The notes below the pieces were generated by a model. The model ran no database searches, was not told where the DNA came from, and worked only from the letters and a program-made list of their open reading frames with translations. A stretch of 64,000 nt of DNA, from contig NZ_CP061080.1 of NCBI RefSeq assembly GCF_014495845.1, positions 2,345,001-2,409,000 of the forward strand, given 5' to 3'. Made by a program: the position numbers and the translations under genes. This stretch comes from Aquibium microcysteis. GTDB lineage: Bacteria > Pseudomonadota > Alphaproteobacteria > Rhizobiales > Rhizobiaceae. Positions 1-64,000 of this stretch are shown in pieces (position 1 is the stretch's first letter; every line of letters begins with the position of its first letter).

Positions 1-325
1 CGGGCCGCAGGCCCGTCCGCCACCCCGCGAAGCGGGGGGGAGGTGGCTCGGGCGCAGCCCGAGACGGAGGGGGGGCAGCGCGCTCGCAGGCAAACCCACC
101 ACGGCACGGAGCGGCGGCAAAGCTGTCGCGCTCGCGCAGATGTCAGGAAGGACGAGGCGCCGCCGCCGGGCGCCAGCCCCCGCAATGACGAACGGTCCCC
201 CCCACTGCGTGGGGCGGAGGACGCGCGCCGGGCCGCAGGCCCGTCCGCCACCCCGCGAAGCGGGGAGGAGGTGGCTCGGGCGAAGCCCGAGACGGAGGGG
301 GGGACCTCGCCGAGCGCCACCCTCC
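1..325. repeat. GC-rich dispersed repeat modules with a 228-bp-offset direct repeat
   Basis: No gene is supported here. A block of about 75 bp at 1-77 recurs almost exactly at 229-304. It carries a CCCCGCGAAGCGGGG palindrome followed by a GGCTCGGGC...GCCCGAG palindrome. The same type of palindrome-rich module recurs at 14.4-15.7, 30.2-30.9 and 38.9-40.2 kb. The long frames that cross it are explained by high GC and lack of stops. Confidence 0.75.
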
Positions 326-412
326 GACAGGACGAGCACCTCGAACACCCTAGCCCCGCTCCGCCGCCTGCGCGTCGATGATGCCGCGCACCGTGGCCAC
401 CAGATCGCCCTC
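326..412 (-). pseudogene. duplicated 3' fragment of hisS
   Basis: Read on the minus strand, this segment encodes [19 protein letters not shown] and a stop, nearly the same as the true end of HisS 303 bp away. The 47 bp covering the stop codon and the downstream spacer (326-372) are identical to 629-675, while the coding part beyond them has diverged to about 85 percent. No start codon or upstream HisS sequence is present, so it is a non-functional remnant. It could come from a tandem duplication followed by deletion, or from recombination with a second hisS-like allele. Confidence 0.8.
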
Positions 413-652
413 GGCGAGGACGCCAGACCCGAACGCAGATGCCGCGCTCCGTCGCGCCCCCCTCTGCCTGCCGGCATCTCCCCCACGAGGGGGGAGATCA
501 CTCTCTCCGCCAACCTCGCCAATCGCCAGCGTTGCAAGACGAGCGCAGAGGCTCGAACCGCCGATCTCCCCCCTTGTGGGGGAGATGCCCGGCAGGGCAG
601 AGGGGGGCGCGACAAAGCACCAACCCCGGACAGGACGAGCACCTCGAACACC
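413..652. repeat. spacer with inverted CTCCCCC hairpin modules downstream of hisS
   Basis: Two inverted modules are visible: GATCTCCCCC...GGGGGAGAT at about 564-592, and a mirror-image module, CATCTCCCCC...GGGGGGAGAT, at about 474-500. They could fold into strong hairpins and may help end hisS transcription, but neither has a clear U-run. No coding sequence is supported. Confidence 0.5.
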
Positions 653-2227
653 CTAGCCCCGCTCCGCCGCCTGCGCCGCGATGATCCCGCGCACCGTCGC
701 CACCAGCTCGCTCTCCGGCACCTCCACCTGCGCCGGCCGGCCCTCGCGCCAGGAGGCATTGTCGGTGATCTTTTCGGCCATCCGCGCGCCCTCGACGAGG
801 TCCTTGACCTGCACGACGCCCTTGGCGCGCTCGTCGCCGCCCTGGATCACCACGCAAGGGGCGCCGCGCCGGTCGGCATACTTCATCTGCGGCTTCATGC
901 CCGAGCCGCCGAGATACATCTCGGCGCGGATGCCGGCGGCGCGAAGCTCGCCCACCATCTTCTGGTAGCGGCCGAGGCTCTCGGTATCCCGATCCATCAC
1001 CAGCACCACCACCGGGCCGGGCATTTCGGCCGTCTGCAGCTTGCCGAGGTTCTTCAGCGCCGTCATCAGCCGCGACACGCCGATCGAAAACCCCGTCGCC
1101 GGCACCGGCTCGCCGCGGAAGCGCGACACCAGCCCGTCATACCGCCCGCCGCCGCCGACCGACCCGAACCGCACGATCTGCCCGTCCTCGTTGGGAATCT
1201 CGGCCAGAAGTTCGGCCTCGTAGACCGGGCCGGTGTAGTATTCGAGGCCGCGGACGACGGAGGGGTCGATGCGAATGCGGTCGCGGAGGTACCCGGAGCG
1301 AACGCAGAGGCTTTGTATGTCCGCTAGTTCCTTGTCCCCTTCGATGAAGGTATTGTTCTCGAGAACAGAAAAGCGACTAAAAATCGGAAGCCCCCAATTC
1401 AGCAGCGGTCCAGTTCCCTCTTTGGATAACCGCTCTCGCTCCTTCAGCCGGTCCTCGGTCGGATCAGCGTTTACCGCAGCCGTAGGTCTTGTCATCGCCA
1501 AGACCACGTCGATTTGCTCCCGATCCAGCCCTGCGCCCTTGGTAAAGTCCCCAACGCCTATCTCGCCGCCGTCCCACCGCCCTTCGCCGAGCAGCTTTTC
1601 AATCTCTCGACGGGGGAATTTGTCGGCCTTGTCGATAGCTCTCAACACAGCCAGCTTCTGGCTAGAATCGACAATGCCAATACCCTCCAGCACGCCGTCC
1701 AGCACCTTGCGGTTGTTCACCCGGATCACATAGTCCCCGCGCGCGATCCCCAGCGCCTCCATCACGTCGGCCATCATCATCGCCATCTCGGCGTCGGCGG
1801 CGACGCCCGGCGTGCCGACCGTGTCGGCGTCGAACTGCATGAACTGGCGGAAGCGGCCCGGGCCCGGCTTCTCGTTGCGGAACACCCAGCCCTGGCGGTA
1901 GCTGCGGAACGGCTTCGGCAGCTTCTCGAAATTCTCCGCCACGTAGCGGGCGAGCGGCGCGGTCAGGTCGTAGCGCAGCGACAGCCACTGCTCGTCGTCG
2001 TCCTGGAAGGAGAACACGCCCTCGTTCGGCCGGTCCTGGTCGGGGAGGAATTTTCCGAGCGCGTCGGTGTATTCGATCATCGGCTGCTCGACCGGCTCGA
2101 AGCCGTAGAGTTCGTAGACGGCGCGGATCTTCGCGCACATCTCGTCCACGGCGCGGATGTCGGCCGCCTGCCGGTCGACGAAGCCGCGCGGCATGCGCGC
2201 TTTCATCTTCTCGCTCTTTCCGGTCAT
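653..2227 (-). CDS. hisS: histidyl-tRNA synthetase
   Basis: Cytoplasmic class II aminoacyl-tRNA synthetase that charges tRNA-His. The N-terminus contains the [17 protein letters not shown] segment typical of alphaproteobacterial HisRS. Class II motif 2 is seen in [20 protein letters not shown] (the Arg-rich loop binding ATP), and the HisRS signature [12 protein letters not shown] follows. A C-terminal anticodon-binding fold ends in [15 protein letters not shown]. The frame is open to 2278, but the start at 2227 ([15 protein letters not shown]) fits the length of homologues better; M25 at 2206 is also possible. The tRNA partner lies at 45641-45717 in this same window. The 3' end is partly duplicated downstream at 326-412. 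No hisZ or hisG is visible before the left edge. Confidence 0.95.
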
Positions 2228-2517
2228 TTCCGTCGCATTTCCGGCCGGTTCGCGGTTGCCCCCGGCCCTGGAGAACAATCCTGCGCGCGTTTAGCCGATG
2301 GGGCCGGAAGCGGCAAGGGTTGGCGGCGGAGGTGAGGCTCCCGGCAACAGGTGCCGGGGGCCGGCCGCCTGCCCCGAAGCCGCCCGGATCGCGCCCAAAT
2401 TGCGCCCAGCCGCCCGAACATCTTCCGCGGCATGTGAAATTCTTCGCCGCGCCGGCCGCGGCCGAAGACTAGGCATGGCTTCGAAAGGAACGGGACAAGG
2501 GTCCCGGCAAGACGCAG

Positions 2518-2727
2518 ATGGACACGATGAGCCACGACACCCCCTCCCGGCCTCGGACCGGCGGCCTCAGGCCCGCCCGCGGCGGCGATGACGTCCGCAG
2601 CAGCAGCTCCGAAGGCGCCATGCGCGGCGCCACCATGACGCTGGTGATCGCGCTCTATCCGCTCGTCGGCTCGGTCACCGTGGTGATCGCCGCGCTGCTC
2701 CTCGCCGGCGGAGCGCTCGCGGGATGA
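2518..2727 (+). CDS. small predicted membrane protein (hypothetical)
   Basis: Frame of up to 69 codons whose C-terminal half (TLVIALYPLVGSVTVVIAALLLAGGAL) forms one clear transmembrane segment. The Ser/Arg-rich N-terminus looks less protein-like, so the real start may be an internal ATG near 2620. Its TGA overlaps the ATG of the next small ORF (ATGA, 2724-2727), which supports both being translated. I do not recognise a family. Third positions are G/C-rich like neighbouring genes, but that is weak evidence at this length. Confidence 0.4.
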   Translation: MDTMSHDTPSRPRTGGLRPARGGDDVRSSSSEGAMRGATMTLVIALYPLVGSVTVVIAALLLAGGALAG

Positions 2728-2909
2728 GCGGCATGGACGACCGCCGCGGCCGCCCGCACGACCTGCCCGCGGAAGGCGCAGGCCTTCGCGCGGCCATCGC
2801 GGTGGCCGTCTTCACCCTGCTCGCCGCCGCACTGCTGCTCGGCTTCGGCGGATGGGAGCCCGAACTCTGCAGCGCCCTGCGCGCCGGCTATCCGCTCTGC
2901 GCATTGTAG
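2724..2909 (+). CDS. small predicted membrane protein (hypothetical)
   Basis: 61 codons, with a polar N-terminus (DDRRGRPHDLPAEGAG) and then a single hydrophobic helix AAIAVAVFTLLAAALLLGF. The C-terminal tail carries two cysteines (ELCSALRAGYPLCAL) that could form a disulfide if exported. It starts by ATGA overlap with the previous ORF. A 28-bp palindrome lies just downstream (2916-2943), before the chemotaxis gene. No family is recognised and function is unknown. Confidence 0.42.
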   Translation: MSGMDDRRGRPHDLPAEGAGLRAAIAVAVFTLLAAALLLGFGGWEPELCSALRAGYPLCAL

Positions 2910-2915
2910 CGCAGC

Positions 2916-2943
2916 CGTTAAGATTGAAGGCAAAATCTTAACG
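2916..2943. promoter_or_regulatory. perfect 10+8+10 bp palindrome upstream of the chemoreceptor gene
   Basis: CGTTAAGATT and AATCTTAACG are exact reverse complements separated by 8 nt, in an AT-rich island within GC-rich DNA. It sits 80 bp before the chemoreceptor start. It could be an operator, or a stem-loop ending the small-ORF transcript, but no U-run follows on either strand. Confidence 0.6.
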
Positions 2944-3023
2944 CACGTCATCCAATGATTTGAAGGGCAACCTTCCTTCGGTTCCGCGCTCGTCGGGACC
3001 AGCTTCGTCATTCGGGGGACGAG

Positions 3024-5300
3024 ATGACTTTCCGTGCGATTTCCATTCGCAGCACGCTGTATGGCCTCGCCATCCTGCCGCTCGCCATCATCGCGCTGCT
3101 GGGCGGATATCTGGCCTGGACGTCCTACCGGGAGTACGCGGACCTGCGGCAGGCCATGCCGGTCAAGGATCTGGCAGAGGCAGGGTCGCAGCTCGCGCTG
3201 GCACTCCCCGCCGAGGCGCTCGCAGACGAGAAGACACGGGCCGCCGCGCGGACGCGCACCGACCAGGTGTTAAGGCAGGTGCTCGACGCGCATGCGGCGC
3301 TGCTGGCGAGCGGCCAGAAGGACCCGGTGATCGAGGAGACCATGGCGGTCATCCGCGACGGCATCGCCAAGGTCGGTCCGCACCGCGTCCGCATCGACGA
3401 AGGCAAGGCCGCCTTCAACGAGTCGCTCTACATCCTGCAGCCGGTCTCGGCCGCCGGCCTCAAGCTGATGGACCGCGCCGGCGCCGTCATTTCCGACCTC
3501 GCCATCGCCCGCTTCGTCTCCGGCTTCCACGCGCTGATGCAGACCAACGACGCGGCGCTGATCGAGAACAACCTCGGCATCACCTTCCTGAGCGGCGAAA
3601 CGCTTCCAGCGCCCGCCTTCGCCTACATGATCCATGCGCGCAGCCTGACGGAGATCCACCGCCCGGCCCTGATGGACCTCCTCCCCGCCGGCATCACCCG
3701 GGGAATCCGCTCCTTCGAAGCCGGGCCCGGCGGCGGGACCCTGAAGGCGGCCCGCCAGGACGTCTTCCGCAACGACCAGGCCGCGCGGACGTCGGCCGTC
3801 ACGCTCGAAGAGTGGACCAGGGCCAAGCAGGAACAGTATCCGGTCCTGCGCGCCGCGATCGGGCAGACGGCCGATGCTCTGGAAAGCCTCGCTCTCACCC
3901 GCCTCGCCGACGCGCGTTCGTCCTACCTCTTCTATGTCGCGCTCACCGCGACGGTGGTCCTGCTGGTGTCGGCGCTCTGCGTCCTGGCCGTCCGCAGCAT
4001 CGGCACGTCCATCCGCGGCATCGCCGGCCGCATGCAGGCCCTCGCCGAAGGCGACGTCGAGACGGTGATTCCGCTGCGCGACCGCCGCGACGAGATCGGC
4101 GAGATGGCGCGGTCGGTGGAGATCTTCCGCGAGGCGGCGCTGCGCAACCGTCGGCTCGAAGCCGAAAACGCGCGCCAGCGCGAGGCGGCCGACCGCGAGC
4201 GTCAGGCCATGCAGGCGAGAGCCGAGGCCGATGCCGAGCAACGCCTCAACCAGGCGACCGGCTCGCTGGCGGCGAGCCTGAGACGTCTGGCCGCCGGCGA
4301 TCTCGGATGCGACATCGAGGAGCGCTTCGCCGAGCGCTTCGAGCCGCTGCGCAACGACTTCAACACCTCGATACGCCAGCTGCGCACCGCCATGGCGGAG
4401 GCTGTGCGCTCGGCCGCCGTGGTCGGCAGCGGCTCCAGCGAGATCTCGCAGGCATCGAGCAACCTCGCCCGCCGCACCGAACAGCAGGCGGCCGCGCTGG
4501 AAGAGACCGCCGCGGCGCTCGACCAGGTCACGGCCAACGTCACCGCCACCTCGCGCCGCACCGCAGAGGCGCGCGACCTCGTCCGCTCGACCCGCGACAG
4601 GGCCGAACAGTCGAGCGCGGTCGTCCGCAACGCCGTCGGCGCCATGGAGCGCATCGACCAGTCGGCGCGCCAGATCACCCAGATCATCGGCGTGATCGAC
4701 GAGATCGCCTTCCAGACCAACCTGCTCGCGCTCAATGCGGGGGTCGAAGCCGCACGTGCCGGCGATGCCGGCCGCGGCTTCGCCGTGGTCGCTCAGGAGG
4801 TCCGCGCGCTCGCCCAGCGCTCGGCCGAGGCCGCCAAGGAGATCAAGGGCCTGATCGCGAATTCGGAACGCACCGTCGGCGAAGGCGTCCAGCTCGTCAC
4901 CGACGCCGGCGGCAGCATCTCGGCGATCGAGGAACTGATGCGGTCGATCGACGCCCACATGGACGCCATCGCGGCGGCAGCGGCGGACCAGTCCAACAGC
5001 CTCGGCGAAGTCAACATCGCCATGAACGACATGGACAAGAACACCCAGCAGAACGCCGCCATGGTGCAGCAGGTGAGCGCGTCGGGCGACGAACTGCGTC
5101 TGGAGAGCGCGCGGCTGGCCGAGATGCTCGGCCGCTTCCGCACCGGTGCGGAAGCGGGAGACCTGCGCCAGGCCGGTCAGGCCATGCGGGCACCCTCTCC
5201 CCGGCCGGCGCAACGCCAGGCCGCCGCACGCTCCGGCCGTCCCGCCACGACCGGCAACCTCGCCCTCGCCCGGCAGGACGAGTCCTGGGAAGAGTTCTGA
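3024..5300 (+). CDS. methyl-accepting chemotaxis protein
   Basis: Inner-membrane chemoreceptor of 758 aa that should signal to CheW/CheA. TM1 is at about residues 12-33 ([20 protein letters not shown]), followed by a helical periplasmic sensor region, TM2 at about 305-327 and a HAMP linker (about 328-380). A coiled coil follows, then the cytoplasmic signalling hairpin whose tip contains [21 protein letters not shown] near 558-578. The C-terminus DESWEEF carries an xWxxF pentapeptide of the kind that tethers CheR/CheB, so the receptor is probably adaptively methylated. The ligand is unknown. No che genes are nearby, so it is an orphan receptor locus. A perfect palindrome lies 80 bp upstream. 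Confidence 0.94.
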
Positions 5301-5393
5301 TGGCCTTGCAGCGGACGGAAGGACTCTGTCGCGAGGCTCCCGTTGTCGACCGCGGGCGCGGAAACGTGCCTGCGCGCATGCCGACCTCGGGTG

Positions 5394-6032
5394 TCAGCGC
5401 GGCCGGCTGAAACGCAGCCGCTCGGCCTCGACGCCCGCGCGGCAGGCGCAGCCCTCGATGTGGTCGTTCACCAGCCCCATCGCCTGCATGAAGGCGTAGA
5501 TCGTCGTCGGCCCGACGAAGCTCCAGCCGCGCTTCTTCAGCTCCCTGGAGATGCGCGTCGACACCTCCGTCTTCGGATTGGCGGTGAGTGTCGGATAGTC
5601 CACCCGCTCCGGCCGCTGATGCGGCTGCGGCTCGAAGCGCCAGAACCAGGCCGCCAGCGAACCGAACTCGTCTGCCATCTCCCGGGCGCGCCTGGCATTG
5701 TTGATGGTGGAGACGATCTTGCCGCGGTGGCGCACGATGCCGGCATTTCCGAGCAGCCGTTCGACGTCGCCGTCCCCGAAAGCCGCGACGCGCTCGAACT
5801 CGAAGTTCGCGAAGGCCTCGCGAAAATTCTCGCGCTTCTTCAGGATGGTCAGCCAGGACAGTCCCGACTGGAAGCCTTCCAGGCAGATCTTCTCGAACAG
5901 GCGCCGGTCGTCGGCCACGGGCCGGCCCCATTCCTGGTCGTGATAGTGCCGGTAGAGCGGATCGTCGCCCGCCCAGAAGCAGCGTGTCACACCGTCGTCG
6001 CCGGCCGTCAGCCCCGTCTTTTCCCCGCTCAT
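5394..6032 (-). CDS. tag: DNA-3-methyladenine glycosylase I
   Basis: Base-excision repair enzyme that removes 3-methyladenine from alkylated DNA. The 212-aa protein has the TAG zinc-site residues: the N-terminal TRCFWA cysteine, YHDQEWG histidine, and the C-terminal NDHIEGC His/Cys pair. The helix-hairpin region FEKICLEGFQSGLSWLTILKKRENFREAF is the family core, and GIVRHRGKIVSTINNA follows. Convergent with the chemoreceptor gene and transcribed alone. A TTAACCAT octamer sits just upstream on its own strand (about 6048-6055), resembling a CtrA half-site, but a single half-site is weak evidence. Confidence 0.95.
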   Translation of the reverse strand: MSGEKTGLTAGDDGVTRCFWAGDDPLYRHYHDQEWGRPVADDRRLFEKICLEGFQSGLSWLTILKKRENFREAFANFEFERVAAFGDGDVERLLGNAGIVRHRGKIVSTINNARRAREMADEFGSLAAWFWRFEPQPHQRPERVDYPTLTANPKTEVSTRISRELKKRGWSFVGPTTIYAFMQAMGLVNDHIEGCACRAGVEAERLRFSRPR

Positions 6033-6251
6033 TGTCCCTCGATGCGATGGTTAACCGTCGTCGTCCGGCCTTAAGCGGCGCTTTACCAGATTCCTGAACC
6101 GCCCGGTAACCACGGCACGATCTTTCCTGACAATCGCGCCTTCGAGACAATTCGATTCACCTTTCAGACTCCCCGGTTAACCACAATCGCCTCCGACCCG
6201 GCCGTCCAGTTCCGGCTGCCGGCATCAGGCGATGTGTGGAGTGTACGTCCG

Positions 6252-7049
6252 ATGAAGAAATCCCTTGCCCTCGCGGGCGTGGCGCTGGCCGCCGCGCTCG
6301 CCGCCCAGCCGTCCGCGGCGCAGGATCGCTACGGCCAGCGTCCGCCGCTGGTGGTCAGCCCCGACCTGACCGCGCCCTGGGTCATGCAGCTCGGTCGCGC
6401 GCCCGGCCGCCAGCTCGCCCGCCAGCCGCGCGCCGAGCAGCGCCAGGTCTACTATCCCGGTCGCGACAATGCCGCCGTCGACCGCGATGCGCTGCGCGTG
6501 ATGGACAAGCCGCGCGGCCAGCGGTCCGCGCTGCCGGCGCCCGACCGGCAGATCCGCACCGCCGCCATCCAGCGTCCGGTGCAGCCGCAGATCAACCCGA
6601 TCTACCTGCCGCAGGTCGTCGCCTATGACGGTCCCGAGAAGCCCGGCACCATCGTCATCGATACGACGAAGAACTTTCTCTACCTCGTGGAAAGCGGCGG
6701 CCAGGCCCGCCGCTACGGCGTCGGCACCGGCAAGCCGGGCTTCGAATGGTCGGGCACCCACAAGGTGACGCAGAAGCGCGAATGGCCCGACTGGCGCCCG
6801 CCGGCCGAAATGATCGCCCGCGAAAAGGCCAAGGGCCGGCACCTGCCGGTCCACATGGCGGGCGGTCCCGAGAACCCGCTCGGCGCGCGCGCGCTCTATC
6901 TCGGCTCGACGCTCTACCGCATCCACGGCACCAACCAGCCCTGGACGATCGGCCAGTCCGTCTCGTCGGGCTGCATCCGCATGCGCAACGAGGACGTGAT
7001 GGACCTCTACGAACGCGTCGGCGTCGGCACGAAGGTGATCGTGATCTGA
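6252..7049 (+). CDS. L,D-transpeptidase (YkuD family)
   Basis: Periplasmic peptidoglycan-modifying enzyme that forms 3-3 crosslinks or attaches proteins to peptidoglycan. The ATG at 6252 is chosen because it begins a signal peptide (MKKSLALAGVALAAALAAQ, cleavage near AAQ) and has GGAG 10 nt upstream; the frame is open 18 nt further. The Pro/Gln/Arg-rich linker (about 30-120) precedes the YkuD domain (about 125-265). The catalytic motif is visible as HGTNQPW followed by SVSSGCIRM, where Cys is the nucleophile. Single-gene unit ahead of the transporter gene, no specific partner nearby. Confidence 0.93.
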   Translation: MKKSLALAGVALAAALAAQPSAAQDRYGQRPPLVVSPDLTAPWVMQLGRAPGRQLARQPRAEQRQVYYPGRDNAAVDRDALRVMDKPRGQRSALPAPDRQIRTAAIQRPVQPQINPIYLPQVVAYDGPEKPGTIVIDTTKNFLYLVESGGQARRYGVGTGKPGFEWSGTHKVTQKREWPDWRPPAEMIAREKAKGRHLPVHMAGGPENPLGARALYLGSTLYRIHGTNQPWTIGQSVSSGCIRMRNEDVMDLYERVGVGTKVIVI

Positions 7050-7122
7050 TCCGGGCCGGCCCTCGGCCGGATCATGCCGGCGCCCGATCCCGGGCGCCGG
7101 AGACAGGAAGTTGGAGGACGCC

Positions 7123-8019
7123 ATGAACCCGCTCGTCACCGTTCTGATGCCGGCCGCCTTGTCGGTCATGATGTTCTCGCTCGGCCTCGGCCTCACGCTC
7201 CAGGATTTCCGCAACGTTCTGCGCAACCCGAAGGCCTTCGCCGTGGGCACGCTGGCGCAGTTCGTCATGCTGCCGCTGATGGCCTATCTGATCGCACGGA
7301 TCTTCGCGCTGTCGCCGGAGATGGCGCTCGGTCTCGTCATCCTGTCGCTCTGCCCCGGCGGCCCGACGTCGAACCTCATGACGCGCTTCGCACACGGCGA
7401 CGTGGCGCTGTCGATCTCCGTCAACGGCGTCTCGAGCTTCGCGTCCCTCTTCACCATGCCGCTGCTGGTCGCCTTCTTCGTCGGCCACTTCCTCGGCGCG
7501 GCGGCACCCGACGTCCATCTGGGGTCCCTCGGCTATTCGATGTTCCTGCTCACCACGCTGCCGGTGGCCTCGGGCATGGCGGTGCGCTTCTATCTGCCGG
7601 CCGTGGCGGGCCGTCTCGACGAACCGATGCGCAAGATCGCCTCGCTGCTCCTGATCGTGTTCGTGGCCGGAACCCTGATCAGCAATTGGACCCTGTTCGT
7701 CGCCGCGCTGCCGACGCTTGGTCCCAGCATCGTCATCCTCGGCTCCCTGTTGTTGGCGACGGCGCTCGGGCTCGCCCGCATAGCGCGCCTCGGCACCGCC
7801 CAGGCCACGGCCATTTCCATCGACACGGCCATCCAGAACGCAGCACTCGGCATCGCCATCGGCGCGCTGGTCGCGGGTCCGGAGGTCGGCGTGCCCGCCT
7901 ACAGCGTCCCGTCGGGCGTCTACGGCGTCACCATGTATCTGCTGGTCATCCCCTTCACCCTGTGGCGAAGGCGGCTCGCCGAGCGGAGCTACCCGGCGGT
8001 CGCGAGAGCCGCCGCCTGA
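7123..8019 (+). CDS. bile acid:sodium symporter (BASS) family transporter
   Basis: Integral membrane protein of 298 aa with about nine hydrophobic helices and the BASS signatures SLGLGLTLQDF near the N-terminus and LCPGGPTSNLMTRFAHGDVALS in the first discontinuous helix region. The family imports organic anions, but the bacterial substrate cannot be read from sequence. The ATG at 7123 is chosen over the in-frame TTG at 7111 because GGAGG lies 5 nt upstream. Its 3' end overlaps the convergent glcF by 31 bp. Proximity to the glycolate operon makes a small organic acid plausible, but it is on the opposite strand. Confidence 0.9.
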   Translation: MNPLVTVLMPAALSVMMFSLGLGLTLQDFRNVLRNPKAFAVGTLAQFVMLPLMAYLIARIFALSPEMALGLVILSLCPGGPTSNLMTRFAHGDVALSISVNGVSSFASLFTMPLLVAFFVGHFLGAAAPDVHLGSLGYSMFLLTTLPVASGMAVRFYLPAVAGRLDEPMRKIASLLLIVFVAGTLISNWTLFVAALPTLGPSIVILGSLLLATALGLARIARLGTAQATAISIDTAIQNAALGIAIGALVAGPEVGVPAYSVPSGVYGVTMYLLVIPFTLWRRRLAERSYPAVARAAA

Positions 8020-9317
8020 TCCGGCACGCCCTCCGGCCGCGGTCCGCCATAGGCCCAGTCGAGCAGCTCCACCGTATGCACCACCGGCATCCTCGCCGCC
8101 GAGGCGATCTGGGTGATGCAGCCGATGTTGCCGGTCGCCACGAGCGCCGCGCCCGTCGCTTCGAGGTTCTTCACCTTGCGGTCGCGCAGCGTCGCGGCGA
8201 TCTCCGGCTGCAGGATGTTGTAGGTGCCCGCCGAGCCGCAGCAGAGATGCCCCTCGCGCGGGTCCTTCACCGTGAAGCCGGCCTTCGCCAGCAGCTGCTT
8301 CGGCTGACGCGTGATCTTCTGGCCGTGCTGCATGGAACAGGCCGAGTGATAGACGAGAGTCAGGCCTCCCGGCCGCTCCGGCGCCGGCAGGTCGAGCGTG
8401 GCCAGATACTCGGTGACGTCCTTGGCCAGCGCCGAGACCCTTGCCGCCTTGTCCGCATAGGCCGGGTCGAGCCGCAGCATGAAGCCGTAATCCTTGATCG
8501 TCGTGCCGCAGCCCGACGCGGTGATGACGATGGCGTCGAGCCCGCCCCTCTCGATCTCCGCCGTCCAGGCGTCGACGTTGCGACGCGCCGACGTGAGCGC
8601 ATCCTCCTCACGACCCATGTGGTGCACCAGCGCGCCGCAGCAGCCCTCCCCCTCGGGCAGCACCACCTCGACCCCGAGCCGCGTCAAGAGCCGGATCGTC
8701 GCCTCGTTGATGCCGGGCTTCAGCACCGGCTGCGCGCAGCCTGACAGGAGCGCCACCCGCCCGCGCCGCACGCCGGCCGCCGTCCGCGTGCCGGGCTCGG
8801 CCGATGGCGACCGCGCCGGGATGGTTTCGGGCGCCAGCGCCAGCATGGCGGCGAAGGGCTTCAGCCCGATCGCGCGGAACAGCCCGGCGAAAGGCTTGCC
8901 GAACCGCGCCATGGCCAAGGCCGCGCGGAACCTTGCCGGATGCGGCAGCACGGCCGCGAGCACGCCGCGCGTCAGCCGGTCGACGAGCGGCCGCCGGTAG
9001 GTCTTCTGGATATGCGCGCGGGCATGGTCCACCAGATGCATGTAGTTCACGCCCGACGGGCAGGTCGTCATGCAGGCGAGGCAGGACAGGCAGCGGTCGA
9101 CATGCGTGACGATCTCCTCGTCCGCCGGCCGGCCGTTCTCCAGCATGTCCTTGATCAGGTAGATGCGCCCGCGCGGACTGTCGAGCTCGTTGCCGAGCGT
9201 CACGTAGGTCGGACAGGTCGCGGTGCAGAACCCGCAATGCACGCATTTGCGCAGGATCGACTCCGCCTCCGCGACGTGCGGATCGGCGAGCTGGGCGGGG
9301 GAGAAGGATGTTTGCAT
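7989..9317 (-). CDS. glcF: glycolate oxidase iron-sulfur subunit
   Basis: Third subunit of the membrane-associated glycolate oxidase, passing electrons from GlcD/GlcE to the respiratory chain. Two [4Fe-4S] ferredoxin motifs are present near the N-terminus (CVHCGFCTATCP and CLSCLACMTTCP, residues about 25-90). Two CCG-type cysteine-rich repeats follow (GEGCCGALVHHMG near 240 and HLCCGSAGTYN near 365). Length (442 aa) is normal. It is the last gene of the operon and lies 12 nt after the DUF5615 gene, so the usual glcD-glcE-glcF series is split by accessory genes. Confidence 0.95.
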   Translation of the reverse strand: MQTSFSPAQLADPHVAEAESILRKCVHCGFCTATCPTYVTLGNELDSPRGRIYLIKDMLENGRPADEEIVTHVDRCLSCLACMTTCPSGVNYMHLVDHARAHIQKTYRRPLVDRLTRGVLAAVLPHPARFRAALAMARFGKPFAGLFRAIGLKPFAAMLALAPETIPARSPSAEPGTRTAAGVRRGRVALLSGCAQPVLKPGINEATIRLLTRLGVEVVLPEGEGCCGALVHHMGREEDALTSARRNVDAWTAEIERGGLDAIVITASGCGTTIKDYGFMLRLDPAYADKAARVSALAKDVTEYLATLDLPAPERPGGLTLVYHSACSMQHGQKITRQPKQLLAKAGFTVKDPREGHLCCGSAGTYNILQPEIAATLRDRKVKNLEATGAALVATGNIGCITQIASAARMPVVHTVELLDWAYGGPRPEGVPDQAAALATAG

Positions 9318-9329
9318 GGCTTTCGGCTG

Positions 9330-9698
9330 TCATACGCCCTGAAGATGGGGCGTGGGGGTTCCCGCCACGCACCCATTGACGTCCAGAAGAACGAAATGTC
9401 CGGCAACCGGTGAAAGGAGAGCGTTTCGTATCGAATGTCCAATCGCCCGCACCTGCGGCAGCCGCGGACTGTGGAGCACCAGAACGGAAATCGCCCTGCC
9501 CTTCAGATTCCGCTGATAGGGCATCTTCCGGTCACCGGTGATCAGCCACCGGTAACCCAGTTGATCGGCTTGCCGAATGAGGTTGCCATCATCCAGACTC
9601 CTCCAAACGTCCGCAAACCGATCGACTGGAAAATCCGGGGTGGACAAGAGGTCTGCAATGTCTGCGGGAACGCCTTCGTCCACCATCGCAAATCTCAC
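9330..9698 (-). CDS. DUF5615-like PIN-fold putative toxin
   Basis: 122 codons starting at a GTG (VRFAMVDEGVPADIADLL) that overlaps the stop of the DUF433 gene as GTGA, implying translational coupling. The N-terminal MVDEGVP Asp and the later WLITGDRKMPY segment correspond to acidic positions of PIN-like nucleases. In known genomes DUF5615 proteins accompany DUF433 partners and are predicted ribonuclease toxins; activity here is inferred. The gene sits inside the glycolate oxidase operon, 12 nt before glcF. The start is set by the overlap; no ATG occurs before the motif except the one at codon 5. Confidence 0.8.
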   Translation of the reverse strand: MRFAMVDEGVPADIADLLSTPDFPVDRFADVWRSLDDGNLIRQADQLGYRWLITGDRKMPYQRNLKGRAISVLVLHSPRLPQVRAIGHSIRNALLSPVAGHFVLLDVNGCVAGTPTPHLQGV

Positions 9699-9925
9699 GC
9701 GGCTGCCCGGAACTTCTTCGCAGCCAGCATGATCGCCGCTTCGGCCCTCTCCCGTCCGACCGCCGGATAGTTTCGCAACAACTCGTCGAGCGACAGGCCT
9801 GCGGCGAGATTCTCGAAGAACGCTTCCACTGGAATCCGCGTGCCCTTGAAGACCAGAGCACCGCTTACGATGTCCGGGTTCGACTCGAAGAGATCCTTTT
9901 CGGTCACGTCTGCGCCACTCATCAC
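9695..9925 (-). CDS. DUF433 domain putative antitoxin
   Basis: 76-aa protein whose core (NPDIVSGALVFKGTRIPVEAFFENLAAGLSLDELLRNYP) is the characteristic DUF433 winged-helix-like motif with GTRIPV. It is expected to bind its own promoter or neutralise the DUF5615 partner encoded next. AGGA lies 8 nt before the ATG at 9925; a second ATG follows directly. Stop and partner start overlap (GTGA). It lies within the glc transcription unit, so it may have no promoter of its own, which is unusual for an antitoxin. Confidence 0.85.
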   Translation of the reverse strand: MMSGADVTEKDLFESNPDIVSGALVFKGTRIPVEAFFENLAAGLSLDELLRNYPAVGRERAEAAIMLAAKKFRAAA

Positions 9926-9937
9926 ACTTTTCCTGTC

Positions 9938-10309
9938 CTAGATCAGCCATCCGTCCGGATTCCGGATCGGCTCGTCGCGCGAGGCCGCCATCAGGCCGAT
10001 CACGCATCGTACCACGAACCACGCGGCCGTCGCGATCATCAGCAGGAAGCCGACCAGCAGGATCGCCAGCATCAGCGAGATCAGCGAATAGAGCAGCCCG
10101 ATCCAGAAGGTCCGGATCGCATAGGTGTAGTGCGTCGCCGCCCAGCCGGTGGCCTTGTCGCGGTTGACATGGGCCATGACGACGCCGATCAGCGGCGTGA
10201 AGGCGAAGGCGAAACCGGCCAGGTAGAGCACGTAGATCACCTGGATGTTGGTCTTGCCCGCTTCCAGCCATTTGTCCGTCTGGCGTCCGCCGGAGTTGGC
10301 GTCGCTCAT
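9938..10309 (-). CDS. DUF4870-like integral membrane protein
   Basis: 123-aa membrane protein with about three helices (QVIYVLYLAGFAFAFTPLIGVVMA, FWIGLLYSLISLMLAILLVGFLLMIATAAWFVV) and the THYTYAIRTFW element seen in small DUF4870-type proteins. The start at 10309 has AGGAGG 5 nt upstream; the frame is open to 10351 but that start lacks a site. It follows glcE with essentially no gap. A role in anchoring or assembling the oxidase is possible but only inferred from position. Confidence 0.82.
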   Translation of the reverse strand: MSDANSGGRQTDKWLEAGKTNIQVIYVLYLAGFAFAFTPLIGVVMAHVNRDKATGWAATHYTYAIRTFWIGLLYSLISLMLAILLVGFLLMIATAAWFVVRCVIGLMAASRDEPIRNPDGWLI

Positions 10310-10310
10310 G

Positions 10311-11555
10311 TCAGCCTCCTGTCGCTTCGAGAGCCGCACCGGCCACCGCATGCGCGGCGGCCATCCGGCCGGGATTGAGGATGCCCTTCGGATCGAACTC
10401 GGCCTTCAGCCGCGCCGACAGCGCCGCCAGCGCCGCCGGCTGCGGCTCGAACACCGGCACCGCGGCCCGCTCGGCGAGGCTCGCCCGCACCAGCGTCGCA
10501 TGCCCCCCGCCATGCCGCCTGATCAGGCCGCGCAGCGCCGCCGCCTCGCTCTCGCCTTCCATCCGCAGCCACACCAGCCCGCCCTGCCAGTCGTAGAACG
10601 CATCGACCGCCGCCTGCATGCGCAGCGCCATCACCATGCGGTGGCCGTCCGACGGCGCCATCGACACGCGCCACACCGGCCTGGCAGAGCCGTCGGCGAA
10701 GGGCGCGACGTCGCGCACCTGGCGCCAGAGCCGCCGCGACGCGCTCTCGTCGATCGTGTCGATCGCGAGCATCGAGAACAGGTGCTTCAGCATCTCCGAC
10801 CGGTAGACCACCGACGGCCCGAAACCCTCGACGCGCAGCAGCGTCGAGGCGCGACCCGACAAGGCGCCGTCGAGCACCTTTCCCGTCACCGTCTCCGGCA
10901 GATGCGCGGCTGCCGAAACCTCCGCGCTCGATCCCGTCGCCACCGCCATGGCCGCGACCGCCTGCTCCTCCGTCAGCCCCCGAAGCACCAGCGTGGTCTC
11001 GGTCTCCGATCGCGGCAGCACCTTGAAGGTGACGTCTGTGAGCACGGCGAGCGTGCCCCACGCGCCGGCCATGGCCTTCGACAGATCGTAGCCGGTGACG
11101 TTCTTCACCACGCGCCCGCCCGCCTTGAAGGCCTCGCCACGACCGGACACGGCGTTGATGCCCAGGATATGGTCGCGCGCCGCACCCGCCTTGAGCCGGC
11201 GCGGCCCGGCGAGATTGGCCGACAGCAGCCCGCCGATCGTGCCGCGCCCCGGTTCGCCGCCGAGCAGCGGTCCGTAATCCATCGGTTCGAAGGCGAATTC
11301 CTGATTCCGCTCCGAAAGCAGCGTCTCGATCTCGGCCACCGGCGTGCCGGCGCGTGCCGACAGCACCAGTTCCTCCGGCTCGTAGAGCGTCACGCCGGAC
11401 AGGCCCGAGCAGTCGAGCACATGCTCGGTCTGCACGGGCCGCCCGATCCCTTGCTTGGAGCCCTGCCCGACGATTTCGATCGGCTCGCCCTCGCCGGCCG
11501 CCCAGCGCACGACGTCCAGCACCTCGGCCGATGTGGTGGGGGTAAAACGGGTCAA
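10311..11555 (-). CDS. glcE: glycolate oxidase FAD-binding subunit
   Basis: 414-aa FAD-binding subunit of glycolate oxidase. The PCMH-type FAD domain is recognised by IEIVGQGSKQGIGRP near the N-terminus, GRGTIGGLLSANLAGPRR in the middle and KNVTGYDLSKAMAGAWGTLAVLTDVTFK. The family works as a GlcDEF complex oxidising glycolate (and often D-lactate) to glyoxylate at the inner membrane. It lies 7 nt after a Uma2 gene and overlaps or abuts the DUF4870-like gene, so it belongs to one long transcription unit. Confidence 0.95.
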   Translation of the reverse strand: MTRFTPTTSAEVLDVVRWAAGEGEPIEIVGQGSKQGIGRPVQTEHVLDCSGLSGVTLYEPEELVLSARAGTPVAEIETLLSERNQEFAFEPMDYGPLLGGEPGRGTIGGLLSANLAGPRRLKAGAARDHILGINAVSGRGEAFKAGGRVVKNVTGYDLSKAMAGAWGTLAVLTDVTFKVLPRSETETTLVLRGLTEEQAVAAMAVATGSSAEVSAAAHLPETVTGKVLDGALSGRASTLLRVEGFGPSVVYRSEMLKHLFSMLAIDTIDESASRRLWRQVRDVAPFADGSARPVWRVSMAPSDGHRMVMALRMQAAVDAFYDWQGGLVWLRMEGESEAAALRGLIRRHGGGHATLVRASLAERAAVPVFEPQPAALAALSARLKAEFDPKGILNPGRMAAAHAVAGAALEATGG

Positions 11556-11562
11556 GAGCGTC

Positions 11563-12141
11563 TCACTTCGCCGGCGTCCCGCGATAGAGGTCGGCCACCC
11601 GGCACGAGAAGCCGAACTCGGGCAGCTCGATCAGGTCGTCTGGCGAACGAAAGACGCGCCCCTGCCAGCCGTTCGAGCGTGACCAGACTTCGACTGCGAA
11701 TTCCTTCTGCGCGATGATCAGCACATGGAGGCAGTGTTGCGAGGCCGCATAGAGAAAGCGTTTGCGGCTGATCGATTCGCGCGTGTTGGAGTCCGATAGG
11801 ATTTCGGCAGCGAGATAGTAGCGCGACCCATACACCTCGTTTTCGACCTGCCCGTCGACCACAGCGACATCGGCGACCGCGAGGAAATCCGGATGCTCAT
11901 CGGACCTGATACCGACTTCCTGGAGTGCGGCGAGGTCGGACCTGTGCTGCTCCAGTGCCTTGTCCAGCAGGCGCGCGAGATTTCGACCGATCATCTGATG
12001 CGGATGAGTTGCCGGAGACATCATCACGAAAGCCTCCCCGTCGATCAGCTGCCAGCGTTCCTCGCGCGGACGGTTTTCGATGAAGGTGAGGAACTCTTCG
12101 GCGGTCAGCCTGCCCGGCGGTGGCGCGACATGCGTGTTCAT
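11563..12141 (-). CDS. Uma2 (DUF820) family nuclease-like protein, copy A
   Basis: 192 aa with the Uma2/DUF820 layout: LTAEEFLTFIE, WQLIDGEAFVMMSPA, then FLAVADVAVV and the YYLAAEILSDSNTR segment holding the acidic and Lys residues of the PD-(D/E)XK-like fold (ISRKR follows). The family is widespread and expanded in cyanobacteria and other bacteria; its biological role is unknown. It lies 7 nt before glcE and 100 nt after paralog B. The first about 44 codons match copy B almost perfectly at the DNA level, the rest less well. Confidence 0.88.
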   Translation of the reverse strand: MNTHVAPPPGRLTAEEFLTFIENRPREERWQLIDGEAFVMMSPATHPHQMIGRNLARLLDKALEQHRSDLAALQEVGIRSDEHPDFLAVADVAVVDGQVENEVYGSRYYLAAEILSDSNTRESISRKRFLYAASQHCLHVLIIAQKEFAVEVWSRSNGWQGRVFRSPDDLIELPEFGFSCRVADLYRGTPAK

Positions 12142-12241
12142 TCAGACGCCCTCCTTGCTGGAGCCATCATAGCCCGAATCCGCCGCCCGGCCAAAACCGG
12201 CCCTGCGTCCGCGCGACCGACACCCGAGCAAGGCCGGCCCA

Positions 12242-12823
12242 TCATCCCTTCACCGGCGTCCCGCGATAGAGGTCGGCCACCCGGCACGCGAACCCGAATT
12301 CCGGCAGCTCGATCACGTCCTCCGGCGAGCGATAGACGCGCCCCTTCCAGCCGCTCGATCGCGACCAGACTTCGACCGCGAAATCCTTCTGCGAGATGAT
12401 CAGCACATGCTGGCAGTCCGGCGACGATCCATAAATGGTCCGCTTGCGGCTGATGAGTTCGCGCGTGTTCGACTCGGACAGGACTTCGGCGGCCATGTGG
12501 AACCCGGTTCCATAGACCTCGTCCTCGACCTCGGAACCGATCACCGCCACGTCGGCGATGGCACGAAAATCCGGGAAAGCGTCGACCCGCACCGCCACTT
12601 CGTGCATCGCGACGAGGTCGGGACGGTGCTTCCGAAGCGCGTCGTTCATGTGCAGGATGAGGTTGAGACCGATCCGCTGGTGCGGCAGCCTGGCCGGCGA
12701 CATCATCACGAAAGCCTCCCCGTCGATCAGCTGCCAGCGTTCCTCGCGCGGACGGTCCTCGATGAAGGCGAGGAACTCTTCGGCGGTCAGCCTGCCCGGC
12801 GGTGGCGCGACATGCGTGTTCAT
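12242..12823 (-). CDS. Uma2 (DUF820) family nuclease-like protein, copy B
   Basis: 193-aa paralog of the next gene, with the same N-terminal MNTHVAPPPGRLTAEEFL segment and the motif series WQLIDGEAFVMMSPA, FRAIADVAVIG, FHMAAEVLSESNTRELISRKR, EVWSRSSGWKGRVYRSPEDVIELP. Catalytic-type residues are intact, so it is not an obvious pseudogene. It begins 55 nt after glcD ends. Two tandem Uma2 copies inside a catabolic operon suggest local duplication after insertion; function is unknown. Confidence 0.88.
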   Translation of the reverse strand: MNTHVAPPPGRLTAEEFLAFIEDRPREERWQLIDGEAFVMMSPARLPHQRIGLNLILHMNDALRKHRPDLVAMHEVAVRVDAFPDFRAIADVAVIGSEVEDEVYGTGFHMAAEVLSESNTRELISRKRTIYGSSPDCQHVLIISQKDFAVEVWSRSSGWKGRVYRSPEDVIELPEFGFACRVADLYRGTPVKG

Positions 12824-12878
12824 CGACGCTTCCTCCTTCCTTGAGCCACCATAGCGAAAAACCGCCGATCGGCCAAAG

Positions 12879-14375
12879 TCAGAACCTCGGAATGTCGGGG
12901 AACGGCATCTGCCCCTTGTGCACGTGCATGCGCCCCATCTCGGCGCAGCGCCTGAGCTGCGGGAACACCTTGCCGGGGTTGAGCAGATGGTTCGGGTCGA
13001 AGGCGCATTTCACCCGCATCTGGTGATCGAGATCGTCCTGCGTGAACATCGTGCCCATCAGGTCCCGCTTCTCCACGCCCACGCCGTGCTCGCCGGTGAG
13101 CACGCCGCCCACCTCGACGCAGAGCCGCAGGATGTCGGAACCGAAGGCCTCCGCCTTCTCCAGCTCGCCCGGCCTGTTGGCGTCGTAGAGGATCAGCGGG
13201 TGCAGGTTGCCGTCCCCGGCATGGAAGACGTTGGCGACGCCGAGCCCGTAGCGCTCAGACATCGCCCGCATGCCGGCGAGCACCTTCGGCAGTTCCTTGC
13301 GCGGGATCGTCCCGTCCATGCAGTAATAGTCCGGCGAGATGCGGCCCACGGCCGGAAACGCCGCCTTGCGCCCGGCCCAGAAGGCAAGCCGCTCCTCCTC
13401 CGAGGTCGAGATGCGGCAGGCCGTCGAGCCGTTGCGCGCGGCGATCGCCTCCACCTGCCCGATCAGATGGTCGATCTCCGGTCCCGGCCCGTCCAGTTCG
13501 ACGATCAGCAGCGCCTCGACGTCGAGCGGGTAGCCGGCCCGCACGAAGTCCTCCGCGGCGTGGATCGCCGGCCGGTCCATCATCTCCATGCCGCCGGGAA
13601 TGATGCCGGCGCCGATGATGTCGGCCACGCACTGGCCCGCCGCCTCGCTCGTCGGGAAGCCGATCAGCAGCGCCCGCGCCGCCTCCGGCTTCTTCAGGAT
13701 GCGGACGGTCACCTCGGTGACCACGCCGAGCAGCCCTTCCGATCCGGTCATGATGCCGAGCAGGTCGTAGCCTTCCGCGTCGAGGTGCTTGCCGCCGAGC
13801 CGCAGCACCTGGCCGTCCATCAGCACCATCTCGATGCCGAGCACGTTGTTGGCGGTGAGCCCGTATTTCAGGCAGTGCACGCCGCCCGAATTCTCCGCCA
13901 CGTTGCCGCCGATCGAGCAGGCGATCTGCGAGGACGGGTCGGGTGCGTAGTAGAAGCCCTCCTGCTCCACGGCATGCGTGATGCCGAGATTGGTGACGCC
14001 GGGCTGCGCCGTCACGGTGCGGTTGGCATAGTCGATGTCGAGGATCCGGTTGAAGCGGCTCATGACCAGCAGCACCGCGTCCTCCAGCGGCAGCGCCCCG
14101 CCCGACAGCGAGGTCCCGGAGCCGCGCGGCACCACACGGATGTTGCGGTCGTTGCAGTATCTGAGGATGCGCGCCACCTGCGCCGTCGTCTCGGGCAGCA
14201 CCACCACCAGCGGCAGCTGCCGGTAGGCCGTCAGCCCGTCGGTCTCGAAGGCCCGCATGCCGTTGACCGCGTCGACCACGCCCTCTCCCGGCACGATGAT
14301 CTTCATGTCGGCCACGATCTCGGCCCGCCGCGCCAGCGTCGCGGCGTCCGGCTTGGGCATCGCCAGTCCAGTCAT
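12879..14375 (-). CDS. glcD: glycolate oxidase FAD-linked (catalytic) subunit
   Basis: 498-aa catalytic subunit. The PCMH FAD domain contains PRGSGTSLSGGALP, QPGVTNLGITHAVEQ and CSIGGNVAENSGGVHCLKYG. The FAD-oxidase C-terminal domain has NVFHAGDGNLHPLILYD and GVLTGEHGVGVEKRD, including the metal/substrate-binding His residues. Oxidises glycolate or D-lactate with FAD and hands electrons to GlcE/GlcF. First gene of the operon; start at 14375 (alternative M6 at 14360). A 25-bp imperfect palindrome related to the one before the GntR/lut operon lies 19 bp upstream, so the same regulator may act here. No glcC regulator is adjacent. Confidence 0.96.
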   Translation of the reverse strand: MTGLAMPKPDAATLARRAEIVADMKIIVPGEGVVDAVNGMRAFETDGLTAYRQLPLVVVLPETTAQVARILRYCNDRNIRVVPRGSGTSLSGGALPLEDAVLLVMSRFNRILDIDYANRTVTAQPGVTNLGITHAVEQEGFYYAPDPSSQIACSIGGNVAENSGGVHCLKYGLTANNVLGIEMVLMDGQVLRLGGKHLDAEGYDLLGIMTGSEGLLGVVTEVTVRILKKPEAARALLIGFPTSEAAGQCVADIIGAGIIPGGMEMMDRPAIHAAEDFVRAGYPLDVEALLIVELDGPGPEIDHLIGQVEAIAARNGSTACRISTSEEERLAFWAGRKAAFPAVGRISPDYYCMDGTIPRKELPKVLAGMRAMSERYGLGVANVFHAGDGNLHPLILYDANRPGELEKAEAFGSDILRLCVEVGGVLTGEHGVGVEKRDLMGTMFTQDDLDHQMRVKCAFDPNHLLNPGKVFPQLRRCAEMGRMHVHKGQMPFPDIPRF

Positions 14376-14393
14376 GTCGGGCCTCCCGTCGCC

Positions 14394-14418
14394 AAGTGGT
14401 CAAAACTCTTTACCAGTT
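14394..14418 (-). promoter_or_regulatory. putative GntR-type operator upstream of glcD
   Basis: Read toward glcD it is AACTGGTAAAG, a 3-nt spacer, then TTTGACCACTT. Nine of eleven bases in each half match the near-perfect palindrome before the GntR/lut genes (17818-17842). Position, 19 bp before the glcD ATG, suits a repressor site. It is inferred only from this similarity. Confidence 0.55.
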
Positions 14419-14439
14419 CCCGGCGCCGCCGCAAAGGGC

Positions 14440-15710
14440 GGTTCGCAGCGAGGCGGAGGGAGGGGCCACGCTGCCCCGGGACGGTAACCGCTCAGGCTTG
14501 CCTCCCCCGGCATGCCCCCCTTCTCTTCGTCATCCCGGAACGGCGTCCAAGCGCAGCGCAGGACGCCGTATCCGGGATCCATGCCTCGCCGTCGATCCCC
14601 GCGATCCGGTGCGCGACGAGGCGCGTGGCGCCGGTCGCCGCCGCTGCCCCTGCCGCATCCTCCAGCGTCTTCCCCCCCTCCGTCGTCGCTTCGCGACGCC
14701 ACCTCCGCCCCCACCGTGGGGTGGAGGACGAGGGGCCACCCGCAGCGCCCATCCCCCAAACCCACGAAGTGGGGCGAGGTGCCGAGCGCAGCGAGGCGGA
14801 GGGGGGGACCCCGCTGCCCCGGGACGGTAACCGCTCAGGCCTGCCTCCCCCGGCATGCCCCCCTTCTCTTCGTCATCCCGGAACGGCGTCCAAGCGCAGC
14901 GCAGGACGCCGTATCCGGGATCCATGCCTCGCCGTCCATCCCCGCGATCCGGTCCACGACGAGGCGCGTGGCGCCGGTCGCCGCCGCTGCCCCTGCCGCA
15001 TCCTCCAGCGTCGCCGCCCCCCCTCCGTCGTCGCTGCGCGACGCCACCTCCGCCCCCACTTCGTGGGGTGGAGGACGAGGGGCCACCCGCAGCGCCCATC
15101 CCCCAAACCCACGAAGTGGGGGGAGGTGCCGAGCACAGCGAGGCGGAGGGAGGGGCCACGCTGCCCCGGGACGGTAACCGCTCAGGCCCGCCTCCCCCGG
15201 CATGGCCCCCTGCCTTCGTCATCCCGGAACGGCGTCCAGGCGCAGCGCAGGACGCCGTATCCGGGATCCATGCCTCGCCGTCCATCCCCGCGATCCGGTC
15301 CACGACGAGGCGCGTGGCGCCGGTCGTCGCCGCTGCCCCTGCCGCATCCTCCAGCGTCTTCCCCCCCTCCGTCGTCGCCTCGCGACGCCACCTCCGCCCC
15401 CACTTCGTGGGGTGGAGGAAGCCCGCCCCAAGCGCCGCCGCCCATCCTCCAACCCCACGAAGTGGGGGGGAGGTGCCGAGCGAAGCGAGGCGGAGGGGGG
15501 GACCCCGCCGGACCAGTCCGCGACGATGGACGGTCGGCACGACGGACGTGGCCAGGCCGTCCATCACGCTCCCGCGCATCGAAGGCCCGAGGATCCGACC
15601 CGTCGCGCCGCCCCACCCACCTTCGTCATCCCGGAACGGCGTCCAAGCGCAGCGCAGGACGACGTATCCGGGATCCATGCCTCGCCGTCCATCCCCGCGC
15701 TTCGTTGCAG
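14440..15710. repeat. tandem/mosaic array of dispersed palindromic modules
   Basis: No gene is supported between glcD and the cytochrome gene. Units of about 343-347 bp repeat in tandem: the GACGGTAACCGCTCAGG marker occurs at 14480, 14823 and 15170, and CGTCATCCCGGAACGGCGTC at 14528, 14871, 15217 and 15624. Each unit has two palindromic cores, one CGTCATCCCGGAACGG...TATCCGGGATCCATGCC and one CCCCACTTCGTGGGG...CCCACGAAGTGGGG flanked by CCCTCCGTCGTCGC/GCGAGGCGGAGGG arms. Long frames crossing the array on both strands follow from the repetition and high GC. From 15710 to 15972 I see only the cytochrome gene's upstream region. Confidence 0.9.
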
Positions 15711-15972
15711 GACGACCCACCGTTCGCCGCCGTTCCCTTCTGCCTCTTCCCGACAATGCCGCCGAGGCCTCGGTCCCGCGTCCGCGCCTCCGCTCCACGC
15801 CGGCTCCGCCCGGGGTGACGACGGCGAAGGGGCGCCGGGGCTCTGCCGCCGATCCAGAACGCTGCGACATAGTGCCTTCGGCGGGCCGCCGCCTGCTCCG
15901 GCACTTGCCGCGGCGCGGTGATCGGCGCAAGTCAGCACCGAGCCACGAAACGTTTCCGTCAGGGAGAGAAAC

Positions 15973-16371
15973 ATGACGAAGCTTTCCATCCTCGCCGCCA
16001 CAGCCCTGCTGGCCCTGTCGGGCGCTGCGCTCGCCGATGGCGATCCCGTCGCCGGCGAGAAGGTGTTCAAGAAGTGCACCGCCTGCCACGCCGTCGGCGC
16101 CGGCGCCAAGAACAAGGTCGGCCCGGAACTCAACGGCATCGTCGGCCGCAAGGTGGCCTCGGTCGAAGGCTTCAAGTATTCGCCGGCCATGACCGAATTC
16201 GGCGCGGGCGACAAGGCCTGGGATGCCGAAACCCTGAACGCGTACCTCGCCGACCCCAAGAGCTACGTCCCGAAGAACAAGATGGCCTTCGCCGGGCTCA
16301 AGAAGGAAGACGAGCGCGCCGACGTCATCGCCTATCTGAACCAGTTCAACGCCGACGGATCGGCGAAATAG
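15973..16371 (+). CDS. class I cytochrome c (c2/c550-type), periplasmic
   Basis: 132-aa exported monohaem cytochrome. A signal peptide (about 1-21, ending GAALA) precedes the mature protein. Haem is attached at CTACH near residue 36-40, and the axial Met is in KNKMAFAGL near 100-108. The insert GFKYSPAMTEFG is typical of the c2/mitochondrial-type group. It should carry electrons between the bc1 complex and an oxidase, or serve a dehydrogenase. A purine-rich AGGGAGAGAAAC precedes the ATG. It is transcribed alone, after the repeat array. Confidence 0.95.
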   Translation: MTKLSILAATALLALSGAALADGDPVAGEKVFKKCTACHAVGAGAKNKVGPELNGIVGRKVASVEGFKYSPAMTEFGAGDKAWDAETLNAYLADPKSYVPKNKMAFAGLKKEDERADVIAYLNQFNADGSAK

Positions 16372-16427
16372 GCTTCGCGCCGGGCGCGCGGGCTGGCGGG
16401 GTCGCCGCGCGCCCAGCGCCCGCGGCC

Positions 16428-17735
16428 TCAGTCCACGCCTTCGCCGTGCCGGCTGCGGATGCGGCGCACCATCCACCAAACGCCCGCGACCACGGGGACC
16501 ACCAGCGCCGCCGTCAGCACCTCCGGCTTGACCGCCCCGCCGAACAGCGACGCGCCCTTGGCCAGATAGCCGACGAGACCGACGACGTAGTAGGAGACGG
16601 CCGCCACCGACAGGCCCTCGACCGTCTGCTGCAGCCGCAATTGCAGTTTCGCGCGGCGGTTCATCGAGGCGAGCAGGTCGCGGTTGCCCTGTTCCACCTC
16701 CACGTCCACCCAGGTCCTGAGCAGCGTCGCCGCGCGGGCGAGCTTGCGCGACAGGTTGGCCTGCCGCTCCTCGATCGACCGGCAGGTGCGCATCGCGGGC
16801 GCCACCCGCCGCTGCAGGAAGGCCGACCAGCTCTCGCCGCCCGGTGCCGGCTCCTCGCCCAGCGCCGCCAGCCGCTCCTCGACGATGCCGTGATAGGCCC
16901 GGCTCGCGCCGAAGCGGTAGAGGCTCGCGGCCGCATCCGCTTCCAGTTCGGCCGCCAGTTCGGTCAGCTCGGCCAGCATGTCCTGGTTTCGCCGGCCGGC
17001 GGCATTGCGCATCTGCCCGGTGATCGAGGCCAGCCGGTCCTCGATCCGGCGCATGCGCGGCGACAGGGACTGCGCCAGCGGCAGGCCCAGCATGGCGAGC
17101 GTGCGATAGGTCTCGATCTCGATCAGCCGCTGCGCCAGCGCGCCGATGCGGGCGGGCGCCAGTCCTTTGTCGAGCACGAGAATCCGCGTCATCCCGTCGC
17201 CGTCCTGGCGGAAGTCGGTCACGGCCGCGGCCATGCCGCCGTCGACCAGCGAATGGCACAGGCTCGCCGGATCGAAGGCCGCTATCCGCGCCTCGTTGAC
17301 GTCCGTCCACGGCCGGATCTCCAGCCGCACGCCCGAGACGACCAGTCCCGGCGCCGAGAAGCCGGCGCCGAACGGCGTCTCGTCCTCCTCGCCCGCCGCG
17401 GCCGGCGGTCCTTCCCAGAGATAGGTCGAAAACTCCGTGTGCCGCTCCCAGCGCAGCGTGCCCCGGCCCCATTTCATCGCGTGGTGGCGCGCCTGCCGGT
17501 CGGGCGGCGCCACCCCCAGCCGGCGCGACAGTTCGCCGAGCACCGCATGGTCGACCGTCGAGCCGCCCTCGGTCATGAAGGCGAGCTGGATCAGGTTGCG
17601 CGGCGTCTCGATCAGCGGATGCGGCCGGGCATGCACCTCGCCCACGGCATTCGCCCGCGCCTCATGCGCGCGAAACCCCATCACCGAGCCGGTGAGCGGC
17701 GTTTCCTGCGGTCTCGCCCCTGCATCGTCTGCCAT
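16428..17735 (-). CDS. DUF3422 family membrane protein
   Basis: 435-aa protein matching the proteobacterial DUF3422 family, whose function is unknown. The N-terminus has EVHARPHPLIETPRNLIQLAF and the HHAMKWGRGTLRWERHTEFSTYLWEG segment. The middle is a long helical, coiled-coil-like region (about 220-380), and two C-terminal transmembrane helices follow (SYYVVGLVGYLAKGA and TAALVVPVVAGVWWMV). The start at 17735 is preceded by GGGAGGG; the frame is open to 17819. It is divergent from the GntR gene across a 150-bp region holding a palindromic operator, so the regulator could affect it too. Confidence 0.88.
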   Translation of the reverse strand: MADDAGARPQETPLTGSVMGFRAHEARANAVGEVHARPHPLIETPRNLIQLAFMTEGGSTVDHAVLGELSRRLGVAPPDRQARHHAMKWGRGTLRWERHTEFSTYLWEGPPAAAGEEDETPFGAGFSAPGLVVSGVRLEIRPWTDVNEARIAAFDPASLCHSLVDGGMAAAVTDFRQDGDGMTRILVLDKGLAPARIGALAQRLIEIETYRTLAMLGLPLAQSLSPRMRRIEDRLASITGQMRNAAGRRNQDMLAELTELAAELEADAAASLYRFGASRAYHGIVEERLAALGEEPAPGGESWSAFLQRRVAPAMRTCRSIEERQANLSRKLARAATLLRTWVDVEVEQGNRDLLASMNRRAKLQLRLQQTVEGLSVAAVSYYVVGLVGYLAKGASLFGGAVKPEVLTAALVVPVVAGVWWMVRRIRSRHGEGVD

Positions 17736-17817
17736 CGTGCCCTCCCCGTCCTCCCGGCGGACGATGCAGAATACCGCAACGCGCGGCCACGTCCATGTGG
17801 CATCGCGCCTGCCTGCC

Positions 17818-17842
17818 AACTGGACAAGAAACTTGACCAGTT
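17818..17842 (+). promoter_or_regulatory. 25-bp palindromic operator, overlapping a TATAAT box
   Basis: AACTGGACAAG, a 3-nt AAA spacer, then CTTGACCAGTT: ten of eleven positions are symmetric. A TATAAT hexamer directly follows at 17843-17848 (one base after), 37 bp before the GTG of the GntR gene. TGG...CCA cores of this kind are usual for FadR/LldR-type regulators, so autoregulation and lut control are likely. Confidence 0.72.
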
Positions 17843-17885
17843 ATAATGTCCGCGCCGGCCGGCATGCGCGCGGCCGGAGGAGCCC

Positions 17886-18689
17886 GTGGACGAGATCTTC
17901 ACCCGCATCGAACATGCCCGCACCTCCGACGAGGTGGTGCACCGCATCGAGGGGCTGATCCTGGAGGGCATCTTCCGGGCCGGCGACCGCCTGCCGGGCG
18001 AGCGCGACCTGTCGCGCCGCTTCGACGTCTCGCGCCCGATCCTGCGCGACGCGCTGAAGACGCTGGAGGCGAAGGGCCTGCTGGTCTCGCGCCATGGCGG
18101 CGGCACCCATGTCGCCGACATCGTCGGCGAGGTCTTCACCAAGCCGGTGCGCGATCTCGTCGCCACCCACAAGAAGGCCGCGCGCGATTTTCTGGAATAC
18201 CGCCGCGAACTCGAGAGCATCGCCGCCGACTACGCCGCCCGCAGGGCGACGGAAGACGACCGCTCGCTCATCGCCGGCATCGTCCTGCGCATGAAGGACG
18301 CACACGAACGCAGCGATTTCGAGGAAGAAGTCGCGCTCGACGTCGAACTGCACTCGGCGATCGGCGAATGCGCCCACAACGTCATCCTGCTGCACACGCT
18401 GCGCTCCTGCTACCGGCTGCTCGCCGACGACGTCTTCGTCAACCGCACGCTGATCTACGGCCTGCCCGGCGCCCGCGACGACCTGCTCGCCCAGCACCGG
18501 GCGATCGCCGAGGCGGTGCTGGCGGGCGATCCCGCGCGGGCCCGTGCGGCGGCGCGCGACCACATCGACTATGTCGAGCGCGCCAAGGACGAAGCCGAGC
18601 GCAGCCAGGACTGGCAGAAGGTCTCGCGGCTGCGCCGTATGCAGCGCATGGGTACCGAAACCGGCAAGACCGCAGGGAGCACGCATTGA
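17886..18689 (+). CDS. GntR/FadR-family transcriptional regulator (LutR/LldR-like)
   Basis: 267-aa regulator with an N-terminal winged helix-turn-helix (about 12-75; GIFRAGDRLPGERDLSRRFDVSRP, LEAKGLLVSRHGGGTHV) and a C-terminal all-helical FCD ligand domain (about 90-235). The FCD domain keeps acidic/His positions (ELESIAADYAAR, DVELHSAIGECAHN, QHRAIAEAVLAGD) that bind a metal and a hydroxyacid in this family. Start is a GTG with GGAGGAG upstream. It directly precedes lutABC, overlapping lutA by TTGA, so L-lactate or a related 2-hydroxyacid is the likely effector. A near-perfect palindrome lies in front. Confidence 0.9.
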   Translation: MDEIFTRIEHARTSDEVVHRIEGLILEGIFRAGDRLPGERDLSRRFDVSRPILRDALKTLEAKGLLVSRHGGGTHVADIVGEVFTKPVRDLVATHKKAARDFLEYRRELESIAADYAARRATEDDRSLIAGIVLRMKDAHERSDFEEEVALDVELHSAIGECAHNVILLHTLRSCYRLLADDVFVNRTLIYGLPGARDDLLAQHRAIAEAVLAGDPARARAAARDHIDYVERAKDEAERSQDWQKVSRLRRMQRMGTETGKTAGSTH

Positions 18690-19456
18690 CCGTGGCGAGT
18701 GACAAACCGAAGGTGGGGCTCTTCGTGACCTGCCTCGTCGACCTGTTCAGGCCCGTCGTGGGCTTCGCCGCGGTGAAGCTCATCGAGGAGGCCGGCTGCA
18801 ACGTCGACGTGCCGATGGCGCAGACCTGCTGCGGCCAGCCGGCCTACAATTCCGGCGACCGCCACGACGCACGCATGATCGCCGAGAACACCATCCGCGC
18901 CTTCGAAGGCTTCGACTACGTCGTGGCGCCCTCCGGCTCCTGCGCCGGCATGCTGAAGAAGCACTATCCGGCCCTCTTCAAGGGCGATCCCCGCTGGGAG
19001 GAGCGCGCGAAAGCCTTCTCGGCCAAGGTGCACGAGCTGGTCTCTTTCCTGGCCGACGTGCGCGGCATGGACCGCGTGACGGCGTCGGGCAGCGGCTCGG
19101 TCACCTACCATGATTCCTGTTCGGGCCTGCGGGAGCTCGGCGTGAAGGCGCAGCCCCGCGCGCTCCTCGCCTCCATGCCCGGCATCGAACTGCGCGAGAT
19201 GCGCGACCCCGACGTCTGCTGCGGCTTCGGCGGCACCTTCTGCGTCAAGTATCCCGACGTCTCCAATTCGATCGTCGAGACCAAGACGCGGGCCATCGTC
19301 GAGAGCGGCGCCGGCACCCTGCTCGCCGGCGACCTCGGCTGCCTGATGAACATGGCCGGCAAGCTGAAGCGCCAGGGGGCGCCCGTCGAGGCCCGCCACG
19401 TGGCGGAGGTGCTCGCCGGCCTCACCGACGGCGCACCGATCGGCGGGAAGGACTGA
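18686..19456 (+). CDS. lutA: lactate utilisation protein A, Fe-S oxidoreductase subunit
   Basis: 256-aa protein made of two CCG (cysteine-rich) domains: PMAQTCCGQPAYNSGD near residue 50 and PDVCCGFGGTFCVKY near 175, with the paired Cys in LFVTCLVD and HDSCSG. It is one subunit of the LutABC complex that oxidises L-lactate to pyruvate. The proposed start is a TTG overlapping the stop of the regulator (TTGA) with GGGAG 6 nt upstream; GTG at 18692 is the alternative. It is 2 nt upstream of lutB and clearly part of one operon. Confidence 0.92.
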   Translation: MTVASDKPKVGLFVTCLVDLFRPVVGFAAVKLIEEAGCNVDVPMAQTCCGQPAYNSGDRHDARMIAENTIRAFEGFDYVVAPSGSCAGMLKKHYPALFKGDPRWEERAKAFSAKVHELVSFLADVRGMDRVTASGSGSVTYHDSCSGLRELGVKAQPRALLASMPGIELREMRDPDVCCGFGGTFCVKYPDVSNSIVETKTRAIVESGAGTLLAGDLGCLMNMAGKLKRQGAPVEARHVAEVLAGLTDGAPIGGKD

Positions 19457-19458
19457 CC

Positions 19459-20895
19459 ATGCAGATCACCTCCCCTTCCTTCAAGCAGAACGCCCGCCAC
19501 GCGCTGGACGACGTCCAGCTGCAGAAGGCGTTGGGCAATGTCCGCGCCGGCTTCATCGACAAGCGCCAGAAGGCCGTCGACGCCCTGCCCGAGTTCGATG
19601 CCCTGCGCGACAGCGCCCGCGACATCAAGAACCACACGCTGGAGCACCTCGACCTCTATCTCGAGGCCTACGAGCAGAAGGTCACCGCGGCGGGCGGCCA
19701 CGTGCACTGGGCCGAGACGGCCGCCGACGCCCGCAGCATCGTGCTCGACCTCTGCCGCACCCGCGGCGCCCGAACGGTCACCAAGGGCAAGTCGATGATC
19801 ACCGAGGAGATCGCGCTCAACGATTTCCTCGACGCGTCCGGCATCGTCCCGGTCGAGACCGATCTCGGCGAATACATCATCCAGCTGCGCGGCGAGCACC
19901 CGAGCCACATCATCGCGCCGGCCGTCCACGTCAACCAGGACCAGGTCGAGGCCGACTTCCGCCGCGTCCACACCCATCTGCCCGCCGACCGCGACCTGAC
20001 CGAACCCGAGACACTGCTCGACGAGGCGCGCAAGGTGCTGCGCGCCAAGTATTTCGAGGCCGACATCGGCATCACCGGCGCCAATTTCCTCGTCGCCGAG
20101 ACCGGCTCCTCGATCATCGTCACCAACGAGGGCAATGGCGACCTCACCCAGATCCTGCCGCGCATCCACGTCGTCATCGCCTCGATCGAGAAGATCGTGC
20201 CGACGCTGAACGACGCCGCCCAGATCCTGCGCGTGCTCGCCCGCTCCGCCACCGGCCAGGACATGAGCGTCTACACCACGCTCTCCACCGGCCCGCGGCG
20301 GCCGGGCGACCCGGACGGGCCGGACGAGTATCACGTCATCCTGCTCGACAACGGCCGCTCGGCCATGCTCGGCACGGAGTTCCAGGAGATGCTGCGCTGC
20401 ATCCGCTGCGGCGCCTGCATGAACCACTGCCCGGTCTATCATTCGATCGGCGGCCACGCCTATGGCTGGGTCTATCCCGGACCGATGGGCGCGGTGCTGA
20501 CGCCCGCCCTGGTCGGCGTCGAGAAGGGCGGCCACCTGCCCAACGCGTCGACCTTCTGCGGCCGCTGCGAGAGCGTCTGCCCGATGAGGATCCCGCTGCC
20601 GAAGATGATGCGCCACTGGCGCGAGAAGGAGTTCGAGCGAGGCCTGAATCCCGCCACGCAGCGCTACGGCCTGAAGGCCTGGGCCTTCTTCGCCCGCCGC
20701 CCGCGGCTCTACGCGCTCGCCACCTCGATCGCCATTCCCGTGCTCGGCGCCGTCGGCAAGGCCAAGGGCCGCTTCTCCTGGCTGCCCTTCGCCGGCGGCT
20801 GGACGAAGCACCGCGAGATGCCCGCGCCCGAAACCCGTACCTTCCGCCAGCAATGGAGCCAGCGCGAGGCGCTGAAGCAGGGAGGCCGGGCATGA
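19459..20895 (+). CDS. lutB: lactate utilisation protein B, Fe-S/LUD-domain subunit
   Basis: 478-aa protein with an N-terminal LUD domain (about 60-290; RGARTVTKGKSMITEEIALND, GITGANFLVAETGSSIIVTNEGN) and two [4Fe-4S] motifs, CIRCGACMNHCP (about 315) and CGRCESVCPMRIP (about 368). The C-terminal DUF3390-like tail ends with the FRQQW segment common to LutB. Works with LutA and LutC in L-lactate oxidation. Length is typical. The stop overlaps lutC's ATG. Confidence 0.94.
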   Translation: MQITSPSFKQNARHALDDVQLQKALGNVRAGFIDKRQKAVDALPEFDALRDSARDIKNHTLEHLDLYLEAYEQKVTAAGGHVHWAETAADARSIVLDLCRTRGARTVTKGKSMITEEIALNDFLDASGIVPVETDLGEYIIQLRGEHPSHIIAPAVHVNQDQVEADFRRVHTHLPADRDLTEPETLLDEARKVLRAKYFEADIGITGANFLVAETGSSIIVTNEGNGDLTQILPRIHVVIASIEKIVPTLNDAAQILRVLARSATGQDMSVYTTLSTGPRRPGDPDGPDEYHVILLDNGRSAMLGTEFQEMLRCIRCGACMNHCPVYHSIGGHAYGWVYPGPMGAVLTPALVGVEKGGHLPNASTFCGRCESVCPMRIPLPKMMRHWREKEFERGLNPATQRYGLKAWAFFARRPRLYALATSIAIPVLGAVGKAKGRFSWLPFAGGWTKHREMPAPETRTFRQQWSQREALKQGGRA

Positions 20896-21560
20896 CCCCG
20901 CGCGCAGCCATCCTGGGCAAGATCCGCAGCGCCCTGTCCGGTGCCGACGACGCCGCGCGCCGCGCCGCCGTCGAGGCCCGTCTGTCGAAGGTGCCGAAGG
21001 GCGTCATCCCGGCGCGCGGCCAGCTCGACGACGTCTCCCGCATCGACCTGTTCTGCGCCATGGCCGAGAAGGTCACCTGCACGGTCGCCCGCGTCCGCTC
21101 GCACGACCACGTTCCCAAGGCCGTCAGCGACTATCTGCGCGCCCGCAATCTCCCCCACGCCGTCCGCGTCGGCGACGACAAGCGCCTGAAGTCGCTGCCC
21201 TGGGACCAGATCAAGACGCTGGAAATCCGCCGCGGCGCCTCCGACGGCAACGACGAGGCGGGCCTCTCCCATGCGCTGGCGGGCGTGGCCGAGACCGGCA
21301 CGCTCGTGCTGGCGTCGGGCAAGGACAACCCGACCACCATCAACTTCCTGCCCGAACACCACATCGTCGTCGTCGACGCCAAGGACATCGCCGGCGATCT
21401 CGAGACGGTGATGGGCAAGGTCCGGCGCAAGTTCGGCAAGGGCGAGATGCCGCGCACGCTGAACCTGATCACCGGCCCGTCGCGGTCGGGCGACATCGAG
21501 CAGAAGATCATCCTCGGCGCGCATGGTCCGCGCGCGGTGCATCTGATCGTCGTAGGATGA
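20892..21560 (+). CDS. lutC: lactate utilisation protein C (LUD domain)
   Basis: 222-aa LUD-domain protein with the family motifs GLSHALAGVAETGTLVLASGKDNPTTINFLPEHHIVVV and the C-terminal LITGPSRSGDIEQKIILGAHGPRAVHLIVVG. Third component of the lactate oxidation system. Start at 20892 is set by the ATGA overlap with lutB; the frame is open 39 nt further upstream. Its own stop overlaps the next gene in the same way. Confidence 0.94.
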   Translation: MTPRAAILGKIRSALSGADDAARRAAVEARLSKVPKGVIPARGQLDDVSRIDLFCAMAEKVTCTVARVRSHDHVPKAVSDYLRARNLPHAVRVGDDKRLKSLPWDQIKTLEIRRGASDGNDEAGLSHALAGVAETGTLVLASGKDNPTTINFLPEHHIVVVDAKDIAGDLETVMGKVRRKFGKGEMPRTLNLITGPSRSGDIEQKIILGAHGPRAVHLIVVG

Positions 21561-22297
21561 GCGTCCACTTTCTCGAGGCGGCGGGGCCGGAGGGCGTGCG
21601 GATCTACGCCATCGGCGACGTGCACGGCCGGCTCGACCTGCTGGCGCGCATGCACGACCTGATCGCCGCCGAGATCGAGCGCGACCGCCCGGCAGACTGG
21701 CGGGTGATCCACCTCGGCGACTTCGTCGATCGCGGTCCCGAATCGGCTGGCGTGCTGGACCTGCTGGCGCGCCGCGCGACGGAGGAGCCGCGTTTCCTCT
21801 CGGTCGTCGGCAACCACGATCTCGGCTTTCTCGACTTCCTCGCGGTTCCCGAGCCCGACGGCCTGTTCATGAACCATGGCGGCGTCGAGACCGCCCGTTC
21901 CTACGGCGTGTCGCTCGACGCCCGCGACCCGGTTGCCCTGGCGAGCGGCTGGACGGCGCTCGAGGCCGCGGTGCCGGCGAGCCACCGCGCGTTCCTCGCC
22001 GGACTCCCCTATTCGCTGAGCTTCGGCGACTTTTTCTTCTGCCACGCCGGCATCAGGCCGGGCATCCCGCTGTCGGATCAGTCGCGGGACGATCTCGTCT
22101 GGATCCGCCAGGCGTTTCACCATACCGGAGAGCTGCACCCCAAGGTGATCGTCCACGGCCACACGCCGAACGCCGAGCCCGAAATTCTCGCCAACCGTGT
22201 CAACGTCGACACCGCCGCCTGGCAGACCGGCAGGCTGACGGCCCTGGTGATCGAGGGTGTCGAGAAGCGGATCCTCCAGGCGGTCGCGCGGGCCTGA
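21557..22297 (+). CDS. metallophosphoesterase (serine/threonine phosphatase-like)
   Basis: 246-aa calcineurin-type phosphoesterase with all motif blocks in order: GDVHGRLD, GDFVDRGPES, VGNHDLGF, and the closing FFFCHAG and VHGHTPN. Two-metal catalysis is expected; the substrate (phosphoprotein, nucleotide or tetraphosphate) cannot be told. It starts by ATGA overlap with lutC, so it is co-transcribed with the lactate operon. That linkage is unusual for the family and may mean it acts on a phosphorylated by-product or regulator, which is only a guess. Confidence 0.9.
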   Translation: MSVHFLEAAGPEGVRIYAIGDVHGRLDLLARMHDLIAAEIERDRPADWRVIHLGDFVDRGPESAGVLDLLARRATEEPRFLSVVGNHDLGFLDFLAVPEPDGLFMNHGGVETARSYGVSLDARDPVALASGWTALEAAVPASHRAFLAGLPYSLSFGDFFFCHAGIRPGIPLSDQSRDDLVWIRQAFHHTGELHPKVIVHGHTPNAEPEILANRVNVDTAAWQTGRLTALVIEGVEKRILQAVARA

Positions 22298-22332
22298 CGG
22301 CCGCCATCGATCGCGTCTCCCGCAACGCGAAA

Positions 22333-22362
22333 CGGCCTTCCTCCGCAACGGGAGAAAGGCCG
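22333..22362. terminator. hairpin between convergent genes
   Basis: CGGCCTT pairs with AAGGCCG, with CTCC/GGAG continuing inside past one mismatch and a 6-nt loop. It lies between the stops of the phosphatase gene and the small minus-strand ORF. No U-run follows, so it is only a probable shared terminator. Confidence 0.45.
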
Positions 22363-22416
22363 CGCAAGTCCCGGACGGGATTCGGTGATCGGGGCAGCTC
22401 GAGCCCTGCGGCGAAG

Positions 22417-22557
22417 TCAGCGCTTGGTGGCGCCCACGCCGTAGCCGTCGACGACCTGATGGCCGGAGGCGGCATCGGCGGCATAGATGCCGGCGGCCCA
22501 CATGCCGATGCCGGACAACATGAAGAACGACAGAAGGGCAGCTTTCACGGGAGTCAT
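22417..22557 (-). CDS. 46-aa exported or membrane peptide (hypothetical)
   Basis: A short frame that reads MTPVKAALLSFFMLSGIGMW, then a small Ala-rich segment, and ends VVDGYGVGATKR-stop. The first 28 residues form a signal-peptide-like or single-pass helix ending near YAADA. Third codon positions are almost all G/C, as in real genes here. An upstream in-frame ATG at 22581 would add MRRNETTE; neither start has a good ribosome site. No family is recognised. It is expressed away from a T-rich region with a stem-loop (22611-22647). Confidence 0.55.
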   Translation of the reverse strand: MTPVKAALLSFFMLSGIGMWAAGIYAADAASGHQVVDGYGVGATKR

Positions 22558-22855
22558 CTCGGTTGTCTCGTTGCGTCGCATTTGAATCGACCGCGGTTAC
22601 TTTTCGGTTTCGTCTTCCACGCTTTAAGAACGTGCGTGGAAAAGACGACCGCAGGTCTCGGTTTCTTTTTTCGGCGGTCCCGGAAGCCCCCGTCCGGGCG
22701 GCGTCGTCATAGGGCTGTAGCCTCCGGCACGCCAGCGGTCCGTGAAGTCTTCCACACGGTTTCCCGGGCGCGTGCCCAAAATGTCACGCGGCATCATTCG
22801 GTTCCGGCAAAAAACGACCCTTCCCGAAAGCCGCGCGAAACCGGCGCGGGAGAGC
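22558..22855. other. AT-richer intergenic region with imperfect stem-loop
   Basis: The region between the 46-aa ORF and the amidotransferase gene contains CGTCTTCCACGC (22611-22622) and GCGTGGAAAAGACG (22634-22647). They pair apart from two unpaired A bases. A U-rich stretch, GGTTTCTTTTTT, lies about 20 nt further on. It could be promoter DNA of the small ORF or a terminator-like structure. I see no other gene. Confidence 0.4.
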
Positions 22856-23554
22856 TCAGACCATCGCCACCCAGGCGCGCGCGAGCGCTAGGCCCGCCGC
22901 ATCGGCGACGGGGCCGTGCCGTGCCGATTCGGGGCCGAGCCGGTCCTGCCAGCCCGGCTGCCGCTCCGCCAGATAGTCTGAGAATTCTCCGCTCCAGCGA
23001 TGCACCAGCTTCGTGTCCGCCTCGAAGTGGAACTGGATGCCGTAACCCGCGCGGCCGATGCGGAAGGCCTGGTTCTCGGCAACGTCGTTGCCGGCCAGCC
23101 TGATCGCCCCCCTCGGCAGCGTAAAGGTGTCGTCGTGCCACTGGAAGGTCGGAAACCGCCTTCCCGCCGCCCGCAGCACCGGGTCGGCCGCGCCCTCTTC
23201 CGTGAGTGACACCTCGCGCCATCCGAACTCGGGCGCCGCGCCGATCAGGTTCTTCGCCCCGAAGGCGCGGGCCAGGAGCTGCGAGCCGAGGCAGACGCCG
23301 AGCACCGCGCGGTCGGCCAGCGCGAAGTCGCGCATCAGCGCCACCAGCTCCGGCAGATAGGGGTGCTCGTCGTCGGCCAGCGCATTCTGCGCTCCGCCGA
23401 GCACGATCAGCCCGTCATGCCCGTCGGTCGTCGACGGCAGCGCCTCGCCCTCGTGCGCCTGCACCAGGTCGACCGCGGCTTCCGCTTCGGCGAGCGCCCT
23501 CGCGATCTGGCCGAGGCCGGTGCCTGCGTGGTTCTGGACGGCGAGGATGCGCAT
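22856..23554 (-). CDS. class I glutamine amidotransferase (GMP-synthase-like GATase)
   Basis: 232-aa stand-alone GATase. The nucleophile elbow is LGVCLGSQLLARAFGA (Cys near residue 85) and the catalytic His is in GIQFHFEAD (near 175). The start MRILAVQNHAGTGLGQI at 23554 is the usual beginning; the frame is open to 23617. Such proteins hydrolyse glutamine or gamma-glutamyl amides, and some act in polyamine breakdown or detoxification. A putrescine system lies elsewhere in the window, but there is no direct link. It is divergent from the next gene. Confidence 0.88.
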   Translation of the reverse strand: MRILAVQNHAGTGLGQIARALAEAEAAVDLVQAHEGEALPSTTDGHDGLIVLGGAQNALADDEHPYLPELVALMRDFALADRAVLGVCLGSQLLARAFGAKNLIGAAPEFGWREVSLTEEGAADPVLRAAGRRFPTFQWHDDTFTLPRGAIRLAGNDVAENQAFRIGRAGYGIQFHFEADTKLVHRWSGEFSDYLAERQPGWQDRLGPESARHGPVADAAGLALARAWVAMV

Positions 23555-23634
23555 GCGGCGGTTTCCGTGTGGCGGATGGGACGGCCGAAGCGATAGCATG
23601 GCGGGCACGCCGCGCAAGCCGCAGGGAGACCGGG

Positions 23635-24291
23635 ATGCCGCTCCAGAACCGCGTCGACCCTTTCGGAACGATCCGCGCCGACCCGGCCCGCGGGCTCTTC
23701 ACCGGCAATCGCGGCATCCTCCACGATCCCGCGACGAAGACGCTCCTGTCCCGCCGCTGGACCACGAAGGCCTGGATCGTCTGCGCCTGCGTCTACAAGG
23801 GGCAGAAGCGCGAGCCGATGGGCCGCAACGCGCCGGGCGGCGGCGCCGGCTGGACCGAACTGTTCTTCCTCGACGAAGTCACAGCGCTCGCCGCCGGCCA
23901 CCGCCCCTGCTTCACCTGCCGGCGCGACGCCGCAACGCGCTTTGCGACGGCCTTCGCCGCCGGGCAGGGCCGCGCGCGCCTGTCCGCGCCGCAGATCGAC
24001 GCCATCCTGCACGCCGAGCGTCTCGCCTCGGCGCCCGACGCGCTGCGCCCGCCCTGCATGGATCCGGCCGCACTCCCGGACGGCGCGATGCTCGCCGAAG
24101 GCGACGATGTCTTCGCCGTCCGCGCCGGCCGTCTGCTGCCCTGGCGATTCGAGGGCTACGGCCCGCCCCTGCCGTCAATGGCCGCGACGGGGACGGCCGG
24201 CCTCACGGTCCTCACGCCGCCCGCCACCCTCGCCGCTCTCGCCGCAGGCTATGCGCCCGTCTGGCATGCGACGGCGCACGGTCGGGCCTGA
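23635..24291 (+). CDS. conserved hypothetical protein with CxxC motif
   Basis: 218-aa soluble protein. The N-terminal half has MPLQNRVDPFGTIRADPARG, LFTGNRGILHDP and RRWTTKAWIVCACVYKG, then WTELFFLDEVTALAAGHRPCFTCRRDAA. The CFTC pair with a nearby histidine (GHRP) and CAC could bind a metal or resemble an HNH-type zinc knuckle, but no full nuclease motif is clear. Length and GC are ordinary, and coding bias is good. I believe relatives exist in other alphaproteobacteria but know no function. Divergent from the GATase gene. Confidence 0.8.
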   Translation: MPLQNRVDPFGTIRADPARGLFTGNRGILHDPATKTLLSRRWTTKAWIVCACVYKGQKREPMGRNAPGGGAGWTELFFLDEVTALAAGHRPCFTCRRDAATRFATAFAAGQGRARLSAPQIDAILHAERLASAPDALRPPCMDPAALPDGAMLAEGDDVFAVRAGRLLPWRFEGYGPPLPSMAATGTAGLTVLTPPATLAALAAGYAPVWHATAHGRA

Positions 24292-24370
24292 TGCGTCCGA
24301 CTCTGGTCGCCGATGCAGATTTCAACTATATCTTCCCTCGCCGCGCCGGGCAGGCGACTGGAGCAGACCG

Positions 24371-24649
24371 ATGGATGCGAAAGAAGCTGTTAAATCCGCC
24401 AAGAGATATGTCTCCGAGATGCTTTCGGAAGAAGGCATCGTCAATCTCGGACTTGAAGAGATAGAACGAGACGACGCCGAGAAGACGTGGAACATCACCG
24501 TCGGTTTTTCGCGACCATGGAACACCGCGAAGGGACCTCTTTCGACCCTGTCCGGCGAGATACCGGCACGGCGGGCGTACAGGGTCATTCGCATTCGCGA
24601 ATCCGACGGCGAAGTTCTTTCGATGAAGCGGAAAGAGGCACTGGATTGA
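24371..24649 (+). CDS. small conserved hypothetical protein, possible antitoxin-like partner
   Basis: 92-aa acidic/basic protein beginning MDAKEAVKSAKRYVSEMLSEEG and containing NITVGFSRPWN. Base composition is lower in GC than its neighbours, hinting at transfer. Its stop overlaps an open frame that looks like the C-terminal end of a PIN-domain toxin (24627-24824). Pairs of this kind exist, so it may be the surviving half of a two-gene module. Start at 24371 has no strong ribosome site. Function unknown. Confidence 0.7.
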   Translation: MDAKEAVKSAKRYVSEMLSEEGIVNLGLEEIERDDAEKTWNITVGFSRPWNTAKGPLSTLSGEIPARRAYRVIRIRESDGEVLSMKRKEALD

Positions 24650-24824
24650 GCGGCCGGAGTTCCGGTGGCTGGGCCTGAGCGATACCGTCAACCTGCTTCT
24701 TGCCTCCAAAGAGACCCTGATCCTGACGTCGGATGTCGCCCTCTACGTGGCCGCGCAGAATGCCGGTCTTCCCAGCGAGAATTTCAATCACTGGAAAGAC
24801 CGTCGGCCGGACTACCGGATGTGA
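24627..24824 (+). pseudogene. truncated PIN-domain-like toxin remnant
   Basis: The frame is open from just after a stop at 24624 to the TGA at 24822-24824. It reads WLGLSDTVNLLLASKETL, ILTSDVALYVAAQNAGLP and SENFNHWKDRRPDYRM, resembling the last third of a PIN protein with a conserved TSD acidic motif. No ATG, GTG or TTG start precedes the motif within the frame; only a rare ATT overlaps the upstream gene's stop. The N-terminal catalytic Asp region is absent, so the gene is probably decayed. Confidence 0.55.
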
Positions 24825-24889
24825 CGGGCGCTTGACGGTCTTTCCCTCCCGGCCTTGACCGCGCCACGCGACTGACGCAGGAACACGGC

Positions 24890-25627
24890 ATGCGCGCAAA
24901 CTACCGTATGCAGAGGCTCTTCGTCGCCACCGAACTCGTCCAGGGCCAGCCCTTCGAGGTCGACCCCGCCCAGGCGCACTACCTGCTGAACGTGCTCAGG
25001 ATGGCCGAGGGCTCGGAACTTCTCGTCTTCAACGGCCGCGACGGCGAATGGCTGGCGAGCGTGGCCGCGGCGGGCAAGAAGAAGGCTTCGCTGGTGCCCC
25101 TCGGCCAGACGCGGGCCCAGCCGCGCCTGCCCGACCTGCTCTACTGTTTCGCGCCGCTGAAGCAGGGCCGGCTCGACTACATGGTGCAGAAGGCGGTCGA
25201 AATGGGCGCCGGCACGCTGCAGCCCGTCATCACCCAGCACACCCAGATGTCGAACGTCGGCGTCGAGCGCCTGCAGTCCAACGCGCTGGAGGCGGCCGAG
25301 CAGTGCGGCATCCTCGCCGTGCCCGTCGTCAACGAGGTCATCAAGCTCGAGCGGCTGCTCTGGGAATGGGAGGAAGGTCGCCGGCTGATCTTCTGCGACG
25401 AGGGCGTGGCCACCAACAACCCGCTCGACATCCTCGCCACCGTGCGCGAGCGCCGGCTCGGCGTCCTCGTCGGACCCGAAGGCGGCTTTTCCGACGAGGA
25501 ACGCCGACAGCTGCGCGGTCTGCCCTTCGTCACCCCCATCCCGCTCGGCCCCCGCATCCTGCGCGCCGACACGGCGGCGGTGGCGGCGCTCGCCGTCGTG
25601 CAGGCGGCGATCGGCGACTGGCGCTAG
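24890..25627 (+). CDS. rsmE: 16S rRNA m3U1498 methyltransferase
   Basis: 245-aa SPOUT-class methyltransferase that methylates U1498 of 16S rRNA. The N-terminal PUA-like domain ([10 protein letters not shown] to about 75) precedes the knotted SAM-binding domain. There [38 protein letters not shown] and [16 protein letters not shown] are diagnostic. Start at 24890, or M7 at 24908. Single-gene unit. In many rhizobia gshA lies close by, and here it is about 3 kb downstream after a block of small genes. Confidence 0.96.
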
Positions 25628-25645
25628 CCGGGCGGAAGGCTGGAG

Positions 25646-26116
25646 TCACCCGTCGAGGTGCCTGGCGAAGTAGAGGGTCGTGCCGCCCATGAAGGGTTCT
25701 TGCTTCGTCACGCGAAAGCCCCGCCTTGTGTAGAACGCGACGTTCTCGGCGAAGTCGGCATTGGTCAACAGGCGCAGCTCCGACAGCCCGGCACGCCTCG
25801 CCTGGTCCTCGGCCGTCTCCAGAAGCCGTCGTCCCACGCCCCTGCCCTGGAACGACGGGAGAACCGCCAGGTTCTCGATCCAGACGTGATCGGCGAAGAT
25901 CATCGTCTCGATGATGCCCGCAAGCGTCGTGCCGGCATGCGCCAGCAGCACGTCGTGCTCGGCGATGGCCTTGCGGTAGTCGACCGTCATCGGCCTCGGC
26001 TCGCGGCCGATCACGGGGATCCACTTCGCATAGGCCGCCCGCACGAGGTCCCGCACGGAATCGGCATCGCCGCCCTCGGCCGGCGTCAGGGTGAGCGGTT
26101 GCACGGGCGTTTCCAT
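25646..26116 (-). CDS. GNAT-family N-acetyltransferase
   Basis: 156-aa GCN5-type acetyltransferase. The acetyl-CoA loop is VLPSFQGRGVGRRLLETAEDQARRAG (Q/RxxGxG/A type), followed by LRLLTNADFAENVAFYTRRGF, the usual last strands. Substrate unknown. The chosen ATG (METPVQPL) is at 26116; the in-frame ATG at 26134 directly abuts the U-run of the upstream terminator, making that start less likely. It is convergent with rsmE. Confidence 0.87.
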   Translation of the reverse strand: METPVQPLTLTPAEGGDADSVRDLVRAAYAKWIPVIGREPRPMTVDYRKAIAEHDVLLAHAGTTLAGIIETMIFADHVWIENLAVLPSFQGRGVGRRLLETAEDQARRAGLSELRLLTNADFAENVAFYTRRGFRVTKQEPFMGGTTLYFARHLDG

Positions 26117-26136
26117 CCTTCGGTTCGAGAGCATGA

Positions 26137-26162
26137 AAAAACCCGCCGGCCGGATGGCGGGC
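26137..26162 (-). terminator. rho-independent terminator after the PIN-domain gene
   Basis: On the minus strand CCCGCC and GGCGGG form a stem around an 8-nt loop, immediately followed by six U. It lies 21 nt after the PIN gene's stop and directly before the GNAT gene, separating the two transcripts. Confidence 0.82.
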
Positions 26163-26182
26163 GGGCTGCGAGGCCCGCGAAC

Positions 26183-26785
26183 TCAAGGACCCGCTGAAAT
26201 CTGGCGCCACAGGCTGGCCGGCTCGAAATCGATGCGCCGCTCCAGCCAGGACATGACGTCCAGCGGATGCGCGACGATCAGATCGACGTCCGCTCGACGA
26301 TGTCGCAGGGCATGCAACTGCCTCGGACCCGCGGATGTCGCCACGATGCGCGTATCGACCCGTAGCGATTCCTTGGTCCGGAAATCCTTGAGATTGTCCG
26401 TCACGACGAGATGCGCGCGCGCGGCGAATGCCGTTGCAGGGACACCCGCATCCTCGACATCGGCGATCGCGAACTGTTCACGTCCGCCGAGCAGCAGATA
26501 GGGATCGAGTTCCTCGGGTCCGTGCTTCATGATGTCCCTCACGGCTTCGGAATAGGCCTGGGCGTTGACGGATGACGCCTCCAGGCGTCCGAGCACTTGC
26601 TCGAGGGTATCGAGCATATCGAGTGAGACGATGAGTTGGACCTCACGCCCCCCGTCTCCCCATCGTCCATTGGCAATCATGGAGACGATCCGCTGCGCCG
26701 TGGTGCCCCTTCGCCCCCGGCCGGTCGCCATCAGATTCGCGACCCAGATGTTGACGTCGAGAAGAACCCACAGGGGCGCGCTCAT
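26183..26785 (-). CDS. PIN-domain protein, putative toxin
   Basis: 200-aa PIN-like protein. The first strand WVLLDVNIWVANL carries the leading Asp, a mid-protein GREQFAIADVEDAGVPATAFAARAHLVVTDNLKDF supplies the later acidic residues and the TDN motif. It is longer than a typical VapC (about 130 aa), with an extra C-terminal segment. Its ATG overlaps the stop of the upstream ribbon-helix-helix-like gene (ATGA), the usual toxin-antitoxin layout. Likely a site-specific RNase, by family analogy. Confidence 0.8.
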   Translation of the reverse strand: MSAPLWVLLDVNIWVANLMATGRGRRGTTAQRIVSMIANGRWGDGGREVQLIVSLDMLDTLEQVLGRLEASSVNAQAYSEAVRDIMKHGPEELDPYLLLGGREQFAIADVEDAGVPATAFAARAHLVVTDNLKDFRTKESLRVDTRIVATSAGPRQLHALRHRRADVDLIVAHPLDVMSWLERRIDFEPASLWRQISAGP

Positions 26786-27147
26786 GGACGGGGCTTTATC
26801 TGCCTCGTGGCTTCGGTCAGTCGCGTCGCCTCCTCCAGGAGGTCGATCTCATCGGTCGTGTGCTCCAGGCTCGCGAAAAGCTGCTCATCGGCGAGGCGCT
26901 CCATCGCCGTTTCCAGACGCAGCCTGGAGACCGCCGCCATGATCACCCGCGACAGCCGTCTGATCCCTTCGGCATCCTGTCGCGACTGAAGTTCGAGCAG
27001 CGTATCGCGCACGTCTTTGGGGAGACCCGTAAACACCATCAGCGCGCTGGAAACGATGTTCGAGACGGACCGGTTCTCCCTTTCGGCGACCATCCGGACC
27101 TTCTGTGCCATCTTGTCGTCGATGTTGGTCGAGAGCGTCGTCGCCAT
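26782..27147 (-). CDS. ribbon-helix-helix-like putative antitoxin
   Basis: 121-aa protein. The first 50 residues (MATTLSTNIDDKMAQKVRMV, AERENRSVSNIVSSAL) look like a CopG/RHH DNA-binding domain, the rest (about 60-121) is helical and acidic and could wrap the PIN partner. The start at 27147 fits the RHH fold; the frame is open to 27240. Two CTATAG palindromes 19 bp apart lie just upstream and could be an autoregulatory site. Confidence 0.78.
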   Translation of the reverse strand: MATTLSTNIDDKMAQKVRMVAERENRSVSNIVSSALMVFTGLPKDVRDTLLELQSRQDAEGIRRLSRVIMAAVSRLRLETAMERLADEQLFASLEHTTDEIDLLEEATRLTEATRQIKPRP

Positions 27148-27157
27148 TACAGCCGTC

Positions 27158-27182
27158 CTATAGAAACACACCATATCTATAG
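27158..27182 (-). promoter_or_regulatory. paired CTATAG boxes upstream of the antitoxin gene
   Basis: The self-complementary hexamer CTATAG occurs at 27158-27163 and 27177-27182, centres 19 bp apart (about two helical turns), in an AT-rich gap 11 bp before the antitoxin start. RHH antitoxins commonly bind such paired sites. The right-hand box also overlaps a TATAGAT -10-like sequence. Confidence 0.5.
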
Positions 27183-27381
27183 CGGCGAGAGCGCGGATCG
27201 GCAAGCAAGCCGTCGCTGTGCTGCCAGCACGCCCGCCCAACCCGCATCATCCCCCTTGCCATCCCCCCCTCTCCCGTGCGACCAGCGCGCCCTCATGCAC
27301 GGGGGCGTTCGCGCCCTCCCCGCTCCGGGACGCCGCGCGTCCCTGCCAGCAAGACAGATCAGACAAAAGAAGGACGCTGCC

Positions 27382-28671
27382 ATGGCACGCGCGCTCGGGC
27401 TCGATTTCGGCACGACCAACTCGGTCCTCGCCCTCGCGGATCCGGGCGGCGCGACGCACTCGCTGCCCTTCACCTCGCCCGCCGGCACCACCGACACCAT
27501 GCGCACCGCGCTCGCCTACATGAAGCAGGGCCGCTCGACGCAGGATCTCGCCGTCGAAGCCGGTCAGGCGGCGATCCGCCTGTTCATCGACCACCCGGGC
27601 GACTGCCGCTTCCTGCAGTCGATCAAGACCTTCGCCGCCAGCGCCGCCTTCCAGGCCACCACGGTCTTCGCGAAGCGCCAGCAGTTCGAGGACCTGATGG
27701 AGACCTTCCTGCGGCGCCTCGAAGCCTATGCCGGCGACGGCTGGCCCTCCGACATCTCGCGCCTCGTCGTCGGCCGGCCCGTCCGCTTCGCCGGGTCCAA
27801 TCCCAACGAGGACCTCGCCCTCGAACGCTACCAGGCCGCGCTCACCCGTTTCGGCTTCTCAGAGATCCACTACGTCTACGAACCTGTGGCCGCCGCCTAC
27901 TGGTTCGCCCAGTCGTTGACCCGCGACGCCACCGTGCTGGTCGCCGATTTCGGCGGCGGCACCACCGACTATTCGCTGATCCGCTTCGAGCGCCACGCGG
28001 GCGAACTCAGCGCCGTCCCGATCGGCCATTCCGGCGTCGGCATCGCCGGCGATCATTTCGACTACCGGCTGATCGACAACCTCGTCGCGCCCGAGATCGG
28101 CAAGGGCAGCCAGTTCAGGAGCTTCGGCAAGCTGCTCGATCTGCCGGCGAGCTACTTCGCCAGTTTCGGCCGCTGGAACCAGCTGTCGATCTTCAAGACC
28201 ACGCGCGAGTTCCAGGACCTGAAGTCGCTCATCCGCCACGCCGTCGAGCCCGACAGGCTGCAGCTCTTCGTCGACCTGATCGAGTATGACGAGGGCTATC
28301 CGCTCTACCAGGCGATCTCGGCCACCAAGATGGCGCTGTCGCAGGCCGAGGAGGCCGAGTTCCATTTCGCGCCGCTCGGCGCCGCCGGCCGCAAGACCGT
28401 CCGCCGCGCCGATTTCGAGGCCTGGATCGCCGACGACCTCGCCCGCATCGAAGCCGCGCTCGACGAGGTGCTGGACACGACGAACACCCCCGCCGACGGC
28501 GTCGACAAGGTCTTCCTCACCGGCGGCACCTCCTTCGTGCCCGCCGTGCGGAACATCTTCGAGCGCCGCTTCGACGCCGGCCGCATCGAGAGCGGCGGCG
28601 AGCTTCTCTCCATCGCCCACGGTCTCGCCCTCATCGGCGAGAGCGGCGACGTCGCCCGCTGGGCGGCTTGA
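27382..28671 (+). CDS. Hsp70-family protein (YegD-like)
   Basis: 429-aa protein with an actin-like ATPase fold but no DnaK-type substrate-binding domain. Phosphate-1 loop: LGLDFGTTNSVLAL; phosphate-2: VLVADFGGGTTDYSLIRFE; adenosine motif: VFLTGGTSFVPAVRNIFE. The EPVAAAYWFAQSL connecting helix is present. Function of YegD-type proteins is unsettled. Start at 27382 follows an AGAAGGA site. Transcribed alone; divergent from the antitoxin/PIN pair. Confidence 0.9.
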   Translation: MARALGLDFGTTNSVLALADPGGATHSLPFTSPAGTTDTMRTALAYMKQGRSTQDLAVEAGQAAIRLFIDHPGDCRFLQSIKTFAASAAFQATTVFAKRQQFEDLMETFLRRLEAYAGDGWPSDISRLVVGRPVRFAGSNPNEDLALERYQAALTRFGFSEIHYVYEPVAAAYWFAQSLTRDATVLVADFGGGTTDYSLIRFERHAGELSAVPIGHSGVGIAGDHFDYRLIDNLVAPEIGKGSQFRSFGKLLDLPASYFASFGRWNQLSIFKTTREFQDLKSLIRHAVEPDRLQLFVDLIEYDEGYPLYQAISATKMALSQAEEAEFHFAPLGAAGRKTVRRADFEAWIADDLARIEAALDEVLDTTNTPADGVDKVFLTGGTSFVPAVRNIFERRFDAGRIESGGELLSIAHGLALIGESGDVARWAA

Positions 28672-28821
28672 CCCCGCGGCGGCGGCCGGCGGTCGATCGG
28701 CCGATCAACCGGCCTTGATCCACCGCTCAGCATTTTTGGCTTGATCGGCCTGCCCCCTTTCGGCCATCACTCGCGCGCCGACGCCGGATCGGCCGCAAGT
28801 AGCCTTCAAGAGGACACCCCG

Positions 28822-30195
28822 ATGGCGCGCGACACGACCGATTCCAGCCCGATCGAGGGGCTCGACGACCTGGTCGCCCACATGGCCGCCGGCAACAAGC
28901 CGAAGGACCAGTGGCGGATCGGCACCGAGCACGAGAAATTCCCCTTCTACGTCGACGGCAACGCGCCCGTGCCCTACGAGGGCCCGCGCGGCATCAAGGC
29001 CCTGCTCGACGGCATGCAGAAGACGCTCGGCTGGGAGCCGATCATGGACGCGGGCAACATCATCGGCCTCGTCGAGCCGACCGGCCAGGGCGCCATCTCG
29101 CTCGAGCCGGGCGGCCAGTTCGAACTCTCCGGCGCGCCGCTGGAGACGATCCACCAGACCTGCCGCGAGGGCAACGCGCATCTGGCCCAGTTGCGCGAGA
29201 TCGCCGAGCCGCTCGGCATCCGCTTCCTCGGCCTCGGCGGCAGCCCGAAATGGTCGCTCGCCCAGACCCCGCGCATGCCGAAGTCGCGCTACGACATCAT
29301 GACCGCCTACATGCCCAAGGTCGGCCGGCACGGTCTCGACATGATGTACCGCACCTGCACCATCCAGGTGAACCTCGACTTCTCGTCGGAAGCCGACATG
29401 CGCCGCAAGATGCAGGTGTCGCTGCGCCTGCAGCCGCTGTCGACCGCACTCTTCGCCAACTCGCCCTTCACCGAGGGCCGGCCGAACGGGCTCAAGTCCT
29501 GGCGCGGCGAGATCTGGCGCGACACCGACAACCAGCGCTCGGGCCTGCTGCCCTTCTGCTTCTCGCCCGATTTCGGCTTCGCCGACTACGTCGAGTGGGC
29601 GCTCGACGTGCCGATGTACTTCGTCATCCGCGACGGCCGCTACCACGACTGCACCCACGTCACCTTCCGCCAGTTCATGGACGGCGCGCTGCGCAATTCC
29701 GTGCCCGACGGGCTGCCCACCATGGGCGACTGGGCCAACCACCTGTCGACGCTCTTCCCCGACGTGCGGCTGAAGCGCTTTCTGGAAATGCGCGGCGCCG
29801 ACGGCGGCCCGTGGCGGCGCATCTGCGCGCTGCCGGCCTTCTGGGTCGGCCTCCTCTACGACGACGAGGCGCTCGACGCCGCCGACGCCCTGACCCGCTC
29901 CTGGACCTACGAGGACGTGCTGGCGATGCGCGACGCCGTTCCGGCGCAAGGCATCGACATGCCCTTCGGTTCCGGCACCCTGCGCGACGTCGCCCGCGAG
30001 GTGCTGGCCATCTCGCGCCTCGGCCTGAAGAACCGCAGGCGCCTCAACCGCGACGGCTACGACGAGAGCACCTTCCTCTCCACCCTCGACGAGGTCGTCG
30101 CCCGCGGCACCACCTCCGCCGACGAGATGCTCACCGCCTACCACACCCGCTGGGGCGGCTCCATCGAGCCGGCCTTCATGGAATATGCGTATTGA
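28822..30195 (+). CDS. gshA: glutamate-cysteine ligase
   Basis: 457-aa enzyme of the alphaproteobacterial/plant GCS2 type that makes gamma-glutamylcysteine, the first step of glutathione synthesis. Key blocks: QWRIGTEHEKFPF, GQGAISLEPGGQFELSGAPLETIHQTC, KSRYDIMTAYMPKVG, MYRTCTIQVNLDF and ALFANSPFTEGRPNG. The ATG at 28822 has AGAGGAC upstream; the open frame starts 81 nt earlier. It is the last gene before a block of palindromic repeats and appears to be transcribed alone. Confidence 0.94.
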   Translation: MARDTTDSSPIEGLDDLVAHMAAGNKPKDQWRIGTEHEKFPFYVDGNAPVPYEGPRGIKALLDGMQKTLGWEPIMDAGNIIGLVEPTGQGAISLEPGGQFELSGAPLETIHQTCREGNAHLAQLREIAEPLGIRFLGLGGSPKWSLAQTPRMPKSRYDIMTAYMPKVGRHGLDMMYRTCTIQVNLDFSSEADMRRKMQVSLRLQPLSTALFANSPFTEGRPNGLKSWRGEIWRDTDNQRSGLLPFCFSPDFGFADYVEWALDVPMYFVIRDGRYHDCTHVTFRQFMDGALRNSVPDGLPTMGDWANHLSTLFPDVRLKRFLEMRGADGGPWRRICALPAFWVGLLYDDEALDAADALTRSWTYEDVLAMRDAVPAQGIDMPFGSGTLRDVAREVLAISRLGLKNRRRLNRDGYDESTFLSTLDEVVARGTTSADEMLTAYHTRWGGSIEPAFMEYAY

Positions 30196-30239
30196 GGGCA
30201 GCGACGCCCGTACCTTGATCGCTCCGACACCCCTTCGAG

Positions 30240-30865
30240 TGTCATTCCGGAAGGCGAGCCGCGCGGAGCGCGGCAGAGTCTGTCCGGAATCCATTCCGTG
30301 ATGCCGAAGGTGTCGCCCCCTGCCGCGCAGGCCGCGGAACAGATTCCGGCTCCGGGTGCCTCCGCTTCGCTCGGCGCACGGTCCGGAATGACGCGCCCGG
30401 AGGGCGCTGCGTCCGTGCTTCGCCCTTTGCCGTGGCCCCGCTTCCCCCGTTGCGGCGCCCCTTCTCCTTCGTCATCCCGGGCGAAGCGGAGGCGCAGACC
30501 CCGGATCCATGCCTCGGCGTTCGTCAAGAGGCGGGACGACGGAGAACGGCGGCCGCGTCCCGGCGCTCCGTCGACGTCACGCTTGCCTGCGATGGCGAGG
30601 CATGGATCCCGGATACGTCGTCCTTCGCTGCGCTCGGACGTCGTTCCGGGATGACGAAGGCGGTGGAGGCCAGGCCGGGCGAGGCAGGTCTGTGCGGTTA
30701 CCGCCTTGGGACAGCGGGGTCCCCCCCTCCGCCTCGCTGCGCTCGACACCTCCCCCCACTGCGTGGGGTTGGAGGATGAGCGTCGGCGCTGGTGGCGGGC
30801 TATCCTCCACCCCACGAAGTGGGGGCGGAGGTGGCGTCGCGAAGCGACGACGGAGGGGGGGAGCG
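30240..30865. repeat. cluster of dispersed palindromic modules, mixed orientations
   Basis: No gene is supported between gshA and 31065. Modules seen: a GTCATTCCGGAAGGCGAGCC...GTCCGGAATCC pair (30240-30390), a CGTCATCCCGGGCGAAG...CCCCGGATCCATGCC module (about 30470), an inverted copy of the 39.3-kb type (30596-30660), then CCCTCCGCCTCGCTGCGC...CCCACTGCGTGGGG (30718-30776) and its mirror (30803-30862). The inverted copy ends in GTTCCGGGATGACGAAGG, a perfect copy of the IS110 target in the other direction. Confidence 0.85.
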
Positions 30866-31064
30866 AGGCCGGAGGACGAGGCCACGTCCGCGGAGCGGCA
30901 CCGGCGGAGGGACGGCGCCACGCGCCTCGTCGTGGACCGGATGGCTCGGACGGTGAACGCCGAACCGGTCGCCGGATACCGCTCTGGGCAATTCCCCGTC
31001 ACGGTGGCATGATCCCGAACGACATATTCGCGCCGCTTCGCCGGCCCGCCACGGAGACCCCGCC

Positions 31065-31949
31065 ATGCTGCCCCTTTCCGACATGCTGGCCGCGCAGAAC
31101 GGCCTCGCGATGGAGGCGCTGCAGCGTCAGTTCAGCCTGACGCAGCAGCAGACGAGCCAGGTGGTGCAGGCGCTGCTGCCGGCGTTCTCGACCGGGCTGA
31201 AGCACAACGTGGCCGATCCCTACGGCGTCGGCACCTTCCTGCAGACGCTGGCGGCGGGCAATCACGCACAGTTCTTCGACAACCCGATGTCCGCCTTCAC
31301 GCCGGGCGGCCAGGCGGCCGGCAACGACGTGCTCAGCCGGATCTTCGGCTCCAAGGACCTGTCGCGCGCCGTCGCCGCGCATGCCGCCACCGCCACGGGC
31401 ATCGGCCAGGAGATCATCAAGCAGATGCTGCCGGCCATCGCCGCCATGATCATGGGCGGCCTGTTCAAGCAGGCGTCGGGCCAGCTCGGAGCCGGCGTCC
31501 AGCCCAATTTCGGCACGGCCGGGCTCGGCGGCGCCACCAATCCGATGGGCGCCGTCCTGGCCGAGATGATGCGCCAGGCCGGCGCGCTGTCGGGCGGCCA
31601 GCCGCAGCAGCCCGACCCGATGGCCAACCCTTTCGGCAGGATGATGCAGGACATGTTCGGCGGCGCCCAGCCGGCGGCGAAGAAGGCGCCGGAGCCCGCC
31701 CCCGGGAACCCGTTCGATCCCTTCGGCCAGAATCCCTTCGGCAAGATGATGGGGGACATGATCGGCGCCTGGCAGCCGAAGCCGGAACCGGAGCCCGCGC
31801 CGACCAACCCTTCCGGCCGCCCGCGCACGCCCTGGGACGATCTCTTCGGCGAGATGTTCGAGACCGGCGCCAAGCAGCGCGACGAGGTCCAGAAGACCAT
31901 GGAAAGCGTCGTCGGCGAATTCCTGAAGGGGATGAGCCGGCCGGGCTGA
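31065..31949 (+). CDS. DUF937 domain protein
   Basis: 294-aa protein whose first about 150 residues match DUF937 (LTQQQTSQVVQALLPAFSTGL, GNDVLSRIFGSKDLSRAVAAHAATATG, QEIIKQMLPAIAAMIMGGLFKQ). The rest is Pro/Gln/Gly-rich low complexity with repeated NPFG segments (about 160-260), then a charged C-terminus. Role unknown; related proteins are predicted cytoplasmic or envelope-associated. It precedes the octad-repeat gene on the same strand with a 190-bp gap, so co-expression is possible. Confidence 0.85.
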   Translation: MLPLSDMLAAQNGLAMEALQRQFSLTQQQTSQVVQALLPAFSTGLKHNVADPYGVGTFLQTLAAGNHAQFFDNPMSAFTPGGQAAGNDVLSRIFGSKDLSRAVAAHAATATGIGQEIIKQMLPAIAAMIMGGLFKQASGQLGAGVQPNFGTAGLGGATNPMGAVLAEMMRQAGALSGGQPQQPDPMANPFGRMMQDMFGGAQPAAKKAPEPAPGNPFDPFGQNPFGKMMGDMIGAWQPKPEPEPAPTNPSGRPRTPWDDLFGEMFETGAKQRDEVQKTMESVVGEFLKGMSRPG

Positions 31950-32138
31950 CACCGTCGCACAGCGTCCTCTCCTCCCCTCCTTCGCGTCCCCGCGAGAACA
32001 CAGGCTCGGGCAAGCCAGACCTCCTAGTCTGCCGGCGTCGCCGGGCCTTTCCGCTGGGATCGCCGTCCCCGCCGGGGCCGGGTGTCGCCGTTTCGCGACC
32101 GCGCGGGTCCGGGACGAAAGGCTGCGGGGGCTTGCGTC

Positions 32139-35100
32139 ATGTCCATCTCATCGCTGTCGGTCATCCAGATCCGGGCGCTGCCGGCATCCACCATCGCAAC
32201 CTGGACGGACGAAGACGTCGCCCAGCTGTCCACCGCCCAGATCCAGGCGCTGTCGTCGGGCCAGGTCGGCGCGCTGCAGCCCGACAGCGTCGCGGCACTC
32301 ACCACCACCCAGGTCGGCGCCATCGCCCCGCGCGCCATCGTCGGCTTCAGCCTGGACCAGCTCGCCGTGCTCGCCACCGACCGCATCGCCGGGCTCGGCG
32401 GCGCGCAGGTCGCGGCCCTCACCGCCTCGCAGGTCGGCGGTCTCGCCACCGCACAGGCCGAGGCGCTGACGTCGTCGCAGGTCGCCAGCATGAGTTCGCG
32501 CCAGCTCGCCGCGCTCGACCCCGAGGCGCTGCAGACCTTCTCCACCGCCGACATCGCCGCCATCCGCACCGCCGCGATCCCGGGCCTGACGGCCGACGGC
32601 ATCGCCGCGCTGAGTGCCGACCAGATCGCGGCCCTGACGCCGTCGCAGGTCGGCGCCATGAAGCCCGCCCAGGTCGCCGCCTTCACGACCGGCCAGATCG
32701 CGCTTCTCTCGACGGACCAGATCGGCGCGCTCAATTCCTCCCACGTCAAGGCGCTGAGCGCCGGGGCGGTGGCCGCCTTCTCGGCCGATCAGGTCGCCGC
32801 GCTGTCCGTGCGCGCCGTGGCGGGGCTGACGGCTGCCCAGATCGGCGCGCTGTCGACCGGCCAGGTGGGCGCGCTCTCCACCGGCCAGATCGGTGCGCTC
32901 AACGCCACGCAGCTCGCCGCCTTCCCAGCCGAGGCGCTCGCCGCCTTCTCCGCCAGCGACATCGGCGCGATCCGCACCACCGCCATCGGCGGCCTCTCCG
33001 ACGAGAAGGTCGCCGCGCTCTCCGCCGAGCAGGTCGCGGGCCTGCAGCCTGCCCAGGTCGCGGCGCTGCGGCCCTCGCAGGTCGCCGCCCTGTCGACCGC
33101 GCAGGTCGGCGCGCTGACTGCCGCCCAGGTCGCGGCGCTCACGTCCCGGCAGGTCGCGGTGCTCTCCACCGAGGCGATCGCCGCCTTCTCGACGGACCAG
33201 GTGGCGGCACTCTCCGCCCGCGCGATCCCCGGCCTCACCACCGCCCAGATCGGCGCGCTCGGCATCGAGCAGGCCGACGCCCTCACCGCCGGCCAGATCG
33301 CGGCGCTCAACGCGCGCCAGATCGGCACGCTCGACGTCGCGGCGATCCAGACCTTCTCCACGACCGAGATCGCGGCGATCAACGTCACCGCGCTCGCCGG
33401 GCTGACGGCAGACGCCATCGCGGCCCTCGACGTCGGCCAGGTCGCCGCCTTCACGACCCGCCAGGTCGCAGCACTTCGCCCGGGCCAGGTCGGCGCGCTC
33501 GACGCCCAGCAGGTCGCAGCCCTCACCACCGCCCAGGTCAAGGTGATGACGGCAGCACAGGTCGCCGCGCTGCCGGCCGATGCGGTCGCCGGCCTCTCCC
33601 TGGACCAGTTCGCAGCCCTCGGCCCGAAAGCCATCCCCGGCCTCACCGCCGCCCAGCTCGCCGCCCTCGGCACCGCCCAGGTCGAGGCGCTGTCGACCGC
33701 GCAGGTCGGCGCGCTGACCGCCGCGCAGGTCGCCGCGCTCGGGGATGCGGTCGCCGAAAGCTTCACCACGCTGAAACTCGCCGCGATCAAGCCCACCGCC
33801 GTCTCCGGCCTGTCGGCCGACACCATGGCCGCGCTCTCCTCAACCCAGGTCGCCGCGCTGACGGCCGCACAGATCGCCGCGCTGAAGCCGGCCCAGGTGG
33901 CGGCGCTGCTGCCCGCGCAGGTCGAGGCGCTCGGCGCCACGCAGGTCCGCGCGCTGACCTCGTCCCAGGTCGCGGCCCTGGATGTCGAGGCGGTGGCGGC
34001 GTTCTCCACCACCCAGATCGCAGCCCTGTCTGCCGGCGCCGTCGCCGGCCTCACCACCGCCCAGATCGCCGCGCTGTCGAGCGCGCAGGCCGAGGCGCTG
34101 ACCGCCGCGCAGGTCGCCGGCCTCGGCGGCACCCAGGTCGCGGCCTTCGGCGCGGCCGAGCTTGCCACCTTCACCGCGGCCGAGATCGCCGCGATCCGCA
34201 CGACCGCCATCACCGGCCTGCCGGCCGACGCCATCGCCGCGCTCGGCGCCGACCATGTCGCCGCACTGACGAAGACACAGATCGCCGCGCTCACGTCCAC
34301 CCAGGTCGCGGCGCTGACGCCGGCGCAACTCGCCCTGCTTTCCACCACCCAGGTCGCAGCGCTCACGGCGACCCAGGTCGCCGCCGTCGACGCGCAGGCC
34401 CTGTCCGGCCTGTCGGCCGAGCAGATCGGCGCGCTCGCACCGAAGACCGTCGCCGGCCTCACCACGACCCAGGTCGCGGCCCTCACCGCAGGCCAGGTCG
34501 ACACCTTCACGCCCGCCCAGATCGCCGCGCTGTCTTCGGCCCAGGTCGGCGCCCTGGGAACGGCCGCACTGCAGACCTTCTCCTCCGCCGACATCGCCGC
34601 GATCGCCACTGCCGCGATCGCCGGCCTCTCCGCCGAGACCGTCGCAGGCCTCGCCACCGAGCAGGTCGCGGCGATGACCACCGCCCAGGTCGCCGCCCTG
34701 AAGCCGGCGCAGGTCGCGGCCCTCACGCCTGCCCAGTTCGACGCCCTGTCCACCGGACAGATCGGCGCGCTGGCCGCCGTCCAGGTCGCGGCGCTGTCCA
34801 CCGAGACCGTCGCAGCACTCGCCCCGGACCGGCTGGCCGCCCTGTCCACGAAGGGGCTCTCCGGCCTCTCCACCGATGCCATGGCCGCCCTGTCGGCGAC
34901 CCAGGTCTCCGCGCTGACGTCGACCCAGCTCGCAGCCCTCACGGCCTCGCAGGTCGGCGCCCTGTCGGGGGCGGTGCTGGAGAGCCTGAACCCCGAGACC
35001 ATCGCCGCGTTCAGCCCCGCGGGCCTCTCCGGCCTTCCCGCCGCCAGCTTCGCCGGCCTCGCCCCGACCACCATCTCGACCCTGACCACGGCACAGGTCG

Positions 35101-35975
35101 CGGCGCTGAAACCGGCGCAGGTCGCCGCCATGACGCCGGAGCAGATCGGCGCACTGACCACGGCGCAGGCCGGCGCGCTCACCGGCACGCAGTTCCTGGC
35201 GCTCGGCGCCGCGCAGATCGCCGCCTTCGCGCCGCAGCAGGTGGCGGCGCTGACGACGGGCGTCGTCTCCAGCCTGAGTGCCGCCCAGATCGGCGCGCTG
35301 TCTTCCGCCCAGATCGACGCGTTGACCACCACGCAGGTCGCGTCCCTGAAATCCGCCCAGCTCGCCGCCCTCGGCGCCGAGACGATCGCCGCCTTCTCCG
35401 CCGAGGACATCGCCGCCATCGACGCCACCGCGCTGCAGGGCCTGTCCTCCGAGACGGTCGGCGCGCTGTCGCTCGAACAGACGGCGGCGCTGCGGCCGGC
35501 CCAGATCGAGAAGCTCACCTACTACCAGCTGCGCGCCATGAGCGCGGGCCAGCTCGGCGCGCTGTCCGCCGTCCAGGTCGGCGCGCTGAGCGCGCTGCAG
35601 GTCGCCTCGCTCGGCGCCGACCGGATCGGCGCCATCACGCCGCTGCAGATCGCCGCCATCGACGTCGACGCGATCTCCGGCTTCTCGACCGCGCAGCTCT
35701 CGGCGCTCACGGCCGAGCAGGTCGAGGCCTTCACCCCGGCCCAGGTGGCGGCCATGACCGCCGAACAGATCGGCGCGCTGGAGACCGGCGACCTCGCCCA
35801 GTTCTCCGCCGACGACGTCGCCGCCATCGCCGCGACCGCCATCCCCGGCCTGTCAGCATCGCAGATCCTCGGCCTCAGCCAGGTCCAGCTGCAGGCACTG
35901 ACGTCGAGCCAGACCGCCGTGATGAGCTCCCAGCAGCTCGCCTCGATCATCGCCGCCTACGAATCCTTCGCCTGA
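32139..35975 (+). CDS. giant octapeptide-repeat protein (1278 aa)
   Basis: After about five residues the whole protein is octapeptides of form [S/T]xxQ[V/I]xAL, about 158 in succession, such as STAQIQAL and TAAQVAAL. A marker pair of octads ([S/T]xxDIAAI then xTAIxGL) recurs at nt 32538, 32946, 33354, 33762, 34170, 34578, 34986, 35394 and 35802. Each interval is exactly 408 bp, that is 136 aa or 17 octads. No signal peptide, no transmembrane helix, no Cys, and it ends SIIAAYESFA. The S/T-xx-Q start of each octad looks like a helix cap, so a solenoid is likely. ATG 32139 is preferred over the in-frame GTG at 32082. Function unknown; an extracellular or structural role is a guess. Confidence 0.9.
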   Translation: MSISSLSVIQIRALPASTIATWTDEDVAQLSTAQIQALSSGQVGALQPDSVAALTTTQVGAIAPRAIVGFSLDQLAVLATDRIAGLGGAQVAALTASQVGGLATAQAEALTSSQVASMSSRQLAALDPEALQTFSTADIAAIRTAAIPGLTADGIAALSADQIAALTPSQVGAMKPAQVAAFTTGQIALLSTDQIGALNSSHVKALSAGAVAAFSADQVAALSVRAVAGLTAAQIGALSTGQVGALSTGQIGALNATQLAAFPAEALAAFSASDIGAIRTTAIGGLSDEKVAALSAEQVAGLQPAQVAALRPSQVAALSTAQVGALTAAQVAALTSRQVAVLSTEAIAAFSTDQVAALSARAIPGLTTAQIGALGIEQADALTAGQIAALNARQIGTLDVAAIQTFSTTEIAAINVTALAGLTADAIAALDVGQVAAFTTRQVAALRPGQVGALDAQQVAALTTAQVKVMTAAQVAALPADAVAGLSLDQFAALGPKAIPGLTAAQLAALGTAQVEALSTAQVGALTAAQVAALGDAVAESFTTLKLAAIKPTAVSGLSADTMAALSSTQVAALTAAQIAALKPAQVAALLPAQVEALGATQVRALTSSQVAALDVEAVAAFSTTQIAALSAGAVAGLTTAQIAALSSAQAEALTAAQVAGLGGTQVAAFGAAELATFTAAEIAAIRTTAITGLPADAIAALGADHVAALTKTQIAALTSTQVAALTPAQLALLSTTQVAALTATQVAAVDAQALSGLSAEQIGALAPKTVAGLTTTQVAALTAGQVDTFTPAQIAALSSAQVGALGTAALQTFSSADIAAIATAAIAGLSAETVAGLATEQVAAMTTAQVAALKPAQVAALTPAQFDALSTGQIGALAAVQVAALSTETVAALAPDRLAALSTKGLSGLSTDAMAALSATQVSALTSTQLAALTASQVGALSGAVLESLNPETIAAFSPAGLSGLPAASFAGLAPTTISTLTTAQVAALKPAQVAAMTPEQIGALTTAQAGALTGTQFLALGAAQIAAFAPQQVAALTTGVVSSLSAAQIGALSSAQIDALTTTQVASLKSAQLAALGAETIAAFSAEDIAAIDATALQGLSSETVGALSLEQTAALRPAQIEKLTYYQLRAMSAGQLGALSAVQVGALSALQVASLGADRIGAITPLQIAAIDVDAISGFSTAQLSALTAEQVEAFTPAQVAAMTAEQIGALETGDLAQFSADDVAAIAATAIPGLSASQILGLSQVQLQALTSSQTAVMSSQQLASIIAAYESFA

Positions 35976-35978
35976 CCC

Positions 35979-36015
35979 GGTCGGGTCTCCCCGACCCGGT
36001 CGGGTTTCCCCGACC
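35979..36015 (+). terminator. two identical tandem hairpins after the octad-repeat gene
   Basis: GGTCGGG-TCTC-CCCGACC (35979-35996) is followed two bases on by GGTCGGG-TTTC-CCCGACC (35998-36015). Two stems of seven G/C pairs begin 3 nt after the stop codon. No U-run follows, so rho-independent termination is uncertain; they may instead protect the mRNA end. Confidence 0.6.
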
Positions 36016-36028
36016 CGACACGCCAACG

Positions 36029-36067
36029 AAAAATGCCCGGCGGCTCCTGGGTGGGAGCGGCCGGGCA
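36029..36067 (-). terminator. rho-independent terminator of the DUF1127 gene
   Basis: On the minus strand TGCCCGG...CCGGGCA arms with an inner GCTCC/GGAGC stem are followed by TTTTT (A-run at 36029-36033 on the plus strand). It is about 100 nt past the DUF1127 stop. Confidence 0.72.
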
Positions 36068-36165
36068 AGGTGGCAGGCATGGCCGGGGGGGACCGGCGGG
36101 AGTCAGAGCCTGCGGTGGGAGACGCCGGCGCCTGTCCGGCGCCGGGCGAATTCGTCCGGGACGGC

Positions 36166-36477
36166 TCAGCCGATGCGCCGCGCCAGCGCCTCGTAGGCGC
36201 GGATCCGCGCTTCCGAGATCTGGCCGAGCTGCTCGGTCGGGTCGACGCCGAAGGGCGACTGCCAGACCACGAAGAGGTCGCTGCGCGTCAGCCCGATGTC
36301 GGACAGCTGCGCGTCGCTCATCTCGCCGAGCCGGTAGATCTCGCGGCGGTTGCGCCAGGCGCGGTAGACCTTGGCGGCATGGTTGATCGCGGCCACGACG
36401 GCGTTCGCCACGCGCAGCCCGAGCGCCGGACGCACGGTGGCGGGCGTGAGGGTGGTGCGGGTGTCGAGGGCGGTCAT
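36166..36477 (-). CDS. DUF1127 domain protein
   Basis: 103-aa protein. The DUF1127 motif WRNRREIYRLGEMSDAQLSDIGLTRSDL spans about residues 41-69, flanked by a 40-aa N-terminal arm and a C-terminal WQSPFGVDPTEQLGQISEARIRAYEALARR tail. Family members in alphaproteobacteria are small Arg-rich proteins, and some affect RNA or phosphate/stress phenotypes. Its own role is unknown. It is divergent from a LysR gene 181 bp away and has a strong terminator. Confidence 0.9.
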   Translation of the reverse strand: MTALDTRTTLTPATVRPALGLRVANAVVAAINHAAKVYRAWRNRREIYRLGEMSDAQLSDIGLTRSDLFVVWQSPFGVDPTEQLGQISEARIRAYEALARRIG

Positions 36478-36658
36478 GGTCGTTCTCCTTCGTGGCAGGC
36501 CGCGGAACGCACGAAGCCTCTGCGCGGGAGCTCATTCTCCGGCGCGTCTCGGTGTCTCGTGCCCGTTGGCGGAACGATGCTCTTCTCGCAGCCCCGGATT
36601 GATTAGTCGAACGAATGTTTTTAATCTTTGACATCAACCAAGCTGATGGATCATCCCC

Positions 36659-37615
36659 ATGGCCGCTCCGCTCGACCTCGACCAGCTGCAGACCTTCATC
36701 GCCATCGCCGACACCGGCTCCTTCACCCGCGCCGCCGACGAGGTGTTCCGCACCCAGTCGGCGGTCTCCATGCAGATGCGCAGGCTGGAGGAGCGCGTCG
36801 GCAAGCCGCTGTTCGAGAAGGACGGCCGCACCAACCGGCTGACCGAGGACGGCGAGCGACTGCTCGCCTATGCCCGGCGCATGATGCGGCTGAACCGCGA
36901 GGCGCTGGCGGCCCTCGACGACAACCGGCTCGAAGGCTCGATCCGCATCGGCACGCCCGACGATTACGCCGACCGCTTCCTGCCCGAGATCATGGCGCGC
37001 TTCTCGCGCTCCAATCCGCGCGTCGAGCTTTCCGTCCTCTGCGAACCCACCGTCAACCTCGTCGAACTGATCCGCCGCGGCCAGCTGGACATCGCCATCG
37101 TCACCCATGACGACGAACGCTCGCCGTCCGAGGTGGTGCGCCGCGAACCGCTGCTCTGGGTCACCTCCGCCAACCACATGGTGCATGAGGAACCCGTGGT
37201 GCCGCTGGCCGTCGGTCGCCCCACCTGCCTGTGGCGGCGGGAGACGCTCGACGCGCTCGACCGCGTCGAACGCGAGCACCGCATCCTGTTCACCTCCTGG
37301 TCGGCCACCGTCATCATCGCCTCGGTGCTGGCCGGGCTTGCCGTCGCCGTCCTGCCCGAATGCGCGCTGCGCCCCGGCATGCGGGTTCTGACCGAAAGCG
37401 AGGGTTTTCCGGCCCTTCCCGACGGCCGCATCGGCATCCTGCGCGGCCATTCCAGCCAGCCCGAGATCGTCGAGGCGCTCGCCCGCCACATCGCCGAGAG
37501 CCTCGACAACATCTCGCTCCCCGGCCCCGAGGACCCCGGCAGCTTCGACTTCGCCGCCGTCGGCCTCGCCATGCGCGGCCGCCGCCACAAGCCGGGCCAG
37601 ATGGCGGGCTGGTGA
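36659..37615 (+). CDS. LysR-family transcriptional regulator
   Basis: 318-aa regulator. The N-terminal winged helix (LDQLQTFIAIADTGSFTRAA, QSAVSMQMRRLEERVGKPLFEKDG) precedes a periplasmic-binding-protein-like effector domain (about 92-290; GSIRIGTPDDYADRFLPEIMARF, PTVNLVELIRRGQLDIAIVT). A 25-residue basic C-terminal extension (RRHKPGQMAGW) is unusual. It resembles rhizobial LsrB-type regulators in its opening, but I cannot prove orthology. LysR genes typically control the divergent neighbour, here DUF1127; the intergenic gap is AT-rich with a GATTA/TTAATC pair. Confidence 0.9.
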   Translation: MAAPLDLDQLQTFIAIADTGSFTRAADEVFRTQSAVSMQMRRLEERVGKPLFEKDGRTNRLTEDGERLLAYARRMMRLNREALAALDDNRLEGSIRIGTPDDYADRFLPEIMARFSRSNPRVELSVLCEPTVNLVELIRRGQLDIAIVTHDDERSPSEVVRREPLLWVTSANHMVHEEPVVPLAVGRPTCLWRRETLDALDRVEREHRILFTSWSATVIIASVLAGLAVAVLPECALRPGMRVLTESEGFPALPDGRIGILRGHSSQPEIVEALARHIAESLDNISLPGPEDPGSFDFAAVGLAMRGRRHKPGQMAGW

Positions 37616-37777
37616 CGCACGCCCCCGACGAAAGCCATCCGCGCGACGGTCCAGCCGATCCCCGCGACCCATTCGGGACCTGCGTCGCCCGAGATTGACG
37701 AAGCGGCCTGCAGACGCCCCCTCACCCGCCCCCCCACCAAGGCGACCCCCGGCATGGCCGCCCCCTCCGCTTCGTCA

Positions 37778-38719
37778 TCAACTCTGAGCCGATTGTGCGT
37801 CTCTGAGCCTTGCATTGAGGGTGACGATGATCTTTCGCATGACTGCGGCGATTGCGACGATGGGGCGTTTTCCGTTGTCGACGAGGCGTTTGTAGAAGGA
37901 TGCGAACTCGCCTCTGCCGGCGGCTGCGCGCAGTGCCGGCATGAACAGGGCTGTTCTGATCTGCGGCCTGCCGCCGCGTTGCCGCCGCCGGCCGGTTGCG
38001 GTTCCGCTCTCGTTGGGGTGGGGAGCTGTCCCGGCCAGGGCGGCGGCCTGCCTGCGCTGGAGGGAGCCGAGTTCGGGCATCTGGGCGATGAGGGTTGCGG
38101 CGCATGTGAGGCCGATGCCGTTCATGGCGGTGCACACGGCGATGCGTTGGCGCAGGCTCTGGCTGCGTGCGACGAGGGCGGCGATCGCCGCGTCGAGCTT
38201 GTCGATCTGTTGCTCGATGGCGGCCAGCATGGCCTTGAAGGAGGCTGCGAGTGCCTTGGCGCCGGGCGCCCTGGAGCGGTTGCGCTCGGCGACCCTGAAG
38301 GCGACGAGGTCGGCCCTACGCCGCACCAGGACCTGCAACTGCCTCTCGTCGGCGTCTTGCGCCTGCCACAAAGACAGCTTGGCCCAGCGCTCGCGCGCAT
38401 AGGCGGCCATTTGGGCGGCGTCGATGGCATCGCTCTTGCCGAGCGTGCCAAAGGAGCGGATGAAGCTCTTGAGCTTCAGGGTGTCGGCACGGTGGCAGGC
38501 GATTCCGGCCTTGAGGCATTCCTCCAGAAGCAGCAGTTCGTAGCCGCCGGTAGGCTCGCAGACGACGAGGTCGGGCCGGGCTTTCTTGAGCATGGCGCGA
38601 ATGGCGGATCGGCTGTTGTCGATGGTCGCGGCGGCCTGGCGGCCGTTGCTGACGGTGAGACTGTCCTTGGCGACATCGACGCCGAGGCAGCAGGCGGGCG
38701 GGTGGTGCAGAAAGGCCAT
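37778..38719 (-). CDS. IS110-family transposase (RuvC-like DEDD plus Ser domain)
   Basis: 313-aa recombinase. The DEDD residues are D15 (CLGVDVAKDSL), E55 (VVCEPTGGYE), D97 and D100 (GKSDAIDAAQMA). The C-terminal Tnp domain has GIGLTCAATLIAQMPELG and the catalytic Ser at about 238 in GTAPHPNESGT. Both halves are intact, so it should be active. The start is ATG at 38719. The stop TGA spans the element end: its last base belongs to the AT core at the target, so the core completes the stop codon. It would act with the RNA encoded directly upstream. Confidence 0.93.
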   Translation of the reverse strand: MAFLHHPPACCLGVDVAKDSLTVSNGRQAAATIDNSRSAIRAMLKKARPDLVVCEPTGGYELLLLEECLKAGIACHRADTLKLKSFIRSFGTLGKSDAIDAAQMAAYARERWAKLSLWQAQDADERQLQVLVRRRADLVAFRVAERNRSRAPGAKALAASFKAMLAAIEQQIDKLDAAIAALVARSQSLRQRIAVCTAMNGIGLTCAATLIAQMPELGSLQRRQAAALAGTAPHPNESGTATGRRRQRGGRPQIRTALFMPALRAAAGRGEFASFYKRLVDNGKRPIVAIAAVMRKIIVTLNARLRDAQSAQS

Positions 38720-38730
38720 GAGGGTGCTAT

Positions 38731-38905
38731 CCTTTGCGGGCTTCGGATTGTTTGCGGGCGTGACGGCGCGTCAGGGGCCCGATCAACTCTCCAAGCGGTG
38801 GTGCAAAGGCGGCAGGGAGCCTTGATGACGTCGGGTGTCGGCCCGATCCCGGAAACGGTCGCCTGCCGCCGAGGCTGCGGGTGTTCGAGCCCGCAGCCTC
38901 ATCCA
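38731..38905 (-). ncRNA. IS110 bridge RNA (predicted)
   Basis: About 175 nt, transcribed like the transposase and ending near its start. A 5' hairpin has a perfect 11-bp stem (38890-38900 with 38871-38881). The target loop is closed by a perfect 9-bp stem (38862-38870 with 38808-38816). It holds a left-target guide TTCCGGGAT (38846-38854) and a right-target guide CGTCAT (within 38824-38830). The donor loop is closed by CCTTTGC/GCAAAGG (38803-38809 with 38731-38737). It holds a left-donor guide AGAGTTGAT (38782-38790) and a right-donor guide CAAACAAT (38747-38754). All four match the real flanks and ends with the sense and order known for the IS621 bridge RNA. Confidence 0.88.
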
Positions 38906-38931
38906 ACACTACCCCGTTCGGCTCAAACAAT

Positions 38932-40152
38932 CCCGGAACGGCGTCCGAGCGCAGCGCAGGACGCCGTATCCGGGATCCATGCCTCGGCGGACATCCCCGC
39001 GATCCGGCCCACGACGAGGCACGTGCCGCCGGTCGTCGGCGCGGGCGCCGCATCCTCCAGCGTCGCCGCCCCCCCCTCCGTCGTCGCTGCGCGACGCCAC
39101 CTCCGCCCCCACTTCGTGGGGTGGAGGACAGCCCGCCCCAAGCGCCGCCGCCCATCCTCCAACCCCACGAAGTGGGGGAGGTGCCGAGCGAAGCGAGGCG
39201 GAGGGGGGGACCCCGCCGGACCAGTCCGCGACGGTGGACGGTCGGCACGACGGACGTGGCCAGGCGGTCCATCACGCTCCCGCGCATCGACGGCCCGAAG
39301 ATCGGAGCCATCGTTGCCCCCACCTTCGTCATCCCGGAACGGCGTCCAAGCGCAGCGCAGGACGACGTATCCGGGATCCATGCCTCGCCGCCCATCCCCG
39401 CGATCCGGTCCACGACGAGACACGTGCCGCCCGGTCGCCGCCGCGGGCGCCGCATCCTCCAGCGTCGCCGCCCCCCTCCGTCGTCGCTTCGCGACGCCAC
39501 CTCCGCCCCCACTGCGTGGGGTGGAGGAAGCCCGCCCAAGCGCCGCCGCCCATCCTCCAACCCCACGAAGTGGGGGGGAGGTGCCGAGCGAAGCGAGGCG
39601 GAGGGGGGGACCCCGCCGGGCCTGGCCGCGACGACGGACGGTCGGCACGACGGACGTGGCCAGGCCGTCCGTCACGCTCCCGCGCATCGACGGCCCGAGG
39701 ATCCGACCCGTCGCGCGCCCCTTCACCTTCGTCATCCCGGAACGGCGTCCAAGCGCAGCGAAGGACGCCGTATCCGGGATCCATGCCTCGGAGCAGGTCA
39801 TCGAGCGGGACGATGGAGAAGGTCCGACCGGTGCGTCGCCTGCACCGCCCCGCCTTTCGACGACCGCGGAGGCATGGATCCCGGGTCTGCGCCTCCGCTC
39901 CGCTCCGGCTTCGCCCGGGATGACGAAGGTGAGAATAGCGCCGCCCCCCGCCTTCGTCATCCCGGAACGGCGTCCAAGCGCAGCGCAGGACGACGTATCC
40001 GGGATCCATGCCTCGCCATCCGTCCCCGCGCTCCGGTCCACGACGAGGCACGCGCCGCCGCCGCCCCCGTCGCCGCCACATCCTGCGCCGCCCCCCCTCC
40101 GTCGTCGCTGCGCGACGCTACCTCCGCCCCCACTTCGTGGGGTGGAGGACGG
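38932..40152. repeat. second array of dispersed palindromic modules
   Basis: No gene is supported. CGTCATCCCGGAACGGCGTC-type modules start at about 38929 (interrupted by the IS), 39327, 39730 and 39955, alternating with CCCCACTTCGTGGGG/CCCCACGAAGTGGGG modules and a CGACGGACGTGGCCAGG...CGCATCGACGGCCCGA spacer at 39250 and 39647 that also occurs at 15540. The shared spacer shows that this array and the 14.4-15.7 kb array are related copies of the same composite. Confidence 0.9.
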
Positions 40153-40242
40153 GTCCTTCCAGCGAAATCAATGCCTTGCGAAAATTCTGTCCACACCCCT
40201 GCCGGTCCACAACAGACTGGCCGCAGCTGAAGGAGGGCGGAT

Positions 40243-40671
40243 ATGCGCGGGGCGGGACTGAACGGGCGGAAGCTGCGGGAGACGATCACGCTCCTGCTGT
40301 CGCTCGCCGCGCATGCCGACGCCGCCGCCGGCCGTTGCTTTGCCGTGCGCTGGCTGGTGCTGTTCTTCCTGCGCCGCGGCGAGCGGGCCGCGCGGGTCAG
40401 CGTCGCCGACGCGCTGCGGATCGACGTCGCCGCGATCGAGGACGAACTGGCGGCCGCCGCGGGACCGGACGACGCCAGCCCCTTCGATGCCGCGCTGGTC
40501 GCCTGGCGCTACCGCTGGTGCGCGGCGATGCTCTCCGCGGTGCTGGCCAGCATGGGCGGCACCGCCTGGGCGCCCGGCCGCGACGCGGTCCCCGGACGCC
40601 GCGCGTGCCGGGCCGGTGCTTGTCCCGTCCTGCCCGGCCTGCCGCTGCCGCAGGTTCACGACACCTCCTGA
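40243..40671 (+). CDS. hypothetical protein
   Basis: 142 codons with a strong AAGGAGG site 6 nt before the ATG, which argues for real translation. The N-terminal half (LRETITLLLSLAAHADAAAG and RWLVLFFLRRGERAARVSVADALRID) is helical; an AALVAWRYRWCAAMLSAVLASMGG helix follows. The last 30 residues are Pro/Arg/Cys-rich and may be less conserved. I recognise no family. It stands between a repeat array and xseA with no close partner. Confidence 0.6.
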   Translation: MRGAGLNGRKLRETITLLLSLAAHADAAAGRCFAVRWLVLFFLRRGERAARVSVADALRIDVAAIEDELAAAAGPDDASPFDAALVAWRYRWCAAMLSAVLASMGGTAWAPGRDAVPGRRACRAGACPVLPGLPLPQVHDTS

Positions 40672-40978
40672 CGCCGACGCCGCGCCGATCCCATCCCGAT
40701 GTCCCGCAGGCCGGGCGGCAGCGCCGCTTCCCGGCCCGCCCGTGCTGGCGGAAATGCGGGGACAGTTCACTGCATTCGACCTGAAACCGACCGCGAAAGG
40801 GCGGCGACCGGTGCCGGATTGAGGAAACCGTCCCCGGATTTCCGGCGGGCGCGGCATCGGCCTTTACGCCGCCGGACATCCGGTTTCGGCAAGCCGACCC
40901 GCCCTGAGCGCCAGATCCCGCATCGCCTCGCTGCCCCGTTCACTCGCCTTCCCTGCCCCGCCGCGCTAGAATCCGCCC
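40672..40978. other. intergenic region without recognisable features
   Basis: About 300 bp of GC-rich DNA between the hypothetical gene and xseA. I find no coding frame with support and no repeat module. It should hold the xseA promoter, which I could not place. Confidence 0.5.
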
Positions 40979-42541
40979 ATGACCGACCTCTTCGCCAGCG
41001 ATTCCCCCTCCAACGCCGCCGAATTCACGGTGTCGGAGATCTCCAATGCCCTGAAGCGCACGGTGGAGGATGCCTTCGGCAACGTGCGCGTGCGAGGCGA
41101 AATTTCCGGCTATCGCGGGCCCCATTCGTCGGGCCACGCCTATTTCGCGCTGAAGGACGACCGCGCGCGGATCGAGGCGGTGATCTGGAAGGGCACGTTC
41201 CGGGGCCTGCGCTTCCGGCCCGAGGAGGGCATGGAAGTGATCGCGCAGGGGCGGCTCACCACCTATCCGGGCTCGTCCAAGTACCAGATCGTCATCGAGA
41301 GCCTGGAGCCCGCCGGCGCCGGCGCGCTGATGGCGCTGCTGGAGGAGCGCCGCCGCCGGCTGGCCGCCGAGGGCCTGTTCGACGCCACGCGCAAGCGGCC
41401 GCTGCCCTTCATGCCCAGGGTCATCGGTGTGGTCACCTCGCCCACCGGCGCCGTCATCCGCGACATCATCCACCGCATCTCCGACCGCTTTCCGCTGCAC
41501 GTGCTGGTCTGGCCCGTGCGCGTCCAGGGCGAGACGACGGGCGCGGAGGTGTCGGCGGCGGTGACCGGCTTCAACGCCCTGCCCGCGGGCGGGCCGATCC
41601 CCCGGCCCGACGTCCTGATCGTGGCGCGCGGCGGCGGCAGCCTGGAGGACCTCTGGGGCTTCAACGACGAGGCCATCGTGCGCGCGGTGGCCGCCTCGCG
41701 GATCCCGGTGATCTCGGCCGTCGGCCACGAGACCGACTGGACCCTGATCGACCATGCCGCCGACGTACGGGCTCCGACGCCGACGGGTGCGGCGGAAATG
41801 GCCGTCCCGGTGAAGGCCGATCTCGAGGCGACGCTCGCCGCCCTCGGCGCACGGCTGCGGAACGGCGAGGTGCGCGGCATCGACCGCAAGCGTCAGGCGC
41901 TGCGCGCCGCCGCCCGTGCCCTTCCCTCCGCCGACCAGCTGCTCGCGCTGCCGCGCCGCCGTTTCGACGAGGCCGCCGCCCGGCTCGACCGCTGTCTCGA
42001 CGTCGGGCTGGAGCGCAAGCGCGCCCGCTTCGAGCGGCTGCGGCTGACGCCGGCGACGCTGTCGCGCCGGATCGCCGAGGCGACGCGCCTGATCGACCGG
42101 CTCGGCACCCGCCTGCCGGCCGCCCACCTCGCGCTGCGCCGCGACCGCCTGCACCGGCTCGGCCGCGCCGATGCGCGGCTCGGCCTCGAGCCGCTCCTGC
42201 GCCGGATGTCGGCCTGCGGCGACCGCGTCACGAACCTCGCCCGCCGCGCCGACCGCGCCGCCGACGTCCGCCTCGCCCGGCTGGCCGACCGGCTGGCACA
42301 GGCCGGCCGCCTCAATGCCTCGCTGTCCTACAAGGCAGTGCTGGAGCGCGGCTTCGTCGTCGTCCACGACGCCGCCGGCGCCCCGGTGAAGCGTGCAGCC
42401 GGCCTGTCCCCCGGCGATCAGGTGACGCTGCAGTTCGCCGACGCCTCCACCAGCGCCCTCATCGCCGGCGACGGCGCCCCCCCCAAACCGCGCCCCCGTC
42501 CGGCAAAGGCAGGCGGCGGCGGTCAGGGGTCGCTGTTCTGA
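40979..42541 (+). CDS. xseA: exodeoxyribonuclease VII large subunit
   Basis: 520-aa catalytic subunit of ExoVII, which degrades single-stranded DNA to oligonucleotides together with XseB. The N-terminal OB-fold ([42 protein letters not shown]) is followed by the catalytic core with [39 protein letters not shown] and [29 protein letters not shown]. The C-terminal part (about 300-480) is an Arg-rich coiled coil. xseB is not adjacent, as is common in rhizobia. Confidence 0.96.
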
Positions 42542-42555
42542 GGGGGCGGGGAAGG

Positions 42556-42686
42556 GGCGAATGGCGAATAGCGGGGGGGGTGAGTAGCGGCTGAAAGGCA
42601 CAAGACCGCGCCCTCCCCCTATTCCCTATTCCCTATTCCCTATTCCCTATTCCCTATTCCCTATTCCCTATTCGCCATTCGCCATT
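42556..42686. repeat. 7-bp tandem repeat flanked by a 16-bp inverted repeat
   Basis: Eight perfect copies of CCCTATT (42617-42672) are followed by two CGCCATT variants (to 42686). The 16-mer GGCGAATGGCGAATAG at 42556-42571 is the exact reverse complement of 42668-42683, so the tract can fold back into a long hairpin. It lies between xseA and a DUF1127 gene and could be length-variable. Confidence 0.88.
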
Positions 42687-42851
42687 CCCTCCCCCCGCCT
42701 CCTTCGCAACCGCGAAACGCACCCTGCCCATTCTTTCATCGATATGCAAAAAACGCAGGCGATCCATGCGTATGGCGCTCTTGCGGCACTGCAACATGGC
42801 GACTATCTGAGCCGCATCAGATTGCAATTGCCCGAAAGAGAGACAGAGATC

Positions 42852-42992
42852 ATGAGCATCCTGAAGAACTACCGCAACTGGCGCCGTTTCCGCAGCGCGA
42901 TCGACGAGCTGTCGCGCCTGTCCAACCGCGAGCTGGACGACATCGGCATCACCCGCGCCGACATCCCGCACGTCGCGCGCCGCGGCCGCTGA
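42852..42992 (+). CDS. short DUF1127 protein
   Basis: 46-aa Arg-rich protein, almost entirely DUF1127: MSILKNYRNWRRFRSAIDE, then LSRLSNRELDDIGITRADIP. The frame is open from 42744, but the ATG at 42852 gives the normal family length and has AGAGAGACAGAG upstream. Members of this kind are strongly expressed in rhizobia; their role is not settled. It is followed by a hairpin terminator. Confidence 0.88.
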   Translation: MSILKNYRNWRRFRSAIDELSRLSNRELDDIGITRADIPHVARRGR

Positions 42993-43075
42993 ACGACAGG
43001 AAAGTGCGGCAGGGCTCCCTCCCGCCCTGCCCCCGTCGGCCGCCCGTTCCCTCCCGTGAGGGCAGCCGCATCCCG

Positions 43076-43104
43076 AAGGCCCGCAGGTTCGTCCGGCGGG
43101 CCTT
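43076..43104 (+). terminator. hairpin after the short DUF1127 gene
   Basis: AAGGCCCGC and GCGGGCCTT form a perfect 9-bp stem with an 11-nt loop, followed by TCGCGTTT. The U content is modest, but the position about 85 nt after the stop is suitable. Confidence 0.6.
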
Positions 43105-43237
43105 TCGCGTTTCGGCCGGGCGGCTCCGCCTGAGAGGATGCGAGAGAGTGCCCGTTTCCGCTCGGCTCAAGCCTCGAATCCCGAGGTCTTCAGCGGGCGT
43201 TCTTTCGAATCCTCGATTGATTCACACGTTCTGGGCG

Positions 43238-43777
43238 TCAGTTGCCCGACGGGTCCGCCACCGGTGGTCGACCGTCGTCGGCCAGCAGTTCCTCGAGGAA
43301 CAGGCTGACGAACTGGCCCCGGCCGTCGACGCCCGCCTTGGCGTAGATCGCCGCCGACTGTGCCCGGACCGTGCCCTTCGCCGTTCCCCGCATCGCCGCG
43401 ATCGTCTCCGTGTCGATCCCCTTGAGGATCAGCAGCGCGACGTCGCGCTCGGCCGGACTGAGCATCCAGCGCTCGAAGAACATCTCCACGATCGCCGCCA
43501 TTTCGCCGCGGGCGGAGCGCAGCCCGATCTCCATCCGCTCCATCCGGCCGAGCAGGCGGCGCAGTTCGATCATGAGGAAAGCGACGCCGCCGATGAGCGC
43601 CGCGGTCGCGACCGCCTCGGCGATCACATGCGCACCTTCGAGGCGGCCGTCATCGCCGAAGTCGACGATGACGTCGGCCAGAAAGAAGACTGCGCAGAGG
43701 GCCTGCACCACGATCAGCGCGGCGAGCGTGGTCGCTCGCCGCTCCGTTCCTTCAGGCATCGGCAGTCTGACGATCAT
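43238..43777 (-). CDS. membrane-anchored LuxR-type HTH protein
   Basis: 179-aa protein with two N-terminal transmembrane helices (TTLAALIVVQALCAVFFLADVI and VIAEAVATAALIGGVAFLMIELRRLL), a short coiled segment, and a C-terminal LuxR-type DNA-binding domain (about 105-170; LSPAERDVALLILKGIDTETIAAMRGTAKGTVR). So DNA binding would occur at the membrane. Its ATG overlaps the stop of the cytochrome b561-like gene (ATGA), making it the last gene of a PepSY-cytochrome-HTH operon. It may sense membrane redox or proton state; this is inferred. Confidence 0.85.
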   Translation of the reverse strand: MIVRLPMPEGTERRATTLAALIVVQALCAVFFLADVIVDFGDDGRLEGAHVIAEAVATAALIGGVAFLMIELRRLLGRMERMEIGLRSARGEMAAIVEMFFERWMLSPAERDVALLILKGIDTETIAAMRGTAKGTVRAQSAAIYAKAGVDGRGQFVSLFLEELLADDGRPPVADPSGN

Positions 43778-44343
43778 TCCACCTCCGCCCCGTCCGGTAT
43801 GCGCTTGCGGCCGGTGATCATGGCGCGGACGAGCGGCACCTTCGTGCGCCAGCCGTCGAGCAGGACGCCGCCCACGTGAAGCGCCACGGACACGAGCAGC
43901 CAGTCGTAGGCGAGTTCATGGCCTTCCTCCACCCATTCCACGCCGAAATAGCGCATCGTCCCCATCAGATAGCCGGTGGCGGCCAGCACGGCGATGGTCG
44001 CCCAGATGTTGTAGACCATCAGCGCGCCGAGCGGATTGTGCGACAGGTGAATGCCGAAGCGGCCGCGGATCATGCCTCCGGCATGCCGCAGGGCTGCGGC
44101 GGGATCGGGTGGAAAGGCCGCGAAGCGGGCGGCCCGCGGTCCGACCACCGCCCAGACGAGCCGAAGCGCCACGAGGCTGGACGCCACATAGCCGACCCAG
44201 TGGTGGAACGCCTCCTCGCCGTCCGCGAACGAGTTCACCAGGACCGCGACCGCGACCGACCAGTGGATCAGCCGGACCAGCGGGTCCCAGACCGCCACCT
44301 CGCGGACGCCGGCACGTCCGGATCTTGCAATGCCGATCGACAT
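43774..44343 (-). CDS. cytochrome b561-type membrane protein
   Basis: 189-aa, four-helix membrane protein of the bacterial cytochrome b561/Ni-hydrogenase b-type group. Candidate haem ligands are the His residues in LIHWSVAVAVLV, AFHHWVGYVASSLVALRLVW, LSHNPLGALMVYNI and LLVSVALHVGGVLLDGW. The REVAVWDPLVRLIHW opening and GTMRYFG...EEGHELAYDW loop are typical. It should pass electrons across or within the inner membrane. It lies 7 nt after the PepSY gene and overlaps the HTH gene. Confidence 0.88.
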   Translation of the reverse strand: MSIGIARSGRAGVREVAVWDPLVRLIHWSVAVAVLVNSFADGEEAFHHWVGYVASSLVALRLVWAVVGPRAARFAAFPPDPAAALRHAGGMIRGRFGIHLSHNPLGALMVYNIWATIAVLAATGYLMGTMRYFGVEWVEEGHELAYDWLLVSVALHVGGVLLDGWRTKVPLVRAMITGRKRIPDGAEVE

Positions 44344-44350
44344 GGAGGGC

Positions 44351-44608
44351 TCACTTCATCGAAATGCGGGTCGGCTTTCCGGTCTCGGGGCTGACGTAGA
44401 CTTCGCCCATCTTGCCGTCGCCGACGAAGTAGACTTCGATCTGGCCGTCCTCGATCTCGGCCTTGCGGACCTCGAAGCCCAGCCTGGTCAGCGACGCCTT
44501 TACCTCGTCCATCGTGGTCCCGAGCACGGTCGACAAGGTGAGGTCCTCCGCGAGGGCAGGCATCACGAGAGCGAGGGCGGCAAGCGTGGAGAGAGCAATT
44601 CTGCGCAT
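44351..44608 (-). CDS. exported PepSY-like small protein
   Basis: 85-aa protein with a signal peptide (MRRIALSTLAALALVMPALA) and one PepSY-like fold: LTLSTVLGTTMDEVKASLTRLGFEVRKAEIEDGQIEVYFVGDGKMGEVYVSPETGKPTRI. Expected in the periplasm. It is the first gene of the operon with cytochrome b561 and the membrane HTH protein. Such PepSY/b561 pairs also occur elsewhere; the ligand is unknown. Confidence 0.85.
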   Translation of the reverse strand: MRRIALSTLAALALVMPALAEDLTLSTVLGTTMDEVKASLTRLGFEVRKAEIEDGQIEVYFVGDGKMGEVYVSPETGKPTRISMK

Positions 44609-44835
44609 GGTTGGTTTCCTTGGGGTTCGAGGGGAACGCCGGACCGTCCGGCCTCCGCGGTCTCCACATGGCGGACTTCCCGCTCCGCCTGAATTGGCGA
44701 AAGGATTAACGGGCTGCCGATAAGCACGTGCTTACGAGCCGTCCGTCGAGGTGGCGCCGTCGGGCGGCGCATGTGCGGCCGTTCTCCCTTCCGGCCGCCA
44801 TTGAACGGAACCGCGCCGGCGGCTACCAGTCGTTC

Positions 44836-45522
44836 ATGATCAGGACCGTTGTCATCACCGGCGCGGCCCGCGGCATCGGTCGCGCGCTGGCCGGCCTTGC
44901 CGCTCGCCAGGGCTTTTCCGTCGTCGGGCTCGTTCGGCGCAGGCCGGAGGGCATGGTCCAGAGCGGCATCGACCTCCTCGAGGGCATCGACGTCACCGAC
45001 GCGGCCGCCCTCGCCCGCGCGGCGGACATGCTCGGCGGTCGGCCGGTCGATCTCCTCGTCAACAATGCCGGCATCATCGGTCCGGCGCGCCAGTCGACCC
45101 TCGACATGGATTTCGACGGCTTTCGCGAGACGCTGGAGGTCAATGCGCTGGCCCCCCTGCGCGTCGTCCAGGCCTTCCTGCCCAACCTGCGCGCCGCGCG
45201 CGAGCGAAGCGGCATCGCCCGCATCGTCACGGTTACCAGCGCCATGGGCCGGATGAGCTACGCCAAGTCGGACCAGATCGCCTACCGCGCCTCGAAGGCC
45301 GCCGTGAACAAGATCATGCAAGGCCTGGCGACCGATCTCGCCCCGGAAGGCATTGCCGTTCGACTCGTCCATCCCGGCTGGGTCCGCACCGACATGGGCG
45401 GTCCGGACGCGGACATCCCGGTCGAGGAATCGGCTGGCGGCGTGCTGGCGCAGTGCCGGGAGTTCGGGATGGCGCAGAGCGGCAGCTTCGTCGACCATCG
45501 GGGCGATACCGTCCCCTGGTAG
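44836..45522 (+). CDS. short-chain dehydrogenase/reductase
   Basis: 228-aa SDR. The cofactor loop is VVITGAARGIGRAL, NNAG is present (LLVNNAGIIGP), and the catalytic Ser/Tyr/Lys are in TVTSAMGRMSYAKSDQIAYRASKAAVN. Arg residues after the second strand (GLVRRRPEG) suggest NADPH preference. The substrate is unknown. ATG 44836 begins the fold directly; the frame is open 108 nt earlier. It is divergent from the PepSY operon and convergent with the tRNA gene. Confidence 0.92.
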   Translation: MIRTVVITGAARGIGRALAGLAARQGFSVVGLVRRRPEGMVQSGIDLLEGIDVTDAAALARAADMLGGRPVDLLVNNAGIIGPARQSTLDMDFDGFRETLEVNALAPLRVVQAFLPNLRAARERSGIARIVTVTSAMGRMSYAKSDQIAYRASKAAVNKIMQGLATDLAPEGIAVRLVHPGWVRTDMGGPDADIPVEESAGGVLAQCREFGMAQSGSFVDHRGDTVPW

Positions 45523-45640
45523 ACGGGTCACGGTCGCGGGGGACACCGAGCCGGGCCGCTTTTTCGGGGCCCTTCGAAGGCGGCCCAGCGGGAGCGCTGC
45601 GATGTTGCCGGCAGGATGCAGCAGCGAAAAAATGGGGAGA

Positions 45641-45717
45641 TGGTACGGTTGCTCGGGATCGAACCGAGGACCTCCGGATCCACAATCCGGCGCTCTAACC
45701 AGCTGAGCTACAACCGC
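45641..45717 (-). tRNA. tRNA-His (anticodon GTG)
   Basis: A 77-nt cloverleaf with encoded CCA. The acceptor arm is GCGGTTG with CAACCGT, giving a G1:U72 wobble. The D-arm is GCTC...GAGC, the anticodon loop TTGTGGA lies on a CCGGA/TCCGG stem, and the T-arm is CTCGG/CCGAG with loop TTCGATC. The discriminator is A73, and there is no G-1:C73 pair. This matches the unusual alphaproteobacterial tRNA-His type. Confidence 0.97.
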
Positions 45718-45875
45718 ACGCGATGCTGAGAAGCGAGTGTGCAATACGGTCAAACGACCACGATTGCAAGTCCGCAAACCGCAAGCGCGGACCGTTCCGG
45801 CCGGGACGCTGCCGCGGGCGCCGCCATGCGGTGGACGGCGGGCCGGAGGGGGGAAGGCCGGAGGGGGGAAGGAAG

Positions 45876-45903
45876 AGGCCGGCCCGCAGCGGGCCGGCCT
45901 TTT
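45876..45903. terminator. strong hairpin terminator near the phasin gene
   Basis: AGGCCGGCCC and GGGCCGGCCT form a perfect 10-bp stem with a 5-nt loop; U-runs are TTTT on the plus strand and a weaker CTTCC on the minus strand. It lies 57 nt past the phasin stop, so it probably ends the phasin transcript and may work in both directions. Confidence 0.72.
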
Positions 45904-45959
45904 CCGCACAGGGCGCGCGGGAGGAAGGTGCGCGCCCCTACACTTGCGCCTTCAACGGA

Positions 45960-46412
45960 TCAGGCGACCTTGAGTTCCTTCATCGTCTTCTCGAAGGCGT
46001 CCTTGGCGGGCTTGGAGATCTCCTCGGCCATCTTGGTGGAGGCTGCCTGCATGTCCTTCGCCTGGTCGACGAGCATCTCCATGCGCTTGCGCATGTAGCC
46101 GGTCTGCAGCTCGATGACTTCCGACAGCGACCTGGCCTTCACGAGAGACTCCATGTACGAGAAGTCAGCTTCCGCGCCGGCGCGCAGCGCGCCGATGCCC
46201 TTCAGCGACATTTCGCTGCCGGCCTTCTTCATGGTCTCCATCGCGGTCTCGACGGTCTTCTGGGCCTCCTCGGCGGAAGCCTTCATCTTGGAGTAGACTT
46301 CCTTTGACTGCTCGACGCCCTTCTCGGCGAAGGCGCGGAACTGGTCGGTGGCCTTGGATGCGTCGAAGGTGGGGAATTCGATGGTTTCGGCAGTCTTGGC
46401 GGCTTTCGACAT
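45960..46412 (-). CDS. phasin family protein
   Basis: 150-aa, almost fully helical protein that should coat polyhydroxyalkanoate granules. Phasin-2 features: FDASKATDQFRAFAEKGVEQSKEVYSKMKASAEEAQKTVE, SLKGIGALRAGAEADFSYMESLVKARSLSEVIELQTGYMRKRMEMLVDQAKD. Start at 46412 (MSKAAKTAE) gives a 9-nt spacing from AAAGGA; ATGs at 46421 and 46418 are closer to it. A perfect 11-bp inverted repeat lies 80-110 bp upstream, which may be a PhaR/AniA-type operator. PHA synthesis genes are not nearby, but acetoacetyl-CoA synthetase at 54-56 kb belongs to the same metabolism. Confidence 0.9.
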   Translation of the reverse strand: MSKAAKTAETIEFPTFDASKATDQFRAFAEKGVEQSKEVYSKMKASAEEAQKTVETAMETMKKAGSEMSLKGIGALRAGAEADFSYMESLVKARSLSEVIELQTGYMRKRMEMLVDQAKDMQAASTKMAEEISKPAKDAFEKTMKELKVA

Positions 46413-46491
46413 CTGCATCATTCCTTTCTGGTGGGGCGGGCTGACGCGAACCGTTTGCGCGTCATATGCCCACAATATAGGCATCCATCTT

Positions 46492-46521
46492 GTGCGTTGC
46501 AACATTTTTCTTGCAACGCAC
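46492..46521. promoter_or_regulatory. perfect 11+8+11 bp palindrome upstream of the phasin gene
   Basis: GTGCGTTGCAA and TTGCAACGCAC are exact reverse complements with an 8-nt CATTTTTC spacer. TTGCAA cores resemble sites described for PhaR-type repressors of phasin genes. It lies 80 bp before the phasin start and between divergent genes. Confidence 0.68.
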
Positions 46522-46607
46522 CATTAAGGCGATCCGGTTAACCACGGAGGCAGAAAACGGTCGCAATGCCACCCGCAATTGTGGACCTTGGCCGCGGAGA
46601 CTTTTAT

Positions 46608-46622
46608 TTAACAAAGCGTTAA
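46608..46622 (+). promoter_or_regulatory. CtrA-type box, TTAA-N7-TTAA
   Basis: TTAA at 46608-46611, then CAAAGCG, then TTAA at 46619-46622. This is the exact spacing of the CtrA recognition sequence. It is 43 bp before the kinase start, a position suited to direct control. Confidence 0.6.
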
Positions 46623-46664
46623 GGTCAGGCGGGGCGGCGCCTGCAGATCGGGATCATCCGGGAC

Positions 46665-49600
46665 ATGTCAGCTAGCGAGTATTCGTTCATCGACATCGCC
46701 GTGCTCGACGACGTGCGCGGACGTTTTGCCGCAGGCGACGCGCTGGCGATCCTGTCGAGCGATCTCGAGGAGGTGATCTGGGCGAACGGGCCGGGCGCGC
46801 ACATGTTCGGCTACCCCGACATCGAGGCGATCATGGGCGCGGCGGCAGGTCTCGGGCTCCCCCAGAAGCGCCAGATCGCCGCCTCGCCCGGCTTTCCCGA
46901 CATCGGGACCGACCGCGCGCTGCTCCTGCGCCTCGCCGCCGGCCACACCAGCCGCGCCGTCAGCCTGCTGGCGAGCGCCGTGCGGCTGCCCGACGGAGAG
47001 CGGGCGATCCTGCTGGCGGCGCCGGCCGCCGCGGCAGGCGCACGCGACCCGATGGAGGTTGCCGCACGCGCGATCTCCGGCTTCACCGAAGCCGGCTACT
47101 ATGCCGCCTACCTGCGGGCAGGCCGGATCGTCGCCTGCACGCCGGGCTACGAGGAACTTGGCATCGCCGCGACGACCGTGGCGGCGATGGTGACCGACGT
47201 GGCCGACGCGTCCGATCGCCTCGTGAAGCGCCGCATCGCCGCCGCCAGCGGCCGCATTCCCGCGGGCATCGCCCGCCTCTCGGACGAGCCGGCGGTGCAC
47301 CTGCTCGTCGTGGTGGACGATCCGCAACTCTACCGCGCCGCGGATTTCCCCGAAGAGGCGCCGGCCAGGACGCCCGATCGGGCATCGCCGGGCGCGGTCG
47401 CGGAACAGGAGACGGCTGCCATCGAGAGCGAGGCTCCGTCCCGGCAGCGGCACGACCCCGCCGCACCGCGCCACGACGCGCCGACAGCCGCGCAGCCGCC
47501 CTCCGCCCATACCGACGACGAGGCGGCGCCCAGGCCAGTCGTCGCTCCCTCGGCGCCGGAGGCGCCCGTGGACGACGGTGTGCAGCGGCATCCGATCGAT
47601 CGCTGGTATTTCGAAGCCGACGCGCCCGCCGGCAGCCGCAAGGCCGACGAAGCCCCGGTCGCGCCCGCAGCGGTTGCGCCGGCCGCACCCGCGCCTGACG
47701 GGGGCAGCCCCGAAGCGCGCGCCATGCAGGCGCCGGAACCGGCGGCCGAGGGCGCGGCGGACGACGCTCACCCGACCGCTGCTGCGGAAACCGCCGGTTC
47801 GTCGCGACCGGTCGAGTCGGCCGACCTGCCCTTCACCCGCGCCGCCGGCCCGGTCCGCTTCGCCTGGCGGACGAATGCCGAGGGCCGCTTCAGCGCCATG
47901 TCGCGCGATTTCCTGGCGGCGGTCGGCGCCGATGAAGCGGCCGTGATCGGCCGCTCCTTCGCGGACCTCGCCGGCGAACTCGGCATCGACCCGAAGGGCG
48001 AGATCGAGGGCCTCCTGGCCCGCCGCGACACATGGTCGGGCAAGACGGTGCTGTGGCCGCTCGCGGGCACGGGATGGCGGGCGCCGGTCGACCTTGCGGC
48101 ACTGCCGGTCTATTCCCGGGACCGCAGCTTCGAGGGCTTCCGCGGCTTCGGCATCGCGAGACTGGCCGATTCGGTCTTCGTGCCTTCGGCCAAGCCGGCG
48201 CCCGAGGGGCCGGTCGATGCGCGTCGGCAGGCGCCGGAGGAAGCGGCTGCGGACGCGCCGCCGCCGGACCGCGAGGGCCATCTCGTCGTCGCCGACCGTG
48301 GGCGCGAGACCGGACGAAGGGAAGACGCCTCTGCGAGCGCAGACCCCGCTTCCTCTCCGCAGGAAGCCGCGCCTGGTCAGGAGATGGGCGGATCGACCGT
48401 CATTCCGCTCGACGAGGCCCGCTCGCGGCGTTTCTCGGACAAGATCATCCGGCTGGCCGAGCACCGGCCCCCGGCCATCGAGCGCAATCTCTCGCCCGGC
48501 GAGCGCAATGCGTTCCGCGAGATCGGCGACCGGCTGAAGAAGGTCACCGAGCCCCGCGAGGAAGGGCCGGACGGCGCCCGTCCGAAGAGGCTTCCGCAGA
48601 CGCCCGGCAAGCCGGCCCCGGATCGGGAGGCCGCCGCGCCCCGCACCTCCGCAGGATCCGGACCCGCGGAAGAGGCGTCTCTCCCGTCCCGCCCGCCCGC
48701 CCCGGCCGGCGAGCCCGTCCGACCGCAGGCGCCGGCTCGTCCCGAGCGGCCCGAACATCCCGGCTCGAAGGAGGATGGGCATACCCTGCCGCGCGCCGCG
48801 AATCCCTTCTTCATCGAAGTGGAGGAGGAACTGTCGGAGGAACCGATCGCTCCCGATGCGCAGGATGCGGTTAGCGGCCGGACCGGAAGCGCGGTCGTCG
48901 AGGAGCCCCTCGCGGAGGTTCCACAGGAGACCGCCGCACGGCCGGAGGCTGCGACGCCTGCTGCCGGTGATCCGCCGCGCGACCGCGACGCAACGCCGCC
49001 GATGGCGCAACAGCCGCCGGCCGCGCTGGGCTCGATCGAACGCCAGCATCCTCCGGCAGCCGATGATGGGGACGCCCCGGCTGCCGGAAACCGTACCGGG
49101 GAAACTCCGCCCGCCGCGCAGCCGCTCGAGGCATCCCGCGCAGCCGAGAGCCCGGTCGCGGACGGGGAACAGGCAGAGGCTGAGGAAGCGCCGGCCGAGA
49201 CCGGCTCCGTTCGTTCGATCCTGACACGCCTGCCCCTGCCGATGCTCGTCCACGCAGGGGACGTGCTCCACTTCGCCAACCGGAGCTTCCTCGACTTCAC
49301 CGGATACGCGGCGCTCGCCGATCTGGAGCAGGCCGGCGGGCTGGGCGCGCTGTTTGCCGAACGAAGCGACGATGCCGAACCGTCCGACGCGCCGGCGCAC
49401 GCCACGATGCTGCGACGCCAGGACGGCTCGACGCTGCCCGTGCGCGCGCATCTCCAGTCGATCGCGTGGGAGCGCGGCAAGGCGCTGCTTCTCGCGCTGC
49501 GCCCCGCCGACGGCGCGCAGGAGCGGGTCGAGGAACGTCCCGCTTCAGACCTCGCCGGACGTGTCGAGGAGATGCGCACGATCCTGGACACGGCCACGGA

Positions 49601-50669
49601 CGGGGTCGTGGTGATCGCACCGGACGGCACGATCCGCTCGATCAACCGTCCGGCAGAAGCGCTGTTCGGCTATGACGACCGCGAGGTGGCGGGCAAGCCG
49701 TTCGTGGCGCTGCTCGCGGTCGAAAGCCAGCGCGCGGCGCGGGACTACCTGCAGGGCCTCTCCGACAACGGCGTGGCGAGCGTTCTCAACGACGGCCGGG
49801 AGGTGATCGGCCGCGAGGCGCAGGGCCGCTTCATCCCGCTCTTCATGACCATCGGGCGCCTGCCCGGCGGCAACGGTTTCTGCGCGGTGCTGCGCGACAT
49901 CACGTCCTGGAAGCGGGCGGAAGAGGAACTGACCAAGGCGCGGACGCTCGCGGAGCGGGCCTCGTCGCAGAAGTCGGAATTCCTCGCCCGCGTCAGCCAC
50001 GAGATCCGCACGCCGCTGAACGCCATCATCGGATTCTCGGAACTGATGATGGACGAGAAGTTCGGCCCGATCGGCAACGAGCGCTACCGCGACTACCTGC
50101 GCGACATCAACCGGTCGGGCAATCTCGTGCTCGACATCGTCAACGACCTGCTCGACATCTCCAAGATCGAGGCGGGCGAGCAGGAGATGGCCTACGAGGC
50201 CGTGGCGCTGAACGACGTGCTGGCCGAGACGGTGGCGATGATGCAGCCCCAGGCGAACCGCGAGCGGGTGATCATCCGCTCGAGCTTCGCCTCGCGCCTG
50301 CCCGAAGTGGTCGCCGATCTCCGCTCGGTCCGGCAGATCGGCCTCAACCTTCTGTCGAACGCGGTGCGCTTCACGCAGCCGGGCGGCCAGGTGATCGTGT
50401 CGACGGCCTACGAGGCGTCGGGCGACGTCGTCATGCGTGTGCGCGACACCGGCATCGGCATGTCGAGCGCCGAGATCGAGCAGGCGCTGAAACCGTTCAA
50501 GCAGATCAACTCGCTGAAGCGCACGCGCAACGACGGGACCGGGCTGGGGCTGCCGCTGACCAAGGCGATGGTGGAGGCCAACCGCGCCCGCTTCACCATC
50601 AGTTCCGCTCCCGGCGAGGGCACGCTGGTGGAAATCTGCTTCCCCTCGACCCGCGTGCTCGCCGACTGA
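46665..50669 (+). CDS. PAS-domain sensor histidine kinase (PleC/DivJ/PdhS-like)
   Basis: 1334-aa kinase. An N-terminal PAS-like segment (about 20-60; LAILSSDLEEVIWANGPGAHMFGY) is followed by further PAS-like regions near 395-500 (FAWRTNAEGRFSAMSRDFLAAVGA), 845-935 (MLVHAGDVLHFANRSFLDFTGY) and 965-1085. Two long Pro/Ala/Glu-rich linkers lie between (about 230-390 and 510-840). HisKA is at about 1103-1170 (ARVSHEIRTPLNAIIGFSEL, phospho-His near 1112). HATPase is at about 1200-1330 (GLNLLSNAVRFT, VRDTGIGM, GTGLGLPLTKAMVE). No transmembrane helix, so soluble. The HisKA and start resemble rhizobial PdhS-type cell-cycle kinases. A CtrA-type box lies upstream. Confidence 0.9.
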   Translation: MSASEYSFIDIAVLDDVRGRFAAGDALAILSSDLEEVIWANGPGAHMFGYPDIEAIMGAAAGLGLPQKRQIAASPGFPDIGTDRALLLRLAAGHTSRAVSLLASAVRLPDGERAILLAAPAAAAGARDPMEVAARAISGFTEAGYYAAYLRAGRIVACTPGYEELGIAATTVAAMVTDVADASDRLVKRRIAAASGRIPAGIARLSDEPAVHLLVVVDDPQLYRAADFPEEAPARTPDRASPGAVAEQETAAIESEAPSRQRHDPAAPRHDAPTAAQPPSAHTDDEAAPRPVVAPSAPEAPVDDGVQRHPIDRWYFEADAPAGSRKADEAPVAPAAVAPAAPAPDGGSPEARAMQAPEPAAEGAADDAHPTAAAETAGSSRPVESADLPFTRAAGPVRFAWRTNAEGRFSAMSRDFLAAVGADEAAVIGRSFADLAGELGIDPKGEIEGLLARRDTWSGKTVLWPLAGTGWRAPVDLAALPVYSRDRSFEGFRGFGIARLADSVFVPSAKPAPEGPVDARRQAPEEAAADAPPPDREGHLVVADRGRETGRREDASASADPASSPQEAAPGQEMGGSTVIPLDEARSRRFSDKIIRLAEHRPPAIERNLSPGERNAFREIGDRLKKVTEPREEGPDGARPKRLPQTPGKPAPDREAAAPRTSAGSGPAEEASLPSRPPAPAGEPVRPQAPARPERPEHPGSKEDGHTLPRAANPFFIEVEEELSEEPIAPDAQDAVSGRTGSAVVEEPLAEVPQETAARPEAATPAAGDPPRDRDATPPMAQQPPAALGSIERQHPPAADDGDAPAAGNRTGETPPAAQPLEASRAAESPVADGEQAEAEEAPAETGSVRSILTRLPLPMLVHAGDVLHFANRSFLDFTGYAALADLEQAGGLGALFAERSDDAEPSDAPAHATMLRRQDGSTLPVRAHLQSIAWERGKALLLALRPADGAQERVEERPASDLAGRVEEMRTILDTATDGVVVIAPDGTIRSINRPAEALFGYDDREVAGKPFVALLAVESQRAARDYLQGLSDNGVASVLNDGREVIGREAQGRFIPLFMTIGRLPGGNGFCAVLRDITSWKRAEEELTKARTLAERASSQKSEFLARVSHEIRTPLNAIIGFSELMMDEKFGPIGNERYRDYLRDINRSGNLVLDIVNDLLDISKIEAGEQEMAYEAVALNDVLAETVAMMQPQANRERVIIRSSFASRLPEVVADLRSVRQIGLNLLSNAVRFTQPGGQVIVSTAYEASGDVVMRVRDTGIGMSSAEIEQALKPFKQINSLKRTRNDGTGLGLPLTKAMVEANRARFTISSAPGEGTLVEICFPSTRVLAD

Positions 50670-50778
50670 GAATGACGTCCGACGTTCGCGCAGGCGATCA
50701 CGAAAACGTGATGTCCTGCGCGCGGCTAATTGTTGAGCGTTTGCCTCTGATTTGGCTCCACAAATCCTGATCGTCGCA

Positions 50779-50797
50779 GTTTAGAATTCTTCTAAAC
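50779..50797 (+). promoter_or_regulatory. Irr/ICE-type iron-control palindrome
   Basis: GTTTAGAA, TTC, TTCTAAAC: a perfect 8-3-8 palindrome matching the TTTAGAA-N3-TTCTAAA iron control element bound by Irr in alphaproteobacteria. It is 86 bp before the iron-binding protein gene, so induction or repression by iron status is predicted. Confidence 0.82.
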
Positions 50798-50882
50798 TCC
50801 TGATATTGCTTCGCAATACCCTTGACCTCACCGGGGGACGTGGGACATGCAGCGGCGGACGTCGCAGACAAGAGGAGCTTCC

Positions 50883-51938
50883 ATGTCCCGCCTCACCGCC
50901 AGTCTCTCCCGCTTGGGTGTCGCCGCAGCCGCGCTCGCATCGACCTTCGCCATCCTGCCCGCCGCGCAGGCCGACGGCGTGGTCAACGTCTATTCCTACC
51001 GGCAGCCCGACCTGATCAAGCCGGTGCTCGACGCCTTCACGGCCGAGACCGGCATCGCCACCGAAGTCCTGTTCCTGGACAAGGGCCTGGAGGAACGGAT
51101 CGCCGCCGAAGGCGCGAACTCGCCTGCCGACGTGATCCTCACCGTCGACATCGCCCGGCTCGCCGCCGCCAAGGACAAGGGCATCACCCAGGCCGTCGAC
51201 GATGCCGACATCAACGCGGCCCTGCCGGCCGAGTATCGCGATCCGGAAGGCCACTGGTTCGGCGTCACCAAGCGCGGGCGCGTCGTCTACGCCTCCAAGG
51301 ACCGCGTCACCGACACCGACATCTCCTATGCCGATCTCGCCGACCCGAAATGGAAAGGCAAGATCTGCATCCGCTCGGGCCAGCACGACTACAACCTCGC
51401 CCTCTTCTCGGCCCTCATCGCGCATTGGGGCGAAGCGAAGACCGAGGAGTGGATGAAGGGCTTCAAGGCCAACCTCGCCCGCAAGCCGGACGGCAACGAC
51501 CGCGGCCAGGCGAAGGCGATCATGTCGGGCGAATGCGACCTCGCGCTCGGCAACACCTATTACGTCGGCCTGATGATGACCAACGAGAAGGAGCCGGAGC
51601 AGAAGGACTGGGCGAACGCCATCAACGTCGTTTTCCCGTCGATCGACGATTCCGGCACGCATGTGAACATCTCCGGCATGGCGATGGCGAAGAACGCGCC
51701 GAACCGCGACAACGCGATCAGGCTGATGGAATTCCTGGCGAGCGTGGAGGCCCAGAAGATCTACGCCGCCGAGGTGTTCGAATATCCCGCCTCGCCGGAC
51801 GTCGAGCCCTCCGACGTCGTGAAGTCCTTCGGCACGCTGAAGGCCGACACGCTGCCGCTCTCCGAGATCGCCAAGCACCGCAAGGCGGCATCCGAGATGG
51901 TCGACCGCGTCGGCCTCGACGACGGTCCGGCCAGCTGA
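50883..51938 (+). CDS. fbpA: ferric-iron ABC transporter substrate-binding protein
   Basis: 351-aa periplasmic Fe(III)-binding protein. After the signal peptide (about 1-30, ending AAQA) the mature protein begins DGVVNVYSYRQPDL, typical of FbpA/FutA proteins. The paired tyrosines that bind iron are visible in LALGNTYYVGLM. Blocks WKGKICIRSG and HVNISGMAMAKNAPN also fit. Start at 50883 has AGAGGAG upstream; the frame opens at 50847. Preceded by an Irr-type box, followed by a terminator and then the permease gene. Confidence 0.93.
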   Translation: MSRLTASLSRLGVAAAALASTFAILPAAQADGVVNVYSYRQPDLIKPVLDAFTAETGIATEVLFLDKGLEERIAAEGANSPADVILTVDIARLAAAKDKGITQAVDDADINAALPAEYRDPEGHWFGVTKRGRVVYASKDRVTDTDISYADLADPKWKGKICIRSGQHDYNLALFSALIAHWGEAKTEEWMKGFKANLARKPDGNDRGQAKAIMSGECDLALGNTYYVGLMMTNEKEPEQKDWANAINVVFPSIDDSGTHVNISGMAMAKNAPNRDNAIRLMEFLASVEAQKIYAAEVFEYPASPDVEPSDVVKSFGTLKADTLPLSEIAKHRKAASEMVDRVGLDDGPAS

Positions 51939-51969
51939 CGCTGCCGCGACCAAGGTCGCTTGCATGACG

Positions 51970-52003
51970 GGGTCCGCACGGGTAACCGACGCGGACCCTT
52001 TTT
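51970..52003 (+). terminator. terminator or attenuator between fbpA and fbpB
   Basis: GGGTCCGC and GCGGACCC form a perfect 8-bp stem around a 13-nt loop, followed by TTTTT. It is 32 nt after the fbpA stop and 13 nt before the permease start, which would give more binding protein than permease. Confidence 0.82.
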
Positions 52004-52015
52004 CTTGAGCGCCTG

Positions 52016-53719
52016 ATGCAGGAAACCAGCCGCAGAGACACCGCCCCCGGCATCGCCCTTCCCGCACGCGCGCGCCGCGAGCGGCATCCGGCGGCCTTCG
52101 TCCTGGCGCTCGTCATCGCCGGGGTGGTCTTCGTTCCGGTCGCCGTGCTCGCTGCCATCGCCGTCACGGGCACTGGCGCCGACTGGCCCCACCTCGCCCG
52201 CAACGTCCTGCCGGGATCCGCCCGGACGACGCTCTGGCTGCTCCTGCTGGTGGCGGGCGGGACCGCCTCGATCGGCGTGACCACGGCCTGGCTGGTGGTC
52301 GCCTACGACTTCCCGCTGCGGCGGCTGCTGGCCTGGGCGCTGGTGCTGCCGCTCGCGGTGCCGACCTATCTCGCCGCCTACGCCTTCGGCGAGTTCTTCC
52401 ACTATACCGGTCCGGTGCAGAGCGCCGTGCGTGCGCTGTTCGGCTTCCAGACGATGCGCGACTACTGGTTTCCCGACATCCGGACGACCGGCGGCGCGGC
52501 CGTGGTTCTGTCGTCGGTGCTCTACCCCTACGTCTACCTGACGGCGCGGGTGGTCTTCATCATGCAGGGCCGCAACATCGCCGACGTGGCGCGCACCCTC
52601 GGCGCCGGCCCCGCCAAGGTGTTCTTCCGCATCCTGCTGCCGGTCGCCCGCCCCGCGATCCTCGCCGGCGTGGCGCTCGTGCTGATGGAAACCGTCAACG
52701 ACATCGGCGCGGTCGAATATCTCGGCGTGCGCACGCTCACCTTCTCGGTCTATTCGACCTGGCTCAACCGCGGCAGCCTGGAAGGCGCGGCCCAGATCGC
52801 CATGCTGATGCTGCTGCTGGTGCTCGGCCTCGTCTGGGCCGAGCAGTGGGCCCGCCGCCGCCAGCGCTTCCATGGCGCCCGGGCCACGCAGATGAAGGCC
52901 AGGCCGCCGCGGGTGCGCCTCGCCGGCTGGCGCGCCGGACTGGCGACGGCCGCGGCCATGCTCCCCGTGCTGGCGGGCTTCGGCATCCCGCTCGCCGTGT
53001 TCGGCGACTATGCGAGCCGAAGGCTCGACCAGATCGCGAGCCCCGCCCTGCACGCCGCCTTCGTCAACAGCATCCTCACCGCCGGCGCGACGGCGGTTCT
53101 GACGGTGGCAGCCGCGCTCGCGGTGATGAACGCGGCGCGGCTCTCCCGCTCGGCGGCGATGACGGCGGTCGCGCGCGTCGCGGCCGGCGGCTATGCGGTG
53201 CCGGGCACCATCCTCGGGCTGGGGCTGCTGTTCGCGCTGACCCGCTTCGACAACACGCTCGACGGCTTCGCCCGCGACCATTTCGGCGTCTCGACAGGCC
53301 TGCTTCTCACCGGCTCGGCGGGCGCCGTCGTTCTCGCCTGCACGATCCGCTTCCTGGCGCTGGCCGAAGGCGCCATCCGCTCGGGCCTGGAGAAGCTGCC
53401 GCGCAACATCGACGAGGCCGCCCGCAGCCTCGGCCGCCCGCCGCTGGCGAGCGCGCGCGAGATCCTGCTGCCGCTTCTGCGGCCCGCCCTCTTCACCGCC
53501 GCCGTCCTCGTCTTCGTCGACACGGTGAAGGAACTGTCGGCGACGATCCTGCTGCGTCCCTTCGGCTTCTCGACGCTCGCCACCCACGTCTACGAGAACG
53601 CCTCGCGCGGCGTGGTGGAGGACGGCGCCATCGCGGCGCTGCTCATCATCGTCACGGCGCTGGTGCCGGTGGTGCTTCTGTCGGGCGCGCTGATGCGCGA
53701 CGGCGACGCGGCGCTGTAG
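52016..53719 (+). CDS. fbpB: ferric-iron ABC transporter permease (fused two-domain)
   Basis: 567-aa inner-membrane permease with about twelve helices in two related halves, as usual for FbpB/FutB. Each half has an EAA-loop: DVARTLGAGPAKVFFRILLPVARP (near 185) and DEAARSLGRPPLASAREILLPLLRP (near 465). It should move iron delivered by the binding protein. No ATPase gene follows; the next feature is a terminator of the opposite strand, so an ATPase encoded elsewhere must be shared. Confidence 0.93.
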   Translation: MQETSRRDTAPGIALPARARRERHPAAFVLALVIAGVVFVPVAVLAAIAVTGTGADWPHLARNVLPGSARTTLWLLLLVAGGTASIGVTTAWLVVAYDFPLRRLLAWALVLPLAVPTYLAAYAFGEFFHYTGPVQSAVRALFGFQTMRDYWFPDIRTTGGAAVVLSSVLYPYVYLTARVVFIMQGRNIADVARTLGAGPAKVFFRILLPVARPAILAGVALVLMETVNDIGAVEYLGVRTLTFSVYSTWLNRGSLEGAAQIAMLMLLLVLGLVWAEQWARRRQRFHGARATQMKARPPRVRLAGWRAGLATAAAMLPVLAGFGIPLAVFGDYASRRLDQIASPALHAAFVNSILTAGATAVLTVAAALAVMNAARLSRSAAMTAVARVAAGGYAVPGTILGLGLLFALTRFDNTLDGFARDHFGVSTGLLLTGSAGAVVLACTIRFLALAEGAIRSGLEKLPRNIDEAARSLGRPPLASAREILLPLLRPALFTAAVLVFVDTVKELSATILLRPFGFSTLATHVYENASRGVVEDGAIAALLIIVTALVPVVLLSGALMRDGDAAL

Positions 53720-53768
53720 CGCCGTCCCGCGGCGAGCGCCCCGGGTCGCCGCAGCCCTGGCCGCGCGC

Positions 53769-53801
53769 AAAAAAAAGCGGGGCGTTCGTGAGAACGCCCC
53801 G
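53769..53801 (-). terminator. rho-independent terminator of the acetoacetyl-CoA synthetase gene
   Basis: CGGGGCGTTC and GAACGCCCCG form a perfect 10-bp stem with loop GTGA; on the minus strand eight U follow after one base. It lies about 210 nt past the synthetase stop and 50 nt past the convergent fbpB stop. Confidence 0.85.
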
Positions 53802-54010
53802 TCGAATTGGGATTGCTGTCAAAACGAGGACTTGAGCGAAACGAAGCCTGGAACAGGCGCGGGATTTCTCCCTCAAGTTAACGAGGAGTATCGGGGCCAA
53901 CCCTTAACGAAACCTTACCTGGTTAAGGAAAAGTCGAGAGACTGGATGGGTCACTTCCAACGAGGTAAATTTCCCCGGTCATCCTTCGTTAACCCTCGCC
54001 CCGCGCCGGC
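53802..54010. other. AT-rich stretch with several TTAA motifs
   Basis: Between the terminator and the synthetase stop the DNA is AT-rich for this genome, with GTTAAC, CTTAAC, GGTTAAG and GTTAAC words. TTAACGAAACCTTACC is a near-match to TTAA-N7-TTAA. As it is between convergent genes, a promoter role is unlikely, and I see no gene. Confidence 0.4.
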
Positions 54011-55969
<1,959 letters not shown>

Positions 55970-56142
55970 GGACATCCTCCTGATGGGCGATGCGTTATGC
56001 ATATTGCGCGGCGGGAGGGCAAGACGGCCGCAGGTTGCGCACCAGCGCCATCTGCGGGCCACAATGGATTGAAATGGCTCGCAGCGCGGCCTTCGCGAAG
56101 TGGCCGTCACGGCGCGAGCAGCGCGGGAAGCGACGAGGCGCG

Positions 56143-58002
56143 ATGCCATCCAAGGGGGCGAAACGGACGATCTGGGCCATCGCGACGCTGGCGATCCTCT
56201 GCCTCGCCGTCATCGCGCTGATTCCCTACATCGCCTCCACCCAGATCGTGCGCAACCGCATCGCCGCCGAACTCAGCGCCTGGAGCGGCTATCGCGTCGT
56301 CCTGAGCGGCATTCCGCGCATCCACGTCTGGCCGTCCTTCCATGCGGAACTGGCCGACGTCTCGCTGCAGGAATGGGGAAGGCCGGAAGCGCCGCCGGTG
56401 CTGCAGTCCGAGCGGGTGCAGATCGAACTGTCGGCCATCGCCGCGCTCCGGGGCGACATCACCTTCACCAAGGTCACGCTTCTGCGGCCGGTGCTGCGGG
56501 TATCCCACCAGGACGGCGTCGTCCCCTTCCCCGTTCCGCCCCGTGGCGGCCGCATGCTGCGCGCCATCGAGGCGGCACGCACGGTCGTGGACGAGAACCC
56601 TGCCAAGCCCGATGCCGCGCGCATGCCGTCTGACCCGCTGGGTTCGCTCGAACTGCTGGACGGACGCGTCGTTCGCCTCGATGCCACAGGCGAACACGAA
56701 GTCCTTTCCAGCATCACCGGCCGCGGGTCGTGGCCGACGCTCGACCGGCCGGCGTCGATCAGCATCAAGGCCATCTGGCGCGGGGAGAGCATCGCAGCGG
56801 AAGCAAGCGTCCAGCAGCCGCTGGCACTCCTCGCCGGTGGCAATTCGCGCACCTCCGTCTCGCTCGTGTCGACGCCGCTCAACGGCAGCTTCGAGGGCCT
56901 TGCGACCTTCTCCAGGCGAGGCTTCCTCGATGGCGTCATGAAGCTGTCCTCGCCGTCGCTGCGCAGGACCCTGGAATGGTCGCGGACCGACATCACCACC
57001 GGCGTCATCGCCGGAAACGCGTCGATTTCCGGACGCCTGATCGGCGACGCCCAGCGCCTGAAGCTGGAAGAGGCACAGCTGGCGCTCGGCGGTCACCCAG
57101 GAAACGGCCTGCTGGAGGTCTCGTTCGCCGGAAAGACGCCGGCCCTGTCGGGCACGCTGGCCTTCCAGTCGCTCGACCTCCGGGCCTTCCTCGGTACCTT
57201 CGTCCAGATTCCCGGCGACATCGGCAACTGGGCCGGCCCGATCGAGCTGGACTTCGCCCGGAAGCTTCAGCTGGACCTGCGACTGTCGGCAGCCCGCGCG
57301 ACCGCAGGTTCCCTCGAACTCGGCCAGCTCGCGGCAACGGCACAGATCAACGACGGCCTGGCCGCCTTCGACATCTCCGACGCCAGCGCCTTCGGCGGCA
57401 CCATCCAGGCGGGGCTTCGGATCGACCGGCGGACGGACACCGACAGGGCGGAACTCCGCTTCCTGGCGAGCGACGTCGACTTCAACGCGTTCGGAACCGC
57501 CATGGGCTTCGGAAGCGCCCTGCCCCAGGCCCGCGCGACCCTATCGGCACTGGTCGGCGGCCCGGCAAGAGGATGGGACGCCATGCTGGCGGGGGGCGAG
57601 GGCTCGATCTCGGTCAAGCTCGGTCCGGGTTCGGTGGCCTGGTTCGACCTGGATGCCTTCCGCGAGCGGGCTGCCGAAGGCGGCTTCTTCCCGCTCAACG
57701 AGGTCGCCGCCGGCACCATCGCCTTCGAGGCGGCCGAAGTCCGGTCCACCGTCACGGGCGGGGTGGCGAGGCTGGACGTCGCGAAGGTGATGCAGCCGCG
57801 CCAGGTCGTCAGGTTCAGCGGCATCCTGCCGCTGGTCGGACAGGGTATCGCGCTGTCCGGCACGATCATGCCGCGCGATCCGCCCGCCACCGACGGCACC
57901 ACCGTCCCGTCCGGCGCCGCACCACTGGCGGCCTTCTTCGTCGGCGGATCCTGGCGGTCGCCCTTCGTGTCGCCGCTGCTGGGCGACTTTCCGATGGAAT
58001 AG
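56143..58002 (+). CDS. AsmA-family protein
   Basis: 619-aa inner-membrane-anchored periplasmic protein. One N-terminal helix ([23 protein letters not shown]) is followed by AsmA blocks ([42 protein letters not shown]) and a C-terminal AsmA_2-like region ([36 protein letters not shown], and near the end [13 protein letters not shown]). AsmA proteins are thought to move lipids to the outer membrane. Start at 56143 precedes the helix; the frame is open from 55990. Confidence 0.9.
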
Positions 58003-58103
58003 GCCATCCGCGCCCGCATCGACGGGCGAGATACTCACGCGGCACGAATCGCGCTACGCTCCCGACCGCGGCGGCTGTCAACAGGCCCGAAAGGCCATGA
58101 TCG

Positions 58104-58379
58104 ATGCCGCTGACGACCAGCGTCTCGGAGGGCGGATTGCTGCGTTACGTGTCGGCCGTGCTGAAGATCCTTCTCGTGTCGCTCGTGACCGGCGCCGCCC
58201 TGTCTGCATTCGACATCACCGCGGCGCAAGTGCTCGCCGAAGTCGGCCTGACGCCCGAGAACGTCCTGGACATGCTGCAGCGCGGGGGCGCCTGGGCAAT
58301 ACCGAACATCGTGCTCGGATCGATGGTGATCCTGCCGGTATGGCTGGTGATCTACCTCCTGCGGCCGCCGCGCAGCTGA
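58104..58379 (+). CDS. small inner-membrane protein (DUF6460-like)
   Basis: 91-aa protein with two helices: VSAVLKILLVSLVTGAALSAF and IPNIVLGSMVILPVWLVIYLLRPP. The segment between is AAQVLAEVGLTPENVLDMLQRGGAWA. It resembles short rhizobial membrane proteins listed as DUF6460, though I am not certain. It lies 100 bp after the AsmA gene on the same strand and is convergent with the pot operon. Confidence 0.75.
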   Translation: MPLTTSVSEGGLLRYVSAVLKILLVSLVTGAALSAFDITAAQVLAEVGLTPENVLDMLQRGGAWAIPNIVLGSMVILPVWLVIYLLRPPRS

Positions 58380-58424
58380 TGCCCGTGGCACGACGGCCCG
58401 CCGTCGTGCCGGTCCAGGCCTGCG

Positions 58425-59243
58425 TCAGGTGCGCTGCGCCGCCTGCTCGTCGCGCTGGCGCTGCACTTCCCGGCTCTTGTTGACGACCGAGGCGATCAGA
58501 ACGCCGGCCGCCACGATGCCGATCAGGATCGTGCAGGCGGCGTTGATTTCCGGCGTCACGCCCAGCCGCACCTGGCTGTAGATCTTCATCGGCAGCGTGG
58601 TCGCGCCCGGTCCCGAGGCGAAGCTCGCGATGACCAGATCGTCGAGCGACAGCGTGAAGGCGAGCATCCAGCCCGACACGATGGCCGGCAGGATGACCGG
58701 CAGCGTGATGGCGAAGAAGGTCTTCACCGGCGTCGCGCCGAGATCCATCGCGGCTTCCTCCAGCGAGCGATCGAAGGTGATCAGCCGCGACTGGACGACG
58801 ACGGCGACGAAGCACATGGAGAAGGTGATGTGAGCGAGGGTCACCGTGAGGAATCCGCGGTCGAGCCCGATCGCCACGAACAGCAAGAGCAGCGACAGGC
58901 CGGTGATGACCTCGGGCATGACCAGCGGCGCGAACACCATTCCGGAGAACAGCACCCTGCCGCGGAAGCGGGTGTAGCGGGTCAGCGCCAGTGCGGCGAG
59001 CGTCCCGAGAACCGTGGCGACGCTCGCCGACAGGAAGGCCACCCGCGCCGTCACCCAGGCCGCGTCGATGAGGCCCTGGTTGCGGAACAGCTCGCCGTAC
59101 CATTTCGTCGAGAAGCCGGACCAGACCGTGACGAGTTTGGACTCGTTGAAGGAAAAGACGACCAGCAGCACGATCGGCAGATAGAGGAAGGCGAAGCCCA
59201 GCACGATCGAGACGATGTTGAAACGGGACCAGGTGGTGTTCAT
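58425..59243 (-). CDS. potI: putrescine ABC transporter permease
   Basis: 272-aa permease with six helices and an EAA loop (LEEAAMDLGATPVKTFFAITLPVILPAIVSG). The opening FLYLPIVLLVVFSFNESKL and SLDDLVIASFASGPGATTLPMKIYSQVR are characteristic of PotC/PotI. It forms the membrane channel with PotH. Start at 59243; the frame is open to 59363. Last gene of the operon, 10 nt after potH. Confidence 0.94.
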   Translation of the reverse strand: MNTTWSRFNIVSIVLGFAFLYLPIVLLVVFSFNESKLVTVWSGFSTKWYGELFRNQGLIDAAWVTARVAFLSASVATVLGTLAALALTRYTRFRGRVLFSGMVFAPLVMPEVITGLSLLLLFVAIGLDRGFLTVTLAHITFSMCFVAVVVQSRLITFDRSLEEAAMDLGATPVKTFFAITLPVILPAIVSGWMLAFTLSLDDLVIASFASGPGATTLPMKIYSQVRLGVTPEINAACTILIGIVAAGVLIASVVNKSREVQRQRDEQAAQRT

Positions 59244-59253
59244 CGCGCCGCCC

Positions 59254-60216
59254 TCACCTGCCCTTTTCCAGCGCCCGCGCCTGCGCCTGCTGGAACAGCA
59301 TGATCGGCACGACGAGCAGCAGGAGCAGGATGACGGCGACAGCCGACGAGACCGGCCAGTCACGGTTGTTGAAGAACTCGTTCCAGAGCGTCTTGCCGAT
59401 CATGAGCGTCTGCGAGCCGCCGAGCAGATCCGGAATGACGAACTCGCCCATCGCCGGGATGAAGACCAGCATCGATCCCGCGACGACGCCGGGCAGCGCC
59501 AGGGGGAAGGTGATCTTCCAGAAGGCCGCCATCGGCGGGCAGCCGAGATCCTGCGCCGCCTCGATCAGCGAGTAGTCCATCTTCTCCAGCGCCGAGTAGA
59601 GCGGCAGCACCATGAAGGGAAGATAGGAATAGACGATGCCGATGTAGATGGCGGTGTTGGTGTTGAGGATGAGCAGCGGCGTGTCGATGGCGCCGGTCCA
59701 GATCAGGAACTGGTTGAGGAGGCCCTCCGGCTTCAGAATGCCGATCCAGGCGTAGACTCGGATCAGGAAACTCGTCCAGAACGGCAGGATCACCAGCATC
59801 AGAAGCGTCGGGCGCAGCGCGGCCGGCGCACGCGCCATGCCGTAGGCGATCGGGAACCCGACGGCGAGCGTGATCAGCGTCGAGACCGCGGCGATCGAGA
59901 TGCTGGAAACATAGGCGTTGAAGTAGAGCGCGTCGTCGGCCAGCCAGAGATAGTTGTCGAACGTCAGGTCGCGCAGTCCGGCGACGAGGCCGGAGAGACC
60001 CTCTTCGAGCGAGAACACCGGAAAATAGGGCGGCATCGCGATCGCCGTCGTCGACAGCGAAATCTTGAACACGATCAGGAAGGGAACGAGGAAGAAGACG
60101 AACAGCCACAGATACGGGACGATGATGACGAGGCGGTTGGCCAGGGCCTTGCCGAGCCCGCCAGTGCGCGCTGCGGGAGCAGCGTCCAGCCGGTCGGAAG
60201 CAATCGACTGTGCCAT
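59254..60216 (-). CDS. potH: putrescine ABC transporter permease
   Basis: 320-aa permease with a long cytoplasmic N-terminus, six helices and the EAA loop IEAAQDLGCPPMAAFWKITFPLALPGVVAGSML. PYLWLFVFFLVPFLIVFKISLS and GEFVIPDLLGGSQTLMIGKTLWNEFF are PotB/PotH signatures. It starts 4 nt after potG ends. Confidence 0.94.
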   Translation of the reverse strand: MAQSIASDRLDAAPAARTGGLGKALANRLVIIVPYLWLFVFFLVPFLIVFKISLSTTAIAMPPYFPVFSLEEGLSGLVAGLRDLTFDNYLWLADDALYFNAYVSSISIAAVSTLITLAVGFPIAYGMARAPAALRPTLLMLVILPFWTSFLIRVYAWIGILKPEGLLNQFLIWTGAIDTPLLILNTNTAIYIGIVYSYLPFMVLPLYSALEKMDYSLIEAAQDLGCPPMAAFWKITFPLALPGVVAGSMLVFIPAMGEFVIPDLLGGSQTLMIGKTLWNEFFNNRDWPVSSAVAVILLLLLVVPIMLFQQAQARALEKGR

Positions 60217-60220
60217 GGCG

Positions 60221-61363
60221 CTACCTCGTCAGAACGACGCCGGCATCCGGCGCGAAGGACACCCAGGCGCGGTCGTTCCAGGTCAGCTGGTCTTCGCTGA
60301 CGCGCGCGCTGTTGAGCGCGCTCGCCTTGACCACCTGCCCGTCGGCCAGACGCACGTGGTAGACCGTCATGTCGCCGAGATAGGCGAGGTCGAAGATCTC
60401 GCCCGGCATGACGTTGGGCGTTCCTTCCGCGGGCTGGCGCGGTGAAACCCGGATCTTCTCCGGACGGATCGCGAAGGCGACCTCTCCCGAACTGACGGCG
60501 TCGGGCGCGTTCTCGACCAGGATTTCCGCGCCGCTGGCACCCTTGATGCGCAGCGTCGCACCCTCGCGTGCCATCACGCGGCCTTCGAGCAGGTTGACCG
60601 TACCGACGAAGCCGGCGACGAAGCGCGACGCCGGGGCCTCGTAGATTTCGGCCGGGGTTGCGACCTGCATCACCTGGCCCTTGTCCAGGATCGCGATGCG
60701 GTCGGCCATGGTCATGGCCTCCTCCTGGTCGTGCGTGACGACCACGAAGGTGAGGCCGAGATTCTGCTGCAGATCCATCAGCTCGAACTGGGTTTCCTCG
60801 CGCAGCTTCTTGTCGAGCGCGCCGAGCGGCTCGTCGAGCAGGAGCACCTTCGGCCGCTTGGCGACTGAGCGGGCGAGCGCGACGCGCTGGCGCTGGCCGC
60901 CCGACAGCTGGTGCGGCTTGCGCCGGGCGAACTGCTCGAGCTTGACCAGCTTCAGCATCTCGGCGACGCGTTCGGCGATCTGTGCCTTCGGCATGCCGTC
61001 CTGCTTCAGGCCGAAGGCGATGTTCTGTTCCACGCTCATGTGCGGGAACAGCGCGTAGGACTGGAACATCATGTTGACAGGCCGCCGGTAGGGCGGGATG
61101 CCGCGCAGGTCCTGGCCGTCGAGCAGGATGCGCCCCGACGTCGGCTCCTCGAAGCCGGCCAGCATGCGCAGCAGCGTGGACTTGCCGCAGCCCGATGCAC
61201 CCAGGAGGGCGAAGAACTCGCGCTCGTAGATGGCGAGCGACAGGTCGTTCACGGCGACGAAGTCGCCGAAACGCTTGGTGATGTTCTCGAAGGAGATGTA
61301 GGGCTTGGCGGCCGGATCGGCCCAGGGCGCGAAGCTTCTGCGAATGCTGCCGAGCGATTTCAT
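60221..61363 (-). CDS. potG: putrescine ABC transporter ATP-binding protein
   Basis: 380-aa ATPase. Walker [13 protein letters not shown]-loop [12 protein letters not shown], signature [14 protein letters not shown], Walker [18 protein letters not shown] and the His switch [18 protein letters not shown] are all intact. A C-terminal TOBE domain (about 290-375) follows. Energises PotHI. A perfect 10-bp hairpin lies between potF and potG and may lower its expression relative to the binding protein. Confidence 0.96.
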
Positions 61364-61397
61364 GTGGTCCCCAGGTTACCCGCTTCCCCAAAAGCGA

Positions 61398-61423
61398 GGC
61401 CCCCGGCGCTGCCGCCGGGGGCC
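61398..61423 (-). terminator. hairpin between potF and potG (probable attenuator)
   Basis: GGCCCCCGGC and GCCGGGGGCC make a perfect 10-bp G/C stem with a 6-nt loop. On the transcribed strand it is followed by TCGCTTTTGG. It lies 11 nt after the potF stop. It may partly stop transcription or protect the potF mRNA. Confidence 0.6.
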
Positions 61424-61434
61424 GGATCGTTCGC

Positions 61435-62529
61435 CTATTGACCCGTCACGACCCGGGTCCAGATCCGCGTCACGAGGCGCTGCGTCCTGGCATCGAGGGG
61501 AACGGTGGTGAAGAGCTTGTTCATGGTCTCGTCGTCCGGATAGACCGCCGGGTCGCCGATCACCGCCTCGTCGAGCAGGTCCTTCGAGGCCGCGTTGCCG
61601 TTGGCGTAGAAGACGTAGTTCGACGCCTTCGCGATGACGTCGGGCCGCATCATGTAGTTCAGGAACGCATGCGCTTCCTCGGGATGCGGCGCGTCGGCTG
61701 GAATGGCCATCTGGTCGAACCACATCTGCGCGCCCTGCTTGGGGATCGAATAGGAGATCGCCACGCCCTGGTCCGCTTCGGCGGCGCGGTCACGTGCCTG
61801 GAACATGTCGCCGGACCAGCCGACGGCCAGACAGATGTCGCCATTGGCGAGCGCGTTGATGTATTCGGACGAATGGAACTTGCGGATCGACGGACGGATC
61901 GACAGGAGCAGTTCCTCGGCCTTGCCGAGATCGTCGGGACTGGTGGTGTTCGGGTCGAGCCCGAGATAGTTGAGCGCGGCGGGGATCATCTCGGCCGGCG
62001 CGTCCAGCATGTAGACGCCGCAGTCGGCGAGCTTGGCGATCATCTCCGGATTGAAGACGACGTCCCAGCTGTCGATCTTCTCGATCCCGAGCGCGTCCTG
62101 CACCTTGTTGACGTTGTAGCCGATGCCCGTGGTGCCCCACATGTAGTTGATCGAGTACTCGTTGCCGGGATCGTACTTGGCCGTCCGTTCCGACACCACG
62201 TCCCACATGTTGGAGAGGTTCGGCAACTTGGACTTGTCGAGCTTCTGGAAGACGCCGGCCTGGATCTGCCTGGCGAGGAAGGTGCCCGTCGGCACGACGA
62301 CGTCGTAGCCGGTGCCGCCGGCGAGCAGCTTCGTCTCCAGGATCTCGTTCGAATCGAAGACGTCGTAGACGACCTTGATGCCGGTTTCCTTCGTGAAATC
62401 TTCCAGGATCGTATCGTCGATGTAATCGGACCAGTTGTAGACGTTGACGGTCCGGTCCTGCGCCGATGCCCCGGACGAGACGAGCGCGGCAAGAGCCGTC
62501 GCCGCCAGAAGATGTGTCTTTCGCTTCAT
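61435..62529 (-). CDS. potF: putrescine-binding periplasmic protein
   Basis: 364-aa binding protein with a signal peptide (MKRKTHLLAATALAALVSSGASA) and the polyamine-binding motifs VNVYNWSDYIDDTILEDFTKETGI, YDVVVPTGTFLARQI, CLAVGWSGDMFQARD and FLNYMMRPDVIAKASNYVFYANGN. The Trp-Ser-Asp-Tyr block is the putrescine-site signature. Start 62529 has AGAGGAG upstream; the frame opens at 62652. First gene of potFGHI, after the glutamine synthetase-like gene. Confidence 0.95.
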   Translation of the reverse strand: MKRKTHLLAATALAALVSSGASAQDRTVNVYNWSDYIDDTILEDFTKETGIKVVYDVFDSNEILETKLLAGGTGYDVVVPTGTFLARQIQAGVFQKLDKSKLPNLSNMWDVVSERTAKYDPGNEYSINYMWGTTGIGYNVNKVQDALGIEKIDSWDVVFNPEMIAKLADCGVYMLDAPAEMIPAALNYLGLDPNTTSPDDLGKAEELLLSIRPSIRKFHSSEYINALANGDICLAVGWSGDMFQARDRAAEADQGVAISYSIPKQGAQMWFDQMAIPADAPHPEEAHAFLNYMMRPDVIAKASNYVFYANGNAASKDLLDEAVIGDPAVYPDDETMNKLFTTVPLDARTQRLVTRIWTRVVTGQ

Positions 62530-62655
62530 CGCGATTTCTCCTCTTGTTATGCCCCGTTTCCCGGCTCGCGCGAGTGATGCAACGCGGCCAGGTTTCAGTC
62601 CTTTGAGACTATTGGCGTTTTCGCACTGCGACAAGCGCCAATTTCCCGTCATCCC

Positions 62656-64000
62656 TCAAAGGTAGGTTGTCCGCTCCAGAGGCGTGATCTCGCCCCAGAA
62701 GGCGACGATCTCGGCTCTCTTCAGATCCCGGTAGACCTTGGAGAGCAGAGGACCGAGCGCCCGGTCGACGAAAGTGCCCTTCGCCATCAACTGCAGCGCG
62801 TCGTCCATGTCGTCGGGAAGCGACAGTCCCTCCTCGTCGTAGGCGTTGCCCTGGATCGGCGGCGGCGGGACGAGTTCGCCCTCGATCCCCTCGACCATGC
62901 CCTGGATCAGCGCCGCCATCACCAGATAGGGATTGGCGTCGGCGCCCGCGATACGGTGCTCGACCCGACGGTTGGCATCGTTGGAAACCGGGATGCGCAG
63001 CGCAACCGAACGGTTGTTCTCGGCCCAGACCGCGCGCGTCGGCGCATAGGAGCCCGGGGTGATGCGGCGGAATCCGTTCCAGGTGTTGATGAAGAGCAGC
63101 AGCGATTCCGGCATCGTCTGGAGCAGCCCCGCCACCGCCGCCTCGAGCGTCCGGCGTCCGTCCGGGCCGCCGAAGACGTTCCTGCCCGCGGCATCGAGCA
63201 TGGACGCATGGACATGCATGCCGTTGCCCGCATATTCGAGGAACGGCTTGGCCATGAAGGTCGCCTGCAGACCGTGCGCCCGCGCGCAGCCCATGACGAT
63301 GCGCCGCAGCATGATGACGTCGTCGGCTGCCCGCAGAGGATCGTTGCGGTGCTTCAGATTGACCTCGAACTGGCCGGGCGCCGCCTCCTTGATGATGGTG
63401 TCGATCGGCAGCTTCTGGGCATCGGCGGCGTCGCGGATCATGTCGAACAGCGCCGCATGCTCGGCGAGGTCGTCGAGCCCGTACATGCGCAGCCGGTCGG
63501 GACCCGCCGCCGCACCGACCGGGCCCGGCATCCCGTCGCTCCACTCGAGCTCCGGGTCGAGCAGATAGAATTCCAGTTCGAAGGCGACCACCGGGAAGAA
63601 GCCCTTCGCGTTGACCTCCGCCACCTTCTTCTTCAGCACCTGGCGCGGATCGGCCATGAAGGGCTCGCCCTCCGGTGAAAACGTCTGCAGCAAGACCTGC
63701 GCGGTACGGCGCTTGGCCCAGGGCACCATCGACAGCGACCCGCGTGTGGCGCGGCAGTAGCCGTCCATGTCCCCGGTTTCGATGTGCAGCCCCGTCTCGC
63801 TCACCTCCCGGCCCCAGACATCGAGCCCGTGCAGCGACATCGGGAAGTTGACACCTTCCTGGAAGGCCTTCTTCAGCGCATCGCCCGGCGCCCATTTGCC
63901 GCGCAGGACGCCGTTGGGATCGACCATGAGGAACTCGACCGCCTCGATGTCGGGATGTCTCTCGACGAAGGATCGATACTCCGCCTCGTGGTCTGGGGAG
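62656..64000 (-). CDS. glutamine synthetase-family protein, gamma-glutamylputrescine synthetase-like (partial)
   Basis: At least 447 residues are visible; the N-terminus lies beyond the right edge (the frame PDHEAEYRSFVERHPDIEAVEFL reads in from 64000). Core GS blocks: MVDPNGVLRGKW, VVAFELEFYLLD, APGQFEVNLKHR, GNGMHVHASM, and NNRSVALRIPVSNDANRRVEHRIAGADANPYLVMAA. This GS clade ligates glutamate to amines. The adjoining potFGHI operon points to putrescine (PuuA-like). It lies 127 nt upstream of potF. Puu oxidase, dehydrogenase and hydrolase genes are not seen within the window. Confidence 0.9.
   Translation of the reverse strand, partial: SPDHEAEYRSFVERHPDIEAVEFLMVDPNGVLRGKWAPGDALKKAFQEGVNFPMSLHGLDVWGREVSETGLHIETGDMDGYCRATRGSLSMVPWAKRRTAQVLLQTFSPEGEPFMADPRQVLKKKVAEVNAKGFFPVVAFELEFYLLDPELEWSDGMPGPVGAAAGPDRLRMYGLDDLAEHAALFDMIRDAADAQKLPIDTIIKEAAPGQFEVNLKHRNDPLRAADDVIMLRRIVMGCARAHGLQATFMAKPFLEYAGNGMHVHASMLDAAGRNVFGGPDGRRTLEAAVAGLLQTMPESLLLFINTWNGFRRITPGSYAPTRAVWAENNRSVALRIPVSNDANRRVEHRIAGADANPYLVMAALIQGMVEGIEGELVPPPPIQGNAYDEEGLSLPDDMDDALQLMAKGTFVDRALGPLLSKVYRDLKRAEIVAFWGEITPLERTTYL

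Follow-up and report, generated by a model that had tools for sequence, protein, structure and literature searches.

A short noncoding stretch in the genome of Aquibium microcysteis, lying on the minus strand just 5' of a transposase gene, raises the question of whether an insertion sequence carries in its own left end the RNA that tells its recombinase where to insert. Such a bridge-RNA mechanism was first described in 2024, and a first-pass annotation of this DNA had proposed that all four guides of a bridge RNA can be read here. The window, as we call the entire 64,000-nucleotide stretch analyzed (contig NZ_CP061080.1, positions 2,345,001 to 2,409,000), contains, on the minus strand at 37777-38929, an insertion sequence of the IS110 group that is 1,153 bp long when the AT core is counted once. 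We consider it very likely that the 5' noncoding end of this element encodes a predicted bridge RNA of ~177 nt that would direct the element's own recombinase to the target TTCCGGG-AT-GACG. The features on which this reading is built are present in the DNA itself, namely the element ends, the AT core, five copies, four guide matches, guides that change with their targets, a conserved fold and the active-site residues.

The element, its recombinase and its insertion sites

The closed genome, a single contig of 6.1 Mb, harbors five copies of the element with the same ends, and the recombinase frame is open in all of them. Four copies are identical across the compared 1,154 bp; the differing copy (L005) departs from the others in the RNA region by one base, situated in the loop of the 5' hairpin. 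All five are found at TTCCGGGA/TTGTTTG...GAGTTGA/TGACGAA (slashes marking the junctions), in identical orientation relative to the interrupted repeat and with different surrounding sequence.

The recombinase gene tnp (37778-38719, minus strand) encodes 313 residues comprising the DEDD_Tnp_IS110 and Transposase_20 domains (PF01548, E=4.9e-16; PF02371, E=6.4e-13), and its product passes the cut-off of NCBIfam NF033542, 'IS110 family RNA-guided transposase'. Among solved structures, the sequence matched only IS621 (8wt6, E=1.6e-23) and ISCro4 (9t56, E=5.5e-22), and alignment to IS621 revealed conservation of the D-E-D-D residues and of the second-domain Ser-Gly, whose roles in IS621 are described in PMC11208158. 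As judged by this alignment and the domain matches, the gene product is an IS110 recombinase of full length and a relative of the IS621 enzyme.

The left donor, i.e. the 3' end of the element (AGAGTTGAT, 37777-37785, minus strand), includes the tnp stop codon, and the right donor, comprising the core and the 5' end (ATTGTTTG), is positioned at 38924-38931 on the same strand. In every kind of related element with a known right end, the recombinase stop TGA overlaps the right core, with its A serving as the first base of the core, so a noncoding right end is lacking in these elements; in two more distant relatives the stop is positioned ~5 (L117) and ~23 (L118) bases before a GTTGAT-like putative end. 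We also noticed an 8-bp subterminal inverted repeat on the minus strand, with a left arm TGAGCCGA (38918-38925) and a right arm within the last tnp codons (37785-37792), which pairs at 8/8 bp in the window, 13/14 in L078 and 7/8 in G759 and is weak or absent in other kinds. Across 14 kinds, own arm pairs scored 167 vs. 141.2 (sd 8.4) for shuffled pairs, with 293 of 100,000 shuffles as high.

On the minus strand, the left target half TTCCGGG plus the core AT occupies 38930-38938 and the right half, core AT plus GACG, 37773-37778. This target (site string TTCCGGGATGACGAA) marks the outer border of one arm in a palindromic repeat, and the rest of the interrupted palindrome, with its other arm ATCCGGGATCC, extends over 38930-38980. 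Uninterrupted target sites are found nearby at 39326-39339, 39729-39742 and 39954-39967, and genome-wide the 16-mer GTTCCGGGATGACGAA occurs uninterrupted 97 times (35 forward, 62 reverse; control 0) and the 12-mer TTCCGGGATGAC at 114 uninterrupted sites (control 0). The sites of the other arm, ATCCGGGATCCATG, number 112 (control 0), and none of the five copies is inserted there; at these sites 8 of 9 bases agree with the left target guide, and the right target guide does not fit. Coming from five copies, this one-sided pattern is suggestive only.

A search for an empty site at the window's own locus matched the flank in four of the five genus genomes, own included; the repeat array is missing in G583 and other sequence comes next in G177 and G105. 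In G583, the LysR-gene match is followed within ~50 bases by a match to window position 40909 onward, from which it follows that array and element are absent there. We therefore relied on uninterrupted repeat copies and a hydrolase gene as stand-ins for the empty site. The latter is interrupted in a contig of Aquibium carbonis (L065) by a 99%-identical element with the same guides, at TGCCGGGAT/GACCGG; L103 in G583, from the window's own genus, is the same insertion. Joining the L065 flanks restored an Abhydrolase_11 domain without a break (E=9.2e-70, residues 27-219), and hydrolase homologues of the genus aligned over the junction with no bases gained or lost (L121 and L123; two of four tried). 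This site and its homologue alignment lead us to conclude that insertion is scarless at AT, that one mismatch per target guide is tolerated and that a palindrome is unnecessary. The element's own repeat copies and the hydrolase gene agree in showing scarless insertion at a short core with no further target duplication.

A predicted bridge RNA with four guides

The noncoding stretch upstream of tnp, from the core to the start codon, measures 210 nt, and within it the predicted bridge RNA (177 nt, its length set by analogy with IS621, PMC11208160) occupies 38724-38900 on the minus strand. All four guides are read on that strand: 1) the left target guide (LTG) TTCCGGGAT at 38846-38854, ending in the two core bases and identical to the left flank at 9/9 bases; 2) the right target guide (RTG) CGTCAT at 38825-38830, complementing ATGACG of the right flank at 6/6; 3) the left donor guide (LDG) AGAGTTGAT at 38782-38790, matching the element's 3' end at 9/9; and 4) the right donor guide (RDG) CAAACAAT at 38747-38754, complementary to the 5' end at 8/8. 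These fits are the same in all five copies of the genome. When the region was resampled 100,000 times with a Markov model, the four guides in order never arose, and single motifs appeared in 0.015% to 1.9%. The first-pass annotation had thus read these strings correctly against real flanks and ends, and the guide order and sense that it likened to IS621 agree with the account in PMC11208160; its RNA span is to be trimmed, since it ran to 38905 and the best-fit predicted start is near 38900, ~5 nt further in (-10 box at 38906-38911).

Two additional dinucleotides occupy the handshake positions, the location and role of which come from the IS621 structure (PMC11208158). In the target loop, CA after the RTG (38823-38824, minus strand) complements donor TG left of the core, a fit seen in all 15 element kinds with a known right end. 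In the donor loop, CC after the RDG (38745-38746, minus strand) complements target GG left of the core; it fits every insertion in 13 of 16 kinds and some in G759, and fails in G634 (0/2 bases) and G995b (1/2). Because GG is common in these targets, the donor-loop fit constitutes weak evidence on its own.

The predicted fold, on the minus strand, comprises a 5' hairpin of 11 bp (38871-38900), which relatives keep with differing stem sequences, a target-binding loop (38808-38870) closed by a 9-bp outer stem (38862-38870 with 38808-38816) with compensatory changes, and a donor-binding loop (38740-38796) with a mostly invariant outer stem. The hairpin and the target-loop stem are as first annotated, while the donor-loop stem, previously given as 7 bp, has 6 bp and a single bulge by our count. 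The left end of 211 nt is more stably folded than its shuffles (z = -3.19, with 2 of 200 as good). In the unconstrained minimum-energy fold, parts of the LDG and RDG pair together, with the donor guides not open, and a fold in which all guides are kept open is less stable by 9 kcal/mol (-76.1 vs. -85.1). The two-loop structure, set by hand after an RNAalifold prediction and scored on 20 sequences, showed 95.4% of cells paired, two-sided changes in 9 of 24 pairs and a covariation score of 0.210, values reached by none of 500 shuffles; with slid partners, at most 53.7% of cells were paired, a control that leans toward the structure because the latter was derived from the consensus. The covariation signal comes mostly from the target-loop outer stem, and the donor-loop stems are largely invariant, with 97.5% and 96.3% of cells paired. 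Of 18 folded stretches, among them that of the window and a shortened one from L078, 17 form a terminal 5' hairpin; its stem sequence differs greatly between groups, and it beats all 200 shuffles in 11 of the 18, ties in one and fails in six. An Rfam search of the RNA region returned no family match at the gathering score, and an RNA already known to Rfam was ruled out as its identity.

The predicted -10 box TAGTGT (38906-38911, minus strand) is accompanied by a -35 box TTGATT at 17 bp only when the element ends are joined. Joined ends form TTGATT in each of the 14 kinds for which the right end is known; TAnnnT follows 17 or 18 bp past it in 14 of 15 kinds, the fifteenth having TATAGA, in regions where TA makes up 1.5% of dinucleotides; among the distant extras L116, L037 and L038, TAnnnT is not kept at 17-18 bp. 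This layout is sequence evidence for a predicted promoter of the kind reported to be rebuilt across the junction of the IS621 circle (PMC11208160).

By extension from IS621, we infer that the element would excise as a circle, with the joined ends creating the promoter TTGATT, 17 bp, TAGTGT, from which the RNA would be made; one loop of this RNA would then pair with the target and the other with the donor, and the DEDD and serine active sites would carry out strand cleavage and exchange at the AT core. We surmise that the left guide would read the palindrome stem and the right guide the GAC(G) tail beside one arm, the latter likely accounting for the single arm and orientation of all five copies.

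Guides and targets among relatives

Relatives were gathered by searching the family (199 and 394 genomes), the order (397) and the class (385), and by one GTDB contig scan (12 loci); in a search of 2,184 plasmid records, matches were all below 60% identity. The comparison set comprised 32 insertions of 16 element kinds, or 15 kinds without the 99%-identical G583 element. Dropped from it were L066, L103 and L107, which by their flanks are the same insertions as L036, L065 and L068; L110 and L114, with flanks near-duplicate of those of L106 and L112; L104, missing the 5' part of the noncoding region; the partial L067, L074, L075 and L076; and L117 and L118, with unaligned RNA regions. L116 (left flank off contig) and L037 and L038 (right end off contig) were retained for the fold and donor comparison only, L108 (no right end) was counted for the left side only, and the guide comparison excluded L039-L064 and L069-L073 (~45% identity or less). 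As the window's own element, L065 (kind G583) did not enter the target shuffles. In L104 (G654), the 5' hairpin and left end are unrecognisable, the recombinase and the remainder of the RNA region being present; it is located near a contig start and may thus be damaged or misassembled.

The first-pass annotation had staked its reading on guides co-varying with their own targets among relatives. Relatives at different targets indeed carry different target loops, which fit their own flanks better than shuffled ones. Over the seven non-core bases of the LTG in 15 kinds, the fit to own flanks was 85.5% vs. 54.0% with shuffled targets (0 of 50,000 as high), and over the four non-core bases of the RTG in 14 kinds it was 93.2% vs. 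81.9% (90 of 50,000 as high), with both shuffles leaving the relatedness among elements in place. In 14 of 15 kinds no other target fitted better than the own one, which was strictly best in 7 of 15. LTG fit was 82.8% in register vs. at most 42.2% at flank shifts of 1 to 8 (a mis-read L078 row included). Together with the compensatory changes in the target-loop stems, these fits bear out the co-variation anticipated there. Individual elements illustrate the joint change: L068 has the RTG CCTCAT with the right flank ATGAGG, as compared to CGTCAT and ATGACG in the window; L083 has the LTG GCGTAGGAT with an identical flank; and the G497 element has the LTG GCGGAGGAT with flanks GCGGAGGAT or GCAGAGGAT.

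The fits are imperfect in places. The LTG matches only 5 of 7 non-core bases in 6 of 32 insertions (L077, L079, L081, L091, L105, L115), and one of the four non-core RTG bases is missed in 11 of the 31 insertions with a known right flank (L065, L105, L109, L115, L036, L078, L088, L085, L087, L089, L091). At the first left-core position, L036 and L091 have G for A, and in L116, outside these counts, a right-flank mismatch adjoins the core. Since the guides of L091 and L115 differ from those of sister copies without a better fit to their own flanks, we surmise that guides probably drift after insertion. Two genomes with several insertions are of note here: in G759 (L105, L109, L111, L113, L115), five copies of one element are associated with a short-loop palindrome of stem CCGAGCAT or CCGAGGAT, with L115 having a changed left guide GAGTAT that is an exact fit to neither stem variant; in G341 (L078, L085, L087, L089, L091), two elements of the branch with donor ends ATTGTTTG and ATTGTTCG are found at similar palindromes.

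On the donor side, the 5' end and the RDG change together, ATTGTTTG being found with CAAACAAT, ATTGTTCG with CGAACAAT in the four-copy G341 element, and ATTGTCTG with CAGACAAT in L037 and L038; the fit is 7/8 in the L079-L083/G497 group and 7/8 in L081, where the 5' end ATTGTTAG departs from its own RDG. The LDG is nearly invariant, its match to the 3' end being present with almost no support from covariation. This near-invariance would be expected if the working guide were a processed short form resembling seekRNA, as in IS110 and IS1111 elements, comprising the target loop alone (~70-100 nt), with a donor loop that is dispensable or acts otherwise. We regard this as improbable, because the donor-loop stems are kept and mostly invariant, the RDG changes with the element 5' end in several classes and the handshake bases fit in most kinds.

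A bridge RNA with both loops in use, which we favor, also has to be weighed against readings in which RNA plays no part in target choice. An upstream palindrome partner (at least 7/8 complementary bases) accompanies 24 of 32 insertions vs. 1.1 expected from shuffles, and 11 of 16 element kinds are inserted at a palindrome arm at least once; moreover, expression of the ISPpu9 transposase has been reported to be under small-RNA control (PMC8450116). Both would be in keeping with a recombinase protein that itself recognizes the palindrome, the guide matches being leftovers of a captured repeat in a regulatory 5' leader, to which we nevertheless give very little credence: the arm-to-arm distance of the palindromes hit ranges from 4 to 31 bases between hosts, which also marks them as different repeat families; four ordered guides, handshake bases and covariation are unexpected of a leader; and L065 and L088 are positioned outside palindromes and yet fit the guides at all but one base per side. 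Including these two, the insertions outside palindromes (L065, L068, L077, L080, L085, L086, L088) score 5 or 6 of 8 complementary bases, and L119, with a short flank, scores 2. Equally remote is the notion that transposition played no part and that the copies, as dead passengers, were multiplied by recombination between repeats; it draws on the abundance of the repeats and their arrangement in arrays but is hard to reconcile with an intact 1,153-bp element found at five separate sites with the same exact ends and different surroundings, with four copies identical and the recombinase frame open in all five.

Likeness to known systems and the repeat neighborhood

Bridge RNAs, target covariation, REP targets of IS110 elements and natural reprogramming have already been published (PMC11208160, PMC11187229, PMC1525189). 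As described in PMC11208160 and PMC11208158, IS621 of E. coli resembles the present element in having an RNA in its left end with a 5' hairpin, a target loop and a donor loop; four guides overlapping at a dinucleotide core, handshake positions and a joined-end promoter (predicted here); REP palindrome targets; and a DEDD plus serine active site (recombinase match E=1.6e-23). In contrast to IS621, the core is AT instead of CT, eight continuous bases of the RDG can pair instead of a split pairing, and there is no noncoding right end, the stop codon overlapping the core. Also, the subterminal inverted repeat of 8 bp exceeds the 2-3 bp described for the IS110 group and is within the 7-17 bp described for IS1111 (PMC11208160), so that the element ends look intermediate.

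Among other systems, ISRm19 is a comparable alphaproteobacterial IS110-family element from Sinorhizobium meliloti, with four of four copies associated with REPs (Tobes and Pareja 2006, PMC1525189); we liken it by description rather than by sequence, and the passages of that paper on the REP association mention no guide RNA. The seekRNA element ISEc21, of IS110 type, shares with ours the noncoding region upstream of tnp, a joined-end promoter (in ours predicted) and a bottom-strand match that precedes the top-strand match, but, as reported in PMC11187229, differs in its linear target in IS3-family genes and in a 74-nt short RNA form that is more abundant. Elements of the IS1111 group (e.g. ISPa11) likewise have a DEDD recombinase, an RNA guide (in ours predicted), a subterminal inverted repeat of at least 7 bp and, for ISPa11, REP targets; in contrast to our element, with its upstream region and IS110 order, their noncoding region is usually downstream of tnp and the order of target matches is reversed. 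Membership in the IS1111 group was ruled out by the position of the RNA region upstream of tnp and the lack of a noncoding right end, and we place the element in the IS110 group because of RNA position and guide order.

A tentative view, which we would put just short of evenly balanced, is that these elements form a distinct alphaproteobacterial branch in which the LTG re-adapts to the palindrome stem of each host while the RTG reads a common ATGAC tail, thereby fixing arm and orientation, and in which the donor half is frozen as it also serves as the stop codon and adjoins an inverted repeat like that of IS1111, the layout being between the two groups. In the open-licence literature, we found no paper on insertion sequences in Aquibium, and searches on bridge RNA and IS110 (also with Mesorhizobium) and on seekRNA yielded no title about this element group; the element may already have a name. 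As a predicted bridge-RNA system from nature it is a compact and very clean addition, in which the core is AT, the donor can pair without interruption and the right end has no noncoding part, and its relatives with jointly changed guides and targets provide a data set on mismatch tolerance, guide evolution and the choice of palindrome arm. If active, recombinases with an AT core would widen the set available for programmable DNA insertion.

The repeats next to the element have features of their own. Window positions 38930-39790 comprise a tandem array with a 400-bp period and 2.1 copies, built around a REP-like palindrome, and copies of the target palindrome in genome G000 are often clustered 150-400 bp apart, which suggests that longer composite units, and not single REPs, multiply. 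Neighboring this REP array, on the plus strand at 32082-35975, is a 1,297-residue open frame rich in ALTTAQ repeats (PF20080, 37 stretches, E=2.4e-188).
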